A DNA stretch of 64,000 nucleotides from an uncultured Azospirillum sp. (GTDB taxonomy: Bacteria > Pseudomonadota > Alphaproteobacteria > RF32 > CAG-239): the NCBI GenBank assembly GCA_947301965.1, contig CAMYUM010000007.1, positions 1-64,000 on the forward strand, given 5' to 3'. The notes beneath the pieces are model-generated. The model saw only the letters and a list, made by a program, of their open reading frames with translations. It was not told the origin of the DNA and made no database searches. Shown in pieces: positions 1 through 64,000 of this stretch (positions within the stretch are counted from its first letter, which is position 1; each line of letters starts with the position of its first letter). The translations under genes were made by a program, and so were the position numbers.

Positions 1-2
1 AG

Positions 3-158
3 GCTACCACCTATAGTGACCAGACATTGGGAAGAGTTGAAATTGGCGGACGTTACGGCTTTACCGATGCTTTGTCCGGCTATGCCTGGGCTAATTACAC
101 CTTCGGTTCAAGCTATGATGCTATTGCCCTGGGTGCAGGCTTGAACTACGCTTGGTAA
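3..158 (+). CDS. C-terminal end of an outer-membrane beta-barrel protein (5' truncated by window)
   Basis: Open frame from position 3 ending ...GRYGFTDALSGYAWANYTFGSSYDAIALGAGLNYAW*; alternating aromatic/hydrophobic beta-strand with terminal aromatic residue, typical of porin/autotransporter barrels. Confidence 0.7.
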   Translation, partial: ATTYSDQTLGRVEIGGRYGFTDALSGYAWANYTFGSSYDAIALGAGLNYAW

Positions 159-171
159 AAAAGTACAAATA

Positions 172-206
172 AAAAAAGCCTCTCAAACGAGAGGCTTTTA
201 TTTTTG
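172..206 (+). terminator. Rho-independent terminator
   Basis: AAAGCCTCTC-AAAC-GAGAGGCTTT followed by T-rich tract. Confidence 0.8.
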
Positions 207-225
207 ATCTGAAACCTGGTTGAAA

Positions 226-3801
<3,576 letters not shown>

Positions 3802-3960
3802 TTAATTAAGTTATTCAACATAGAAAAATTTTTCTGTCCGCTATATACCACGGAGAGATTCAAAAATCTACCAAAAAATATGCTTTTTAAGACGATATTC
3901 TGTTTAATCTAACTTTAATCTTTTGTTTTTATAATAATCAAAAAACCAAGGAGAAAAATT

Positions 3961-4251
3961 ATGATAAAACAAACCGCGATTATTGGACTTGTTTTGGCTG
4001 TTGCCGCCTGCTCTCTGCTAAAAAAAGATGAAGGCAAAACCCCGCAAACTCAAATCGGGCAACTTAACAGCTGCATGCTCAACCAGGTATATGACATGAA
4101 AGCTGCCGGAACATTGTTTCAATCAGACAAATGGACCACTTCTCGTTCCATTTTAACCGCTTGCGAAAGAAAACTTAAGATTGCCGGAAGTTCCATCAAT
4201 GAAAAACAAAGCATGAATATTGTCGGCAGCGTCATCGATTCTTTGAGATAG
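3961..4251 (+). CDS. Small putative lipoprotein
   Basis: ORF with lipobox-like VLAVAACSLL N-terminus. Confidence 0.6.
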   Translation: MIKQTAIIGLVLAVAACSLLKKDEGKTPQTQIGQLNSCMLNQVYDMKAAGTLFQSDKWTTSRSILTACERKLKIAGSSINEKQSMNIVGSVIDSLR

Positions 4252-4258
4252 GATTGTT

Positions 4259-4987
4259 ATGATACAGCATTCTGATGACTATCTGCTTGATAAAAAAATA
4301 AAGATTTTTCAGCCTCTGAACGGTTATCGAGCCTCCGGTGATGCCGTACTTTTATCATCTGCCGTCCAAAAAGTAAAATCCGGTGAAAAAATTCTTGATC
4401 TCGGTTCCGGAACCGGTGCCATATCACTATGCTTGGCACATCGTTTTCCGAGTGCACAAATCTGCGGTTTTGAAATCCAAGACGAACTGGTCAAACTTTC
4501 CAACATGAGCGCAAAAGCTAACGGATTCGCCAATCTTACCTTTTTTAATTATGACCTCCGACATCCCGACACCAGCTGGTTCGGGCAGTACGACCACGTA
4601 ATAACCAATCCTCCTTATGCCAAAGATGATATGCCCTCTCCCAACAAAAGCAAGGCTACCGCTCATAATCTGAATGATATTGATTTAACTTCATGGCTCA
4701 AGCTGGCACTAAAATGCCTGCGTTCACAAGGTCGAATTTATATTATCAACCGCGCCGAAGCTATCGACGAAATTCTGTCCGTACTTTACGGACACACCGG
4801 AGCTATTACCATTGTTCCGCTTTGTTCAAAAAGCGGGCAAAATGCCAAAAGAGTATTAATCTGCGCCCGCAAAGGCGTGCACACCCCCACCCGCATTTTG
4901 CCGCCGCTGATAATCCATAAATCTGACGGCTCTTACACCGCAAAAGCACAAAAAATTCTACGCAACGGAATTTGCCTGTTTACCTAA
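4259..4987 (+). CDS. tRNA1(Val) (adenine-N6)-methyltransferase-like (TrmN6 family)
   Basis: SAM motif LDLGSGTGAISLCLAHRFP and catalytic NPPY motif. Confidence 0.8.
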   Translation: MIQHSDDYLLDKKIKIFQPLNGYRASGDAVLLSSAVQKVKSGEKILDLGSGTGAISLCLAHRFPSAQICGFEIQDELVKLSNMSAKANGFANLTFFNYDLRHPDTSWFGQYDHVITNPPYAKDDMPSPNKSKATAHNLNDIDLTSWLKLALKCLRSQGRIYIINRAEAIDEILSVLYGHTGAITIVPLCSKSGQNAKRVLICARKGVHTPTRILPPLIIHKSDGSYTAKAQKILRNGICLFT

Positions 4988-4990
4988 TTT

Positions 4991-5986
4991 CTATTTGGCA
5001 TACGGAATTTTCAGTTCACAGCGATCCAAAATTTCGACCATATCTTGCGGAAATCCGCACTCAAACTGCATCCATCTGCCGTCACGCGGGTGTCTAAAAC
5101 CGAGAGAAGCAGCGTGCAATGCCTGGCGCGGAAAAGAATTAATAAAACTTTTTACTTCCGCACTTAAACCTTTTATTTGGGTTTTGCCGGATTTTTCATA
5201 CACCTTGTCACCCACCAAATTGCACCCTATAGAAGACATATGCACCCTTATCTGGTGAGTTCGACCGGTTTCCAGATTACATTTTATCAAACTGACCGCC
5301 CCGTTATTGGTACAAATTGTTTTATAATGCGTAACCGCATGCTTACCGCCACTCGTTACCAACGCCATTTTTTTACGATCAAAGCGGCTACGGGCAATGT
5401 TTCCCTCAATTATACCGTTCATCGGATTGGGAACACCGTAAACTACCGCATAATATGTGCGCTCAATACTATGTTTTACAAATTGTTCCGACAGCCCTTT
5501 ATGAGCCATATCGTTTTTGGCAACAACCAACAATCCGCTCGTTTCTTTGTCGATTCGGTGAACTATTCCCGGTCTTTTTACCCCGCCGACCCCCGACAAT
5601 TTGCCTTGACAATGGAACAACAATGCGTTTACCAAAGTTCCGCTTCTTGCTCCCGGAGCCGGATGCACGGTCATACCTGCCGGTTTATTAACTACAATCA
5701 GATCATCATCTTCGTATACAACATCAAGTTTAATCTCCTCCGGCTGCGGCTCGGCTTCCTCTGCCTCCGGAACTACTACGCAAAAACCGTCTCCCTTCCT
5801 TACTTTAAAATCATTTTCGGTAATTACATTTTCATCCAAACTGACATTACCGCCATTAATCAGTTTTTGCACCATTGAGCGTGATAAATCCGGCATATTC
5901 TGGCTCAAAAACTTATCCAATCTTGTGCCAATCCATGCCTCGTCAACCATGGGTAAAAAATATGTATTATCGTCACTAATTTTCAT
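4991..5986 (-). CDS. rluD: RluD-family 23S rRNA pseudouridine synthase
   Basis: S4-like N-terminus, HRIDKETSGLLVVAKN catalytic motif, LETGRTHQIRVHM. Confidence 0.88.
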   Translation of the reverse strand: MKISDDNTYFLPMVDEAWIGTRLDKFLSQNMPDLSRSMVQKLINGGNVSLDENVITENDFKVRKGDGFCVVVPEAEEAEPQPEEIKLDVVYEDDDLIVVNKPAGMTVHPAPGARSGTLVNALLFHCQGKLSGVGGVKRPGIVHRIDKETSGLLVVAKNDMAHKGLSEQFVKHSIERTYYAVVYGVPNPMNGIIEGNIARSRFDRKKMALVTSGGKHAVTHYKTICTNNGAVSLIKCNLETGRTHQIRVHMSSIGCNLVGDKVYEKSGKTQIKGLSAEVKSFINSFPRQALHAASLGFRHPRDGRWMQFECGFPQDMVEILDRCELKIPYAK

Positions 5987-6065
5987 AAATTTTCATACTT
6001 TGTAAATAAACTGTCTGTATAATACCATAAAGATTAAAGTTTCAAATTGCAAGGAATTATAACGT

Positions 6066-6350
6066 ATGAACCAGCTTAACTTTATAAAAATAATGGTTTT
6101 TGTTTTTACGTTTTTGCTGATTTTTGGCTGTTTGGCTCTGATTGGATGCTTTTATCACAAAATATCCGGTCACGGACGCAACTTTGCAACTGAAATCAAC
6201 CTGATGCAGACACCCTCTTCTTCCATAAAACAAATTACAGCCGATGACGTGCTGCTCTACATATTGGTTACCGATTTGAAACAACCTGACAAAATTATTA
6301 TATTCAACCCCGAAAAAAACACTATTGTTTCTAACCTTGTCACATATTGA
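6066..6350 (+). CDS. Small single-pass membrane protein, unknown function
   Basis: ORF with N-terminal hydrophobic helix; followed closely by next ORF. Confidence 0.5.
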   Translation: MNQLNFIKIMVFVFTFLLIFGCLALIGCFYHKISGHGRNFATEINLMQTPSSSIKQITADDVLLYILVTDLKQPDKIIIFNPEKNTIVSNLVTY

Positions 6351-6358
6351 GGATCAAA

Positions 6359-7261
6359 ATGAGCGAAAGTGATGACATTATTTCCAAATTAACCAACGAC
6401 ACTAATTCTGCCCCCAGTTCGCAAAATGCCGATGATGAGTTCAGTGCATTGCTTGACCAGTTTATTCAAAACGAACTCAGCAATATTGAAGAGGAAAAAG
6501 AAAATACCCGTGTTATGTTGGAAGAACCCGAACCTCAACCGATTGATGATGCTACCGACGAAGAAGTTGCCGATTCGCTTGATATTTCCGAGCAAAAACT
6601 TTATACCGCCTATCGCAACTATGTTGATGCCATCGTCAACATTGCCGAGGCTCATAAAATTTCGACCCCGAAATTTCACATTAAAGCTCAGGTTTTATAC
6701 CCCAAATACACCCCCGGATTAGGTAATCTAATCAGCATTGATGTTTTGCAGGGGTGGGATGTTATGTTCAGTGCTTTTCCTGATGATATTATAAAAATCC
6801 AACCTCACGCCTCTGACGAGGAATTACTTGATTTCGCCGAGCAGCACACCGACGAAAACCTTCAAATGGCCGTTGTTTCTTACGTTGAAATACTTTTTGA
6901 AATTGAAGGTTGTGAAATAGCCTATGAAAAAAGGCTGCTCGAATACGAACACAACAAAATTGAACAGGAAATAATTGAAGAACATCGCCGCCGTGCCGAA
7001 AGAGCCCGCCGCTATATTGATGCCATTGAAAGAAAACAATTTCCGGTCAACGCCGAAAGATTGATTACAAATTATTTCAAAGTGGCAAGCAAAGATCCTG
7101 AGGGTTCGTTTGAAGCGGTTACCACCAACCCGGCTATCTTTGCGCCGATAGAAGTTGACAAAATCAAGCCCAAATTCTTTGGTTTAATCAAACCTTCTCC
7201 ACGCGCCGGAATGATGTTTAACTACAAACTCGGAAAGTTTATTAAAAAACTTAAGGCTTAA
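6359..7261 (+). CDS. Hypothetical acidic protein in coupling-protein locus
   Basis: ORF 6347..7261; internal ATG at 6359 preceded by GAGG fits better as start. Confidence 0.6.
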   Translation: MSESDDIISKLTNDTNSAPSSQNADDEFSALLDQFIQNELSNIEEEKENTRVMLEEPEPQPIDDATDEEVADSLDISEQKLYTAYRNYVDAIVNIAEAHKISTPKFHIKAQVLYPKYTPGLGNLISIDVLQGWDVMFSAFPDDIIKIQPHASDEELLDFAEQHTDENLQMAVVSYVEILFEIEGCEIAYEKRLLEYEHNKIEQEIIEEHRRRAERARRYIDAIERKQFPVNAERLITNYFKVASKDPEGSFEAVTTNPAIFAPIEVDKIKPKFFGLIKPSPRAGMMFNYKLGKFIKKLKA

Positions 7262-7353
7262 TTTTGCGAAAATTAAGAAAAATATAGACAAAAACGTTAA
7301 AAGATGTTATTATAAAACAAAATGGAACAATATTTATATGAAGGATAACAGAA

Positions 7354-9072
7354 ATGGCTGAAAATAATCCGACATCAACTTCAAAAGTTGCTTCCGCTGT
7401 TGCTCCAGAAGCTCCGAGCAAAAACATTGATAGTGCTACACTAAATGTTTCTGAAGCACCGCGCAGCATTAACTCTGATAATTTAAATCAAGCGGAGCAG
7501 AAACAACAAAACATTTCTCCAAACGCCGATACCGTCGGCGCTAATCCGATTAATGAGCCTGTTCATGAACAATCCTCCGCCGGCACCTCGCGTAAAAGAC
7601 CCTTAAATATTCACGAAATTAATGCAAACATCCTTCAAGGCAAAGCTATCACCGTAGAAGAACAAAAATTCAAACAAGCCTATGATGCCAATCAAAACCA
7701 AAACGAAACGGCAACCGTAAAACAAAAAAAAGATAACAGCGTAGCCCCTCGCGATGTCAAACCTGAAGAGTTTAAAGAAGACGATGTCATCCAATACATG
7801 TGGAATCACTGGATTATTGACGGGGCTCTCTGGGCCGATGAAAAAATTCGTAAATACGCCTTGTGGGGATATGACCGCACACGCCTGGCCTCTCAAGAAC
7901 GTCGTGAAAAAAATCAGGCAAACCTGGAAAGCGATACCTATAAAGAATCCAACTCTATTTCTGATCTTCGTAAACAGAAAGAGAAAGAAATAGAAGAAAA
8001 ACACAAAAATAACAAAAAAGATATTACAGATATTACCACTGCTATCAAAGATGGTACTCTAAATTTACCCGAGAATAAGGAACTTCTTAAACGCTATGAA
8101 GAACTTGTCAGAGCTGATACTTCCGAAGGAAAAGCAAAGAAAGAACTGGTACTTAAAGCTTGTGACGACCTGCAATACAAAAAAGGGCTGACAACCCCAG
8201 AAGGAAAGATTGAATTTCAAAAAGCCAGAGCCGCTAGTGCCAAAGTTTCCGGCAATTTCTATGCTGAAGCAATTGCTAATGAAAGATTTGACTATAGAAT
8301 CGACCACTCTGCCAATAACCTCGCTGCTGCAACCATGCTTGACGGTATAGCAAGAAATAAAGACATGTATCCTGAACTTGAGCCTTCATATAAAAAGATA
8401 ATGGCCACCAAAAAAGAGGAAATTACTAAAGCTACCTTAAAAGATCGCGAAAAAGTTATTAGTAGTGCCCCGAAATATATATTATCCGACCTTCAAGATA
8501 TACCCTCTACTGGTGAATTTACAGCTATGGAAACAGCTTGGTCATATTACTCTCTTGGTAATATTGAAAAAATCCAAACTTTATCAGATGAAGCTTTTCA
8601 TAGAGCCAAGAAAAACATCAACAAAGGACGTACATCTGAAATGGATGCACCTCTGCGTGGTAATATACCCCTTAAAAAACTTAATGAACAAATCAATGGT
8701 GGTATTACCGGCCATCAAACACAAAAGTTACCATCTCAAAGCCGGGCGGAAATAGCTCATGAATCTGCTCAAGATACTGTCAAAGACTTGCAACGACAGG
8801 ATCCTGACACCGGAAAACCCATGACTCTTAAGACTGCCGCCGAAGCACAAGCCCAACAAGATGCTAACTCCGGCCGTGCTCTTGCCGATATACAGGCGAA
8901 AAAAGAACAATTAAACGAACGTGATGTCGCACATCAAGAAATAGGCACCACCCTTCATGCGCGTCCGATCATGGCAAAATACTACGGTGAACAGAAACAA
9001 ACATCACAGCAAACTGTTGATACCCCTTCAAAAAACAATTTCATTACTCCTCAAAATAAAGGAAGGGAATAG
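7354..9072 (+). CDS. Hypothetical charged, Gln/Lys/Glu-rich protein in coupling-protein locus
   Basis: Long ORF, no recognisable domain; 3 bp upstream of next ORF. Confidence 0.65.
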   Translation: MAENNPTSTSKVASAVAPEAPSKNIDSATLNVSEAPRSINSDNLNQAEQKQQNISPNADTVGANPINEPVHEQSSAGTSRKRPLNIHEINANILQGKAITVEEQKFKQAYDANQNQNETATVKQKKDNSVAPRDVKPEEFKEDDVIQYMWNHWIIDGALWADEKIRKYALWGYDRTRLASQERREKNQANLESDTYKESNSISDLRKQKEKEIEEKHKNNKKDITDITTAIKDGTLNLPENKELLKRYEELVRADTSEGKAKKELVLKACDDLQYKKGLTTPEGKIEFQKARAASAKVSGNFYAEAIANERFDYRIDHSANNLAAATMLDGIARNKDMYPELEPSYKKIMATKKEEITKATLKDREKVISSAPKYILSDLQDIPSTGEFTAMETAWSYYSLGNIEKIQTLSDEAFHRAKKNINKGRTSEMDAPLRGNIPLKKLNEQINGGITGHQTQKLPSQSRAEIAHESAQDTVKDLQRQDPDTGKPMTLKTAAEAQAQQDANSGRALADIQAKKEQLNERDVAHQEIGTTLHARPIMAKYYGEQKQTSQQTVDTPSKNNFITPQNKGRE

Positions 9073-9075
9073 TTT

Positions 9076-9591
9076 ATGTACAAAAAGATTAAGAACTTTG
9101 TACGAATCTGTTTTATTGGAGCTGTTTGGTCAGTTCTTTACCTTGCTGTCATATATATTATACTGAAAAGTGTTTGGGGATTTGACATCTCAAGCCCGCG
9201 TTATTGGAAAATCATCTGGAAATGGTGGCAGGAAGGCGGGGTTTTTGATTCGTTCCAAGAGTACTCTTTTCTCTTTACCCTGTTGGCAATTATCCCTTTA
9301 TGGATATGGGGGTGGAAAAAGGCTTGTCAAATCTCAATTGTTAAGGTCTTGTTTTTCCCCGTTTTTTGGTATAATGACTGGCAGGAGCGTAAATATTCGC
9401 AAATGCCGAAGAGTATTACCCTCAAAAATATGGGCGGCGGTGTGGCCAAACAATCCCCTCAACAGATAATGGATGAAATGATTGCGAGTCGTATGCCTCA
9501 GGAAAAAGATAAAAAAGATTTGAACTCAAATAAAATTCGTAGTAACTTTGAAGAGAAAAACCGCAGTTTTCACGAAAAACTCGGCAAATAA
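9076..9591 (+). CDS. Membrane protein, paralogous to N-terminus of downstream ORF
   Basis: Two hydrophobic helices; shared WSV...FDI...W.I.W..W...PLW..GW pattern with 9607..10935. Confidence 0.65.
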   Translation: MYKKIKNFVRICFIGAVWSVLYLAVIYIILKSVWGFDISSPRYWKIIWKWWQEGGVFDSFQEYSFLFTLLAIIPLWIWGWKKACQISIVKVLFFPVFWYNDWQERKYSQMPKSITLKNMGGGVAKQSPQQIMDEMIASRMPQEKDKKDLNSNKIRSNFEEKNRSFHEKLGK

Positions 9592-9606
9592 CATTAGGAG
9601 ACGTGT

Positions 9607-10935
9607 TTGAAACCCTTATTGATATTGGCTAGAATCATCATCGTAGGCCTCATCTGGAGTGTTTTCTTCATGGAAAGCATCAGGGTTATCATGCTCCGCA
9701 ACTGGCACTTTGACATTCTTAACCTTGATCACTGGCAAATCGCTTGGGATTTATGGTCAAACTCATGGGTAATATCCGAACCCAAAGAGTGGGCTTTTGT
9801 ACTGATTATAATTTCCTTTATTCCTTTGTGGTTTACCGGTTGGATTGCCCTAAGTTTGGTATCTTGGGGCAAATTTATTTGGTTTATCGTTTCTCTGCCC
9901 ATAAAATTGTTCAAAAACTTTTTCTACAAACCGGTCAAAATCATTACTACCAACACCGGCGTAACCCCGATTAGGCGCAAACGTTCATACAAAGAGATTC
10001 GACCGCGGGCATTGCGTAGCACACCTTCATATACCAATCAGGTTTCCGCCGCACCGCAGACAGCTATTACCGTTCCGACCGTTTCTCCTGTCATTCAGAC
10101 GACACCGGTTACTGTTCCTGCACCGGCTTCTCAACCGGCAAAATTTGATCATGCCTTGTTTAAGTTTGATGACGATGTCGATGATTTAGATTTTGATATT
10201 GATGCTTTCGACGTTACCCCCGCACCTAAACCGCAAAAAACACCGGCTCCTCGTCCTAAATACGAAACCGAAGATGAAGCGCCCCGCGTTCAGCGCAAAA
10301 ATGATCGTCGCGTGCGCCGTTCCAATGAAGATGAAGGTCAACGTCAGCTTCCGTCTCCTGATACGGAAACTCGGGCTCCACGCGCAACCTCTTCAAAAGC
10401 TAAAGACGATTCTACCCGTCCGGCACAGCACGCACCGACCGGTTCATGCGCAGACATAATTCGTCAAAAGGGCTATGAAATCATCACTCGTATTACCATC
10501 AAAAATACCGTAATTGATTATATAGGTGTTTCGGCCAACCGTATTTGTTTGTGTATGCTTGATCGCGAACCCGGCGATTGGTTGGCTGATGAAGAACGAT
10601 TTAATGATGAAGAACCTCTCTGGTTTTCTGAAAACTCACACCGCATATCTCCGGTACGTAAAGTTGATTTGGCACGTGAAGCCATTGCTGATCGGCTTGA
10701 GGCCGCCGGTATGAATTTTTCAGTCACGCCGTTTGTTATTATTCAAATCGGCAATATTATAAACGCCGAAGATATGTTTGAAATTTGGGAATCCCTGCAC
10801 GTCAACGTAACTCGAATTGATCGCGGGACTCCTAAAGAAATCAGACTCTTTGCTCGAGCTTTGCCGGAAGCTGATAAGCCTATCGCCCCCGGAAAACTTG
10901 ATAAACTCCTCAACATCTTGCGCAATATGGGATAA
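9607..10935 (+). CDS. Membrane protein with Pro-rich linker and C-terminal soluble domain
   Basis: Two N-terminal hydrophobic helices, Pro/Thr/Ala-rich linker, folded-looking C-terminal ~160 aa; TTG start. Confidence 0.65.
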   Translation: MKPLLILARIIIVGLIWSVFFMESIRVIMLRNWHFDILNLDHWQIAWDLWSNSWVISEPKEWAFVLIIISFIPLWFTGWIALSLVSWGKFIWFIVSLPIKLFKNFFYKPVKIITTNTGVTPIRRKRSYKEIRPRALRSTPSYTNQVSAAPQTAITVPTVSPVIQTTPVTVPAPASQPAKFDHALFKFDDDVDDLDFDIDAFDVTPAPKPQKTPAPRPKYETEDEAPRVQRKNDRRVRRSNEDEGQRQLPSPDTETRAPRATSSKAKDDSTRPAQHAPTGSCADIIRQKGYEIITRITIKNTVIDYIGVSANRICLCMLDREPGDWLADEERFNDEEPLWFSENSHRISPVRKVDLAREAIADRLEAAGMNFSVTPFVIIQIGNIINAEDMFEIWESLHVNVTRIDRGTPKEIRLFARALPEADKPIAPGKLDKLLNILRNMG

Positions 10936-10949
10936 TAAAGGAAAACATA

Positions 10950-13136
10950 ATGAAAAAACGCGGAGAAGAATGGGAAGAATATGATCACGCCGTCCAATGG
11001 ATGGCTCTGACCATCATCATAACCCTGCTCGTTACTATTTTGCTTGCTGCTTTTTCACTGCCTCTCGGATACCTGATCGGCAATGGAGTATCCAAGGAAT
11101 CTATGACTACCGTAGGCAAATTTTTAGCAAAAATCGTCAACGACCCCGCTTATTTATTCCAGCAATACGGACGTTGGTTCAACCAACTTTCCAAACATAG
11201 CGGAAGCTTTCATTTCGGACTGTGGTTGCCGATATTACCGATACTGGCATTGCCCACCGGTCTCATCATCGGCGCCGCAACCAACCCCTATCGTTTCCAA
11301 TCAAACATTCACGGTGCCGGTCGCCTTGCCACACTGAAAGACATTAAAGCAATGAAACTGCTTGATGGTTTTTGCATGGTTGTCGGTAAATTTAAAGGCT
11401 ATTATTTAAAGCTTCCTGAAACATTATCAACATTATGTTGCGCTCCTCCGGGAACCGGTAAAACTGCCGGCGTTGTTATTCCGACCATTTTTAACTCCAA
11501 AGGTATGAGTCTGATTATCAACGACCCTAAGCCCGAGTTGTGTTACAGCACTTCGGGTGCACGTGCCAAAGAAGGTCCTGTGTTCATTATTAACTGGGGT
11601 GCCGAAGATAAACCCGAGGAAGGATTGTACTATCCGAGCTGGAATCCGTTATCCCCGTCAGCACTCCCGATTGCCGGTCCGGCACGTGATATGTATATCG
11701 ACTCCATGTGCAACATCTTGGTTGAAGACCCTAAAGGCGGTGCTGATCCTCACTGGTCACAAACCGGTCGTGCCGCTCTTACCGGTTTTATACATTTTAT
11801 CGCTTCAAAATGCGAAAAGGCTCGCGCCAATGACTACTTCATCAGCCGTATTTATGAAGGCAAACTTGATGCCGAAGATCGTCAGGTTCTTGAAGGATAT
11901 TATGAAGACATCAAAATGCACAATCCCGCCGCTGTCAGAGCCATTACCGATTTGAGAAACAACAACCTTACGGTTGAAAACTATGTTCCGATCGGCACTT
12001 GGGATCTTTTGCCCGAAAAATGGGTTGGACGTGAAGCTTGTATTGCCATGATTATGGAGTGGCTGACTGAAGCTCAAATCAAACAGGGACAAGAGATTCG
12101 CCGTCGTATGGACGAGGGTGACCAAATGGCCGCCATGGCTGATCCGATGCGTGATTTGCTGGAAGCTGCGATTGAAGAAGCCCGCAAATACGGATATACT
12201 CAACGTGCATACACCGAACTTTCTTCTTTAAGCAACATGCCTGATAAAGAGCGTGGATCCGTTATGTCAACAGCTTTTGCCGGCATTAACGTATTCAAAA
12301 ACTCAGCCGTCGTTGCTCGTACCAGCTTTTCCGACATACAATTTAAGGATTTGCGCGGCATTAAAGATCCGATTACCGGAGAATGGAAACCTATTTCGGT
12401 TTACCTGTCCGTCAACCAGGTAGATGCCAGAGCATTAGGTGTGATTAACGGTATTTTCATTGAACTTATGTCATCTTACTTAATTTCAAATCCACCTAAC
12501 TACGTCAATCCGTCTGACGGCAAAATGGGACCTTTCCCGGTTATGTTTGTTTTGGACGAGTTTCCGCAAATGCCTAAGCTAAAAGCCATCATCGACGGTC
12601 CTGCTGTCGGACGTGGCCAAAAAGTAGCATACCTTTTGATCGGACAAGATTTAGGTCAAATTTCCGGTAAATACGGAAAAGATGATCTTGAAACCGTAAT
12701 TTCCACCACCGCTTGCAAAGTTATTTTATCACAAAACAACGAACAAACGGCGCAACGTTTTTCTAAAATGGTTGGTAATAAGACGGTTCAAACTTCCTCT
12801 TATTCAAAACAGGAAGGCTTTACCACCAAAGGTTCTAACCCGTTTTCTAAAAACACCACTTATTCTCTTCAGGGCGTTTCGGTTATTACAACCTCACAAT
12901 TGTTGAGCTTGCCTCAACTTAAACAGGTAGTATTAATGCAAAGCAACATTGATCACCCGATTATGGCCGATTCTCCGCGTTGGTACCTTGATCCCAAGAT
13001 GAAATCCATGGCTAAAATTCCGCCGGCACCGAATGTTCCCGAATGGATTGTTGCTCAACGTGAAGACATCAACGACAACATGTTGGAAAAACTCGGTCTT
13101 ACCGAAGAAAATAACGAGGCTGCCGCTCAGGCATAA
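10950..13136 (+). CDS. virD4: TraG/VirD4-family type IV secretion coupling ATPase
   Basis: N-terminal TM segments; Walker A APPGTGKTAGVVIPT; INDPKPEL; Walker B-like VMFVLDEFPQMPKL; GRGQKVAYLLIGQD. Confidence 0.88.
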   Translation: MKKRGEEWEEYDHAVQWMALTIIITLLVTILLAAFSLPLGYLIGNGVSKESMTTVGKFLAKIVNDPAYLFQQYGRWFNQLSKHSGSFHFGLWLPILPILALPTGLIIGAATNPYRFQSNIHGAGRLATLKDIKAMKLLDGFCMVVGKFKGYYLKLPETLSTLCCAPPGTGKTAGVVIPTIFNSKGMSLIINDPKPELCYSTSGARAKEGPVFIINWGAEDKPEEGLYYPSWNPLSPSALPIAGPARDMYIDSMCNILVEDPKGGADPHWSQTGRAALTGFIHFIASKCEKARANDYFISRIYEGKLDAEDRQVLEGYYEDIKMHNPAAVRAITDLRNNNLTVENYVPIGTWDLLPEKWVGREACIAMIMEWLTEAQIKQGQEIRRRMDEGDQMAAMADPMRDLLEAAIEEARKYGYTQRAYTELSSLSNMPDKERGSVMSTAFAGINVFKNSAVVARTSFSDIQFKDLRGIKDPITGEWKPISVYLSVNQVDARALGVINGIFIELMSSYLISNPPNYVNPSDGKMGPFPVMFVLDEFPQMPKLKAIIDGPAVGRGQKVAYLLIGQDLGQISGKYGKDDLETVISTTACKVILSQNNEQTAQRFSKMVGNKTVQTSSYSKQEGFTTKGSNPFSKNTTYSLQGVSVITTSQLLSLPQLKQVVLMQSNIDHPIMADSPRWYLDPKMKSMAKIPPAPNVPEWIVAQREDINDNMLEKLGLTEENNEAAAQA

Positions 13137-13408
13137 CGCTTATCCAACACCTCCAAAATTTCTTCACATTCTGAGTTTGCAAGAGAATAATATATTGATT
13201 GAGCCGAGCGGCGAGTAACCACAATTCTCGCCGCTCTTAATATTGCCAAATGCTGTGACAATGCCGATTGACTTATATTCATCTTTCTTTCCAGTTCACA
13301 CACCCTTTTTTCACCATTTCGTAACTGATAAACTATCTCTAATCTTTTCACGTTTCCCAATGACTTTAATATTTTTGCACTTTTTGCCAGCTTTTTCACT
13401 TTCATCAT
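13127..13408 (-). CDS. ArsR-family winged-helix transcriptional regulator
   Basis: LGNVKRLEIVYQLRNGEKRVCELERKMNISQSALSQHLAILRAARIVVTRRSAQSIYYSL. Confidence 0.85.
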   Translation of the reverse strand: MMKVKKLAKSAKILKSLGNVKRLEIVYQLRNGEKRVCELERKMNISQSALSQHLAILRAARIVVTRRSAQSIYYSLANSECEEILEVLDKRYA

Positions 13409-13513
13409 TTTTCTCCACGTTTAATTCTTTGGCTATCTATAAAATAGACATTGGTATTGAAATTTAAAGATTATGACTTTAATATCATCTCATAATCATG
13501 GGAGACAAATAAA

Positions 13514-13765
13514 ATGCCTAAAGATGAAATATCCAAATTAAGCTTTGAAGAAGCTCTTGCCAGACTTGAAAATCTGGTCCGCGAACTTGAAGCCGGAAAA
13601 ATTAAACTTGATGATGCCGTTTCTTCATATGAACAAGCCGTATCATTAAAAAAACTTTGTGAAAAAAAACTAAATGATGCCAAACTCAAAATTGAAAAAA
13701 TAGAAACATCAAAAAATGGCTCCAAAAATTTAACCCCTTTAGATAACACCGACGCCAATGACTAA
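13514..13765 (+). CDS. xseB: Exodeoxyribonuclease VII small subunit
   Basis: LSFEEALARLENLVRELEAGKIKLDDAVSSYEQAVSLKKLCEKKL. Confidence 0.93.
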   Translation: MPKDEISKLSFEEALARLENLVRELEAGKIKLDDAVSSYEQAVSLKKLCEKKLNDAKLKIEKIETSKNGSKNLTPLDNTDAND

Positions 13766-14660
13766 AATAGAAGAAATATTAAAAAACTATTCCCAACAAT
13801 TTAATCAGGAAATTGCCCGTTTCTTTGATTTTCCTAAAGGCGATGAAAAACGAGTAAGTCAGGCCATGCACTACTCTCTTTCTCGCGGCGGCAAAAGATT
13901 ACGCCCGTTTTTGGTCTACGAAACCGCCGGTTTGTTCGGAGTTGACTTTGAACACTCAATCAACACCGCAATGGCGCTTGAAATGTTGCATACCTATTCT
14001 CTCATTCATGATGATTTGCCGGCAATGGATAATGACGATTTACGTCGCGGTTTTCCCACTTGCCACAAACAATTTGACGAAGCAACAGCCATAATTGCCG
14101 GCGACGGTCTTTTGACTTACGCCTTTGAGATTATGAGCTATCCTCAAACCGCCTCTGATCCTGCAACCCGCTGCCGTCTTATTGAAATGCTGGCGCAAGC
14201 GGCCGGTGCTTTCGACGGCATGGTTTCCGGACAAATGCTTGATCTCATTGCTTCTACTTATACTATCCAAAATGACAACGCTAAAGACATCATTCGCCAT
14301 ATCGAAGAGATGAAAACCGGGCGTTTGCTGCGTTATGCCGTTGAGGCCGGCGCTGTGCTTGGTAATGCCTCCCCGGCTCAAACTGCCGATTTGGTAAATT
14401 ACTCCCGTAAAATCGGCATTGCTTTTCAAATTGCCGATGACATTCTTGATGTAACCGGCAATGAACAACTTGTCGGCAAAACATTACATAAAGACACTGA
14501 CCAGAATAAACTTACGTTTGTCAATCTTTACGGACTTAATATGGCCAAACAAATTGCCGATGAACTTATTGACGGAGCTGTTAATGACCTGTCATCGTTC
14601 GGCGATAAGGCCGAAAACCTGCGTCTGCTGGCTCATTACATAGTTGAACGCAACCACTAA
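13758..14660 (+). CDS. ispA: Polyprenyl (farnesyl) diphosphate synthase
   Basis: GGKRLRPFLV, HDDLPAMDNDDLRRG and QIADDILDVTG motifs. Confidence 0.93.
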   Translation: MTKIEEILKNYSQQFNQEIARFFDFPKGDEKRVSQAMHYSLSRGGKRLRPFLVYETAGLFGVDFEHSINTAMALEMLHTYSLIHDDLPAMDNDDLRRGFPTCHKQFDEATAIIAGDGLLTYAFEIMSYPQTASDPATRCRLIEMLAQAAGAFDGMVSGQMLDLIASTYTIQNDNAKDIIRHIEEMKTGRLLRYAVEAGAVLGNASPAQTADLVNYSRKIGIAFQIADDILDVTGNEQLVGKTLHKDTDQNKLTFVNLYGLNMAKQIADELIDGAVNDLSSFGDKAENLRLLAHYIVERNH

Positions 14661-14666
14661 AGGAGA

Positions 14667-15524
14667 TTGTGTATGAAAAAATTAATAATTTTACTCACTC
14701 TTGCTATTTCCGCATTTATATTCTCACAACGCGCCGTTTCACAAATTCAGCTCGGCCCGAGTTTATCGTTTAAGAAAGATACAAAATTCTACGTAGCTCC
14801 ATTCCGGAATTATTTTCCTCTAAACGGTGAAGGAACTTGTAACCCGGGGCCTTTATTTAATGATCTAATCCAAGATCTGGCCAATCTTACAGCAGCATCG
14901 CCCAAAACCTACTGTTTTAGAAATTATGAAGAAACCATTAGAATTGGAGCCAAGGGAGCAGTAGACATTGCACTAGGTATATACTCTGATACCTCTTTAT
15001 ACGAAGAATGGAAAATTATTTACCCGGCGGTTATTGACAACCCGGTACATCTGGTAATGGTCCCTTCGCGCATTTCCGAAGTAAAATCAATTGATGACCT
15101 CAAAAATCTCAAAGGTGCAATTGATTCTCGTGACCACTTTAATGATTTTGTTACCGACCAACTTCAAAACTTTAATCTTGAAAAACTTGATAACAGTGAA
15201 GAAATATATCGTAAACTCATTTCCGGAGAGATTGACTATGTTTTTGTCACTTATTGGTATGGTATGGCTGAAGTCCTGAAATTAGGTGTTCAGGAAATGG
15301 TAAGTTTTTCGAAAAAAAGCATTTGGAATATGCCGTTGTTTTTAGGGGTATCCAAAATGTCTCAAAACCGTAGATTTTTCTCACATCAATTAACCGAATG
15401 GATGAAGGATGATGCCAAAAGAGAAAAATTTAAACAACGAATTATTGAAGCTTTGCAACAACTTGCCGAAGAAAACCGAGGAAAAGTTCCTTTAACATAT
15501 CAGCCTAATAAATCTGATATGTAG
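14667..15524 (+). CDS. Periplasmic solute-binding protein (SBP_bac_3-like)
   Basis: Signal peptide; VMVPSRISEVKSIDDLKNLKGAID pattern. Confidence 0.65.
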   Translation: MCMKKLIILLTLAISAFIFSQRAVSQIQLGPSLSFKKDTKFYVAPFRNYFPLNGEGTCNPGPLFNDLIQDLANLTAASPKTYCFRNYEETIRIGAKGAVDIALGIYSDTSLYEEWKIIYPAVIDNPVHLVMVPSRISEVKSIDDLKNLKGAIDSRDHFNDFVTDQLQNFNLEKLDNSEEIYRKLISGEIDYVFVTYWYGMAEVLKLGVQEMVSFSKKSIWNMPLFLGVSKMSQNRRFFSHQLTEWMKDDAKREKFKQRIIEALQQLAEENRGKVPLTYQPNKSDM

Positions 15525-15582
15525 CTTGACCAAAACTCAACAAGTTGTTAGATTGATACTGTAATAATCGGGGAACAAAAAC

Positions 15583-16254
15583 ATGGGACTTTTAATACAT
15601 CATCCAATTTCTCCTTTTTCGCGCAAAGTTCGTATTTTGCTCAGCGAAAAGCGTGTTTTGTTTGTATTAAAAGAAGAAGAGCCTTGGCATCTATCCCCCG
15701 AAGCCTTACGTTTTAATCCCGCCGGAGAACTTCCAATCTTTGTTTATGACGGCAATGTTATTTGCGGCAATAATGCTATTTGCGAGTTCTTAAACGAATT
15801 TTATCATCCCAAAGAGATTCCCCTTATCGGTGGTGACTGCAAGCAACGTGCGGAAATACGCCGACTGACCGAATGGTTTGACACAAAATTCTATCGCGAG
15901 GTCTACAAAACCATAGTTAACGAGAAAGTGTTTAAACGCTTTACTTCAGGTATTGCTCCCGATTCTAAAATATTAAAATCCGGTCTTTACAATCTTAACT
16001 TTCATATGGAATATCTGGATTGGCTCTGTGAAAACCGCAATTTCCTGGCCGGAGATAATTTTTCTCTGGCAGATATTGCTGCGGCAGCTCATCTTTCCGT
16101 AATTGACTACCTTGGTGATATTCCTTGGGAAGGATATAAAAATGCCAAAATATGGTATTCAAAAGTAAAATCTCGTCCGAGTTTTAAAGAAATTTTAAAA
16201 GACAACATTAAAGGCATCCTACCGTCAAAACATTATAGCAATTTGGATTTCTAA
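15583..16254 (+). CDS. Glutathione S-transferase family protein
   Basis: SPFSRKVRILLSEK thioredoxin-fold N-terminus; FLAGDNFSLADIAAAAHL C-terminal motif. Confidence 0.88.
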   Translation: MGLLIHHPISPFSRKVRILLSEKRVLFVLKEEEPWHLSPEALRFNPAGELPIFVYDGNVICGNNAICEFLNEFYHPKEIPLIGGDCKQRAEIRRLTEWFDTKFYREVYKTIVNEKVFKRFTSGIAPDSKILKSGLYNLNFHMEYLDWLCENRNFLAGDNFSLADIAAAAHLSVIDYLGDIPWEGYKNAKIWYSKVKSRPSFKEILKDNIKGILPSKHYSNLDF

Positions 16255-16255
16255 A

Positions 16256-16774
16256 ATGAAACATAGATATTTTACAATCTTATTTGTTCTTTTAGCCCTG
16301 AGCGCCTGCGGTCTCTTTAAAAGTGACAAAGATGAGCTTATTCACAAAAAGCCCTGGTGGAATACCGCACCATTCAATTGGATTGGCGCTCATGGTAACG
16401 GACAAGAAATTTACCATTGGCATCGCCCTCACACCGGCATCCAAAAATTTGCAACCGATCACTCATACTGTATGCAGAAAGCTAAAACTTTCAAGTTATT
16501 CCCTGCCACCAAAAAGTTTTTCCATGATATTTTTTATACTGAAGAAAAACGCTTGGATACCCGAGCCGACTGGAACGGCAAAAGCGGAATTTGGGCCAGC
16601 TTTGTTCCCTATGACGGTGCCCAGCCGCTTACCGTCAACGTTCCCACCCAAAGCGAAGATGATGATATCACCCCGCGTAAATATGTCGACTGCATGTTAG
16701 AACGCGGCTACACCTTCCGTAATTATAATATTCCGGAAATAACCAATATTTACCTTCGCACCCGAGGTCAATAA
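16256..16774 (+). CDS. Putative lipoprotein, unknown function
   Basis: Lipobox FVLLALSACGLF. Confidence 0.6.
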   Translation: MKHRYFTILFVLLALSACGLFKSDKDELIHKKPWWNTAPFNWIGAHGNGQEIYHWHRPHTGIQKFATDHSYCMQKAKTFKLFPATKKFFHDIFYTEEKRLDTRADWNGKSGIWASFVPYDGAQPLTVNVPTQSEDDDITPRKYVDCMLERGYTFRNYNIPEITNIYLRTRGQ

Positions 16775-16890
16775 TAACCTCCGCCGATAGCTTTATAAAA
16801 ACTGATAATATTTTTATATACTTGCCCGTCGCTTTCCGCCAATTTATTTTCTGCGGTCAATAAATTCTGCTCGCTGATTAACAGGTCAAC
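16768..16890 (-). pseudogene. C-terminal remnant of a NodT/OprM-type RND efflux outer-membrane factor
   Basis: Reverse strand reads VDLLISEQNLLTAENKLAESDGQVYKNIISFYKAIGGGYY*; in-frame stop immediately upstream (16891-16893). Confidence 0.7.
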
Positions 16891-17032
16891 TCAATCATAT
16901 TTTCCTCTTTATAAATTACCTTCAATTTAAATAATTTGACTTAAGGCCAATTCAAGCCGTAATTTTAATCAATTTTTTAGACATTGCCTGTTATGCTGGA
17001 ATATAAAATATCAAATCAAAGGGAATACAACC

Positions 17033-18058
17033 ATGTTATACAATTATCTAGATTCCTTTTCCGGAAACTTTTTAGCTTTTTTCACCTCACTTGCAATCAT
17101 GCTTGCCTGCGGAAAAAAATTCATTTCCGTCATGCATAATTGGCAACACGAAGGACAACCCATCAGAGAAGACGGTCCAAAAACTCATTTGGCAACCAAA
17201 AAAGGAACTCCGACTATGGGCGGACTTCTTATCTTGACCGCGATAATTGTTACAACCTTACTTTTTGCCAACCTGACCAACGGTTTCACTTGGGTTTGCC
17301 TAGGAGTATTAATTATTTTCGGGGCTACCGGCTTTTTCGATGATTATGTCAAAGTCAAAAAACACACCCCCAACGCTATGACCGCCAGAGTCAAACTTTT
17401 GATTCAATTTGCTACCGCATTAGGAGTTGCGGCTTTTGCCGTTTATCAGTATGAAACACCTCTCCGTTTTACAACCGTAATTCCATTTTTTGATGCCGAA
17501 TTACCCCTTTGGTATTTTTACATTCCGTTTATTATGGTCGTAATTGCCGGAGCTTCAAATGCCGTAAATTTAAGCGATGGACTTGACGGATTGGCCTCAG
17601 GTCTTGCTATTCCGTCATTCTTATCTTTTGGTATAATTGCCTTTTTGTTAGGATTCGGCTACTATAACATTTTGCCTTTCCAAAATCTGAGCATCATCTG
17701 CTCGGCAACCGTCGGTGCCTGCCTCGGCTTTTTGTGGTTTAACTGTTCTCCGGCCAAAATTTTTATGGGTGATACCGGCTCCTTGGCTCTCGGTGCTCTT
17801 CTCGGAACCATTGCCGTACTGGTAAAACAAGAGCTTTTGCTCGCCATTATCGGAATTGTATTTGTAGTTGAGGCTCTGTCTGTAATGATTCAGGTCTTCT
17901 GGTACAAACGTACTAAAAAAAGAGTCTTTCTTATGGCTCCGATCCATCACCATTTTGAACAGCTCGGTTGGAAAGAAACAACCGTTGTTTCACGTTTCAT
18001 AATCGTAGCATGGATAGCTGCTGTTTTGGGCTTATTATCTTTGCTGGTATCATTCTGA
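17033..18058 (+). CDS. mraY: Phospho-N-acetylmuramoyl-pentapeptide transferase
   Basis: KKGTPTMGGLLIL, FFDDYVKVKK, NLSDGLDGLA, FMGDTGSLALG, PIHHHFE. Confidence 0.97.
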   Translation: MLYNYLDSFSGNFLAFFTSLAIMLACGKKFISVMHNWQHEGQPIREDGPKTHLATKKGTPTMGGLLILTAIIVTTLLFANLTNGFTWVCLGVLIIFGATGFFDDYVKVKKHTPNAMTARVKLLIQFATALGVAAFAVYQYETPLRFTTVIPFFDAELPLWYFYIPFIMVVIAGASNAVNLSDGLDGLASGLAIPSFLSFGIIAFLLGFGYYNILPFQNLSIICSATVGACLGFLWFNCSPAKIFMGDTGSLALGALLGTIAVLVKQELLLAIIGIVFVVEALSVMIQVFWYKRTKKRVFLMAPIHHHFEQLGWKETTVVSRFIIVAWIAAVLGLLSLLVSF

Positions 18059-18069
18059 GGAGCTGACTG

Positions 18070-19197
18070 ATGTTGTCAAAGCACAGCACGAACAACCGTT
18101 TTGCCAATTGGTGGTGGACTGTCGACAAAACATTACTCGGATGCATTATTATCCTGATAATGCTCGGCATTTTTCTTACTTTCTCCGCCAGCCCTGCTGT
18201 TGCTTTGCGTATCGGATATGGCAGTTATCACTTTATTCAAAGACATCTGTTCTTTGCACCCATAGCTCTTGCCGTCATGATTTTTCTGTCCATGCAAAGG
18301 CTCAAAATCATTCGTCGTATTTCATTACTCGGTTATTTATTTGCCATATTTTTAGTCATAATGACTTTTTTTGCCGGAGAAGCCAATAAAGGTGCTTCTC
18401 GCTGGATTTCAATCTTTGGTTTTTCACTTCAACCATCCGAGTTTGTAAAACCCTTTTTTATCGTAACCGCAGCCTGGCTTTTTGACGGTCATCGTCAGCA
18501 CTCCGAGTTTCCCGGCAATTGGCTTTCTTTGGCATTATTTTTCATCACTGCCGGCCTCATTATGTGCCAACCTGACATCGGTATGACTGCGGTTGTAACT
18601 CTGGTGTGGGGTTTTCAGTTTTATTTGAGCGGTATGCCATTGATTCTCATTCCCATACTTGCGGCTTTGGGAATTGGCGGTTTAGTCGGAATTTACTTTA
18701 TATTTCCACACTTTCAGACTCGTTTTCAGCAATTTTTTGCCTCAGGCGGAGAGCTGAGTTTCCAAGTAAAAAAATCTCTTGAAGCTTTTCAAAGCGGCAA
18801 TCTCTTTGGACGCGGTCCCGGCGAAGGAATTGTTCGCTCGCATATTCCCGACGCTCATACTGACTTTATATATGCTGTTGCCGGTGAAGAATATGGTGTA
18901 TTTTTGTGCTTGGTAATTGTTGCCGTTTATGCTACAATCGTCATACGTTCTTTGTTACTTTCTTGCAAAGACAATAACTTATTTATAATTTTATCGGCCT
19001 CGGGATTGGCAATGTCTTTTGGTCTGCAGTCAATTATCAATATGGCATCAACGCTGCACCTTATACCGACCAAAGGAATGACACTTCCGTTTATTTCCTA
19101 CGGCGGTTCTTCAATCATTGCAACCGCAATCGGAATGGGAATGTTGCTTGCCATAACACGTAAAAACATCCATGCGGAGGACAAAGATGACAGATAA
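18070..19197 (+). CDS. ftsW: Peptidoglycan glycosyltransferase FtsW
   Basis: SEDS family: GASRWISIFGFSLQPSEFVKPF, FGRGPGEGIVRSHIPDAHTDFIYAVAGEE, PFISYGGSS. Confidence 0.96.
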   Translation: MLSKHSTNNRFANWWWTVDKTLLGCIIILIMLGIFLTFSASPAVALRIGYGSYHFIQRHLFFAPIALAVMIFLSMQRLKIIRRISLLGYLFAIFLVIMTFFAGEANKGASRWISIFGFSLQPSEFVKPFFIVTAAWLFDGHRQHSEFPGNWLSLALFFITAGLIMCQPDIGMTAVVTLVWGFQFYLSGMPLILIPILAALGIGGLVGIYFIFPHFQTRFQQFFASGGELSFQVKKSLEAFQSGNLFGRGPGEGIVRSHIPDAHTDFIYAVAGEEYGVFLCLVIVAVYATIVIRSLLLSCKDNNLFIILSASGLAMSFGLQSIINMASTLHLIPTKGMTLPFISYGGSSIIATAIGMGMLLAITRKNIHAEDKDDR

Positions 19198-20296
19198 CAA
19201 AAAAAGCAAACTCATAATTCTTACCGCCGGAGGCACCGGCGGACACGTATACCCCGCAGAAGCACTCGCACAAGAACTGTCGCAGCGCGGATATCGGCTT
19301 ATGTTGATAACCGACAAACGAGGTCAAAACAATTATCACGGCAAACTCGGTGAGATTGAAAACCGCGCTGTTTTGAGCGGTGCCTTGGTCGGCAAAGGCA
19401 AATGGTTTAAAATTAAAAGTCTGATCAAAACATCTTTGGGAATATTGCAATCCATGTGGATTATTGCCCGCCGTCGTCCTCATTGCATCGTCGGTTTTGG
19501 CGGATACGCATCTTTTCCATGTTCAATGGCAGCAATTTTACTTGGTAAAAACCTAATTTTGCATGAGCAAAATTCGGTTATGAGTCGCACTAATCGTTTT
19601 TTGGCAAAATATGCTACCGCCGTTGCCACCAGCTTTAGCAAAACCAAATATGCTCCTTCCGGACGCCGTGTTACTCAAACCGGAATGCCTGTTCGTTCTT
19701 CCATAAGCGACCTGTTTACCCAACAATACACCCCGTCAACCGGCAACAGAATTTTTAATTTGATAATCCTCGGAGGTTCTCAAGGAGCCAAGGTTTTCGG
19801 TGATGTGGTTCCGGCCGCCGTGAAAATGTTAGACAACAAAACACAAAAACGCCTGCGTGTAACTCAACAATGCCGCGCTGATGATGTAAAAAGCATTGAG
19901 AAATCTTATCAAAAACTAGCTTGTAAATCCACCGTTTCCAACTTTTTTAACAATATGCCCGAGCTCTACTCATCAGGGCATCTCATCATTTCCCGCGCCG
20001 GAGCATCAAGTGTCAGTGAAATTGCCGCTGTCGGTATTCCTTCGATTCTTGTTCCTCTGCCGACTGCCGCCGACGATCATCAAACCTCAAATGCTGCAGA
20101 GTTCAAAACTCATCGCGGCGGGCTTGTTTTTTCACAAAAAGAATTTACACCTGAAAAATTGGCATCAACACTCAATCATCTGATTAACACCCCTGATGAA
20201 TTGGTCTCTATGTCGACAAACACCAAAAAATTTGCCATTATTGATGCCGACAAACGTCTCGCCGACTTGGTAGAAAAAATTATTCGGAGAGGTTGA
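19172..20296 (+). CDS. murG: UDP-GlcNAc--MurNAc-pentapeptide-lipid GlcNAc transferase
   Basis: LTAGGTGGHVYPAEALA; LILGGSQGAKVFGDVVP; ISRAGASSVSEIAAVGIPSILVPLP. Confidence 0.96.
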   Translation: MRRTKMTDNKKSKLIILTAGGTGGHVYPAEALAQELSQRGYRLMLITDKRGQNNYHGKLGEIENRAVLSGALVGKGKWFKIKSLIKTSLGILQSMWIIARRRPHCIVGFGGYASFPCSMAAILLGKNLILHEQNSVMSRTNRFLAKYATAVATSFSKTKYAPSGRRVTQTGMPVRSSISDLFTQQYTPSTGNRIFNLIILGGSQGAKVFGDVVPAAVKMLDNKTQKRLRVTQQCRADDVKSIEKSYQKLACKSTVSNFFNNMPELYSSGHLIISRAGASSVSEIAAVGIPSILVPLPTAADDHQTSNAAEFKTHRGGLVFSQKEFTPEKLASTLNHLINTPDELVSMSTNTKKFAIIDADKRLADLVEKIIRRG

Positions 20297-20297
20297 T

Positions 20298-21218
20298 ATG
20301 TTTAAGCTTTTCAAAAAAAATTCGCTTCTGAAACTTCTTCCTCAAGTTAAAGGTAAATATTTAACTAATGTAAACCTAAGTCAGCATACATGGTTTGGTG
20401 TCGGAGGTCCGGCAGAAATCATGTATATTCCTCACGATTGTGATGATTTAAGTTTTTTCATTCAAGAGTGTCCGAAAAACATACCGGTATTTTTAATTGG
20501 TGGCGGTTCAAACCTGTTGGTACGTGACGGAGGTATTCCCGGCGTAGTCATAAAACTCGATTCTCCTGCTTTCAAAAACGTTTCAATCGGAACCAATGAA
20601 ATTACCTGCGGCGCCGGCCTGCGCAATATTGAACTCAAAAAATATTTGCTCAATCATCAGCTCGGAGGTCTTGAATTTTTGTGTTCAATCCCGGGAGTTA
20701 TCGGCGGATCGGTAAAAACCAATGCCGGCTGTTTTGGTCGCGAAGTAAAAGACGTAATTAAATCTGTGCAAATTATGAACGGACTTGGTGAGATAAAAAA
20801 AGTCGGAGTTGCTGATCTTGAACTGGGTTATCGCACCAGTTGTTTTCCCGATGATTGGATTATATTATCGATTACGTTTGTCACAACCCCTGACACCAAA
20901 CAAAACATTGAACAAAAATTGAATGAACAAAAAGCTTATCGCCAGGCCAAACAGCCTTATAATCAAAAAACTGCCGGCTCAACATTTAAAAACCCTCAGG
21001 GCCTGCGAGCTTGGGAACTCATCAAAAAATCAGGATGCGACACATTATCCGTCGGCGGAGCAAAGGTTTCGGAAAAACACTGTAACTTCCTTATTAATAC
21101 CGGCAATGCAACCGCCAAAGATATTGAAACTTTAGGCGAAATGATTATCAGCACGGTCAAACAAAAAACCTATATAACCCTTGAGTGGGAAATCAAACGC
21201 GTGGGCATAGATAAATAA
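20298..21218 (+). CDS. murB: UDP-N-acetylenolpyruvoylglucosamine reductase
   Basis: HTWFGVGGPAEIMYIP, GGGSNLLVRDGGIPGVVI, SIPGVIGGSVKTNAGCFG, GSTFKNP. Confidence 0.96.
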   Translation: MFKLFKKNSLLKLLPQVKGKYLTNVNLSQHTWFGVGGPAEIMYIPHDCDDLSFFIQECPKNIPVFLIGGGSNLLVRDGGIPGVVIKLDSPAFKNVSIGTNEITCGAGLRNIELKKYLLNHQLGGLEFLCSIPGVIGGSVKTNAGCFGREVKDVIKSVQIMNGLGEIKKVGVADLELGYRTSCFPDDWIILSITFVTTPDTKQNIEQKLNEQKAYRQAKQPYNQKTAGSTFKNPQGLRAWELIKKSGCDTLSVGGAKVSEKHCNFLINTGNATAKDIETLGEMIISTVKQKTYITLEWEIKRVGIDK

Positions 21219-22099
21219 TGTTATGGTTTAAGAAAAAAAATATCAAACCGGAAATCCCATCACCTAAGGTTGATGAACGCTATCGCGTTTATTTGCCCAA
21301 ACTGTGGCCCTACCGTTTTATCGGAAACTTGATTATATTATTTATTATTGCCGCCGCCACGTTTGGAATTTTTGTAATAAAAACCAATTTTGTAGCCCAA
21401 AAGCTTACTTCATTTTCTGATTATTTTCTTGAGCTCACTTCAGAAATGGGGTTCACGGTTGATGACATTTTGGTTTATGGCCGCAACAAAACTCCGCTTG
21501 ATGAAATCAATAATGTTGTAAATTTACATCGCGGCGATAACATCTTTGGTCCCAACATTCATCAGTTGCGCGCTGATTTGGAACAGCTTCCGTGGATAAA
21601 AACGGCTATTGTTGAGCGTTCATACAATCCCAATATAATAAGAATAACCATTACCGAACGAGAAATCATTGCGGTATGGCAAATCAAAAATCGTTTCCAC
21701 CCAGTTGATATTAACGGCAAAGTAATTGAAACCGATCAAATTCCGTCATCACCGTTGCTGCTGATAATCGGTCGCGGTGCTCCCGAACATTTACAAGAGC
21801 TGTTATCGGTAATTAAGTCCGATGATGAATTATACAGCCGCATAAAGGCCGCCAACTTTATTTCCGGACGACGCTGGAACATTATTTTAGACGACATAAA
21901 AAATGGCATAATTGTCAAACTTCCGGCCGAAAATACAGAAAAAGCATGGAAACGTTTATTAAAATTAAACAAAACTCGTGGAATTCTTAAACGTAAATTA
22001 ACCATCATTGATTTAAGATTCGAAAATAAAGTACTTGTAACCCCCAAAAAAGCTTCTTCTCAAAAGGCTTTTGAACAAGTGCAGGAACACGGAGTATAA
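21218..22099 (+). CDS. ftsQ: Cell division protein FtsQ
   Basis: Position between murB and ftsA; N-terminal TM, POTRA-like region, LPWIKTAIVERSYNPNIIRITITER. Confidence 0.88.
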   Translation: MLWFKKKNIKPEIPSPKVDERYRVYLPKLWPYRFIGNLIILFIIAAATFGIFVIKTNFVAQKLTSFSDYFLELTSEMGFTVDDILVYGRNKTPLDEINNVVNLHRGDNIFGPNIHQLRADLEQLPWIKTAIVERSYNPNIIRITITEREIIAVWQIKNRFHPVDINGKVIETDQIPSSPLLLIIGRGAPEHLQELLSVIKSDDELYSRIKAANFISGRRWNIILDDIKNGIIVKLPAENTEKAWKRLLKLNKTRGILKRKLTIIDLRFENKVLVTPKKASSQKAFEQVQEHGV

Positions 22100-22112
22100 A
22101 TGGAGCCGACAA

Positions 22113-23375
22113 ATGAATTCTTTTAACCGACAAACTTTGATTGCTGCTTTGGACATCGGTTCGTCCAAAGTTTGTTGCATTATTGCCCGTGTCGGGCGTG
22201 ATCAAAAAATCACTATTGCCGGATATGGTTATAATGCTTCAAAAGGCATCAAAAACGGTATAATTACCGACATCAAGCAAGCGACTTTTTCAGTATGTGA
22301 TGCCGTTGAAGCCGCAGAACAAATGGCTAATGAACGTGTTGAAAGAATAATTGTTAATATCTCCGGCAACCGGGTTAAAAGCTCTACTAAACAAGCAACC
22401 ATAAATCTCAATAAATCCAAACCGATTACTGAGCTTGAAATCAACAAAGTAATGGATAAAGGTATCAACAAAATCAATGTTGAAGATAATGAGCTTATCC
22501 ATTGCCTGCAAACCGGATACAGACTTGACGGCGGAAAAGAAACTTCAGATCCGCGCAACCTTTTTGGTGAAACCTTATCCGTAGACGTTTTGCTCGGAAT
22601 GGTTCCCGAAATTTCGTATCGCAACACCAAAACCGTGCTTGACAATTCTCATCTTGAAATTGCCGAAAAAGTTCTTTCTTCATACGCCTCGGGCCTGGCT
22701 TGTCTGGTTGATGACGAAAAAGAACTCGGAGCCACGATTATTGATATCGGCGGCGGAACCACGAGTATTGCCAGTTTCAATCACGGTCATCCTATTTATT
22801 TTAGTTCCATCGGTATCGGCGGCAACAACGTTACCAACGATATTGCTTGGGGGTTGACTACATCATTTGCCCACGCAGAACGTTTAAAAACTTTGCACGG
22901 ATGTGCATTTCTGACTTCTCAAGACCAAAACGAAACCATCAATGTTTATCCGGTCGGTGAAGAAGATGACAGCCTGATTAAAAAGGTTCCGAAGTCTGAA
23001 CTAATCAGCATCATCGCCCCTCGCGTTGAAGAAATGTTTGAGCTCGTTGCCCAAAAATTATCTGAAGTTAAAGACATTAATTCTCATCGTATTGTCCTAA
23101 CCGGTGGCGGCAGCCAACTGTTAGGCATAAGAGAAGTTGCTTCTCTCATTCTTGACAAGCAGGTTCGTCTTGGTCGTCCCCGCAACATCGGTAATATTTT
23201 GGACATTTCCAACTATCCGGTTTTGCAATATCCGTCATTCTCGACTGTAATCGGACTATTGCTTTTTGTGCTCAATTACACCGAACGCAAGCCGACCAAA
23301 GTAATATCCAAACCTCTCAACACCGAGGGTGGACGTTTTACCAAAATAATGAATTGGTTAAAGCAAAATTTTTAA
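22113..23375 (+). CDS. ftsA: Cell division protein FtsA
   Basis: Actin fold: ALDIGSSKVCCIIARV, IIDIGGGTTSIASF, VLTGGGSQLLGI; ATG at 22113 preferred to upstream ORF start 22071. Confidence 0.96.
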   Translation: MNSFNRQTLIAALDIGSSKVCCIIARVGRDQKITIAGYGYNASKGIKNGIITDIKQATFSVCDAVEAAEQMANERVERIIVNISGNRVKSSTKQATINLNKSKPITELEINKVMDKGINKINVEDNELIHCLQTGYRLDGGKETSDPRNLFGETLSVDVLLGMVPEISYRNTKTVLDNSHLEIAEKVLSSYASGLACLVDDEKELGATIIDIGGGTTSIASFNHGHPIYFSSIGIGGNNVTNDIAWGLTTSFAHAERLKTLHGCAFLTSQDQNETINVYPVGEEDDSLIKKVPKSELISIIAPRVEEMFELVAQKLSEVKDINSHRIVLTGGGSQLLGIREVASLILDKQVRLGRPRNIGNILDISNYPVLQYPSFSTVIGLLLFVLNYTERKPTKVISKPLNTEGGRFTKIMNWLKQNF

Positions 23376-23453
23376 TTTTGGTAACTAAACCTTAAACACT
23401 TTTTCATATTATAACATCAATTGTTATCACTTTTATAACCGTGGAGTAAATCT

Positions 23454-25145
23454 ATGCCAGTTAAATTAGCTGTTCCGGAAACCAATATGATTACCTTAAA
23501 ACCCCGTATTTCCGTAATCGGTGTCGGCGGTGGCGGTGGAAATGCCGTAAACAATATGATTGTTAAAAAACTTGAGGGTGTTGACTTTATTGTTGCCAAT
23601 ACCGATGCTCAAGCATTAGAAAATTCAAAGTGCGATCGCCGAATCCAACTTGGCATTCAAACCACTCATGGTCTTGGTGCCGGTGCCTGCCCCGAAATCG
23701 GACGTGCAGCCGCTGAAGAGGCTCAAGCCGAAATTGAAAAAGAGCTTGAAGGCGCCAATATGGTATTTATTACTGCCGGCATGGGCGGCGGTACCGGTTC
23801 CGGCGCTGCACCGGTTGTAGCCCGCATTGCCAAACAAAAAGGTATTTTGACTATCGGCGTAATCACCAAACCTTTTGAGTTTGAGGGCAAGAAACGTTCG
23901 CAAATTGCCGAAAAGGCCGTAGAAGAATTTATTTCCGCGGTTGATAGCATTATCATCATCCCCAACCAAAACCTTTTCCGCGTTGCCGATAAAAACACAA
24001 CCTTGGCCGATGCCTTCGTTTTGGCTGACAATGTTTTATATTCCGGCGTTCGTTCTATTACTGACTTGATGATGATGCCCGGTCTTATCAACCTTGATTT
24101 TGCTGACATCAAAAGCATTATGCAGGACAAAGGCAAAGCCATTATGGGTACCGGTGAAGCCGAGGGCGAGGGACGTGCTTTACAGGCTGCCGAACAAGCC
24201 TTGTCGAATCCACTGCTTGACAACAGCAACATGACCGGCGCTAAAGGTGTTCTTATCAACATTACCGGTGGTAATGACCTTACGTTGTTTGAAATTGACG
24301 AAGCTGCCAACCGTATTAAAGAAGAAGTTGACGAAGATGCCAACATCATTTTCGGTTCAAGTTTTGACGATTCTCTCAATGGTAAAATCAGAGTTTCTAT
24401 TGTTGCAACCGGTATTGATAATGCTCGCGTTGCAAAACCCAAACCGGCAGCTCCTATCCAAACCGACTATTTGGCTGAGAGTTATTCTTCTGATAAAACT
24501 ACCATTAACACACCTAATGAAGAACTCGACTCCAACTTAGCCAAATTTGCTGCCAACATAACCCCGGAGAGCATTGCCGAAGAAGAGCCTGAGACACAAA
24601 CTTCGAATCCGGAAGAGACCAATCAAGAACCGGCCGCGGAGACCACAACTGAAGAAATTCAAACTCCGATTACCGTAATTGATGATTTGGCCGACAACGC
24701 CGAATCAAACAATAATGAAAATTCTTCAGTTATTACCGATATTCCGCAGGCATCTTCATTGTTCAGTGCCGTAATCAACAAAACCGAGCGCAATGATGTC
24801 GATTCGCAACTTGAAAGCGCGCTATCTGCTCAAAACAACAGCTTCTCTTCCAAGAATGCACCGAAATTCACCGAAGAAGAACCTGAACTATTTGCCAACA
24901 ATCCGCAAGTTTTCAACGCTGCTCCCAAAGTTGATGAAAACGAAAAACTGATTGTCAACGAAACCGAGGAATATACTCCTACTTTGATTGAGCGTTTTAC
25001 CGGCTTTTCGATTGCCAAACGCAACCTCAAGAAAAAAATGGAACAGGAACGTCATTACCAAGAGCCGATAACACCGGCAATGGCAGGCAATGACGACGAT
25101 GATCGTAACAATCTCGACATTCCGGCATTTTTAAGACGCAAATAG
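23454..25145 (+). CDS. ftsZ: Cell division protein FtsZ
   Basis: [12 protein letters not shown], tubulin [11 protein letters not shown], conserved C-terminal peptide [10 protein letters not shown]. Confidence 0.98.
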
Positions 25146-25160
25146 TTTATAAAACCAAAC

Positions 25161-25193
25161 AAAAAAAGCCGTTCGTGAGAACGGCTTTTTTAT
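25161..25193 (+). terminator. Rho-independent terminator after ftsZ
   Basis: AAAGCCGTTC-GTGA-GAACGGCTTTTTT. Confidence 0.85.
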
Positions 25194-25205
25194 TGTTCAT
25201 AAGCA

Positions 25206-26528
25206 CTAATCTTCAAACTTATAAAGTTCTTCAACCGAAACTTTCTTTTCGTTTACTGTTGCTTTGCTCAAAACATGGTCAATCAATTTTTCTTCCATAA
25301 CCGGAGCTTTCAAAGCTTCAACAGCTTGAGCATTTTTCATATAATAATCCAAAACAACTTTTTCCTGTCCCGGATATTTTTTAGCCTCATTCATAATTGC
25401 GGCATTCAAATCCTCAGGTGTCAACTTAATTTTAGCGGCTTCACCGGCTTCTGAAAGCAACAATCCGAGTTTAACACGACGAGTCGCAATCTTTTTATAT
25501 TCTTCCATCAACTTCTTTTCAGGAGTATTTTTCTCATGCTCATCAAGCTGATTATGTTTTTTGGCGTGTTCATACTGTTCGGAAATTGCCTTAAACTCAA
25601 CATCAACCATACCGGCAGGAACATCAAAGTTATAAGCATTATCCAACTCATCCAAAAGCTGACGTTTTAACTTCAGCTTTGAGGCATGTTCATAATCTTC
25701 GGCAATACGTTTTCTGATATTTTCTTTCAGCGATGCCAAATCTTTTTCGCCTACCGACTTAGCAAATTCGTCATTAACCTCAATTTCCTTCGGTTGGCGA
25801 ATAGCCTTCACCTCAACTGCAAACACGGCATCTTTGCCGGCTAAATTTTTAGCATGGTAGTTTTCAGGAAATTTAACTTTAACATCAACCTTATCTCCGG
25901 CTTTAACACCTATCAGCTGATCTTCAAAACCCGGAATAAATGCGCCTGATCCAAGCTCGAGAGGATATCTCTCACCTTTTCCGCCTTGGAATTCTTCACC
26001 GTCAACTTTACCGACAAAGTCGATAACAACGCTGTCACCTTTTTGGGCAGCATATGCTGCATCTTCAACCTTTACGGTTTCTCTGCGGGAATGAACGATG
26101 TAGTCCAACGCTTTTTTAATTTCGCTTTCCGGCACGTCGGCAGTAAGCTTTTCAACTTTAATTTTTGAAAAATCGCCAATCTTAATTTCCGGCATCAATT
26201 CTGCGGTCATTTCAAATTCAATATCTTTTCCGTCTTCAAATTTATTGATTTTGACATTCGGCTGCATTGCCAAACGAAGCTTGTTTTCCTTAATAACATT
26301 ATTGACCGTTTCCCCGACCAACTCATCCAAAGCCTCGCCCAGAACCGACGCGCGATACTTTTGTTTCAACATATCTTTTGGCGCTTTTCCCGGTCTGAAA
26401 CCCGGAATCTTGGTTGTTTTGGCAATATGCTCTAATTTAGCGTCAACTTTCTTTTCAAATTCTTCATTTTCAATGGTTACAGTATATTTTTTTTGCAAAC
26501 CTTCGGCTTTTAATTCTTTAGTTTTCAT
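25206..26528 (-). CDS. tig: Trigger factor
   Basis: TTKIPGFRPGKAPKDMLKQKY; PPIase domain GDSVVIDFVGKVDGEEFQGG; start moved to ATG at 26528. Confidence 0.93.
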   Translation of the reverse strand: MKTKELKAEGLQKKYTVTIENEEFEKKVDAKLEHIAKTTKIPGFRPGKAPKDMLKQKYRASVLGEALDELVGETVNNVIKENKLRLAMQPNVKINKFEDGKDIEFEMTAELMPEIKIGDFSKIKVEKLTADVPESEIKKALDYIVHSRRETVKVEDAAYAAQKGDSVVIDFVGKVDGEEFQGGKGERYPLELGSGAFIPGFEDQLIGVKAGDKVDVKVKFPENYHAKNLAGKDAVFAVEVKAIRQPKEIEVNDEFAKSVGEKDLASLKENIRKRIAEDYEHASKLKLKRQLLDELDNAYNFDVPAGMVDVEFKAISEQYEHAKKHNQLDEHEKNTPEKKLMEEYKKIATRRVKLGLLLSEAGEAAKIKLTPEDLNAAIMNEAKKYPGQEKVVLDYYMKNAQAVEALKAPVMEEKLIDHVLSKATVNEKKVSVEELYKFED

Positions 26529-26563
26529 CTTTTTTATTCTCTTTCCTGTTGAAACACAAAGAT

Positions 26564-26648
26564 TGGTGCGGGCGAAGGGACTTGAACCCCCATGACTTGC
26601 GCCATCAGATCCTAAGTCTGACGTGTCTACCAGTTTCACCACGCCCGC
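26564..26648 (-). tRNA. tRNA-Leu(TAG)
   Basis: GCGGGCG...TCAGACTTAGGATCTGA...GGTTCAAGTC...CGCCCGCACCA; 85 nt, encoded CCA. Confidence 0.93.
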
Positions 26649-26802
26649 AACAAATGTACAGGCATAGTACCCATTTTTTGATATAAATCAAGCCCTAAAA
26701 ATAAAAAAGTGGATTAAAGACTAAGGTTTTACCTTGCCAAAATTCAATAAATATGCTTTTATCCGCTTAAATTTTTGCAACAAACATAATTTGAGTTTTA
26801 AA

Positions 26803-28389
26803 ATGGCCGATAAAATCAATCCTCGCAAGACTTTTGCGATTATTTCACACCCCGATGCCGGTAAAACTACTTTGACCGAAAAATTGCTGTTGTTCGGAGG
26901 TGCCATTCAACAAGCCGGTGCCGTAAAGGCCCGCGGAGAAAACCGCCATGCCCGTTCCGACTGGATGAAGGTTGAGCAGGAACGCGGTATTTCTGTTGCT
27001 TCATCGGTAATGAATTTTGAGTATAAAGATATTACTTTCAACCTGCTTGATACCCCTGGTCACGAAGACTTTTCCGAAGATACATACCGTGTGCTGACTG
27101 CTGTCGATTCGGCTGTTATGGTTATAGACTCCGCCAAAGGTATTGAAACCCAAACCAAAAAGTTGTTTGAAGTCTGCCGCTTGCGTAACGTACCGATTAT
27201 TACCTTTATCAATAAACTCGACCGAGAAGGTCGCGACCCTTTCGAGTTGCTTGATGACATTGAAAAAACACTTGCTTTAGACGTTACCCCGGCCAGCTGG
27301 CCAATCGGTATGGGCAAAGATTTTCTCGGCTGCTATGACTTAATCAACGATCAACTCATCTTAATGAACAAGACCGGCGACAAATCACAAATTAATGCCA
27401 CAATCGAAACCTGCAAAGGATTAGACGACGAAAAACTTGATAAGTTACTTCCTCAATACGCCGTCGCCAAATTGCGTGAAGATGTTGAAATGGTACGCGA
27501 ACTCTGCCCCGCTTTTGACAAACAGGCTTACCTTGACGGTGCTCTGACCCCCGTATTTTTCGGCTCCGCAATCAACAATTTTGGTGTTAAAGAAGTTTTG
27601 GAAGGCCTGCACGAACTGGCTCCCCAACCGTTACCGCGCCCGGCAGTAGAACGTTCTGTCAGCCCTGATGAGTCAAAAGTTACCGGCTTTGTTTTCAAAA
27701 TTCAAGCCAATATGGACCCCAAACACCGTGACCGCATTGCCTTTATGCGCATTTGTTCCGGGCATTTCAAACGCGGTATGACCTTAACTCAGGTTCGTGA
27801 CGGCAAACCGCTTAAAGTAGCCACTCCCGTAATGTTTTTGGCTCAAGAGCGCGAACTTGCTGAAGACGCCTTTGCCGGCGATATTATTGGTATTCCAAAC
27901 CACGGTCAGCTCCGTATCGGCGACAGCCTGACCGAAGGTGAAAAACTGCATTTTACCGGTATTCCGAGTTTTGCGCCGGAATTATTGAAATCCGTACGTT
28001 CTCTTGATCCGTTAAAATCAAAACATTTGGGCGATGCCTTAAAACAAATTGCCGAAGAAGGCGGAGCCAGCATTTTCAAACCCATTATCGGTTCTGAATG
28101 GATTGTCGGCGTTGTCGGCGTTTTGCAGTTTGAAGTCATGGCCGACCGTATCAAAAACGAGTTCGGTCTGCCGGTGATGTTTGAACCCACACAATACTAC
28201 ACCGCTCGTTGGGTAAGCTGTGATGACAAAACTGTTTGGAAAAAGTTTTCTGACACCAACCAAATGAATCTTGCACTTGACAATAACGGACAAGATGTCT
28301 TTTTGGCGCGTAACGCTTGGCATTTGAACAAAATCAAAGAAGATTTTCCTAAACTGGTATTGAGCAAAACCCGCGAACAAACTTTTTAG
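26803..28389 (+). CDS. prfC: Peptide chain release factor 3
   Basis: GTPase: ISHPDAGKTTLTEKLLLFGGAIQQAG, LLDTPGHEDFSEDTYRVLTAVD, ITFINKLDREG. Confidence 0.94.
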   Translation: MADKINPRKTFAIISHPDAGKTTLTEKLLLFGGAIQQAGAVKARGENRHARSDWMKVEQERGISVASSVMNFEYKDITFNLLDTPGHEDFSEDTYRVLTAVDSAVMVIDSAKGIETQTKKLFEVCRLRNVPIITFINKLDREGRDPFELLDDIEKTLALDVTPASWPIGMGKDFLGCYDLINDQLILMNKTGDKSQINATIETCKGLDDEKLDKLLPQYAVAKLREDVEMVRELCPAFDKQAYLDGALTPVFFGSAINNFGVKEVLEGLHELAPQPLPRPAVERSVSPDESKVTGFVFKIQANMDPKHRDRIAFMRICSGHFKRGMTLTQVRDGKPLKVATPVMFLAQERELAEDAFAGDIIGIPNHGQLRIGDSLTEGEKLHFTGIPSFAPELLKSVRSLDPLKSKHLGDALKQIAEEGGASIFKPIIGSEWIVGVVGVLQFEVMADRIKNEFGLPVMFEPTQYYTARWVSCDDKTVWKKFSDTNQMNLALDNNGQDVFLARNAWHLNKIKEDFPKLVLSKTREQTF

Positions 28390-30276
28390 TTACCTGTTCC
28401 AAGGACGATAACCGATATAATCACGCACGGATTTAATTTTGTTACCGTAAATACTGACACCTATTTCTTTACCAAAGTCAATATCAGACAAATCGGGTTC
28501 GGCAATATCTTCCTTATCGACATTGGAAGATGCAAATTTTTCCATCCAATTTTGCTTCATCCATTTATTACCGCCTTCAAACACCTGCAGCTTGCCGCTA
28601 CTGTTTTTAACCGCAACGGCTTTTCCACCATCTCCGGCAACAACATCAGGCACTTTCACAAAACACAAGCTTAAAAATCCACAGATTATGGCGATCCACC
28701 CCAAATGACGCCATCTACTATGCCACAAACACAGCCACAATCCGCCCGATATAATTATCAATAATCCCCATAATGGGAAAGAATACACTTCAGCCACAGC
28801 ATGCGGTTGGGCTGATACCCAAGCTGTCAAATCATTTATCCACCCGATTCCCCAACCTGCAACTTTTAAGGGCAACCACGACAACCCTAAAGGTATTGTC
28901 AGCAAAACTAATAAAATTGCCGGCATAATCACAAAACCGATTATCGGACCGGCTATGCAATTGGTAATGCTCGTATATAGCGCCACACGGTTAAAATGGT
29001 AGATAATCAACGGCAATGTTGCCAAACTTGCCACTAAATCGGCAATTATAATTCCGACAAAATATGTTAACATTCCCCGCAAAAATTTTCTGACCAACCC
29101 GATATGTTCTCCCGCCAAAAAACTTTCTGCTCTTTTTCCGAAACGCTCATAAAAAGCTACCAACCCCACTACCGCGGCAAATGAAAGCTGAAAACTTATA
29201 TTAACCAACATCTGCGGCGAAATTACCAATATAATCATTGCCGCAATCGCTAACACTCTCATGGATATTGCTTGTCTTTCGAACAACACCGCCAACAATA
29301 CCACAAAAGTCATAATATAAGCTCTTTGTGTCGGTACAGCCGCACCTGAAATACACAGGTATATTGTGCTTATTAACAACGCCAGAATTGCCGCCGTCTT
29401 TTTAGAATTATATCTCAAAGATAGAGCCGGTATAAAAGCCATCACTAATCTTACAAAAAAGAACATCAACCCAGCTAACATACTCATATGCAATCCTGAT
29501 ATTGACAAGAAATGCGCCAAACCGGAATCTCTATACTCTTCAATTTGCTTCTGCGTCATAAGTTCTCTGTTGCCGGTAATAATTGCGGCCGCCACCGATG
29601 CTTCTTCCGCAGGTAATTTTTCGGCAATCATTTCGCTGGCTTTACGTCGCCATCTATCAACTGTCCTTGTCCAAAAACTCAAATTTTGAGAGCATTCTAT
29701 TTCAAAAACTCCGCTGGCGACATATCCGCCGCCATTAATCCCTTCAAAGAAAAGCCTACGGTCCGGCTGATATCCTCCTACCAAATTGGCTTTCATAACC
29801 GGAGCGACCTCTGCCACCAGTTCAACACACTTCCCCACTTCAAGTGTTTTGTTTTTTGATAAAATTGTCAGACGATATTTACCTTTAATTTCCTCGCCGT
29901 TCAAATTTTCCATATTGCTCAACACAATTCTCGGACGACCGCGATAATTGGTATCTTTTTTCTCTATTTGCCCGCGTAAATAATAATTTCCCTCCGTTAC
30001 TTCCGGCATTTTAGGCTTAAGATATACCGTCTTAAGCTGAATATCCGTAAATCCGGCCAACATAATCGCGACAACCGCCAACACCCGCAATAACGCCGGA
30101 TAATACCTGAACAAATACGCTACAATTATTGTTGCTTCTATCAACCCCAGCGTTATCCATAACGACGGCTCAAACGGCAAAGCAAAATAAACTCCGATTC
30201 CAACACCGAACAGCACCGGAACCCAAGCAAACAACTGCTCTCTTTCAGCATTTAATATTTTTTCAATTTTGCGCAT
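28390..30276 (-). CDS. comEC: ComEC/Rec2 family DNA-uptake membrane protein
   Basis: DUF4131-like N-terminus; competence domain HFLSISGLHMSMLAGL. Confidence 0.88.
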   Translation of the reverse strand: MRKIEKILNAEREQLFAWVPVLFGVGIGVYFALPFEPSLWITLGLIEATIIVAYLFRYYPALLRVLAVVAIMLAGFTDIQLKTVYLKPKMPEVTEGNYYLRGQIEKKDTNYRGRPRIVLSNMENLNGEEIKGKYRLTILSKNKTLEVGKCVELVAEVAPVMKANLVGGYQPDRRLFFEGINGGGYVASGVFEIECSQNLSFWTRTVDRWRRKASEMIAEKLPAEEASVAAAIITGNRELMTQKQIEEYRDSGLAHFLSISGLHMSMLAGLMFFFVRLVMAFIPALSLRYNSKKTAAILALLISTIYLCISGAAVPTQRAYIMTFVVLLAVLFERQAISMRVLAIAAMIILVISPQMLVNISFQLSFAAVVGLVAFYERFGKRAESFLAGEHIGLVRKFLRGMLTYFVGIIIADLVASLATLPLIIYHFNRVALYTSITNCIAGPIIGFVIMPAILLVLLTIPLGLSWLPLKVAGWGIGWINDLTAWVSAQPHAVAEVYSFPLWGLLIIISGGLWLCLWHSRWRHLGWIAIICGFLSLCFVKVPDVVAGDGGKAVAVKNSSGKLQVFEGGNKWMKQNWMEKFASSNVDKEDIAEPDLSDIDFGKEIGVSIYGNKIKSVRDYIGYRPWNR

Positions 30277-30325
30277 TATGTTTCTTTATAACAATACTTA
30301 ATTTAAGTCTTATACCAAAATAAAA

Positions 30326-30353
30326 AAAGTGCCAAACTTTTTTGTTTGGCACT
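30326..30353 (-). terminator. Rho-independent terminator
   Basis: AGTGCCAAAC/GTTTGGCACT inverted repeat with A-tract on + strand (T-tract on -). Confidence 0.8.
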
Positions 30354-30370
30354 CACAGAGCTTTGTTTTG

Positions 30371-30661
30371 TTAGAGTAGGTTCTCAAGCTTTTTGGCTGC
30401 TGCATCGATATCGGTTAAATCAATAACGATCACATTTATCACCGTCGGCTGGAAGTACCCCAAAAACTCATTGCAGGTCAGAATCGTAGGAGCACAACGA
30501 CTTCCCTTGGCATCAGGATAACCAGCCTGTACATAGATACCTTCCGGATCATAAACTGACTGATAATCCTCGACAAGAGAGCTAACCTCGGCTTCCTCCG
30601 ATCCCATAAACAATTTGGGACTAAACTCCTTTAGCTCCTTTAATAACTGTTTGATTTTCAT
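30371..30661 (-). CDS. Hypothetical protein
   Basis: 96-aa ORF with own terminator. Confidence 0.6.
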   Translation of the reverse strand: MKIKQLLKELKEFSPKLFMGSEEAEVSSLVEDYQSVYDPEGIYVQAGYPDAKGSRCAPTILTCNEFLGYFQPTVINVIVIDLTDIDAAAKKLENLL

Positions 30662-30785
30662 AAAATAAATAGTTTAACAATAATCATTGAATATCGATAG
30701 TCTACATTTTTTAGACTGCTTGTCAATTTTATTTTTGTTGAAAAAAACGCCTGATAAATCTATATTAGAGCAAAGGAGAAAAAAT

Positions 30786-31421
30786 ATGAAAATAGCAGTA
30801 ATTCTTTCCGGATGCGGTATGATGGACGGCAGTGAAATCCACGAAGCTGTCTGCACTTTGCTCAATCTTGATAAACACGGGATTGAATATCAATGCTTTG
30901 CCCCTGACATTCAACAAGCAAAAGTTATAAATCACCTCAGCCGCCAAACCCAAAATTCATCACGCAATATCTTGGAAGAGGCTGCTCGTATTGCCCGCGG
31001 CAACATAAAAGACCTGAAAGACTTTCATACCATTGATTTTGACGGCGTTATTTTCCCGGGCGGAAGCGGTGCCGTAGCCAATCTTACTGAAGACGGACGA
31101 GTTTTACCGGCAGTCGCTCAAATTATTACCGACTGTTTTGAAAGCAAAATGCCAATCGGCGCTATTTGCATTGCTCCTACATTGATCGCCCAGGTTCTGG
31201 GACATAACGGTATTACAATTACAATCGGAAACGACGCCAGAGTTGCTGCCGCCATTGAGCAGACCGGCGCACATCACCAAAATTGTTCTGCCGATGACGT
31301 TATAATTGACAAACAAAACCTGATTGCTACTACTCCCGCCTATATGTTGGCAAAGAGTATAAAAGAAGTTGATACCGGAGTAAGCAAACTGGTGCAGGCA
31401 ATTGCCAAACTAGGACGCTAA
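30786..31421 (+). CDS. elbB: ElbB-like DJ-1/PfpI-family protein
   Basis: VILSGCGMMDGSEIHEAVCTLLNLD; FPGGSGAVANL; GAICIAPTLIA. Confidence 0.9.
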   Translation: MKIAVILSGCGMMDGSEIHEAVCTLLNLDKHGIEYQCFAPDIQQAKVINHLSRQTQNSSRNILEEAARIARGNIKDLKDFHTIDFDGVIFPGGSGAVANLTEDGRVLPAVAQIITDCFESKMPIGAICIAPTLIAQVLGHNGITITIGNDARVAAAIEQTGAHHQNCSADDVIIDKQNLIATTPAYMLAKSIKEVDTGVSKLVQAIAKLGR

Positions 31422-32246
31422 CACGCCTTTAATCAAAACTTGCAACTTGCGTAATTTGCCGATTTCTGGTTTCGGAGAAATTATCTCCCAACCACGGTTG
31501 GCCATAATATCAAAATATTTTTTATATATATCCAATATCAAGCGCAACGGACGACTGGTAGATTTATCAAGCTTTTCAAGCACTTTATAGGCTTTTGCAT
31601 AATTCTCTGATGCGATTCGTCCAAGTTCTTCCCGGGCAATAGCCAAATTTTTATCCACCAAAACCGTTTTCGGATCTGTTGAAGTGATATCTGCTTTATT
31701 CAAAAGTTCTTGCGGAATATAAAGTCGGTTATTATTGGCATCTTCCTTAATATTGCGCAAAATATTGGTTATTTGCAATGCCGTACCCATAGAGGTCGAC
31801 AAGTCGTTGATTATTTTTTCATCAGTACAGCCGAATATCCTTAATGACAAACTGCCGGTCATACCGCCGACACCGCGACAGTATCCGGTCAGCTGTTTCA
31901 TGGTGGGAGCTTGCAACGGCTTGTTTACATTCTTGGATATACTGGTCAACATATTCAAAAATTCATCTTTAGGCAGCTTGAAGCGCAGGCAGTTCTTATA
32001 TATACGCCTGCCGATATCGGTTGCCGGAACTTTCTTCTCAAAAATATTATCAAGTTCCCGTCGCCAGCCGTTCATAATTTCTTGTTTTTCTTTGTCATCA
32101 AGCGAACTTTCAACCACATCTTCAAGATGTCGCACCCACGCAATCAGCGTATACAAAGCCTCACGCTTGGCCTTAGGCAACAAGCGCATACCTAAAAAAA
32201 CCGCTGTACCGGTCTTGTTTCTTATGCTTTTATGAATATCATCCAT
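31410..32246 (-). CDS. Squalene/phytoene synthase family protein (HpnC/HpnD-like)
   Basis: YTLIAWVRHLEDVVES; QITNILRNIKEDANNNRLYIPQELL. Confidence 0.8.
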   Translation of the reverse strand: MDDIHKSIRNKTGTAVFLGMRLLPKAKREALYTLIAWVRHLEDVVESSLDDKEKQEIMNGWRRELDNIFEKKVPATDIGRRIYKNCLRFKLPKDEFLNMLTSISKNVNKPLQAPTMKQLTGYCRGVGGMTGSLSLRIFGCTDEKIINDLSTSMGTALQITNILRNIKEDANNNRLYIPQELLNKADITSTDPKTVLVDKNLAIAREELGRIASENYAKAYKVLEKLDKSTSRPLRLILDIYKKYFDIMANRGWEIISPKPEIGKLRKLQVLIKGVLAS

Positions 32247-32287
32247 ATTAAAAACTCGTAAAATATAAGCGGAACTTATGCCATTTT

Positions 32288-33664
32288 TCACTCAAAAGCA
32301 ACATTTTTTTTCATTGCTTCCGCCCATGGCAACACATCACGCAAAGCTCTCCTGCAATACTCTATTTTACGCTCAATTCCTTTAATCTTTCTTAATTTTC
32401 CGTTGGGAGTAATTTCTCCCCTTATATCCGAAAACATTCCGAAATTGATATTCATCGGCTGATAATTATCAATATTGGTACTGTCCTGCAGATGCCGCAA
32501 CATTGCTCCAAAGGCTGTTGTCTCCGGAGGCAAGACCGGCTGATTTTCCAATATTTCTTCTGCCGCAAAATATCCCGCCAACAACCCCACGGCCGCACTC
32601 TCCACATATCCTTCGCAACCGGTTATTTGTCCGGCAAAACTGATATATGGTCGACTTTTCAGCCGCAAATAATTATCAAGTAAAATTGGACTTTTTATAA
32701 ACGTATTTTTGTGAATACCGCCCAACCTTGCAAACTCCGCATTTTCCAACCCCGGAATAGTTCTGAAAATTTCTTGTTGCGCTCCATGCTTCATTTTGGT
32801 TTGAAAACCTACCATATTGCGCAGCGTATCTTCAAAATTGTCCTGCCTCAGTTGCACCACCGCAAAGGCATGTTCTCCTGTATGAGGATTGGTCAAACCC
32901 ACCGGTTTCATCGGACCGTATAACAAAGTATCTTGCCCTCTTTCTGCCATTACCTCAATCGGCAGGCAACCATCAAAATAATTTGGTTTTTCAAAATCGT
33001 GAAATTCCACCTTATCAGCATTTAAGAGCTTTTCAACAAAGGCGTAATACTGCTCTTTAGTCAGCGGACAATTAATATAATCGCGGCTGTCGCCCTTATC
33101 ATAGCGCGATTGATACCACGCCACATCCATATTAATGCTGTCTTTATAAACCACCGGTGCTATCGCATCATAAAAAGACAGTGATTGATGTCCGATTTCA
33201 TCCAAAATTGCATCTGCCAGCTTCTCACTGGTCAAGGGACCGGTTGCAATAATCACTCTGCCCCAGCTTTCATCAGGCAATTTTTGCAACTCTTCGTTAC
33301 AAAACTCAATATTCGGATTAGACTTTAGTTTTTGGGTAACATATTTTGCAAACTCATCCCTGTCAACAGCCAAAGCCCCTCCGGCCGGCACTTTACAGCA
33401 GTCAGCCGCCTCCATAATCAATGATCCGACCAAACGCATTTCCTGATGCATCAAACCTACGGCATTATGTTCCGCATCATCAGAACGCAATGAGTTTGAA
33501 CATACAAGCTCCGCACAGTTTTCGTTTTTATGAGCCGCAGAAAATTTTTGCGGTTTCATTTCATGAACAACCACTTTTACTCCGCGCCGAGCCAACTGCC
33601 ACGCCGCCTCGCTTCCCGCCAAACCGGCACCTATGATATGTACTCCGGACTGCTTCATCAACAC
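32288..33664 (-). CDS. trmFO: Methylenetetrahydrofolate--tRNA-(uracil-5-)-methyltransferase
   Basis: [57 protein letters not shown]. Confidence 0.97.
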
Positions 33665-33759
33665 CTCTTAAAAGTTAATGTTTAATCTATAAACACTTAC
33701 CCACCAAAAGTAAATTACCATTTGTCATTTTATAAAAAAAAATATATCATTAGCCCGAA

Positions 33760-34827
33760 ATGAAAAACTATTTTAAAACAACTGCCAAATTAGCGGCTCT
33801 GACGGTCGTTTTTATAGCCCTCGGCACAATGCCGACTTGGGCTGCCGGTGATATTGACACCATGCTTTTTGGTCCTGCCAAAAAAATTACCGCCAAAAAA
33901 AACAACCCCATGATTCCTAAAATCAGCAAAACCGACCCCCAGAAAAAAAACATCACCCCGAAAGTAAAAAGCGAAAATTCTTCCAAAACCACCGCAAAAT
34001 CCTCCAAAAAAGAGGACAAATCGCTTACTGAAAAAATCAGACAGATAGAAGACGACATTGACGAAACACTTGAGGAAGAAGCCGATTCGTTATTAAAAGA
34101 CACTTGGGTTGAAAAACTCAGTACCTCGCTTACCCCTAAAAATAATGAGGACACTGACCTTGAGATCGGAAGCCAAAGTGTATCTCTTGACAGTCTCACC
34201 CACGAAAAAAAGAACAACACTCGTTCCAACGCCGCTGTTTTTGACATTTCGGGTGTAATGCTACGTATGTCGCTCAACCAGGCAGAATCAGCCCTGCTCA
34301 AGCGCGGTTTTAAACCCGTCTCCCAAAAATACGAAATTCCCAACTTCATTAAATGGCGTTATGAAGAAAAATGCCGCAATACCGGCGTTATCGGCTACGA
34401 ACGTCTTAACAGCTGTGTCGTAAAAGCCGCGAAAGAGAACAATTATCAATTTGTTCAAAGTTCCAAATATGTCAAAGACGACAGCAAAGAAGAAATTGAA
34501 ATCTGGCTGACCAGTAATTTTACCAACAACAAGATTTACAAAATTACATATTCCACCAACATCGTCAGAGTTAATCAGGGCAGCAGCCAAAAATCAAAAT
34601 ATTTACATAATATCAAAACCTATGAATTTTGGCGGCGCATAAATCAAAAATATGGCGTTCCTGACAACAAAACCGAAGTTTTATGGGGCATGGGCAACAA
34701 CAAACCTTATTTGAAAGCTTATACCGGGAAATTACTGCTTGAGGACCCGATGTTGCGTGAACTTGATTATACCAGAATGTCGCGCGAAGATATCAAATTT
34801 ATGAACACTAACTTATACAATTTTTAA
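33760..34827 (+). CDS. Secreted/periplasmic hypothetical protein
   Basis: N-terminal signal peptide (ending TWAAGD), charged linker, C-terminal conserved-looking domain. Confidence 0.6.
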   Translation: MKNYFKTTAKLAALTVVFIALGTMPTWAAGDIDTMLFGPAKKITAKKNNPMIPKISKTDPQKKNITPKVKSENSSKTTAKSSKKEDKSLTEKIRQIEDDIDETLEEEADSLLKDTWVEKLSTSLTPKNNEDTDLEIGSQSVSLDSLTHEKKNNTRSNAAVFDISGVMLRMSLNQAESALLKRGFKPVSQKYEIPNFIKWRYEEKCRNTGVIGYERLNSCVVKAAKENNYQFVQSSKYVKDDSKEEIEIWLTSNFTNNKIYKITYSTNIVRVNQGSSQKSKYLHNIKTYEFWRRINQKYGVPDNKTEVLWGMGNNKPYLKAYTGKLLLEDPMLRELDYTRMSREDIKFMNTNLYNF

Positions 34828-34828
34828 C

Positions 34829-35425
34829 ATGAAATCACAATTTAACATTACCGAATTAGTTTGTACCCGCATCAGCCACGATTTAATCGGCAATATCGGG
34901 GCTTTTGCCAATGCGGTTGAGCTTATGGAAGATGATGATTCCGAGTTTTTGTCCGAAATAAAATCAACTTTAAAATTCAGTTCAACCGTTCTGACATCTC
35001 GCCTCAAATTTTTCCGCGCCGCATTCGGATTAAGCAACTCCAATCTTGATGGTGTTGATATGGTTGTAAAAACTTGTGTTGATTATATAAAAACTCTCAA
35101 TCCCAACTATCCGATAGAATTACACCTCACCCCTCAAGAAGGGCAGAGAGAACTCAACCGAGCATTGATGCTCGCCGTTATGGTTACTGCCGATACCATA
35201 ATTAAGGGCGGAACAATAGATATATCTTCATCTAATCAGCAAATTATTGCCAAAGTTTCAAGTCCTGCCCCGCTTTCTCAAAGCAAAATTCAAGATTTAC
35301 AAACTATCTTGGCGGACCGTTTGCCCGAAAATTTATCACAATATGCGCCCTTTTTCTGCTTGCGTGAAATGGGCGCACGTATTAGTATCAATGCCGACAA
35401 CGGGTTGACAATGACTATCTCTTAA
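34829..35425 (+). CDS. chpT: Histidine phosphotransferase ChpT-like
   Basis: ELVCTRISHDLIGNIGAFANAVELMEDD H-box-like motif, ChpT/DUF2328-type architecture. Confidence 0.78.
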   Translation: MKSQFNITELVCTRISHDLIGNIGAFANAVELMEDDDSEFLSEIKSTLKFSSTVLTSRLKFFRAAFGLSNSNLDGVDMVVKTCVDYIKTLNPNYPIELHLTPQEGQRELNRALMLAVMVTADTIIKGGTIDISSSNQQIIAKVSSPAPLSQSKIQDLQTILADRLPENLSQYAPFFCLREMGARISINADNGLTMTIS

Positions 35426-35437
35426 CAAGGAACTACG

Positions 35438-36064
35438 ATGGCTACAAACTTCAACAAAACCGAACTTAATACTATTTATAGCACAATTCGTCAAATTCTA
35501 TACTTTGTAGCTATATTTGCATTTGTACTTCTGGTTAACGTAATGGCCAAACACTACAAAACAGCTACATTTGAAGAGCACGGCATCATTGAAAATATGC
35601 AAATCTCATTCTTGTTGTCGGCAGGCATCGTCTTTTTTGTTAATACGTTTCACGACAAACAAATGCGAGCCATCAGCTATATACTGGCATCGCTATGTTT
35701 CTTCGCCACCTGTCGAGAGTTGGACAGTTTTTTTGATAAGCTAATTCCAGTAATTAGTTGGAAATTTGGTTTTTTCTTCCCATTATTTGCAGGTATTTAT
35801 GCTTTTCTAACATTTAACAATACTCTCAAATCAGCTTTGCAGTTTTTGGCATCTCCGTCATTTCTAATGATGTGTTGTGCCGCCATTATTATTCTGCCGA
35901 TCGCTCAATGTATTGGGCATAGGCCTTTAATTATCGCCACAATTGGTAATATCGATATACTCCCACTCATCAAACAACTGTTTGAAGAGTGCTGTGAGCT
36001 TATCGGATATTTTGTATTTTTATTGTCTTCAATAGAATACAATATCAATTTCCATAAAAAATAA
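35438..36064 (+). CDS. Multi-pass membrane protein, unknown function
   Basis: Several hydrophobic segments; EEHGIIENMQ...CRELDSFFD. Confidence 0.6.
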   Translation: MATNFNKTELNTIYSTIRQILYFVAIFAFVLLVNVMAKHYKTATFEEHGIIENMQISFLLSAGIVFFVNTFHDKQMRAISYILASLCFFATCRELDSFFDKLIPVISWKFGFFFPLFAGIYAFLTFNNTLKSALQFLASPSFLMMCCAAIIILPIAQCIGHRPLIIATIGNIDILPLIKQLFEECCELIGYFVFLLSSIEYNINFHKK

Positions 36065-36111
36065 CTCTTGTCATATTTGTTTTTTTAGGTTAAAAGGGTT
36101 TCCAGATTCAC

Positions 36112-36187
36112 GGTCCCATCGTCTAGTGGCCTAGGACATCGCCCTCTCACGGCGGTAACGCGAGTTCGAGTCTCGCTGGGATCACCA
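36112..36187 (+). tRNA. tRNA-Glu(CTC)
   Basis: GGTCCCATCGTCTAGTGGCC...CGCCCTCTCACGGCG...GTTCGAGTCTC...GGGATCACCA, 76 nt, encoded CCA. Confidence 0.93.
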
Positions 36188-36376
36188 TTAAAAAAAGCGA
36201 CTAAATGTCGCTTTTTTTAATGGTGATGCGTAGCGAAGTTAGCATTGTGAGCCGTGCAAACGAGCGAAACAATGCTTACGCAGCAAGTGACCGAAGCGTA
36301 GTTGGTGAGCGTCCTTACGCGAACCTTACGAAGCTAGACCTCCTTATAAAAAAAAGCGACTAAATGTCGCTTTTTT
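36188..36376 (+). repeat. tRNA-linked structured repeat, locus A, between two terminator copies
   Basis: GCGACTAAATGTCGC with A/T arms at 36190-36220 and 36348-36376; intervening GCGAAGT, hairpin, CAAGTGACCGAAGCG. Confidence 0.75.
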
Positions 36377-36378
36377 CT

Positions 36379-36729
36379 TTAACCTTTACTGGCAATTTCG
36401 TCCCACGTCGACAGACCTATCTTTCCCCAGTCTACCGGAATATTGTCAACCGCCTTCAATTCAACGTAGTAACTGTCTTTAATATTATCCAAAAGTGTCT
36501 CCACCACAATCACTTCGGAAGCATGCCGCAATTTTTCACGCACCTCGGGATGAATATAGTCCAAAATTATCTTTTGCTCATTATTGCGTACAAAAATAGC
36601 ATGATCTTTGCCGTCGTAGATTATCTGCGGAGACGACGGGGTATCCGACTTTGCACTTATAAAAATATAAAGCTCGCCATCGTCCCCTTCTGCAACAACG
36701 AATTTTTTTTCAGTCACATATTCGTTCAT
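36379..36729 (-). CDS. Hypothetical protein
   Basis: 116-aa ORF. Confidence 0.6.
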   Translation of the reverse strand: MNEYVTEKKFVVAEGDDGELYIFISAKSDTPSSPQIIYDGKDHAIFVRNNEQKIILDYIHPEVREKLRHASEVIVVETLLDNIKDSYYVELKAVDNIPVDWGKIGLSTWDEIASKG

Positions 36730-36738
36730 TTAAACGTC

Positions 36739-36924
36739 CTATCGGCTCTGAGATTTGGTTAGCACCGAGTTCAATACCACTTTTTTGGGAGAAACACCAT
36801 ACCTTCTGGCCGGATATGACTTAAGATTAAAAGCTTTAAGCACAGCAAGATCACTATCTTTAACTTTTTTAGCCAAACTTCCGCTTGCAAAATATTTAAG
36901 TGTTTCCATTGAACGAATCTCCAT
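36739..36924 (-). CDS. Small hypothetical protein
   Basis: 61-aa ORF just upstream of previous. Confidence 0.45.
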   Translation of the reverse strand: MEIRSMETLKYFASGSLAKKVKDSDLAVLKAFNLKSYPARRYGVSPKKVVLNSVLTKSQSR

Positions 36925-36974
36925 AGTTATTGTTTCATTGACATAAGGTTATATCTTGGTTTTGTATATGTCAA

Positions 36975-37544
36975 TCACCAGTTTACAAGCTGTTCAAGAA
37001 ATACATTCACAAAATCGGCTCGCCGATTCTGATAGTCTAAATAATATGCATGTTCCCAAACATCTATTGTTAACAGCGGCTTAAGTCCGTGAGCAATCGG
37101 GGTATCGGCATTTGCGGTCTTCATAACCTCAAGTTTTCCGCCGTTATCGACCAACCACGCCCAACCGCTACCGAACTGCCCGACTGCGGCAGCCTTAAAA
37201 GCCTCTTTAAATTCGGCAACCGAACCAAAATCTTTTTCCAGGCGTTGCTTTAGCTCTGCTTTCGGCTCACCTCCGCCGCCTTTGCGCATTGATTTCCAAA
37301 AAAACTCATGATTCCACGCCTGCGCCGCATTATTAAATATGGCTGTATATTTTGATTCTCCGGCAGTTTTTTTAATAATTTCCTCAAGCGGCATTTTTTC
37401 AAATTCCGTTCCTGCCGCCAGTTTATTCAAATTATCAACGTAGGTTTTATAGTGTTTGCCATAATGATAATCAAAGGCCTGCTCCGACATATAGGGTTCC
37501 AAATCTTTTTTATCATATGGAAGTTCAACCATTTCAAAAGCCAT
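36975..37544 (-). CDS. sodB: Superoxide dismutase, Fe/Mn family
   Basis: YHYGKHYKTYVDNLN, NHEFFWKSM, GSGWAWLV, DVWEHAYYLDYQNRR. Confidence 0.96.
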   Translation of the reverse strand: MAFEMVELPYDKKDLEPYMSEQAFDYHYGKHYKTYVDNLNKLAAGTEFEKMPLEEIIKKTAGESKYTAIFNNAAQAWNHEFFWKSMRKGGGGEPKAELKQRLEKDFGSVAEFKEAFKAAAVGQFGSGWAWLVDNGGKLEVMKTANADTPIAHGLKPLLTIDVWEHAYYLDYQNRRADFVNVFLEQLVNW

Positions 37545-37587
37545 TTTTCCCTCCGTTTTCTGCTATATTTCATATCTTACAAAAAAA

Positions 37588-37609
37588 GTTGTTAATAATT
37601 ATTAACAAC
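37588..37609. promoter_or_regulatory. Perfect 22-bp palindrome in the sodB/ctrA divergent intergenic region
   Basis: GTTGTTAATAATTATTAACAAC. Confidence 0.6.
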
Positions 37610-37686
37610 CCCTAAAAAAAGTTAACAATTATAAAAATCGTCTGTATGATGATGACATAGATATATTTCTTGAGGAGGATTTTGCA

Positions 37687-38373
37687 ATGCGTGTTTTGTT
37701 GGTCGAGGACGATTACGCCGTATCTCAAAGCATTGAAACCATGCTCAAAAAAGAAGGCATGATTATCGATACCACAGATCTCGGTGAAGATGGACTTGAA
37801 ATTGGAAAACTGTACGACTATGACATTATTATTCTTGACCTTATGCTCCCTGATATCAATGGTTATGAAGTGTTGAAGCGTTTACGCTCCGCCAAAATCA
37901 AAACCCCGGTACTTATTCTTTCCGGTCTTACCGGTCCCGACAAAAAGGTTAAAGGCCTCGGGTTCGGTGCCGACGACTATTTAACCAAACCGTTTGACCG
38001 TGCTGAACTTTTGGCTCGTATTCATGCCATTGTCCGCCGTTCAAAAGGACATTCAAACTCAATTATTCGCACCGGCGATGTTGAAGTCAATCTTGACACC
38101 CAAACCGTCAGCATCAAAGGCGAAAATATGCACCTGACCGGCAAAGAATACGGTATTATGGAATTGTTATCGCTTCGCAAAGGTTCAACCTTAAACAAAG
38201 ACCAGTTCTTAAACCACCTTTACGGCGGCATTGACGAACCGGAGCTTAAAATCATTGACGTATTCATTTGTAAATTACGTAAAAAACTTGAAAAAGCTTC
38301 CGGCGGCAAAAATTACATTGAGACCGTATGGGGTCGAGGTTATGTCTTGAGAGATCCGGACGAAAACAAATAA
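37687..38373 (+). CDS. ctrA: Cell-cycle response regulator CtrA
   Basis: [17 protein letters not shown]...[34 protein letters not shown]...[17 protein letters not shown]. Confidence 0.96.
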
Positions 38374-38374
38374 T

Positions 38375-38406
38375 AAAAAAGGCAACCCGAAGGTTGCCTT
38401 TTTTAT
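38375..38406 (+). terminator. Rho-independent terminator after ctrA
   Basis: GGCAACC-CGA-AGGTTGCC + T-tract. Confidence 0.85.
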
Positions 38407-38418
38407 TACCTCGAAATA

Positions 38419-38979
38419 TTACGCCCTTCCTGTTTTGGGGCAGATTTCGTTTACATCAAACTTAAACTCATCAATCGCCCTTTGCCACTTGTCATCATCA
38501 GGCGTTTTAAACAATAGTTCCGGCGTTGCTTCCGAAACCAACCAATAGTTATTGATAATTTCATTTTCCAACTGTTGTGAATCCCAGCTGCTGTAACCCA
38601 AAGCAATCAAATTAAATATCGGGCCTTTTCCGAATGCAATATCATTAAGCACCGCAATTGAAGAAGAAACCGCAAATTTATTATCAATTTCTATTGTCCC
38701 TTCTTTTTTATAGTCCAAGCTGTGCAGAACAAAACCTCTGATTTGTTCCAGCGGTCCGCCTTTATGCAAAATCAACGGCGCTACCGGCGCAATATTCCCG
38801 ATATTAAACTGGCTGACCAAATCCGAAAAATAAAATTCCTTAATTTGACGATTCACAATAAAACCCATTGCCCCGTTTTGACTATGGGCGCACAAATAAA
38901 CAACAGATTTTTCAAACCTCTCGTCGTCAAGTCCTGGCATTGCCACCAGACATTTGCCGACCAAATAATTTCCATCCAT
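38419..38979 (-). CDS. YqgE/AlgH family protein
   Basis: GKCLVAMPGLDDERFEKSVVYLCAHSQNGAMGFIVNR. Confidence 0.93.
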   Translation of the reverse strand: MDGNYLVGKCLVAMPGLDDERFEKSVVYLCAHSQNGAMGFIVNRQIKEFYFSDLVSQFNIGNIAPVAPLILHKGGPLEQIRGFVLHSLDYKKEGTIEIDNKFAVSSSIAVLNDIAFGKGPIFNLIALGYSSWDSQQLENEIINNYWLVSEATPELLFKTPDDDKWQRAIDEFKFDVNEICPKTGRA

Positions 38980-39055
38980 ATCTATCGCGCTATACTATTT
39001 ATTAAACTCTGAATTATATAATAGCATAAATTCAAATATTTTTAAACCACAAAAA

Positions 39056-41725
39056 ATGATGAAAAAACTTACATTTTTTATATTTTTCTATTTTTTGTTT
39101 ATCGGCATTTGTCACGCCACGGATGCCCAAGATATTATACGCGCGTATTCCGTAGAAAACGCTGATGATAACTTTGGCTACACCATAAACCAAATGTTAC
39201 AAACCGCCAAATTTTTTGATGAAAAATATCCTGATAACAAAATAAATGAGGATATGGTCGAAGACATCCAGACCTTTTTTCCTGAGATGACTCAACAACA
39301 AGCCCTTGATTTTCAGCACAACATTCGCGAGTGGCTAAGCTTTTACCGCTATGTTAAGGGCATATACGACGAATATAAACAAAAATTACTCACCCCTGAA
39401 GAACCACCGCTCATTGTTGATGATGACCAATATTATGATCCCTCCCGTGAAACCGATTATATTCAACAAGACAACAACGTTGTCATTTTTACCGATATAA
39501 AAACCATTGTTCCTTACAGCGGCAATCTCAAAGATATTGAATCCGCCAATGCCAAAATGATTCGTGATGACAGTTCTGCCGACCGCAAAGGTGATTTTGA
39601 CGATCTCAAATATATTGTCGCACGCACCGACTTATTTCAACTTCCTTTTTATGACGTATTATACCACAGCCCTCTTACCGGTCGGAAAGGCATTGGTTCT
39701 TGGCAAAAAAAAGATGACGTCCGCGCCCGCGTTATAACCATTCAAACCGGGATTCGCGATGTCAACAACATCCTCGGGGTTATAAATGTTTTACTGCCCA
39801 AAAACAAATTTATCATCGCCAACGACGGTCGTTACCGCAAACCTTTCGTGTCATTTGAACGCTCCGATAATTTACATAATTGGAATTTGTCTTACCCTAT
39901 TCCCTTACGTTTGAATGATGAACATTATACTGATTGGACCGTATATGCCAACGAGCTTGCCATTCCCGTAACTTTTGAGGTTCAAGATTACAAACAGCCT
40001 CTTGTGTTACGGGCAGACATTACTTTGTATATCTGCGATTCTAATTTTTATTGCCAAAGTGAAAAATTTACTCCCAAACTGACTCTTAAACCGGAATACC
40101 CCCGCAAAAGCGCTGTCAGCACGTTTGTCGAACAGCAACACTATCATATTCCCCTTGAAACCCACAAAAAACTGACTGTTAACAGTGTCAAAATTCGCAA
40201 CTTACCTGAAGTCGGAGATTTTATTGAGGCCAAATTAACTGCTAAAACCAAAATTTCATCACTATCCGTTTTTATTGACAGTTCCGACGGCATTGTTTTT
40301 CAAGCTCCGCGCACTACAATTGACGGCAAAAACATTACGGTGCGATTTTTGCCGGAAGATTTAAATATCCCGCTCTCGGAAAAGGCCTTTGAAATTAGTG
40401 CTAACCTAAACAATCACTTTTTTATACGGCAGGCTGTTCTTCCAAAAGTTGACAACCATACCGATGTTTATAATCCTCAGTCTTTGATATATATCTTAAT
40501 TATGGCATTTATAAACGGTTTACTCCTTTATCTGTCTCCGTTTATATTTTTAATCCTCGGAATTAAAATAATGTCTTTTAACGAATATGGTGCGCGCCGT
40601 CCCCAAAACATTCGTTTCAACTGCCGATATACAATCATCGGGATTTTGTTATCAACAATCACATTATGCGCCGGACTTGCTGCCTTAAAATATTATAAAA
40701 TTCCGATAGTTTGGGGAACACAACTCAATAACATTTGTTTTGTTGTTACGATGGTTTACGTTTTAATCCCGTTAATTTGGTATTTCAATAAATCTCAAAG
40801 CACCAATTTTCTTAAATTCAAAAAACGTATCAGTGATACCACATACTCAAAAATTAAATACCTCATAACCGGTATAATGATTGTTTTAATGGTTTCAATC
40901 ACCAATATTCCTCTTCTGTCCAATCACCTAAGCTACGCTTTTGCCGGCAACACATTTGAACTGACTTCAATTCTCTTATGTACGGCACTCGGTTTAGCAA
41001 CACCGTTTTTAATTATGAACTTCTTTCCTCAGCTCATAATTTTTGTTCCCACGCCGGGAACCTGGCTTAATTTACTCAAAAGAATTGTCAATTATGCTTT
41101 CTGTATTGCTTTTATATCACTCATATCCGTAGTTGCCGTACAAACGTCAATATCTTATGCCGCACGCTTGACGCTCTATGTGGCTCTGGCATTTTTCTTC
41201 TTATGGATTGATTCAATCAACCGCGGTCTTCCCTATTCTGAGGTTGATCCCGATGTCCGCCACAAAGCTCGCTTGTTAATTTCGTGCTTTTTAACCTCGC
41301 TGGCAATTATAATATTCGTTGTTTCGCTACTTGATGGACTAAAGACCAACCAGCATTATCACCAAAAAGCCGATACCTTACTCAGCGATTTTAACAGTCA
41401 CGAAATATCTGACTTTGTCAAAAAAGGACATACTGTCCTGCTCAATGTCGGAGCGGATTGGTGTTTGACCTGCCGTTACAACAACCTTAAATTGTCATCA
41501 AAAACTTTGACCGAACTATTTGATAAATATAATGTAAGACTTATCAATACCGGCTTAAACAAAGATATCCAAGATTTAATGAAAAAATACCACCGCACCG
41601 GACTTCCGTTCAACATTATATACAGTCCGTTAGCTCCTGACGGTTTTGTCTTGCCCCAAATTATAAATGAAGATGAGATTAAAAACCTTATTTCTAATTT
41701 TACTCTCAACCCGCCAGAGTCTTAA
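39056..41725 (+). CDS. DsbD/ScsB-like thiol:disulfide interchange protein
   Basis: N-terminal periplasmic domain, multi-TM core, C-terminal thioredoxin-like [16 protein letters not shown]. Confidence 0.8.
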
Positions 41726-42146
41726 TCGCCTCTCTGGCCAAAGTATCAACTCGTTCGTTTTCCGGATGTCCGTTGTGTCCTTTTACCCACACCCAACGAA
41801 TTTCATGCTCTCCGAGCAACCCATCAAGTTCCTGCCATAAATCAACATTTTTAACTGCAGTTCTTTTATTTGCTGTTTTCCAACCGTTTTGCTTCCAATT
41901 CGGCAACCACTCATTCACTCCGTCCATAACATACTTACTGTCAGTATAAAGAGTAATGTTGCACGAAAATTTCAACGCCTTCAGCGCATTAATCACTGCC
42001 GTCAGTTCCATACGGTTATTGGTTGTTTCTTTCTCGGCACCTGACAATTCTTTTTCAACATCACGGCACCGCAAAAGAGCGCCCCACCCCCCGTTTCCGG
42101 GATTTCCTGAACAAGCTCCGTCCGTAAATATTTCCACTCTCTGCAT
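41706..42146 (-). CDS. rnhA: Ribonuclease HI
   Basis: [58 protein letters not shown]. Confidence 0.96.
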
Positions 42147-42147
42147 A

Positions 42148-43221
42148 TTATATGTCTCCGACCACAAACTCACCGAAGAACTCATTCAGCAACACTTGAG
42201 TATCGACCTCCGCATCTTCACGCATTGCTTTGGCCACAAACGAACGCAGACGATTTTTCGGAGCATAAATTCTAAAATTCTTTGGTGCCGTACCATCAGC
42301 TCCGACTACACCGTCCATCAAAAAATCTTCCTCTACATACGGGCTCAAAATTATTTCCACTGTCGCAAACTTAACCGAACTTCTGGGTGGCACCCTCAAC
42401 TCCGGACGGGTAATAATGTTCAGCTGCCCTTCAACTCCGGCAATTGTATCCATCTGATTATAATTCAAAAATCTTACTTTGTTATAATTACCGCCGTCAG
42501 ATGTTGTATTGCATGACAAATACAGTTCTCTGGCAATAACATTACTTTCATTGTTTCCGCGGATAACAAAGCTGATTTTCATATATTTATCCGGCGGACA
42601 ATCAATACTTGACGGATACAAAATATCGGCTTCGCTGTTTTCCAAAACTTCCAACTTTTTATCCGTAATCAAAAGATCAATATCTGCCTGCGGACGCCGT
42701 CCGAACATTCCCGCCAACACCGAATACGGAGCCGGCACATTATTTGACCCCGATCTGATATAAAAGGTATTGCCGATAGTTGTCATCAGCGGAGCCAATT
42801 CACTCTTTGGAATATATGTTGCTACAAATCCCGCTCCGTTTTCATCAACGCTGATGATATGATTACGCACCTTGTTATGGCTGGGAATAGTGCAACCCGA
42901 GATAGCGTTTTCCAACCAACTCAAAAAACGATGTACATTTTGTACTTTAACCTTTGCCCTTGCCACATCACCGATTTCCACATTGCGCGAGCATTCAACG
43001 CCCCAAACCACAACACCGCCTTCCGAGTTACCGAAACCCGATATACACTTTGCCAAATTACGCCTATCGTCTTTGTGCAACGAATTGCCGTTTTTACCCA
43101 AAGAATCAGCCTGCTTAAAATCCAAAAACAACTCTTCGCTCTGCGAGTTTATAATAAACTCATCAATAGCTTCTTCGCCAAAATATATCAATTTTTGAAA
43201 AATATCTTCTGCGCGTGACAT
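42148..43221 (-). CDS. AlbA_2/Schlafen-type ATP-binding domain protein
   Basis: [10 protein letters not shown]...[27 protein letters not shown]. Confidence 0.72.
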
Positions 43222-43235
43222 TCGCTGTCTCCTGT

Positions 43236-44495
43236 TTATTTCAATTTTTCACAAACGGCATCATATTCTATATGCCCGGCAATATTGCCGACCAAGGCAT
43301 AAGTCGGTTTGCTTGTAAATACTTTCTGCGCGGTTTCAAGTATATCTTCTGCCGTTACCGCCTCAATTTTTGCTACTTGTTCATCAACCGGCACATACCG
43401 CCCGAACAACAAGTGCTGACGAGCCAATTTTTCAGCCACTGCTGAAGAATTTTCCAAAGCCATCAGCATTCCTGCTTTCAATTGTGATTTTGCTCTTGTC
43501 AACTCGTCCGTGCTTACTTTAACATCTGTTATTTTTTTAATCTCATCAATCATTACCGGCATCATCTGATTGATTTGTTCTTTATCCGTTGCCGCCGAAA
43601 TACCTGTAAATCCGGACTTGGTATAATAATTAGGAAAACAATAAACCGAATATACCAATCCGCGCTTTTCTCTTATTTCCTTAAACAAACGCGACGACAT
43701 ACCCCCGCCCAAAATTGATGTCATCAGGGCTTGCGGATAATATTCATCGTCGTGATAACTGAAACCGTTAAAACCTAAGATAATCTGCGCCTGTTCATTA
43801 TCGCGTTTTTCAGCAAAATATCCGCCGCAATATTTTTGCTTATCCGCCTTAAAAGATGTTTTTTCCGCAACACCGCCAAGACGTTTTTCAACCATTTTCA
43901 CAAAATCATTGTGCTTGATATTGCCCACTGCACAAATCACCATATTATCGGCAGCATAATTACTTTTCATATACCCGCGCAGTTCTTTTGCCCCAAAGCT
44001 TCTGACCAACTCCGGCGTTCCCAAAATCGGCCGTCCCATCGCCTGACCGGCAAAAGCCTTCGCTTGCATATAATCAAAAATAATATCGCTCGGATCATCT
44101 GCAGTCTGTTTAATCTCCTGCACAACCACCTCACGCTCTTTAGTCAGTTCTTCTTCCAAAAAAGAAGGACAAGTCATCATCTCAGCCAACACATCCATAG
44201 CCAGTTCGGCATCATTCTTAAGCATTTTGGCATAAAAAGCCGTAAACTCACGCGAGGTATAAGCATTACTTTGTCCGCCGACATTTTCGATTGCTTCCGA
44301 GATTTCAATTGCCGAACGGCTTTTTGTGCCTTTAAAAACCGTATGCTCCACAAAATGCGAAATACCGTTCAACTCCGCCGGCTCATAAGCCGAACCGGTA
44401 TTAACCCAAATTCCCAATGACACGGTTTCATATTGCGGATAGTAAAAACTTGCCACTCTCAAACCGTTTTTAAGTCTTGTCATTTCCGGCAACAT
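43236..44495 (-). CDS. M16 family zinc peptidase (MPP-like)
   Basis: Inverse zinc motif HFVEHTVFKGT; GSAYEPAELNGISHF; REVVVQEIKQTADDPSD. Confidence 0.95.
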   Translation of the reverse strand: MLPEMTRLKNGLRVASFYYPQYETVSLGIWVNTGSAYEPAELNGISHFVEHTVFKGTKSRSAIEISEAIENVGGQSNAYTSREFTAFYAKMLKNDAELAMDVLAEMMTCPSFLEEELTKEREVVVQEIKQTADDPSDIIFDYMQAKAFAGQAMGRPILGTPELVRSFGAKELRGYMKSNYAADNMVICAVGNIKHNDFVKMVEKRLGGVAEKTSFKADKQKYCGGYFAEKRDNEQAQIILGFNGFSYHDDEYYPQALMTSILGGGMSSRLFKEIREKRGLVYSVYCFPNYYTKSGFTGISAATDKEQINQMMPVMIDEIKKITDVKVSTDELTRAKSQLKAGMLMALENSSAVAEKLARQHLLFGRYVPVDEQVAKIEAVTAEDILETAQKVFTSKPTYALVGNIAGHIEYDAVCEKLK

Positions 44496-45794
44496 TTATT
44501 CTTCCTCTTTATCACTTTCTCTTACAATATCGGCACCGACACTGCGCAGTTTTTCTTCCAGTTTTTCATAGCCTCGATCAAGGTGATAAATACGATTGAC
44601 CACAGTTTCACCCTCGGCAATCAACCCCGCCAACACCAACGCAAACGAAGCGCGCAGATCAGTCGCCATCACCGGCGCACCGTACAACTTATCAACTCCG
44701 CGCACAATTGCCGAAGCATGTCCATGCACATTGATGTTTGCGCCCATACGCAATAACTCCGGCACATGCATAAACCGATTCTCAAAAATCGTTTCCGTAA
44801 CCATCGATGCTCCGCGTGCCGTCAACATCAAGGTCAAAAACTGTGCTTGCAAATCAGTCGGAAACCCCGGATAGTAATCAGTCATCAAATCTTGTCCGGT
44901 CAGTTCGCAACCCTCGGCATCAACCACGATTGAGTGCTCTCTTTCCTCAACATTAACACCGGCCTGACGCAAGATTTTAATCGGGGTTTGCAAAGTTTCC
45001 GCCTGAGCATTAATCAACTCAATACAACCGCGGGTAATTGCTGCCGCCACGGCATAAGATCCGGCTTCAATTCTGTCGGCAATAATTTTATGAGTCGTAC
45101 CATGCAGACGTTCGACACCTTCAACTTCAAGAATCGAGGTTCCGATACCGCTGATTTTTGCCCCCATAGCATTGAGCATATTTGCCAAATCCCCGATTTC
45201 CGGTTCTCTCGCGGCATTTTCAATGACAGTTTTACCTTCTGCTAATACTGCAGCCATCAAAATATTGCAGGTTGCACCGACCGAGGCAATCTTAAACACC
45301 AAATTTGCCCCTTTTAAGCGTCCATCGACTTTGGCAATCACATAACCGTTTTTAATTTCGATTGTTGCCCCCATCTGCTCCAACGCTGACAAATGAATAT
45401 CCATCGGGCGTGCACCGATCGCACATCCGCCCGGCAAAGATAGCTCAACATATCCCTGCCTTGCCAGCAAAGGCCCCAACACATAGTATGAAGCTCGCAT
45501 TTTGCGCACATAGTCATAGGGAGCGACCAAGCTTTCAAATTTCGGCGTATGATAAGTGTAGCTCTTGCAGGCATTGCCATCAACAATCTCATCATGGCTT
45601 TCTATTTTAGTGCCTAGTTGTTCCAACAGAGCATTCATTGACTTAATATCTGACAATAGTGGCATATTGGTAAGAGTAACCGCCTCATCGGTCAAAAGTG
45701 ATGCGCAAATCAACGGCAAAGCCGCATTTTTAGCCCCGCTGATATAAATTTTTCCTTTTAATTTCTTTCCGCCTTTAATTCTAAGCCTGTCCAT
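44496..45794 (-). CDS. murA: UDP-N-acetylglucosamine 1-carboxyvinyltransferase
   Basis: GGKKLKGKIYISGAKNAALPLICASLL; SLPGGCAIGARPMDIHLSALEQMGA. Confidence 0.97.
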   Translation of the reverse strand: MDRLRIKGGKKLKGKIYISGAKNAALPLICASLLTDEAVTLTNMPLLSDIKSMNALLEQLGTKIESHDEIVDGNACKSYTYHTPKFESLVAPYDYVRKMRASYYVLGPLLARQGYVELSLPGGCAIGARPMDIHLSALEQMGATIEIKNGYVIAKVDGRLKGANLVFKIASVGATCNILMAAVLAEGKTVIENAAREPEIGDLANMLNAMGAKISGIGTSILEVEGVERLHGTTHKIIADRIEAGSYAVAAAITRGCIELINAQAETLQTPIKILRQAGVNVEEREHSIVVDAEGCELTGQDLMTDYYPGFPTDLQAQFLTLMLTARGASMVTETIFENRFMHVPELLRMGANINVHGHASAIVRGVDKLYGAPVMATDLRASFALVLAGLIAEGETVVNRIYHLDRGYEKLEEKLRSVGADIVRESDKEEE

Positions 45795-45930
45795 TTCGGC
45801 TTTGCTCCTTTTTAGCTTTTAGTTCATCGAGTTCTTTTTGTTGTTTTTTGCGCTTTTCAAGGTTGCGCTGCAACATCTTTGCCTCACGTTCAAAACGCTC
45901 TTCAGCGCGAGATTTCTTTTTTTTTGCCAT
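45781..45930 (-). CDS. Small charged coiled-coil-like protein (49 aa)
   Basis: MAKKKKSRAEERFEREAKMLQRNLEKRKKQQKELDELKAKKEQSRNGQA*; overlaps murA start by 14 nt; below the supplied ORF cutoff. Confidence 0.6.
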   Translation of the reverse strand: MAKKKKSRAEERFEREAKMLQRNLEKRKKQQKELDELKAKKEQSRNGQA

Positions 45931-46112
45931 ATTCCATGCCTTTTGTTATATGTTGCAGTATAACAGCCACAAACAACACGAATCAAGCATAAAAACAAGA
46001 CATAAACAGCAAAAACTGCGATTCTGATGCAATTTATGAAAAAATTTATAATTTTGCAAAATTATACTTGATTTTTACATTTTATATCGGTATGTTCTCT
46101 ACCAGTTATTAT

Positions 46113-46187
46113 GCCGCTATAGCTCAGTGGTAGAGCACGTCATTGGTAATGACGGGGTCGTAAGTCCGATTCTTACTAGCGGCACCA
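46113..46187 (+). tRNA. tRNA-Thr(GGT)
   Basis: GCCGCTATAGCTCAGTGGTAGAGC...GTCATTGGTAATGAC...TAGCGGCACCA, 75 nt. Confidence 0.93.
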
Positions 46188-46189
46188 TT

Positions 46190-46216
46190 AAAAAGCCTCC
46201 CTCATGGAGGCTTTCT
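46190..46216 (+). terminator. Rho-independent terminator-like hairpin after tRNA-Thr(GGT)
   Basis: AAAGCCTCC-CTCAT-GGAGGCTTT. Confidence 0.75.
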
Positions 46217-46340
46217 ATTCCTCTCCTCCACAATAATTCACACATCACAAAAAAGACTTTAAAAGCCAAGACATATCTTCTATTCTAGGTACATAAAAGC
46301 AAATACTGAACTACTGAAACATGACTGAATTCAATACGAT

Positions 46341-47357
46341 ATGATTGACAAAAGAAAAGTAAGAAAGCGTATAAGACACGCGATTCTTTTATTTACATGT
46401 TACCCTATACAACTGATAGGCGCTCTCGTTTTTTGTCTTCCCCTGCGTTTGATGCCGTTAGACTGGGTGTCGGCCATCGGAGGGTGGATAGGACGACATC
46501 TCGGACCTCACATGCGTGTTTCGTGGGTTGCCCGCTATAATCTGATGAAAGCATTCCCTGAAAAAACTCCTGCCGAAATTGATGAAATTGTTGTAAATAT
46601 GTGGGACAATTTAATGCGTACCTTCGTAGAATATCCGCATTCGCGTTGGCTATGCTCACACTATGACGAACGTATTGAGTTCGTCAATTTTGAACGAGTT
46701 GAAACCTTGCGTGATGACGGCAAGGGCGGCATATTCTTTACCGCACATATCGGCAACTGGGAAATAGCCTCCATGTTAAGTGTAAAATCAGGAATGCCAT
46801 TGCACCGCATCTACAGACAAGCCAATAATCCTTATGTAGAATGGATATTTCGTTATTTTCGCCTCGGGGTTAAAGGTGTATTGGTGCCAAAAGGTACCGG
46901 TGGTTTTCGTCAGATTGTTGATTTAATGCGCAAGAACGGACATCTTGCTATGTTAATAGACCAAAAAATGAATGAGGGGATTTGGGCTAACTTTTTTGGA
47001 TATCGCGTCAAAACCACACCATCTTTGGCTTCACTGGTTTTAAAACACGACTATCCCGCAATACCCGTTCGCTCTCAGCGTTTAAAAGGAGCTTATTATC
47101 GTGTAACTTTTGAACCACCTTTGCAGATAGAAAAAACCGGTGACCACCAAAAAGATATTCTCCGTTTTATGGAAAAAGCCAATAAAATCATGGAAAATTG
47201 GATTCGAGAAGATCCGGCACAATGGCTGTGGGTTCATAAACGTTGGCCTGATTCTAAAAAGATGTGGGTACAACTGTACAAACAACGCCGTTTGTGGAAA
47301 AAAGGAATTAAGCCCGAAGACGTTTTTCAGGCAGCAATCAAAGACCGCCGAGAATAA
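46341..47357 (+). CDS. Lipid A biosynthesis (LpxL/HtrB-type) acyltransferase
   Basis: FTAHIGNWEIASML HX4E motif; DPAQWLWVHKRWP. Confidence 0.9.
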   Translation: MIDKRKVRKRIRHAILLFTCYPIQLIGALVFCLPLRLMPLDWVSAIGGWIGRHLGPHMRVSWVARYNLMKAFPEKTPAEIDEIVVNMWDNLMRTFVEYPHSRWLCSHYDERIEFVNFERVETLRDDGKGGIFFTAHIGNWEIASMLSVKSGMPLHRIYRQANNPYVEWIFRYFRLGVKGVLVPKGTGGFRQIVDLMRKNGHLAMLIDQKMNEGIWANFFGYRVKTTPSLASLVLKHDYPAIPVRSQRLKGAYYRVTFEPPLQIEKTGDHQKDILRFMEKANKIMENWIREDPAQWLWVHKRWPDSKKMWVQLYKQRRLWKKGIKPEDVFQAAIKDRRE

Positions 47358-47379
47358 GCAAATTTACCTTTTAGTTCAA

Positions 47380-48048
47380 TCAAAAAACTTCATTAAACAA
47401 CCAATAAATCTTATAACGGTTGAACTTCCAACCATTCTTCTTATGCATTGCAATTGATACTTTATTGTCTTCCAATATTTGTAAAAAAATCGGTTCCTTT
47501 TTTATTTTAAGTAGTTCTTCCTCAATTCTTGTCGCATAACCTTGCCGCCTGTATTTCGGTCTTGTATATAACGGGCCGATACTTCCATCAATATGTATTC
47601 CTATATACGACACGATTTTACCCTTCTCCCTGCTTACAAACAGCTCGTTATTTTTATATATCGCCGTAATATATTTAATCGTTGATCCGCTTGTTTTTGC
47701 AATCCAGCTTATTTCTTTTTGAAGAGGACTTTCTAGATTCGCTTTTCCACTTGAAGCGGCATGGTAACACTGTAAGCATATTTGATGATATTTAAACTTC
47801 TTTATCGCATAAAAATAATCAAAAACCTCTTTGTTTGAGGTTTCCAATCTCTCTATTCCTAATTTTTTGATCTTATCAAGAATAGTATCGGCAGAGCCTT
47901 CAGCAATATATGTATTTGCTTTTTTGTTATATACTATTAATGTTTCGTCATCTTCATAAATGATTTTATTAGATGCCTTCAATGTTGCCTTAATATGAGG
48001 CATATTTCTTGCATTAAATTTACGCATAAGATCCCTTCTAATTGTCAA
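47380..48048 (-). CDS. GNAT-family acetyltransferase
   Basis: IGPLYTRPKYRRQGYATRIEEELL acetyl-CoA loop-like; SIAMHKKNGWKF. Confidence 0.75.
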   Translation of the reverse strand: MTIRRDLMRKFNARNMPHIKATLKASNKIIYEDDETLIVYNKKANTYIAEGSADTILDKIKKLGIERLETSNKEVFDYFYAIKKFKYHQICLQCYHAASSGKANLESPLQKEISWIAKTSGSTIKYITAIYKNNELFVSREKGKIVSYIGIHIDGSIGPLYTRPKYRRQGYATRIEEELLKIKKEPIFLQILEDNKVSIAMHKKNGWKFNRYKIYWLFNEVF

Positions 48049-48203
48049 CCGAAAATAGTTTATAAAACAATCTTCTCTCTTTCAACAATCTTTTGTTGAC
48101 TTCAAAAAACTTTCTTTTTCCTCCGATACTACTCGCTTTGGACAAAAACTTGACAATAAACTTTTTTTTTGTTACAATGCCTCACCAATCGGAGAAAACG
48201 GCA

Positions 48204-49148
48204 ATGACTCAATATATTCTACCAAACATTGATGAAGTAATCTTCGCCATAAGCGAAGAACCTCTCGGCATGGGAGAAGAAGCCAAGGTATATAAAATCC
48301 ATACCAACCCTATGTACACCGTACGTGTAAGCAACGATGCTCCTGGCCTTCAAGAACTTTCTGAGAGAATATTTACTGAAAGATTCACTCCGCAAAAAGA
48401 TATCTTTGCCGGTCGTAATTACGCTCAACCCGTTGCCTATATGGGTGTTGATCCCCATGACAAGAACAATGCCATGGTTACCATCAACCTCTACGCACCC
48501 GGCATTTCAATGGAAATCCATAAACCCGGACGAAAAATGCCTGAAAGTGATGAAGCTTTAATGAAAACCCTGGCATGGTCAAAAGCTGTCGTTAATATGC
48601 CCGATTCGGCAATTGATAAACTTTATGATGATCTGCATTTTCTGTCTTCTCGTGAATATTCAATTGATGTTGGAAACGGAGGATTATTTACCAACACCGG
48701 AAACATTTTATATTCTGCTAACGACAAAGGATTCAGAATCATCGACATACAGCCGTTTATTCGCGAACGTGTCGGCATCCGTACTGACCACACAAAAGGT
48801 TTCAACACCCCATTATATTTGACACGCGGACTTATACCCGGAGCTTACGGATACGCCGAAGAACACTCAAAATATCCGGCTTTGATTGAATATAGAACCG
48901 AAATCATCGATAAAATAATCCGTGGTGCTCAACGTAACCACCTCAACGATTTAGGAGGATATTTGCGAGGCGATATGAAAGCCCTTGCCAGATATTGGGA
49001 CGTACAGCTCACTAAACTGAAAATACCTGAAAACTACAAAGAAGCGTTTATCAATGATGTCAGTTCAATTCAACAAGAGCACCGTTATCGCTTATACCGA
49101 AGCTACACGCCTCTTGTCAGAGTTGCCGGACGCAGTATGAACTCATAG
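48204..49148 (+). CDS. Uncharacterised protein with degenerate kinase-like motifs
   Basis: GMGEEAKVYKI...YTVRVS, NTGNILY, FRIIDIQPF; ATG at 48204 preferred over 48093. Confidence 0.6.
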   Translation: MTQYILPNIDEVIFAISEEPLGMGEEAKVYKIHTNPMYTVRVSNDAPGLQELSERIFTERFTPQKDIFAGRNYAQPVAYMGVDPHDKNNAMVTINLYAPGISMEIHKPGRKMPESDEALMKTLAWSKAVVNMPDSAIDKLYDDLHFLSSREYSIDVGNGGLFTNTGNILYSANDKGFRIIDIQPFIRERVGIRTDHTKGFNTPLYLTRGLIPGAYGYAEEHSKYPALIEYRTEIIDKIIRGAQRNHLNDLGGYLRGDMKALARYWDVQLTKLKIPENYKEAFINDVSSIQQEHRYRLYRSYTPLVRVAGRSMNS

Positions 49149-49652
49149 TTACAACACATCAATCCAATAATAACATTCGCCGTCTGATATTTTTTCTAAC
49201 ACGCCGCCATTGCCCTCACAGACTTTTCTTGAGGGCTGATTGTGTTCTTCTATTGTAATCAGAACTCTATCAATACCTTTCTCTTTTGCCTTTTTCAAAA
49301 CCTCTGCCAATAAAATCTTACCATATCCGTGAGCACGGCATGACGGACGTATCCCGTAACCGATATGTCCTCCGCGTTTTAACAAAGCTTCACACAAAAA
49401 ATGCCGCAAGTTTGCTCTACCTACCGGAACATCATCAATATACAACAAATAACAAGTATCTGGCACATAGCCTTCACGTAAACATTCTCCCCTACTATTA
49501 GCAACTTTGATTTTGCAGAAATCTTGAAACTCTTCAAAACTCAAGCCACTTGCCGGATTATTTAAGCCATTTTCATTAGCCGGCATTTCCTGAAACATTT
49601 CATAAACAGCCTTATCTTCTCGTTCTTTCAACGGACGTAACAATATTTTCAT
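49149..49652 (-). CDS. GNAT-family acetyltransferase
   Basis: GHIGYGIRPSCRAHGYGKILLAEVLKKAKEKGIDRVLITIEEHNQPSRKVCEGNGGV. Confidence 0.9.
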   Translation of the reverse strand: MKILLRPLKEREDKAVYEMFQEMPANENGLNNPASGLSFEEFQDFCKIKVANSRGECLREGYVPDTCYLLYIDDVPVGRANLRHFLCEALLKRGGHIGYGIRPSCRAHGYGKILLAEVLKKAKEKGIDRVLITIEEHNQPSRKVCEGNGGVLEKISDGECYYWIDVL

Positions 49653-51040
49653 TTTCTATGCTCCCAAACAAACCAGACCACCGCAACAAATGCCGCAACT
49701 GTTCCGGCAATTATCGACCACTCCAAAGGCAACCTGAAACCGATTTTGTCATACATAATATATGTAACACAAACCACCGTCATGAAACCTGCCGGCACCA
49801 AAGTCATCAAATATTTTTTGCCCTTATTGTACAAATAAAAACTCGCCATCCATAGTGTTATTGTTGCTAAACACTGGTTTGCCCATCCGAAATACGTCCA
49901 AATTGTGGTCAAATCAAAAAAGCTCATTGCAATACCGCCCGACAGCACCAATACACTGATTATCATTCGTTTTACAAATGACTTTTTGCCCTTTGCCCAA
50001 TAATCACCTATTGTCAGCCTTGCAGATCTGAACGCCGTATCACCAGAAGTTATTGACAACAGCACCACTGCCAAAACTGCTAGCATACCGCCGACATGAC
50101 CGAGATAGCCTCTTGCCACGTCCGAAACTACTCCTCCCGGACCGCTTGCCTCAATAACATTATTCAGGGCTGCACTTCCTTGATAAAAAGCCATACCCAA
50201 CGTTGCCCAAACCAAAGCCACAATGCCTTCGGTAATCATTGCACCATAAAAAATCGGACGCCCATATTTTTCGTTTGCCAAACAGCGAGCCATCAACGGA
50301 GATTGAGTTGCATGAAAGCCGCTTAAAGCCCCACAGGCAATAGTTACAAACATCAACGGAAAAATCGGCAACCCCTTAGGGTGCAAATTATCTAACGTCA
50401 AATTCGGATAAAAATCATTTCCGCTTGCGAATAAAACCACCAGCAATGCCAATGTAACCCCCAACAGCAGCAAGGCAAACAGCGGATAAAACCTGCCGAT
50501 AATTTTATCAATCGGCAACAATGTCGCCAAGAAATAATATCCGAAAATCGCTACAATCCACCACAAAAAATCAGCCCCTGACATATCTGCCAACATTCGT
50601 GCCGGACTCATTGCAAACACCGCACCCAAGAGCAACAGAAAAAACACCATAAACACTAAAAACAGTGATTTGATTTTGGAACCCATATACTTTTCTACCA
50701 ACGGAACCAAAGATTTTCCGTCTTCTCTGAGCGAAATCATGCCCGCCATATAGTCATGCACACCACCGGCAAATATAGAGCCCAAAACAATCCATAACAA
50801 GGCAACCGGTCCGTATAATGCCCCTAATATTGCTCCGAACACCGGCCCCAATCCGGCAATATTCAAAAACTGAATCAAAAACACACGCCAGGTCGGGAGC
50901 ACCATATAATCGACATTATCACACTTTGAAACCGCCGGAGTTACACGTTTTTCATCTGTGGCAAAAACTTTTTCAACCACTCGCCCATATACAGCATAAC
51001 CTAAAATCAATGCTACCACTGCGGTCATAAATATTATCAT
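49649..51040 (-). CDS. cstA: Carbon starvation protein CstA family (peptide/pyruvate transporter)
   Basis: LNIAGLGPVFGAILGALYGPVALLWIVLGSIFAGGVHDYMAGMISLREDGKS; GFHATQSPLMARCL. Confidence 0.93.
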   Translation of the reverse strand: MIIFMTAVVALILGYAVYGRVVEKVFATDEKRVTPAVSKCDNVDYMVLPTWRVFLIQFLNIAGLGPVFGAILGALYGPVALLWIVLGSIFAGGVHDYMAGMISLREDGKSLVPLVEKYMGSKIKSLFLVFMVFFLLLLGAVFAMSPARMLADMSGADFLWWIVAIFGYYFLATLLPIDKIIGRFYPLFALLLLGVTLALLVVLFASGNDFYPNLTLDNLHPKGLPIFPLMFVTIACGALSGFHATQSPLMARCLANEKYGRPIFYGAMITEGIVALVWATLGMAFYQGSAALNNVIEASGPGGVVSDVARGYLGHVGGMLAVLAVVLLSITSGDTAFRSARLTIGDYWAKGKKSFVKRMIISVLVLSGGIAMSFFDLTTIWTYFGWANQCLATITLWMASFYLYNKGKKYLMTLVPAGFMTVVCVTYIMYDKIGFRLPLEWSIIAGTVAAFVAVVWFVWEHRK

Positions 51041-51114
51041 CTCAAATCTCCGAAAAATCAGAACTCGTAAACAATTAAAACACCTTTACATTTTTTTTCA
51101 AGATACGTTTTCAT

Positions 51115-51153
51115 AAAAAAAATCCGCCGAGCAACTAACTCTGCGGATTTTCT
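51115..51153 (-). terminator. Terminator-like hairpin
   Basis: ATCCGC...GCGGAT with flanking A/T tracts. Confidence 0.55.
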
Positions 51154-51171
51154 AAAATCAAATCTTGGCAA

Positions 51172-52347
51172 TCACTTATCCATTCCGAATGTTTTAATCA
51201 GTTTTGCCTTAAATACATTACCGCTGACATCACAATTATAAGCCAAATTACCTTCACTCATTCTTAAATACTCCAACTTTTCAAAATGATTCATTTCACG
51301 AAACTTTTTGCGACACCAACTTGCATATACCTTTTTTTGTTCATCCGATATATTCTCAAATATCTCTTTTTCTTTAGGTTGCACATATTTCCAAAAATCA
51401 TATCCGTTTATATTAAAAAATTTTTTCATCAACGCATTGTGCCTATCCCAGTTTTCCTGAACCGCACCATATGATGCATCTTTCAAATAAGATATTGTAC
51501 GATTTTGGTTATTCTTACGATAAATTTCAAATTTATCTTCCATCCACCCCTTAAACACTCCTTCTGCAATAATCTTTTGTTCTTTAGGGGTAATAGTCGA
51601 CAAAGTTGGAGTAATTACACCCGCCTTAATAGAGTCGGTATAATATCTGAAACGCCCCGTAATATATGATAAATCACGGTTGTGTTTCAAATAGTTCTCT
51701 CGTTGAGCCACACATTGGGCAATATTCGCCGAAACCTCATCCAGACAACACTCCGCAAACTTAATGGAATAGCTGTTCCAATCGTGCATCCCAAACGTAT
51801 TATTCAAATAGTGTTGGAATTCATGAGCTTTGGTGCAATTATGACTATCATTATAAATATCAAATATTTTTTGCAGTTTAGGATTATCACCCACAAACTC
51901 CCTTAATAACAACAAATCATACGAATACTTGCCCATTGACGGCAGATTGGGCAAACTATCCAAAACACCAACTTTATAAATAAAATTGCTTTTGGTTTTT
52001 TCACGAAATTCTTTACCGCTATATCTGACATATACAGTATCAATCTTTTCTTTAAGTTTGACATGTTTGTAATGCCCATGTAATGCGTTTTCTCGGTGAC
52101 GTGAATCACAAAGACTGTCAACATTGTGAGGTTTTCCGTCTTTGTCAATAAAGTACCATCCGGCATCACCCATCTGTAACCCGCTGTAAAAGTCTTGAAT
52201 TGACATCTTGTCTTTATTAACGGTAACCTTGGTCCTGTTAAACTCAGGAGCATTTTCTGTAGCAACATGGCGCAAAAGAGCATACCCAGAAACACCCAAC
52301 AACAATGTTCCGCAATAAATCCCCACTTTTCTTATACTTTTGCGCAT
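51172..52347 (-). CDS. Membrane-anchored/secreted protein with HExxH zinc-peptidase-like motif
   Basis: N-terminal hydrophobic segment; KAHEFQHYLNNTF...CCLDEVSANIAQC. Confidence 0.6.
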   Translation of the reverse strand: MRKSIRKVGIYCGTLLLGVSGYALLRHVATENAPEFNRTKVTVNKDKMSIQDFYSGLQMGDAGWYFIDKDGKPHNVDSLCDSRHRENALHGHYKHVKLKEKIDTVYVRYSGKEFREKTKSNFIYKVGVLDSLPNLPSMGKYSYDLLLLREFVGDNPKLQKIFDIYNDSHNCTKAHEFQHYLNNTFGMHDWNSYSIKFAECCLDEVSANIAQCVAQRENYLKHNRDLSYITGRFRYYTDSIKAGVITPTLSTITPKEQKIIAEGVFKGWMEDKFEIYRKNNQNRTISYLKDASYGAVQENWDRHNALMKKFFNINGYDFWKYVQPKEKEIFENISDEQKKVYASWCRKKFREMNHFEKLEYLRMSEGNLAYNCDVSGNVFKAKLIKTFGMDK

Positions 52348-52423
52348 ATTTTATCTCCCCACAAATAATGTACGATTATACTATATTTTATAAGCTTTTC
52401 CAAGTATAAAATACAACATTTTT

Positions 52424-52548
52424 AAGCAAGAGTTAGCAACGCAAAATCTCCGCCGATTATAATCGACGGAGATTTTATTTTAGAATAGGAAACCTTTTAT
52501 GGTGCCGGTTAAGTGACTTGAACACTCGACCCACGCATTACGAATGCG
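52424..52548. repeat. Copy 1 of direct duplication: tRNA-Thr terminator plus 3' half of tRNA-Thr(CGT)
   Basis: Near-identical to 52694..52818 at an offset of 270 bp. Confidence 0.9.
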
Positions 52549-52557
52549 CCAGAGGAA

Positions 52558-52666
52558 GACCAAACCGACTAAATGTCTGTTTGGTCGACGACGGGCGAAG
52601 TATTGTTAATTTGCGACGCCGGCAACCGCCGGCAGAGCAAATGTTACAATACAAGTGACCGAAGCG
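52558..52666 (+). repeat. tRNA-linked structured repeat, locus B
   Basis: GACCAAAC-CGACTAAATGTCT-GTTTGGTC hairpin, GCGAAGT, second multi-part hairpin, CAAGTGACCGAAGCG. Confidence 0.75.
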
Positions 52667-52693
52667 CGATAGATATAAATCTTAACACTTACA

Positions 52694-52845
<152 letters not shown>

Positions 52846-52850
52846 ATTTT

Positions 52851-54194
52851 TTACAAAGCCTCAACCACTTTAATAAAATGGTTGCCGCGCTCCATAAAAT
52901 TTTTATAAAACCCAAAACTCGGGCTCGTCGGCGTAAACAAAACCGTCCCGCCACCATTTTTTTGCAACAAATCATAAGCGATTGCAACAGCTTTTTCCAA
53001 ACTATCCCCCTCTATCAAGGAGATATCCCCGCGCTTTACTTGCTCACGTAAAGCTTTCATTATTTTCGGACCTGTTTGATACAGCGTAATCACCGCCCTG
53101 ACTTTATGATTTTTTTCAACACAATGCGCATATTCCGAATAGTCCTGCTGGTTATCCTGCCCACCGGAAATAAGCACCAAATTACCCTCAAAACTATTAA
53201 CTGCCCCGATTGCCGCTTCAGGAGCCGTCGATATGCTGTCATTAATAAACAACACTCCGTTTTTGAAAGCCACTTTTTGCAATCGATGCGGCAGAGGTTC
53301 AAACTCTTTCAAAGCCTCGGCCGCTGCTTTGACATCAAGCCCCAAAGATGCAACAATGCTGAACACTCCCGCCAAATTGTCCAGATTATGGGTACCGCTC
53401 AACTTCAAATCGTCAAGGCTCACTACATTCTTGTCTTTATAAAATAAACAACGATCTTTGGCGTAAAATCCGCTTTCAACATCATAAAATCTGCGCCGGG
53501 CTGCAAATTCTTCCGTATAATCGACCAACTGCTTATTTTGAGCATTAACCCAAAAGCAATCATCTCCTTTTTGGTTTGCAATCATATGAACTTTATCACG
53601 GCAATAATTTTCATGCCCGTTATGCCATTCGCTATGAACATAAAACAAATTGGTAAACATACCGATATGCGGCGAAACTGTCAAATCAGAAGCCTGATAA
53701 CTCGAAATTTCGGCAACCAAAAAATCATAATCATCATCTATCAGCTCGATCAACGGGCGCCCGATATTACCGCCCAAACCGACTTTAAAGCCTAACTTTG
53801 TCAACATAAACGCCAGAGCGCTGACACTGGTGCTTTTTCCTTTTGAGCCGCTTATGGCAATAATTTTACAATTTGAATGATTATCACGAATTTCATTAAG
53901 ACATAAATCCGTAACCGTCGTAACTTTTGAGCGATATTTTGTAATTTCCGGCTTATATATGCTGACTCCGGGCGAGCGGATAATAACGTCGGCCTTATCA
54001 CAACCTTCTGCCACACGCTGTTCACAATACAAATCGCATCCGGCAAAACCCTCGGGTTTATCACAAAGCGTATCATTAATTAAAATAAAATCTTGGGTAA
54101 CATCGTGAGATTTCAGATAATTTAAAATATCCTTACCTTCCGCTCCCAGTCCCCAAACAGCTATTTTTTTACCCAACAAATCGCTTATTTTCAT
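52851..54194 (-). CDS. murD: MurD-family UDP-MurNAc-L-alanine--glutamate ligase
   Basis: AVWGLGAEGKDILNYL; AISGSKGKSTSVSALAFML; HRLQKVAFKNGVLFINDSISTAPEAAIGAV. Confidence 0.85.
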   Translation of the reverse strand: MKISDLLGKKIAVWGLGAEGKDILNYLKSHDVTQDFILINDTLCDKPEGFAGCDLYCEQRVAEGCDKADVIIRSPGVSIYKPEITKYRSKVTTVTDLCLNEIRDNHSNCKIIAISGSKGKSTSVSALAFMLTKLGFKVGLGGNIGRPLIELIDDDYDFLVAEISSYQASDLTVSPHIGMFTNLFYVHSEWHNGHENYCRDKVHMIANQKGDDCFWVNAQNKQLVDYTEEFAARRRFYDVESGFYAKDRCLFYKDKNVVSLDDLKLSGTHNLDNLAGVFSIVASLGLDVKAAAEALKEFEPLPHRLQKVAFKNGVLFINDSISTAPEAAIGAVNSFEGNLVLISGGQDNQQDYSEYAHCVEKNHKVRAVITLYQTGPKIMKALREQVKRGDISLIEGDSLEKAVAIAYDLLQKNGGGTVLFTPTSPSFGFYKNFMERGNHFIKVVEAL

Positions 54195-56671
54195 TTTTTG
54201 TTTTCCGATTTGCTCTTTTTCAAGCCCTTATCATTTTCATTACCTGCAAGCTCATCATTTGCCTGATGCACGACCACCTGGTTAAACGGAATTTCAATAC
54301 CCTCTTCATTGAAGCGACGATTAATTTCGTATCTCAACTCGCTCGGTATACTCCATCCATCCCAAATATTACTGCTATATCCACGTAAATCAAAATTCAA
54401 ACTGCTTTCACCAAAATCTTGGAACAACACATATGGCTCCGGTTTGCGCGCAACTTTACGATTCGCTGCTGCACACTCCAGCAATATTTGTTTTACTTTC
54501 TCCACATCGGAACCATAAGCGACCCCAACTGAAACATTAAACCGTGTCCAATTATTGCCATGTGTCATATTGGTAACGGAATTAGAAAGCAATGTTGCAT
54601 TTGGAATTATAACACTTGCACGAGAAAATGTTTCTATTTCGGTTGAACGGATATTAATTTGCTTAATTCTTCCCTCTTCACCATCAATTTTAACCCAGTC
54701 TCCTACCTTAAATGGACGTTCAAACAAAAGAATAATTCCCGACATAAAGTTGTTTACTATGTTCTGCAATCCGAAACCGATACCGACTGACAAAGCACCA
54801 GCAACCAAGGCGAGGTTACTGAGGTCGCCTCCCATCACCAAAATTGCCAAGACTACAGATATTACAACACCGATAAAACCGAACCCAGATAATAGCGAAT
54901 GTTTAATTCCATCATCTATTTCAACATGCGATAGAATGTTATCTTGCAACTTATTCCGCAAAATTTTGAAAATCTTCAATGAACAGAAGAACACTACAAT
55001 ACCGAGAATAATCAAGAACAGTGAAATTTTAACACCGCCAACCTTAAAACCGAAAAACAACTTCTTAACGCTTTGCAGCAATATATCAGTTGAAACTCCC
55101 CACAGCGTCAGAACCGCCAACAAACCGATAGTCATAAAAATCGGATTGATTGTTACATGCAGCCAAAAATCAATTTTTTCCAACAACGCCTTTTTAGCTC
55201 TGAACTTATTACCCCAAAAGCTGAACAGTAACAATCTTCTTATCAATTCAAATACAGCTTTACGTAGTACTAACAAAATAACAACTACTAAAACCGAAAA
55301 CAGAAAACGGTTAACAATAAAACTTGATAATCTCGGATATCCGAATAACGAAACACAAATAACCATAACCGCTGCTAGTCCGGTCAAAAAGATCATTCTT
55401 AAAGCACGTCTGTTCCGAGCATCAATTGTTGCAACTGTTTCTTCATCATCATCTTCCTTGGCCTCGGCAATAACATCATCCCAGAAAAACATTTTAACAA
55501 CCCAAACCGTGCACAACGATTTTACCGCAATCGACATTACCGAAATATAATATATCAATTCCAGAGAAGAATTTGCCTCACTTGCAATATGTTGCAACAT
55601 TGCACATATACCGATAACAAAAAAGCTAAAGTAAAAAGCTTTAGTCAGACGTTTTGCTTTTTCGGTTTCCATTGCAATCAAACGCCATTTCGGATTATAC
55701 GGAGCAAATACCACCCTGATCGCCGCATTTGATAGGAAAATATAAAGAGAATAGTATAAAGCACTAACCAAAACCACACCGAAAAAACCTACCGTCAATA
55801 TTTTAGTGTGTACTGCCCATACCAAAAAACCGCCCAACATAACCGCCGGAATCACTCCGTAAGCACAGGCCACAAACATAGCTGCAATCACTTTAGTAAA
55901 ATATGGCGGAATTCCCGTAATATTGTGGCGTTTATATCCCAAATGACGAATAATCATTAATCGCAAAAAAATACCGAATGACAACGCGATTGCAATCAAG
56001 ATCAACACCGGTATAACATTGGCTTTGACCTTTCCTCTTTCTTCTGACGACAGATCCCCATACCAAGTCAACGGCGATTTCAAAATATTAAAGCCTAAAT
56101 TCACAAATTCGGCTGTCGCACGCAAAAAATTACTGGGATAAATTATCGGCTCCTGGTAATAAAGCAGATTACCAATCAACGCCTGTTTGCGCACGCTTGA
56201 AATCATCGTCGTCAACTCTTCGGCCCGATTTATCAATATGTCTACTTCTGCAATTTTACCTTTTTGAAAAATCAGCTCCTCATTATATTCCTTACGCTTT
56301 TCCGCAATAACCGGTAACTCTTCTTCCCCTTCTTTCGGCATCTCACCCAAAGATTCTATTCTTTTATTAATACTCTTTAAATCAGCATCTAGCTGTTTGT
56401 GTGCCTCTTGTAACTGACTTGTTGCGGTTCCCAAATAAGACACATATTTACTTATTACCCTCGCATCAACATTACCCGTTTTCAAAGCATCTTCAACATT
56501 AGCGAGCTCTCTGCCTATACTGGCATAATCAATCATTGACGAAACAGAACTGACCACAAAAGTGCGTGCATCGACTTCTTGAGATGTCTTTTCGACAACA
56601 ACATCATCGGCTCTCGCTGATACTGTCGCAAGCATCAGCATTGCAATCATGATATAAGCCAGCTTCTTCAT
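54191..56671 (-). CDS. MscS-family mechanosensitive channel, large multi-TM form
   Basis: MscS core GALSVGIGFGLQNIVNNFMSGIILLFERPFKVGDWVKIDGEEGRIKQINIRSTEIETF. Confidence 0.93.
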   Translation of the reverse strand: MKKLAYIMIAMLMLATVSARADDVVVEKTSQEVDARTFVVSSVSSMIDYASIGRELANVEDALKTGNVDARVISKYVSYLGTATSQLQEAHKQLDADLKSINKRIESLGEMPKEGEEELPVIAEKRKEYNEELIFQKGKIAEVDILINRAEELTTMISSVRKQALIGNLLYYQEPIIYPSNFLRATAEFVNLGFNILKSPLTWYGDLSSEERGKVKANVIPVLILIAIALSFGIFLRLMIIRHLGYKRHNITGIPPYFTKVIAAMFVACAYGVIPAVMLGGFLVWAVHTKILTVGFFGVVLVSALYYSLYIFLSNAAIRVVFAPYNPKWRLIAMETEKAKRLTKAFYFSFFVIGICAMLQHIASEANSSLELIYYISVMSIAVKSLCTVWVVKMFFWDDVIAEAKEDDDEETVATIDARNRRALRMIFLTGLAAVMVICVSLFGYPRLSSFIVNRFLFSVLVVVILLVLRKAVFELIRRLLLFSFWGNKFRAKKALLEKIDFWLHVTINPIFMTIGLLAVLTLWGVSTDILLQSVKKLFFGFKVGGVKISLFLIILGIVVFFCSLKIFKILRNKLQDNILSHVEIDDGIKHSLLSGFGFIGVVISVVLAILVMGGDLSNLALVAGALSVGIGFGLQNIVNNFMSGIILLFERPFKVGDWVKIDGEEGRIKQINIRSTEIETFSRASVIIPNATLLSNSVTNMTHGNNWTRFNVSVGVAYGSDVEKVKQILLECAAANRKVARKPEPYVLFQDFGESSLNFDLRGYSSNIWDGWSIPSELRYEINRRFNEEGIEIPFNQVVVHQANDELAGNENDKGLKKSKSENKK

Positions 56672-56693
56672 TTTGCAGTCTCCCTTCATCTAA

Positions 56694-57695
56694 CTACTTT
56701 GCCCAAAGACGAGCAATTTTATACGCATTTCCGGCAACACCAAAACGCAGATTATCAGCCACACACCAAAAACTAAACCCGTTTTCAACTGAAACATCTT
56801 GGCGCAGGCGACTTACATAAACTTCTGTTTCACCCTGCACATCATTTAATGTCACATATCCGCCGGAAACTTTTTTATCAAAAACTATCACATCTTTTGT
56901 CTGTTTCATCATTGATGCTATTTCATCAACATCGACATCTTTTTCACACTCAACATTAACATACGCGGCACTGCCGACAAACGCCGGAATAAACGCACAA
57001 TTGGCATGAACCTTAACATTGCTGTTCAACACTTTTTTAACTTCGGCATTAATACTCCACTCATATTTAGTTTCATCGCCGATAAATTCTTCAACCTGCG
57101 GAATGGCATTAAAAGCTATTTGTTTGCCGAAAACTTTTTGATCATCGACCAAGCTTTCATTCATAAAAATTTTTCTTGTTTGCGAAAACAGCTCGTCCAT
57201 TCCTTCTTTGCCGTAAACTGATGTTGAATTATAGGTTGAAACAACCAACCTCTTAATCTTACACTTTTTATCCACTTCAACCAACGGCAATAAAATCTGT
57301 GCAACTGTTGCCGACGGCACACTGACCAAATTGCGTTTGGCATTTTTAATTTCCGCCTCATTAACTCCGGCCACAATCATCGGCACATCGGTATCGCTAA
57401 AAAAGCATCCGCTGCAATCAATTACCTTTGCTCCCTTATCAAGTGCCTTATGAACAAAACGTTTGGATATTTCTTCCGTTGTTGCAAAAATTGCCACATC
57501 GATTCCCGAAAAGTCAAAACTATCAAGATTTAATACATCTATATCCTCTTCTTCACCAAAAGAGGCCTGGCTGCCCAATACCGCACGCGGCTCCAATGCC
57601 ACAACATCTGACAGACGATATCCTCCGTCTGCCAAAAAATTTAAGACCTCACGCCCGATACTTCCCTCTGCTCCGACAACCGCAATTTTTGCCAT
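56694..57695 (-). CDS. asd: Aspartate-semialdehyde dehydrogenase
   Basis: VVGAEGSIGREVLNFL; VISTYNSTSVYGKEGMDEL-like active-site context; overall USG-1/Asd layout. Confidence 0.82.
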   Translation of the reverse strand: MAKIAVVGAEGSIGREVLNFLADGGYRLSDVVALEPRAVLGSQASFGEEEDIDVLNLDSFDFSGIDVAIFATTEEISKRFVHKALDKGAKVIDCSGCFFSDTDVPMIVAGVNEAEIKNAKRNLVSVPSATVAQILLPLVEVDKKCKIKRLVVSTYNSTSVYGKEGMDELFSQTRKIFMNESLVDDQKVFGKQIAFNAIPQVEEFIGDETKYEWSINAEVKKVLNSNVKVHANCAFIPAFVGSAAYVNVECEKDVDVDEIASMMKQTKDVIVFDKKVSGGYVTLNDVQGETEVYVSRLRQDVSVENGFSFWCVADNLRFGVAGNAYKIARLWAK

Positions 57696-57755
57696 TTTTC
57701 ACCTCACAAATACTATATCTCGTATTTACTTATAAAATCAAATCTTATTACACTT

Positions 57756-58829
57756 TTATTCCAATTCTGCCAAACGTTGCGCCTGATCCTCTGCCAACAG
57801 AGCATCAATAATCTCACCCAGAGCATCACCTGAAACCACTTCGTCAAGCTTATACAAGGTCAAATTAATTCTATGGTCTGTAACACGCCCTTGCGGGTAG
57901 TTATAAGTGCGAATTCTCTCCGAGCGATCACCGCTTCCGACTTGCAGCTTTCTTCTTTCCGAATATGCGCTGTCAATAGAAGTTTTTTGTTGGTCATATA
58001 ATTTTGCACGCAACTGACGCATGGCCTGCTCTTTGTTTTTGAATTGCGAACGTCCGTCCTGACATTGTACCACCGTCCCGGTCGGAATATGAGTAATACG
58101 AACTGCCGATTCCGTTTTATTAATATGCTGTCCGCCGGCACCCGAAGCACGATAAACATCGATTCGTAAATCCGCCGGATTAATCTCAAAATCAACTTCC
58201 TCAATTTCAGGCAAAACCGCCACCGTCGCTGCCGACGTATGAACACGCCCTTGCGATTCCGTTACCGGCACACGTTGCACACGATGCGCCCCCGATTCAA
58301 ATTTCAATTTAGAAAACACATCTTTTCCGCTAATACTTGCCGAGGCTTCTTTATATCCGCCAAGCCCGTTTTCATTGGCATCAAGCACCTCAAATTTCCA
58401 TCCTTGCAAAGTTGCATAGCGGCGATACATTTCAAACAATACTGCCGCAAACAAAGCAGCTTCATCACCGCCTGTACCGGCACGCACTTCCAAGATTGCG
58501 TTTTTCTCATCTTCGGCATCTTTAGGCAACAGCAAAACCTTAATTTGTTTTTCGAGTTCCGGCAATTTTTCTTTTAGCTCAAAAAACTCTGCTTCAGCCA
58601 TTTCTTTCATTTCTTTATCAAGGCTGTCGTCTTGCATCATGGCTTCCGCATCATGCATATTTTCTTCAGCTTTTTTATAAACTTTTATCGCATCAACCAC
58701 CGGCGACAGTTCAGCCAATTCTTTATTCATCTTCACCATATCATCAGCCGACAACCCCGGCTCCGATAATAAAGCCGAAATTTCATCATAACGGTTTACA
58801 ACATTGGCCAGATTTTCTGCAAAACTCAT
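57756..58829 (-). CDS. prfA: Peptide chain release factor 1
   Basis: [25 protein letters not shown] motif [25 protein letters not shown]. Confidence 0.97.
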
Positions 58830-60061
58830 TATTTCAGCTCCTCTGACAGATTTTTCAAAGACACGTTTTTTTGTTCACCGTTATCAAGATTTTTAATCAC
58901 AACCTCACCTTTTGCCAATTCGTCAGAACCGACAATCACAGCTACACGTGCATTGATTTTATTCGCTTTAATCATGCGTTTTTTCATATTGCCGCTATAT
59001 CCCTGTTCAACCTTCAGGCCGGATAAACGTAGTTTTTGCGCAATCTCCAATGCTTCATCATTCACATCTTCTCCCACCGGAATAATTGCTATCGGACGTT
59101 CATTTTCAATCGGCTTATCCAACAGCATCGCCAATCTCTCAACACCGCAAGCCCAACCGATACCGGCAACATCACCGCCGCCCATTTGAGCGACCAAACC
59201 GTCATATCTTCCGCCGGCCAAAACTGTGCCTTGTGCGCCCAGTTTATCCGTAACCAATTCAAAAACTGTATGTGAATAATAATCTAAACCGCGAACCAAT
59301 CGATTATTTACACGGTACTTAATTCCCAGTTTATCCAGTCCCTCAAGAACTTTCTTAAAAAACTCCTTTGACTTATCATTCAAACTGTCACCATACAGCG
59401 GAGCATTTTCCACTACTGCTTTATCACATTCTTCTTTTGAATCTAAAATACGCAAAGGATTGCGCTCCAAACGTGCCTTGCTGTCATCTGACAACTCGTC
59501 ATAATGTCTGCGTAAATATTCAACCAACTTTGTCCTGTATGCATTGCGGCTTTCTTCATCACCCAACGAATTAACCTCAACCACGACCTGACCTTGCAAA
59601 CCGAGTTTTTCCAAAAACTCATATGCCATTGCAATAACTTCTACATCAGCCTGCGGAACATCTGCTCCCAACAACTCGACACCAAATTGCGTAAACTGAC
59701 GTTGCCGTCCTTTTTGCGGACGCTCATACCTGAACATCGGTCCTTGATAATACAGCTTCAACGGCAGATTTTGCTGCATTCCGTTTGAAACAAATGCACG
59801 TATTGCCCCCGCCGTTCCTTCCGGACGCAAAGTCAGACTTTCACCGCCGCGATCTTCAAAACAATACATTTCTTTCGTAACAATATCGCTGGTATCACCC
59901 AGATTGCGAGCAAACACTTCCGTAAACTCAAAAATCGGCGTTTCAATTTCCTCAAATCCGTATTTTTCTACTACGCTTTCCGCCATACGAGTAACTTGCT
60001 TGGTTCTTCTCTTGGCTTCGCCATACAAGTCATATGTACCTCTAACACTTTGCGTCTTCAT
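58829..60061 (-). CDS. hisS: Histidyl-tRNA synthetase
   Basis: Class II motifs: [52 protein letters not shown]. Confidence 0.97.
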
Positions 60062-60084
60062 TTCTTTCCCTTTCTAAAACAAAA

Positions 60085-60116
60085 ATGAAAATAGCCCCGC
60101 ATCAGGCTATTTTCAT
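60085..60116 (-). terminator. Terminator-like hairpin
   Basis: ATGAAAATAGCC-N8-GGCTATTTTCAT. Confidence 0.55.
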
Positions 60117-60132
60117 CCTGTTTCAACCACAC

Positions 60133-61137
60133 CTAATGGTTAGCTTTTAACAAACCATCAACATCTATTTTCATTTTGCGGTCACGTCTTATTACCGGTG
60201 TAAGTTTTCCGTTGACATACACTTCAACACCGACGTGTTTTCCTGCCGACAAAAGCAAACCTCTTATTTTTGGCAGACGATAACTGCTGCCAGCTTTCAT
60301 TACTTTGCTCAAATAAATCTTATTGGCATCTCTGACTTCAATCCAAACATCACCGCTGGTAATTTTGACCTCAACGCCTTCCTCTTCAGCATTTTTATTG
60401 CTGTTTTCTACATAACTTTCATCACTGACAATAATTTGTGATGAGGCTACGTCATCTTGAGGAACGATAATTGTAGGCAAATTTTTGCTTTCAGTTTCTG
60501 CTTTTTCATTATTTACCGCATCCTCAACCGATTTTTCTACAATGTTTTTTTGTTCTTCTTCGGTATTAAAATATTCAACTTTACCAAGATTGTTGTCGGA
60601 TTTTTCTTCTTGTTCTACCTTTACGGTTTCGATTCCGGCATCTCCGCTAGAAGGACGCAACAAACTCCACAACCCCGCCAACAAAGCAATAATTACCAGT
60701 CCTGCAATCACATATACTTTGTTCGGCACACTTGCTTCCGTAGCTGTTTCTTCGGGCAAAAATGTTTGTATACTCTTAGGTTTTACATGAATTTCTTCGC
60801 GAAACAGCTGTGTAATTCTTGTGTGATTAAGCCCCAAAAACTTTGCATATGAGCTTACAAATCCGGCCGAATAAGGCATCTGTGGCAAAGCCTTATAATT
60901 TCCGCTTTCAATTGCCTCCATATACCCGGTACGGATACACAGTTTTTTGGCAACATCTTCCAACTCATAGCCTTTTTTCAGACGTTCCTTGCGCAAAATC
61001 ACGCCAACTCTGTCGTCATCATCAGGCTCCGGCAGAGCTTTTCTGGTCGCGGCAATTTTTGCACTTGTAGAGTCGACTGTTTTACGCACTGCTCTGGTGC
61101 TCTTTTTTACAGTCTCTGTTTCTTTATCCTTTGTCAC
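60133..61137 (-). CDS. RodZ-like protein (HTH_25 + TM + DUF4115-like)
   Basis: GVILRKERLKKGYELEDVAKKLCIRTGYMEAIESGNYKALP; central TM; C-terminal WIEVRDANKIYLSKVMKAGSSYRLP. Confidence 0.88.
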   Translation of the reverse strand: MTKDKETETVKKSTRAVRKTVDSTSAKIAATRKALPEPDDDDRVGVILRKERLKKGYELEDVAKKLCIRTGYMEAIESGNYKALPQMPYSAGFVSSYAKFLGLNHTRITQLFREEIHVKPKSIQTFLPEETATEASVPNKVYVIAGLVIIALLAGLWSLLRPSSGDAGIETVKVEQEEKSDNNLGKVEYFNTEEEQKNIVEKSVEDAVNNEKAETESKNLPTIIVPQDDVASSQIIVSDESYVENSNKNAEEEGVEVKITSGDVWIEVRDANKIYLSKVMKAGSSYRLPKIRGLLLSAGKHVGVEVYVNGKLTPVIRRDRKMKIDVDGLLKANH

Positions 61138-61183
61138 TGATTTTCCCCTGTTTTATAATATGGTTACATCATTATCACACATT

Positions 61184-63460
61184 CTAATAAATTTCAATAC
61201 CATGATCATTGGCATATGAAATTAATTGTGAGCGCACCGAAGCCCGCGGAGATTTTAACAAACTCTGCATATAGTCAGTAACTTCGGCTGAATTAACACT
61301 TCTGACCATTCCCTTTACACGCCCGAACGCAGCCCCGTTGCACGACAAATTTCGATACCCCAATCCTATAAGAGCCATCGCTTCAATCGGATTCGAAGCC
61401 ATTTCTCCGCAAACCGAACAATAAACGCCGTACTGTTGAGCTTTATCAACAATCATTTTCATTACTGACAAAAACGGGCGCGACAACACATCATATCGAT
61501 CCAAAAGCTTGGGATTTCCTCTGTCACATGCAAACACAAACTGTGCCAAATCGTTTGTTCCTACCGACACAAAATCAGCCTGCGGCAAAATTTGGTCAAG
61601 TTCAAATAATACCGAAGGAACCTCAATCATAAGCCCGACATTAATTTTCTTCGGCACCGGCATTCCTCGTTTTTTTTCTTTTTCAAGTTCCAGCATCAGT
61701 GTTTCTTTGGCATCTATAAACTCCTCAAAATCAGAAATCATCGGGAACATCACATTCAACTCATGCCCAACTGCCGCTTGCAAAAATGCCCTGATTTGCT
61801 GACGCAATATAACTCGTCGATCCAACGTAATTCTGATTGATCTCCAGCCTATTGCCGGATTAGCCTCACCGCCGTAAGCCCAATATGGCAACAACTTATC
61901 TGAACCCACGTCAAGACTGCGGAATATAACCTTTTTATTTTTGCTTCTGTCAATCAGATCCTTATAATATGTCACTTGTCGTTTTACATCAGGCATTGTC
62001 TCCGATGCCATAAACGGAATCTCGGTTCTATACAGCCCCACCCCGTCACAATTGGTTGTTTCAATATAATCAAAATCCAACGGAAGCCCGACATTTAGAT
62101 ACAAGCCTATCCTTTGTTTGTCTTTTGTAACTGACGGCAAATTTTTTAAGGCCGCCCATTTTTTTGCCAGTTCAATACTTTCTAACGCTTTTTTACGAAA
62201 ACCATCTGCCACCTGTTTTGACGGATTGATATATACCCAACCTTCGTTACCATCTACTGCCACGGTCTGTCCGTTATGAATTTCCGTAAATATACCTTTA
62301 ATTTTTGACAACACAGGGATATTCAGCGTTTTTGCAACAATTGCCACGTGCATTGTCGGAGTACCATCCTCTAAAATCAAACCGCGGATTCGACTATAAT
62401 CATAATCCATTAATTCTGCCGGACCCATGGTTTGCGCTACAATAATTATGTCTTTTGCATCAATCACTTTAGTCTTCTTGTTTTCACCCAATAAATATGA
62501 CAACAACCTGTCCGACACATCACGCAGGTCGTGCAATCTTTCTCTCATATAAACATCGGAGCTTTGAGACAACCTGTTCCACATATCCTCATATGCCCGT
62601 TCTACTGCAGCCTCAGCCGACAACCCGTTGTTTATATTGCCGACAATTTTATTGTACCATCCCTTATCTTTGGCAAACATTTTATATGCGTCCAAAATAT
62701 CGACATGCTCACCCAGGCCCAATTTTGTTGATGCAAATTTTGCTTCCAAATCCTCATTCATTTGCTGGTAGGCAACCTGCAAACGCAGCGATTCTTTATC
62801 TTTATCTTCGGCAAAAATATTGGTTACCGATTGACGACGCTTATGAACAACCGCAGTTCCGATTCCATATCCTTTGCTTAGGCTTACGCCTTTCATTCTG
62901 TCTCTGGTTGCCAACCCGCGTGATTTGTTCAGAGATTTTTTGTACTCCGACATTTCCGTTGATGACATAATTTCTGCCAAAAACATAGCAATTGTTTCCA
63001 GCAGTTCGACATCAACATCGCTATATTCCGTCTCTGCACAGTGATATATTCCCAGCACACCTACGGTCCGATTCCATTGCAAAATCGGTGCACCCATAAA
63101 TGACTTATAATCTTTTCCGACCAGCTCCGAACTTGCCGCAAACTTCGGATACATCCACAAATTATTCAGCGCCAACGATCTTTTATCATTGGCAATTTCT
63201 CCTATTATTCCCTCGCCGAAACGCAGGCGTGTTTGTTTGTTTTTTGCTTTATCCAACCCATAGGTTGAAAATAAATCCAAATAATTTTTATCAACCACGG
63301 CATAACACACCGCCGCATCGGCCTGCATAGCCTCGGCAATTGTTTTCAAAATATTCGCAAGTTTTTGCGCCATATCTCCCGAACTTTCGGTAATCTGCCG
63401 CAGTTGTTTCAAAATTCCTAATGCTTGTTTTATCGCTGGTGATTGCATAAAATTGTCCAA
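61184..63460 (-). CDS. ptsP: PEP-protein phosphotransferase PtsP (EI-Ntr)
   Basis: N-terminal GAF; LILEDGTPTMHVAIVAKTLNIPVL phospho-His region; VGTNDLAQFVFACDR. Confidence 0.95.
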   Translation of the reverse strand: MDNFMQSPAIKQALGILKQLRQITESSGDMAQKLANILKTIAEAMQADAAVCYAVVDKNYLDLFSTYGLDKAKNKQTRLRFGEGIIGEIANDKRSLALNNLWMYPKFAASSELVGKDYKSFMGAPILQWNRTVGVLGIYHCAETEYSDVDVELLETIAMFLAEIMSSTEMSEYKKSLNKSRGLATRDRMKGVSLSKGYGIGTAVVHKRRQSVTNIFAEDKDKESLRLQVAYQQMNEDLEAKFASTKLGLGEHVDILDAYKMFAKDKGWYNKIVGNINNGLSAEAAVERAYEDMWNRLSQSSDVYMRERLHDLRDVSDRLLSYLLGENKKTKVIDAKDIIIVAQTMGPAELMDYDYSRIRGLILEDGTPTMHVAIVAKTLNIPVLSKIKGIFTEIHNGQTVAVDGNEGWVYINPSKQVADGFRKKALESIELAKKWAALKNLPSVTKDKQRIGLYLNVGLPLDFDYIETTNCDGVGLYRTEIPFMASETMPDVKRQVTYYKDLIDRSKNKKVIFRSLDVGSDKLLPYWAYGGEANPAIGWRSIRITLDRRVILRQQIRAFLQAAVGHELNVMFPMISDFEEFIDAKETLMLELEKEKKRGMPVPKKINVGLMIEVPSVLFELDQILPQADFVSVGTNDLAQFVFACDRGNPKLLDRYDVLSRPFLSVMKMIVDKAQQYGVYCSVCGEMASNPIEAMALIGLGYRNLSCNGAAFGRVKGMVRSVNSAEVTDYMQSLLKSPRASVRSQLISYANDHGIEIY

Positions 63461-63545
63461 TTTTGCTAAATTTGTGTTGTGATTTTATTTATATTATCTA
63501 TATTTATTCCCATAAATAGTAATATACAACACAAGGAGTAAATAA

Positions 63546-63908
63546 ATGGCTAACAACTACCGACGTGGTGACAAAGACACTCGTCCCTGGGGAACGTGGG
63601 AAGTTTTGGACTGCGGAGAGACTTTTTGCGTCAAACGCATCAAGGTTATTCCCGGTGCCAAATTATCGTTGCAGCTGCACCATCACCGCGCCGAACATTG
63701 GATTATAGTCAAAGGCACCGCCCGAGTCACTCTTGGTGATGAAATCATTACCAAACACACTGACGAACATATTTTTATTCCGGTTGAAACCAAACACCGC
63801 ATTGCCAACGAGACTAATCAAGATGTTGAGTTCATTGAAGTACAAGCCGGAGACAATCTTGATGAAAACGACATTGTCCGTCTTGAAGACATTTACGGAC
63901 GTGCATAA
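63546..63908 (+). CDS. Cupin, mannose-6-phosphate isomerase type II-like
   Basis: RPWGTWEVLDCGETFCVKRIKVIPGAKLSLQLHHHRAEHWIIVKGTARVT. Confidence 0.92.
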   Translation: MANNYRRGDKDTRPWGTWEVLDCGETFCVKRIKVIPGAKLSLQLHHHRAEHWIIVKGTARVTLGDEIITKHTDEHIFIPVETKHRIANETNQDVEFIEVQAGDNLDENDIVRLEDIYGRA

Positions 63909-63937
63909 TTTAACAACGACATATACGGGGAAAAATA

Positions 63938-64000
63938 ATGGACTTTTTAGATTTAGGTTTAAGTGAAAAAACCGTTCAAGCAATTAAAGAAAGTGGCATC
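63938..64000 (+). CDS. DEAD-box RNA helicase, N-terminus (truncated by window end)
   Basis: MDFLDLGLSEKTVQAIKESGI, Q-motif region start. Confidence 0.65.
   Translation, partial: MDFLDLGLSEKTVQAIKESGI

What the first reader, a model, noticed from the sequence alone, without database searches (positions are those of the whole stretch)
36112..36376. Structured insertion immediately 3' of tRNA-Glu(CTC), between duplicated terminators
Seen: the terminator core GCGACTAAATGTCGC occurs at 36197-36211 and 36356-36370 in the same orientation, each with long A and T arms. Between them is ~135 bp with GCGAAGT, an inverted repeat (GCGTA..AGCATTGT / ACAATGCT..TACGC) and CAAGTGACCGAAGCG. The same ingredients recur at tRNA-Thr(CGT) 16 kb away. 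Inference: a small mobile or duplicating structured element using tRNA 3' ends as a niche. Precedent in kind (established): E. coli tyrT is followed by repeats that include tRNA 3'-end sequence (rtT).
Basis: partly seen in the sequence, partly recalled or inferred. Interest (0 to 1): 0.72.

Follow-up and report, generated by a model that had tools for sequence, protein, structure and literature searches.

The report
Structured repeat nested in tRNA genes
Uncultured gut bacteria carry a small, non-coding, structured DNA repeat that has settled again and again inside or beside tRNA genes, always leaving one intact tRNA, yet it carries no enzyme that could explain how it moves.

Summary
The 36.1-36.4 kb feature and the tRNA-Thr(CGT) feature 16 kb away are the only two copies in this genome of a dispersed element, called E here: about 150 nt, three hairpins, strong covariation. 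E occurs in 127 of 152 genomes of the host family (gut/rumen Alphaproteobacteria, 'Azospirillum sp. CAG:239' relatives), up to 33 copies per genome, and in only 1 of about 285 sampled genomes of the class outside it. In the window's genus 20 of 28 fetched copies lie within 350 bp of an intact tRNA (about 3% expected). Across the family the layout repeats: intact tRNA, short inverted copy of the tRNA around the insertion point, E, truncated direct copy of the same tRNA. Break points lie mostly in the T arm, variable region, anticodon loop or D loop. This is the 'regenerated tRNA plus displaced fragment' signature of integrase islands, in a unit of about 0.25 kb without an integrase. Reverse transcriptase, Y1 transposase and extra integrases do not track E. 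Best reading: a non-autonomous, tRNA-targeting small mobile element whose movement mechanism is not established. In some high-copy genomes E sits in other palindromes. The rtT parallel is loose.

The parts
36112..36187 (+). intact tRNA-Glu(CTC)
   Evidence: ARAGORN, Rfam tRNA 56.6 bits
36181..36227 (+). palindrome made of tRNA 3' end, trailer and terminator followed by its inverted copy (21-bp arms, 100%); holds the inverted tRNA copy next to E
   Evidence: inverted repeat I2; plain terminators without it at E-less tRNA-Glu sites of relatives (L027, L030, L032, L033, L034)
36190..36218 (+). hairpin in the position of H0 of E, serving as the tRNA-Glu terminator
   Evidence: sequence
36227..36297 (+). 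E, hairpin H1 (Glu copy), with CAAGTGACCGAAGCG at 36284-36298
   Evidence: model R1, 35.4 bits, E 6.2e-5
36296..36338 (+). E, hairpin H2 (Glu copy) and right end GCTAGA
   Evidence: sequence and folds
36339..36382 (+). second, partly decayed direct copy of tRNA trailer and terminator; the relative L018 keeps GACCACCATT here
   Evidence: 97% direct repeat of 31 bp; comparison with L018/L026
52426..52443 (+). remnant of an outer E copy: right end GCAAGAG followed by the inverted tRNA segment AGCAACGCA
   Evidence: sequence
52434..52548 (+). truncated direct copy of the tRNA-Thr 3' part and its terminator (49 nt of tRNA, 52500-52548, 100%); ends at tRNA position 28
   Evidence: direct repeat with 52704-52818, 97%; 52500-52548 match 100%; junction
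52558..52586 (+). E, hairpin H0 (Thr copy)
   Evidence: sequence and fold
52594..52665 (+). E, hairpin H1 (Thr copy)
   Evidence: model R1, 77.3 bits, E 7.8e-15; this copy was in the model's training set
52664..52700 (+). E, hairpin H2 (Thr copy) and right end GCAAGA
   Evidence: sequence, alignment A5
52705..52713 (+). inverted tRNA copy AGCAACGCA (tRNA-Thr positions 23-31, spanning junction position 28)
52713..52746 (-). terminator of the intact tRNA-Thr
   Evidence: inverted repeat I3
52770..52845 (-). intact tRNA-Thr(CGT)
   Evidence: ARAGORN, Rfam tRNA 69.5 bits

Best explanation
The feature is one copy of a family-specific, non-coding, non-autonomous mobile repeat (E: hairpins H0, H1, H2, about 150 nt) whose preferred targets are tRNA genes. 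Shown: E has a conserved structure; it is dispersed; its tRNA-linked copies share one layout, namely intact tRNA, short inverted tRNA copy spanning the insertion point, E in either orientation, and a truncated direct tRNA copy ending at that point; the points lie mostly in the T arm, variable region, anticodon loop and D loop. Inferred: E enters a tRNA gene at such an arm by a break-and-join step supplied in trans, and only events that leave or rebuild one whole tRNA survive, so the cut-off part stays behind as a displaced fragment; the inverted piece arises by fold-back (template-switch) synthesis at the junction; tandem arrays then grow by recombination between the direct repeats. In this window the tRNA-Glu copy is an old, partly decayed 3' case, and tRNA-Thr a clearer one with remnants of a second unit.
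For: Covarying pairs: 10 of 22 with changes on both sides, 90% of cells paired against 79% in shuffles and under 46% when slid; 9 of 16 predicted pairs covary on an alignment not fitted to the structure; 86 distinct copies. Spread: 127 of 152 family genomes, up to 33 copies. tRNA link: 20 of 28 copies in the genus within 350 bp of an intact tRNA against about 3% expected from 41 tRNAs in 1.29 Mb (my arithmetic). Layout in 65 copies at 24 isoacceptors: far flank direct 48, inverted 0; near flank inverted 46, direct 13. Inverted copy spans or abuts the junction in 34 of 38. E-less single-copy sites at tRNA-Glu and tRNA-Thr (L226, L227). Tandem units of about 230-250 bp. The layout matches the published island signature of regenerated tDNA plus displaced fragment, with crossovers at anticodon loop, T loop or T/acceptor junction (PMC4383910).
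Against: No mobility enzyme is tied to E: flanking ORFs are housekeeping, about 1 in 115 integrase-like; G119, with 33 copies, has only 2 tyrosine recombinases. No single transposition was observed and no within-species polymorphism was tested. In G119 the copies lie in CCCTCC..GGAGGG palindromes, not at tRNAs. Flank scores overlap those against other tRNAs, because T arms are alike: 65% of copies exceed the 99th percentile in at least one flank. Many copies are orthologous or tandem, so counts are not independent events.
Confidence: 0.55

Rival explanations
1. No dedicated mobility. tRNA genes break or stall replication, and repair by template switching builds inverted and direct tRNA copies and picks up E, an already repeated structured sequence, as templated filler; unequal recombination multiplies it.
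For: The out-back-out pattern of tRNA pieces with fold-backs at the terminator hairpin and near the junction is what template switching makes (PMC8794818). No enzyme tracks E. Both orientations occur at the 3' side (19 sense, 32 antisense).
Against: E joins by the same ends each time, (G)GG|CTNGAGG on the left and GCAAGA/GCCAGA on the right; the same isoacceptor is entered at the same position in loci whose neighbouring genes differ (tRNA-Pro(GGG) position 38). Filler would be more ragged.
Confidence: 0.25
2. E is mainly a functional RNA tied to tRNA transcription units, for example a processing or regulatory element, and is kept by selection there rather than by targeting.
For: Conserved structure with an invariant G.U pair in 83 of 86 copies and more G.U than A.C cells (113 vs 48) on the E strand. 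When E lies 5' of the tRNA it is always in the sense direction (14 vs 0).
Against: At the 3' side E is antisense in 32 of 51 cases; many tRNAs of the same family lack it; high-copy genomes hold it away from tRNAs. No expression data.
Confidence: 0.12
3. Self-addressing element: the 9-17 nt inverted copy that spans the insertion point acts as an address that pairs with the intact tRNA site and directs insertion.
For: The junction-spanning inverted stretch is kept while the rest of the inverted copy has decayed.
Against: It lies on the tRNA side of E whichever way E points, so it has no fixed place relative to the E structure, unlike known guide-scaffold RNAs; it can also be explained as a by-product of fold-back synthesis; no nuclease partner found.
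Confidence: 0.06
4. Ordinary duplicated terminators, with chance similarity between two loci.
For: Two-copy look in this genome alone.
Against: Hundreds of copies and covariation in relatives.
Confidence: 0.01

Closest known systems
tDNA genomic islands of tyrosine integrases (Islander set, PMC4383910)
   Same: One intact tRNA at one end, displaced direct tRNA fragment at the other; 3' fragment lies 3' and 5' fragment lies 5'; break points in T arm and anticodon loop; tandem arrays.
   Different: About 0.25 kb against islands of 2-200 kb; no integrase; 5' fragments in 14 of 46 against 159 of 3919; break points also in D loop, variable region and anticodon stem; an extra inverted copy spanning the junction.
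MITEs and other small non-autonomous bacterial repeats (e.g. RU elements, PMC2759123)
   Same: Short, non-coding, multi-copy, intergenic, structured.
   Different: No constant terminal inverted repeat, no short target duplication, no related insertion sequence found; target-derived direct repeats of about 20-115 bp and inverted pieces.
REP/BIME repeats with RAYT (Y1) transposases
   Same: Palindromic, dispersed, family-specific.
   Different: E is about 150 nt with three hairpins; no Y1 transposase in the window's own genome and none listed for the E-rich G016, G030, G119, G120.
rtT repeats at E. coli tyrT (from memory)
   Same: Repeats after a tRNA that include tRNA 3'-end sequence.
   Different: No Rfam match; E occurs at 24 isoacceptors and on both sides of the gene.

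Membership tests
tDNA genomic island | intact tDNA at one end and displaced tDNA end fragment at the other, same orientation and correct side | tested here: met
   far flank direct in 48 of 65, inverted in 0; 46 fragments mapped, 32 from the 3' side and 14 from the 5' side
tDNA genomic island | crossover in anticodon loop, T loop or T/acceptor junction | tested here: inconclusive
   most at positions 54-64 and 38, but others at 18-20, 28, 47 and 50
tDNA genomic island | integrase gene in the element and length of at least 2 kb | tested here: not met
   element about 150 nt, unit about 230-250 bp in arrays; no integrase
rtT RNA | match to the Rfam family at tRNA 3' ends | tested here: not met
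   not among matches up to E = 5
REP/RAYT element | Y1 transposase encoded in the genome | tested here: not met
   0 in the own genome; 53 of 152 family genomes have one, without tracking E
MITE | terminal inverted repeats shared with a parent insertion sequence and short target duplication | tested here: inconclusive
   no recurrent transposase next to E; flank repeats are target-derived and long; no whole-genome search for a parent was made
retroelement (group II intron or other RT-driven) | reverse transcriptase in genomes that carry the element; known intron fold | tested here: not met
   RT in 38 of 152 genomes and in 1 of 13 of the genus, while E is in 12 of 13; no intron match in Rfam
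phage or satellite sequence | presence in viral contigs | tested here: not met
   0 of 2.9 million IMG/VR contigs with the 23-base pattern

The most novel reading that the evidence does not exclude
E is a self-addressed insertion system: the short inverted tRNA copy spanning each junction is a working address that pairs with the intact tRNA gene and directs new insertions, giving an integrase-free, nucleic-acid-directed way to colonise tRNA genes.
Probability: 0.06. Interest if true: 0.93.

Novelty: new variant of a known kind. Interest (0 to 1): 0.68.

Why it matters
tRNA genes are the classic docking sites of phages and islands, and the usual explanation is an integrase carried by the element. 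Here a 150-nt non-coding structured repeat reproduces the same end state, intact tRNA plus displaced fragment, at 24 isoacceptors in one bacterial family without carrying an integrase. It is either the smallest tRNA-integrating element known to me or evidence that tRNA-arm breaks and fold-back repair can build island-like signatures by themselves. Either answer bears on why tRNA genes are integration hot spots and on how tRNA fragments in genomes are read.

Tried and rejected
Rfam search of both loci: only tRNA passes; sub-threshold hits such as AgrB and AaHKsRNA41 fall on the terminator hairpins. Integron attC, group I/II intron, bridge RNA and RNase P-like readings were weighed by eye and dropped for lack of their defining parts. 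Flanking-ORF clustering for a partner gene: only orthologous neighbours recur. Reverse transcriptase, Y1 transposase and tyrosine recombinase counts do not track E. A closing stem between E ends (CTKG/CMAG) pairs in some copies (L007, L004, L126) but not all, so it was not claimed. The symmetric inverted-arm test on all 94 deduplicated copies gave only 37% above the 95th percentile; splitting flanks by side relative to the tRNA gave the clear pattern. Two 14-mer hits in other alphaproteobacterial families (L003, L015) show no E-like context and were treated as chance. Literature searches found no description of this element; CAG-239/RF32 yields only two unrelated papers. They cover only the open-licence papers held.

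Full report
OBSERVATION. The tRNA-Glu(CTC) gene is followed by a terminator whose palindrome runs into the tRNA 3' end (36181-36201 / 36207-36227), then about 120 bp of structured sequence, then a second copy of the terminator (36346-36376). At tRNA-Thr(CGT) the same 15-mer and the same hairpin loop (GACTAAATGTC) recur, and 115 bp covering the 3' part of the tRNA and its terminator are duplicated at 97%. Both stretches fold much better than shuffled sequence.

WHAT E IS. An exact 14-mer search in 57 relatives hit 13 genomes with no hit for the reversed control. Aligning those copies gave a long hairpin H1: GGCG pairs with UGACC around a bulged A, followed by two further helices. It is preceded by an A/T-armed hairpin H0 and followed by GAA, a second hairpin H2 and the end GCAAGA or GCCAGA. 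The pairing is supported by covariation: 10 of 22 pairs changed on both sides, 90% of cells paired, 0 of 500 shuffles as good on the covariation score, slid versions under 46%. RNAalifold on a separate MAFFT alignment of 24 diverse whole elements finds H1 on its own, 9 of 16 pairs covarying. H0 and H2 do not align well enough for pair counts, but each folds better than mononucleotide shuffles in most copies (mean z -3.0 and -2.8). The pair G.U at the base of H1 is kept in 83 of 86 distinct copies, which points to the E strand as the one whose single-stranded form matters; whether as RNA or DNA is open.

SPREAD. A covariance model (R1) finds only the two window copies in this genome, but 127 of 152 genomes of the family and all 16 genera have E, with up to 33 copies. 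Of 289 genomes sampled from the class, only four family members and one other (G054) match; G054's copy also sits between tRNA fragments (L239) on a short contig, so transfer or misbinning is possible. A 23-base pattern in 84,980 genomes returned 75 stretches; their titles are uncultured gut or rumen Alphaproteobacteria, or broader Pseudomonadota labels, including Azospirillum sp. CAG:239. The pattern is absent from viral contigs.

tRNA LINK. In the window's genus 20 of 28 fetched copies are within 350 bp of an intact tRNA. With 41 tRNAs in 1.29 Mb about 3% would be expected. Most of the other eight are at contig ends, and at least two (L200, L207) still carry tRNA remnants. Across the family, 72 of 129 detected copies had an intact tRNA within 450 bp. 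In the high-copy genome G119 the fetched copies lie in intergenic palindromes (CCCTCC..GGAGGG), and in G016 most lie in long imperfect palindromes.

LAYOUT. For 65 deduplicated tRNA-linked copies at 24 isoacceptors, each flank was compared with the copy's own tRNA, excluding the intact gene itself. The flank away from the intact tRNA holds a direct partial copy in 48 cases and an inverted one in none; the flank next to the intact tRNA holds an inverted copy in 46. The direct copy runs from one end of the tRNA to an internal point; the inverted copy spans or abuts that same point in 34 of 38 cases. Points: T arm 54-64 for Ala, Arg, Asp, Glu, His, Met, Phe and Val; 47 and 50 in the variable region; 38 in the anticodon loop (Pro); 18-20 in the D loop; 28 for the window's tRNA-Thr. 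E lies 5' of the tRNA only in the sense direction (14 of 14), and 3' of it in both directions (19 and 32). tRNA-Pro(GGG) is entered at position 38 in loci that share no neighbouring genes, which speaks for site choice, though rearranged flanks cannot be excluded. Arrays of two or three identical units are seen (L126, L131, L175, L179, L017).

EMPTY SITES. Relatives without E at tRNA-Glu have plain terminators with no palindrome into the tRNA (L027, L030, L032, L033, L034). At tRNA-Thr, L226 and L227 are single-copy without E, and L225 keeps only the right-end remnant GCAAGAG-cttAGCAACGCA next to an intact tRNA. The window's Thr locus carries the same remnant outside its truncated copy (52426-52443), so more than one unit once stood there.

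MECHANISM. The end state equals that of integrase islands, where integration splits a tRNA gene, the island restores it, and the displaced fragment marks the far end (PMC4383910). But E carries no integrase. Open frames beside it are housekeeping genes, and a tyrosine recombinase count of two in both the window's genome and the 33-copy genome G119 suggests that no extra recombinase is needed; whether those two are XerC and XerD was not checked. Reverse transcriptase and Y1 transposase are absent from many E-bearing genomes. The inverted junction copy is not part of the island model; template switching during DNA synthesis makes just such reverse-complement copies (PMC8794818). I therefore favour insertion in trans at tRNA arms with fold-back synthesis, at 0.55, over pure repair-borne filler at 0.25. 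Shown: structure, distribution, layout. Inferred: insertion, survival of rebuilt tRNAs, array growth by recombination. Unknown: the enzyme.

NOVELTY. No described family meets all tests (membership table). I file it as a new variant of a known kind: a tRNA-nested, island-like but integrase-free small repeat. Limits: copies are not independent, MAGs are fragmented at E, flank scores are inflated by the shared T-arm sequence, and no expression or strain-level data were available.

Noticed in passing
L010:1632-1646, L079:115-129 (also L025, L163, L216): A second element type with the same plan (hairpin, AAGGAGACGCAATGA, long hairpin GACT..AGTC, GGAATTGA, H2-like end) lies next to or after E, in five fetched loci from two genomes; none in the window.
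   Followed up: partly
L175 around 2743-4852: E array at a displaced tRNA-Leu fragment with a tyrosine recombinase-like frame about 0.7 kb further on: a classical island seems to have entered a tRNA that already carried E.
   Followed up: partly
L227:1720-2469: A tyrosine recombinase-like frame lies next to an E-less tRNA-Thr(CGT) in G004, so the same tRNA may also be used by an ordinary integrase.
   Followed up: no
G119 loci, e.g. L080, L087, L088: Several other dispersed palindromes are abundant there (GTCATCCTCGGGTTTAACCCGAGGATCCAG; CCCTCCCTAAAGACTTAGGGAGGG), and E is inserted beside the latter.
   Followed up: no
window 10950-13136 with neighbours 6347-10935: A large frame with a Walker A motif that looks like a VirD4/TraG coupling protein, next to unnamed frames; possible remnant of a type IV secretion or conjugation cluster (judged by eye).
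   Followed up: no
loci at contig ends, e.g. L135, L137, L169, L215: Many E copies sit within about 200 bp of a contig end, so E arrays break short-read assemblies and true copy numbers are probably higher.
   Followed up: no

Follow-up and report, generated by a model that had tools for sequence, protein, structure and literature searches.

Three-hairpin elements at the tRNA genes of an alphaproteobacterial family: probable copies of a very small mobile DNA

Integrative elements that target tRNA genes (ICEs, genomic islands and prophages with attB in a tRNA) insert inside the gene, and the inserted DNA supplies the missing half, so that the tRNA is left intact and a fragment stands at the far end. 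Palindromic elements of Rickettsia are 100-150 nt long, non-autonomous and alphaproteobacterial, and the attC sites of integrons are DNA hairpins conserved in structure rather than sequence and arranged in tandem arrays. REP sequences and BIMEs, with their GTAG and CGTC superfamilies, are short non-coding palindromes, possibly moved in trans, with stems that vary in pairs; a GTAG REP is a single stem-loop of 20-40 bp with a terminal GTAG, and its stem often shows G·T pairing (PMC3733652). Here, we describe an element that resembles each of these systems in part.

The window analysed is a stretch of 64,000 nucleotides from an uncultured Azospirillum sp. (contig CAMYUM010000007.1). A sequence-only reading of it had picked out two elements, A and B, with fixed loops and linkers and covarying stems, and had proposed a new tRNA-associated repeat family, leaving open whether it acts as RNA or DNA; as checks it named a genome-wide search, a covariation test on the collected copies and a comparison with Rfam. 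The strings it quoted are all present where it placed them, among them the 12-mer CGACTAAATGTC at 36198-36209 and 52566-52577, of which a third copy, missed at the time, lies at 36357-36368. It also described the orientations correctly: A follows tRNA-Glu(CTC) and is co-oriented with it, and B precedes tRNA-Thr(CGT), which is encoded on the opposite strand. What had escaped it is that the elements are insertions carrying or duplicating part of a tRNA gene, as can be followed in the features of both copies:

36112-36187, plus strand: intact tRNA-Glu(CTC), host gene of copy A (ARAGORN and Rfam)
36181-36227, plus strand: P1 palindrome of A, made of the tRNA-Glu 3′ end, the terminator and an inverted copy of the tRNA end, loop TAAAT (from the sequence)
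36228-36338, plus strand: core of A, GCGTAGC-P2-AAGTGACCGAAGCG-P3-ACGAAGCTAGA (covariance model R1, 92.3 bits at 36225-36338)
36238-36279: P2 of A, arms 36238-36248 and 36269-36279
36285-36298, plus strand: linker AAGTGACCGAAGCG of A
36300-36327, plus strand: P3 of A
36344-36376, plus strand: second copy of the tRNA-Glu terminator, a direct repeat flanking A (repeat D7, spacing 159)
52426-52431, plus strand: GCAAGA, left of the left tRNA-Thr copy (from the sequence; a remnant by inference)
52434-52548, minus strand: partial tRNA-Thr (nt 28-76) with terminator, the left direct repeat (97% identical to 52704-52818; tRNA 76-28 reversed)
52548-52596, plus strand: P1 of B, GCCAGAGGAAGACCAAAC..GTTTGGTCGACGACGGGC, arms 52558-52565 and 52579-52586
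52595-52600, plus strand: conserved GCGNAG linker of B (GCGAAG)
52600-52652, plus strand: P2 hairpin of B, GTATTGT..ACAATAC with an inner GCCGGC stem (fold and covariation)
52653-52666, plus strand: invariant linker AAGTGACCGAAGCG of B
52667-52700, plus strand: P3 region of B, in degenerate form, with AGCAAGA as the 3′ end (model R1, 72.3 bits at 52592-52700)
52704-52818, minus strand: right direct repeat, comprising the terminator and the 3′ half of the intact tRNA-Thr
52770-52845, minus strand: intact tRNA-Thr(CGT), host gene of copy B (ARAGORN and Rfam)

A sits between the two tRNA-Glu terminator copies, and its P1 palindrome, which reads ATCACCATT..AATGGTGAT, is a reversed copy of the 3′ end of tRNA-Glu with its terminator; the same layout of P1 recurs at four other loci (L028, L032, L066 and L067). 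B is flanked by two 115-bp copies of the tRNA-Thr 3′ half with its terminator, 97% identical and spaced 270 apart, and the GCAAGA to the left of them may be the remaining 3′ end of an earlier copy of the element, an inference from the sequence. The third element copy of this genome adjoins a tRNA-Ala.

The element, of about 150-160 nt, consists of hairpin P1, GCGNA, hairpin P2, AAGTGACCGAAGCGNA, hairpin P3 and ACGNAGCAAGA, and the aligned loci share one architecture, which in full reads 5′ GCNN-GAGG, P1, CCGCAANN-GGCGNA, P2, AAGTGACCGAAGCGNA, P3, ACGNAGCAAGA 3′. The base of P3 is framed by GC..GC, with GA/GA or GNA/GNA between them, and the lengths on the two sides mostly change together; we infer that this framing represents sheared G·A pairs in tandem. 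In the 1.29-Mb genome of the window the 14-mer AAGTGACCGAAGCG is found twice, and in 36 of the 157 genomes of the same GTDB family it is found 83 times, compared with a single occurrence of the reversed control pattern. Covariance model R1, which covers the P2-P3 core and was made from copies that had been selected by motif, detects the element in 151 of these 157 genomes, with 1-23 copies in each and three in that of the window; G057, G072, G079, G096 and G119 are among those that lack it. The excess over the control and the model matches together indicate an element family and not chance.

Outside the family the element is nearly absent: the model found none in the single genome of another family of the same order, and only one of 286 other Alphaproteobacteria genomes, an even sample of the class, has it. 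These sole non-family copies (locus L294, genome G178, another alphaproteobacterial family) include one flanked on both sides by tRNA-Met pieces, the flanks holding tRNA-Met 3′ pieces and a duplicated terminator-plus-reversed-tRNA segment, a possible sign of horizontal spread or of greater age. When 85,462 species genomes were scanned with a pattern, authentic structures turned up in gut and rumen alphaproteobacterial assemblies only; matches elsewhere lack the structure, look like chance and were discarded. No match was present in the plasmid records searched. In Rfam the window yields four tRNAs only, and neither gathering thresholds nor relaxed E-values gave anything but tRNA for the element; a published description was not found either, in a search limited to open-licence papers. 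By these two measures the element has not been catalogued previously, and the novelty that the sequence-only reading had suggested stands.

How close is the bond with tRNA genes? Among 72 model matches, which were not selected for tRNA proximity, 49 lie at most 300 nt from an intact tRNA gene, compared with a chance expectation of about 2-3% that we estimate from some 45 tRNAs per 1.5 Mb, and many of the others have tRNA pieces in their flanks. These pieces derive from the neighbouring tRNA itself. In the case of tRNA-Pro, nt 1-38 stand on the left and 41-53 on the right, and in other tRNAs the 3′ part appears on both sides, inverted to the left and in forward orientation to the right. The point at which a broken piece adjoins the element is nt 38 in tRNA-Pro, nt 28 in tRNA-Thr, nt 25 in tRNA-Arg, and 41-45 or 52-53 in others; it is constant for tRNA-Pro and differs among tRNAs. 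The element takes either orientation to the tRNA, an intact copy of which is usually kept beside it at the loci examined; the flanking duplications are of variable length, and tandem arrays, with a copy every 150-270 bp or so, are repeats of the element plus a tRNA piece. An intron in the tRNA was considered and rejected, since an intact tRNA usually remains alongside and the flanking tRNA pieces are often inverted.

Several other structures were observed around these loci. A second structured repeat, AGGTTCGACTACAAG..GGCGG..CGCCGGTCGGC..GGACAATCC, occurs in the 3′ flanks of tRNA-Pro and tRNA-Glu in the same genus (L233 1740-1950, L310 700-1150); it has a reversed tRNA T-arm on one side and a tRNA 3′ end in forward orientation on the other, and appears twice in tandem in L310. 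In four genomes (G052, G053, G054 and G064; loci L022-L024, L050-L058 and L063-L065) the element is found within a multi-copy tRNA-like unit, GGGGAGC..GCTCCCCA, whose variable loop of 6-7 nt, ACTGT(N6)ACAGT, is complementary in most copies to a later strand before AAGGAG; loop and complementary strand change in step from copy to copy. Beside this unit lies a repeated ORF of about 72 aa (L051 1112-1330 and L055 1171-1389, minus strand), and the one such ORF tested had no Pfam match. At L071 and L073 (G113 and G124), where the element has no tRNA nearby, another hairpin repeat, CTCGTGTA(N)TACACGTCG, stands ahead of it, with several copies in L073.

Insertion can be seen directly where orthologous sites are compared. 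The tRNA-Pro(TGG) locus is empty in the window's own genome (G000), whereas in a sister genome (G080) it holds 250 additional bp inside the tRNA at nt 38. The left upstream flanks of the two genomes are 85% identical and the downstream flanks 92%, and the sequence upstream of the intact tRNA-Pro in G080 is unrelated to the native upstream sequence. Therefore, the insert brought the element, a new upstream region and tRNA-Pro 1-38, and an intact tRNA was left. Pro-type units of other genera have a comparable spacer. At site B, tRNA-Thr(CGT), four congeners (G084, G086, G085 and G081) are empty, with a single plain tRNA and terminator, whereas the element and the duplication are found in G000, G087 and G082. 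The copies in G000 and G082 have nearly identical linkers but differ in each of their three stems. Within any one genome, the two tRNA-Thr copies and flanking repeats resemble each other more closely than they resemble those of the other genomes, and for this reason local duplication or gene conversion cannot be separated at this site from a tRNA half borne by the element. These comparisons make gains, tandem growth and homogenisation all visible, and the inserted unit is 250-270 bp long at the two sites measured. Insertion of the element within or beside tRNA genes is shown, whereas the chemistry of its transposition is not, and the inserted unit demonstrably contains, or borders on, a copy of part of that tRNA gene; in consequence, one intact tRNA remains, with a broken tRNA piece on the other side.

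A record from human feces, MT837050.1 (L312), holds an intact tRNA-Pro and, after it, another copy (nt 28-77 with the terminator) that the element splits at 38/41. Like MT835910.1 (H3), also from human feces, which likewise carries the element or part of it, it is labelled 'Bacteriophage sp.'. Besides tRNA-Pro it has ORFs that we take to encode MetAP, RadC, GalE and UDP-galactopyranose mutase, and because of these bacterial housekeeping genes it looks like a mislabelled bacterial contig.

The defining feature of tRNA-targeting integrative elements, insertion in a tRNA gene that is kept intact by element-borne sequence, is thus met by the tRNA-Pro pair of G000 and G080. Unlike those elements, the unit described here has no genes, no integrase and no room for a gene, uses many tRNA species and several junction positions, and at tRNA-Pro supplies the 5′ half and not the 3′ half. 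It shares with REPs a GNAG-like tag at the hairpin foot, but it has three hairpins and about 150 nt, a free N in GNAG, a bond with tRNA genes, depleted G·T and no link to Y1 transposases, so that what defines a GTAG REP or REPtron is not fulfilled. Rickettsia palindromic elements and bacterial MITE-like sequences, compared by description only, are of similar size and palindromic, whereas our element targets tRNA genes with restoration of the gene and has distinct conserved linkers. It is akin to attC sites and cassette arrays in principle, as tandem DNA hairpins conserved in structure, but the attC core consensus was not found in it by eye.

The covariation noticed between A and B holds across the family; like the genome search and the comparison with Rfam, this third check supports the sequence-only reading. 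For a 44-pair structure in 37 copies the covariation score is 0.304; with shuffled partners it falls to 0.135 ± 0.009, and with slid partners it does not exceed 0.145. In a later sample of 76 distinct copies, which were aligned to the model and are hence biased towards it, the score is 0.527 (shuffled, 0.153 ± 0.007). The later sample has 504 two-sided changed cells against 28 one-sided ones (summed from the table), with a shuffled mean of 154. The outer P2 stem, parsed directly without the model, is paired in 108 of 126 cells over 21 distinct stems (shuffled, 78.7 ± 4.2). RNAalifold gave no structure on the MAFFT alignment, because the stem sequences are too variable, and the consensus structure was taken from per-sequence folds.

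RNA structures normally evolve through G·U pairs, and tRNAs from the same loci have 10% G·U in their MFE folds. In P2 and P3, on the contrary, G·T and A·C are equally depleted (observed/expected 0.20 and 0.26; 53 and 52 cells in the MAFFT alignment). This points to pairing as DNA hairpins, or to copying of one arm from the other, rather than to selection on RNA. Of the two options left open by the sequence-only reading, the DNA side is therefore favoured and the RNA side is not. A functional structured RNA, transcribed with or beside the tRNA, acting in its processing, termination or regulation and selected for its fold, would account for the strong covariation and for a common fold on the plus strand, with sense MFE below antisense MFE in 34 of 36 copies and a modest excess of G·T over A·C in P1 alone (29 against 12 cells). 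Nevertheless, we regard it as unlikely: one-sided changes are nearly absent, the folding z-scores are alike on the two strands (−4.9 and −4.4), copies occur in either orientation to the tRNA and are missing at orthologous sites, promoter scans at the elements gave nothing clearly above shuffles, and Rfam has no matching family.

Could replication errors alone, without mobility, have produced these loci? Template switching is known to make and mend stems and quasi-palindromes and has been described for RNA genes (PMC8794818). Combined with tandem duplication at hairpin-rich ends of tRNA genes, it would explain why P1 of A is an exact fold-back of the tRNA end plus terminator, why the flanks hold fold-backs such as tRNA 41-53 followed by 49-37 reversed, why junctions fall near tRNA helix boundaries and why two-sided changes dominate; the linkers would then be relics of a shared ancestral duplication. 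We think this rather improbable, given that the invariant linkers recur across 16 genera at many tRNA loci unrelated to one another, with as many as 23 in a genome, and that the tRNA-Pro unit brings non-local upstream sequence. An element of the REP/RAYT or IS200/IS605 type, moved by a Y1 tyrosine transposase, is suggested by the GCGNAG that almost every copy has at the base of P2 and of P3, with GNAG before each hairpin resembling the GTAG tag of REPs, and by Y1 transposases in 55 of the 157 genomes; these enzymes, however, are not associated with the element (they occur in 12 of the 36 genomes that have the exact core and in 43 of the 121 that lack it) and are absent from the window's own genome and from congeners with the exact core, which, with the size, three-hairpin layout and tRNA targeting unlike those of REPs, makes this origin very improbable. 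We give hardly any credence to a retroelement, in which an RNA copy would be reverse-transcribed and inserted at tRNA genes, the fold-backs being self-primed synthesis: the variable duplications and fold-back copies of tRNA segments would fit, but RVT_1 reverse transcriptases occur in only 39 of the 157 genomes, with none in the window's own, are present in four element-free ones (G057, G072, G079 and G119), and the stems are Watson-Crick only.

It seems to us probable, with considerable room for doubt, that A and B belong to a single family of very small mobile DNA elements, non-coding and non-autonomous, which reside in the tRNA genes of one alphaproteobacterial family and regenerate their target. 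Such an element would enter a tRNA gene, and the accompanying tRNA part would regenerate the intact gene; this part may permit harmless entry into an essential gene, as in larger tRNA-targeting integrative elements. The hairpins would work at the DNA level, as single strands or cruciforms, and be recognised by a trans-acting enzyme, with the fixed linkers as putative recognition sequences. Paired-arm replacement is best explained, by inference, by template switching during replication (quasi-palindrome correction), which would rewrite one arm with the other as template, the linkers being kept by selection. Against mobility count the junction positions, which are constant for tRNA-Pro but differ between tRNAs and do not readily fit a single att core, and the lack of a mobiliser: besides the Y1 transposases and reverse transcriptases, tyrosine recombinases were surveyed, and only two, presumably XerC and XerD, are present in the window's own genome and in several copy-rich genomes, additional ones elsewhere showing no link. 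No candidate mobiliser came out of these three surveys, and the enzyme is unidentified. A bolder proposal, offered only tentatively and with more doubt than belief, is that these elements constitute a new class of mobile DNA, small gene-free units of some 250 bp which enter many kinds of tRNA genes as folded single-stranded DNA hairpins, each lineage carrying the half-tRNA that repairs its target, at tRNA-Pro with its own upstream sequence, and moved by an unrecognised enzyme.

The near absence of G·U intermediates here is a caution that strong covariation alone is no proof of a functional RNA. If mobility holds, the element would offer a clean system for studying how structured DNA is recognised and how small elements persist without an enzyme of their own, and one in which to ask whether paired-arm replacement reflects selection or template switching. 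Almost all species of a gut bacterial family have it, and their tRNA genes would host, besides large islands and phages, gene-free elements of a few hundred bases that repair the gene they enter.
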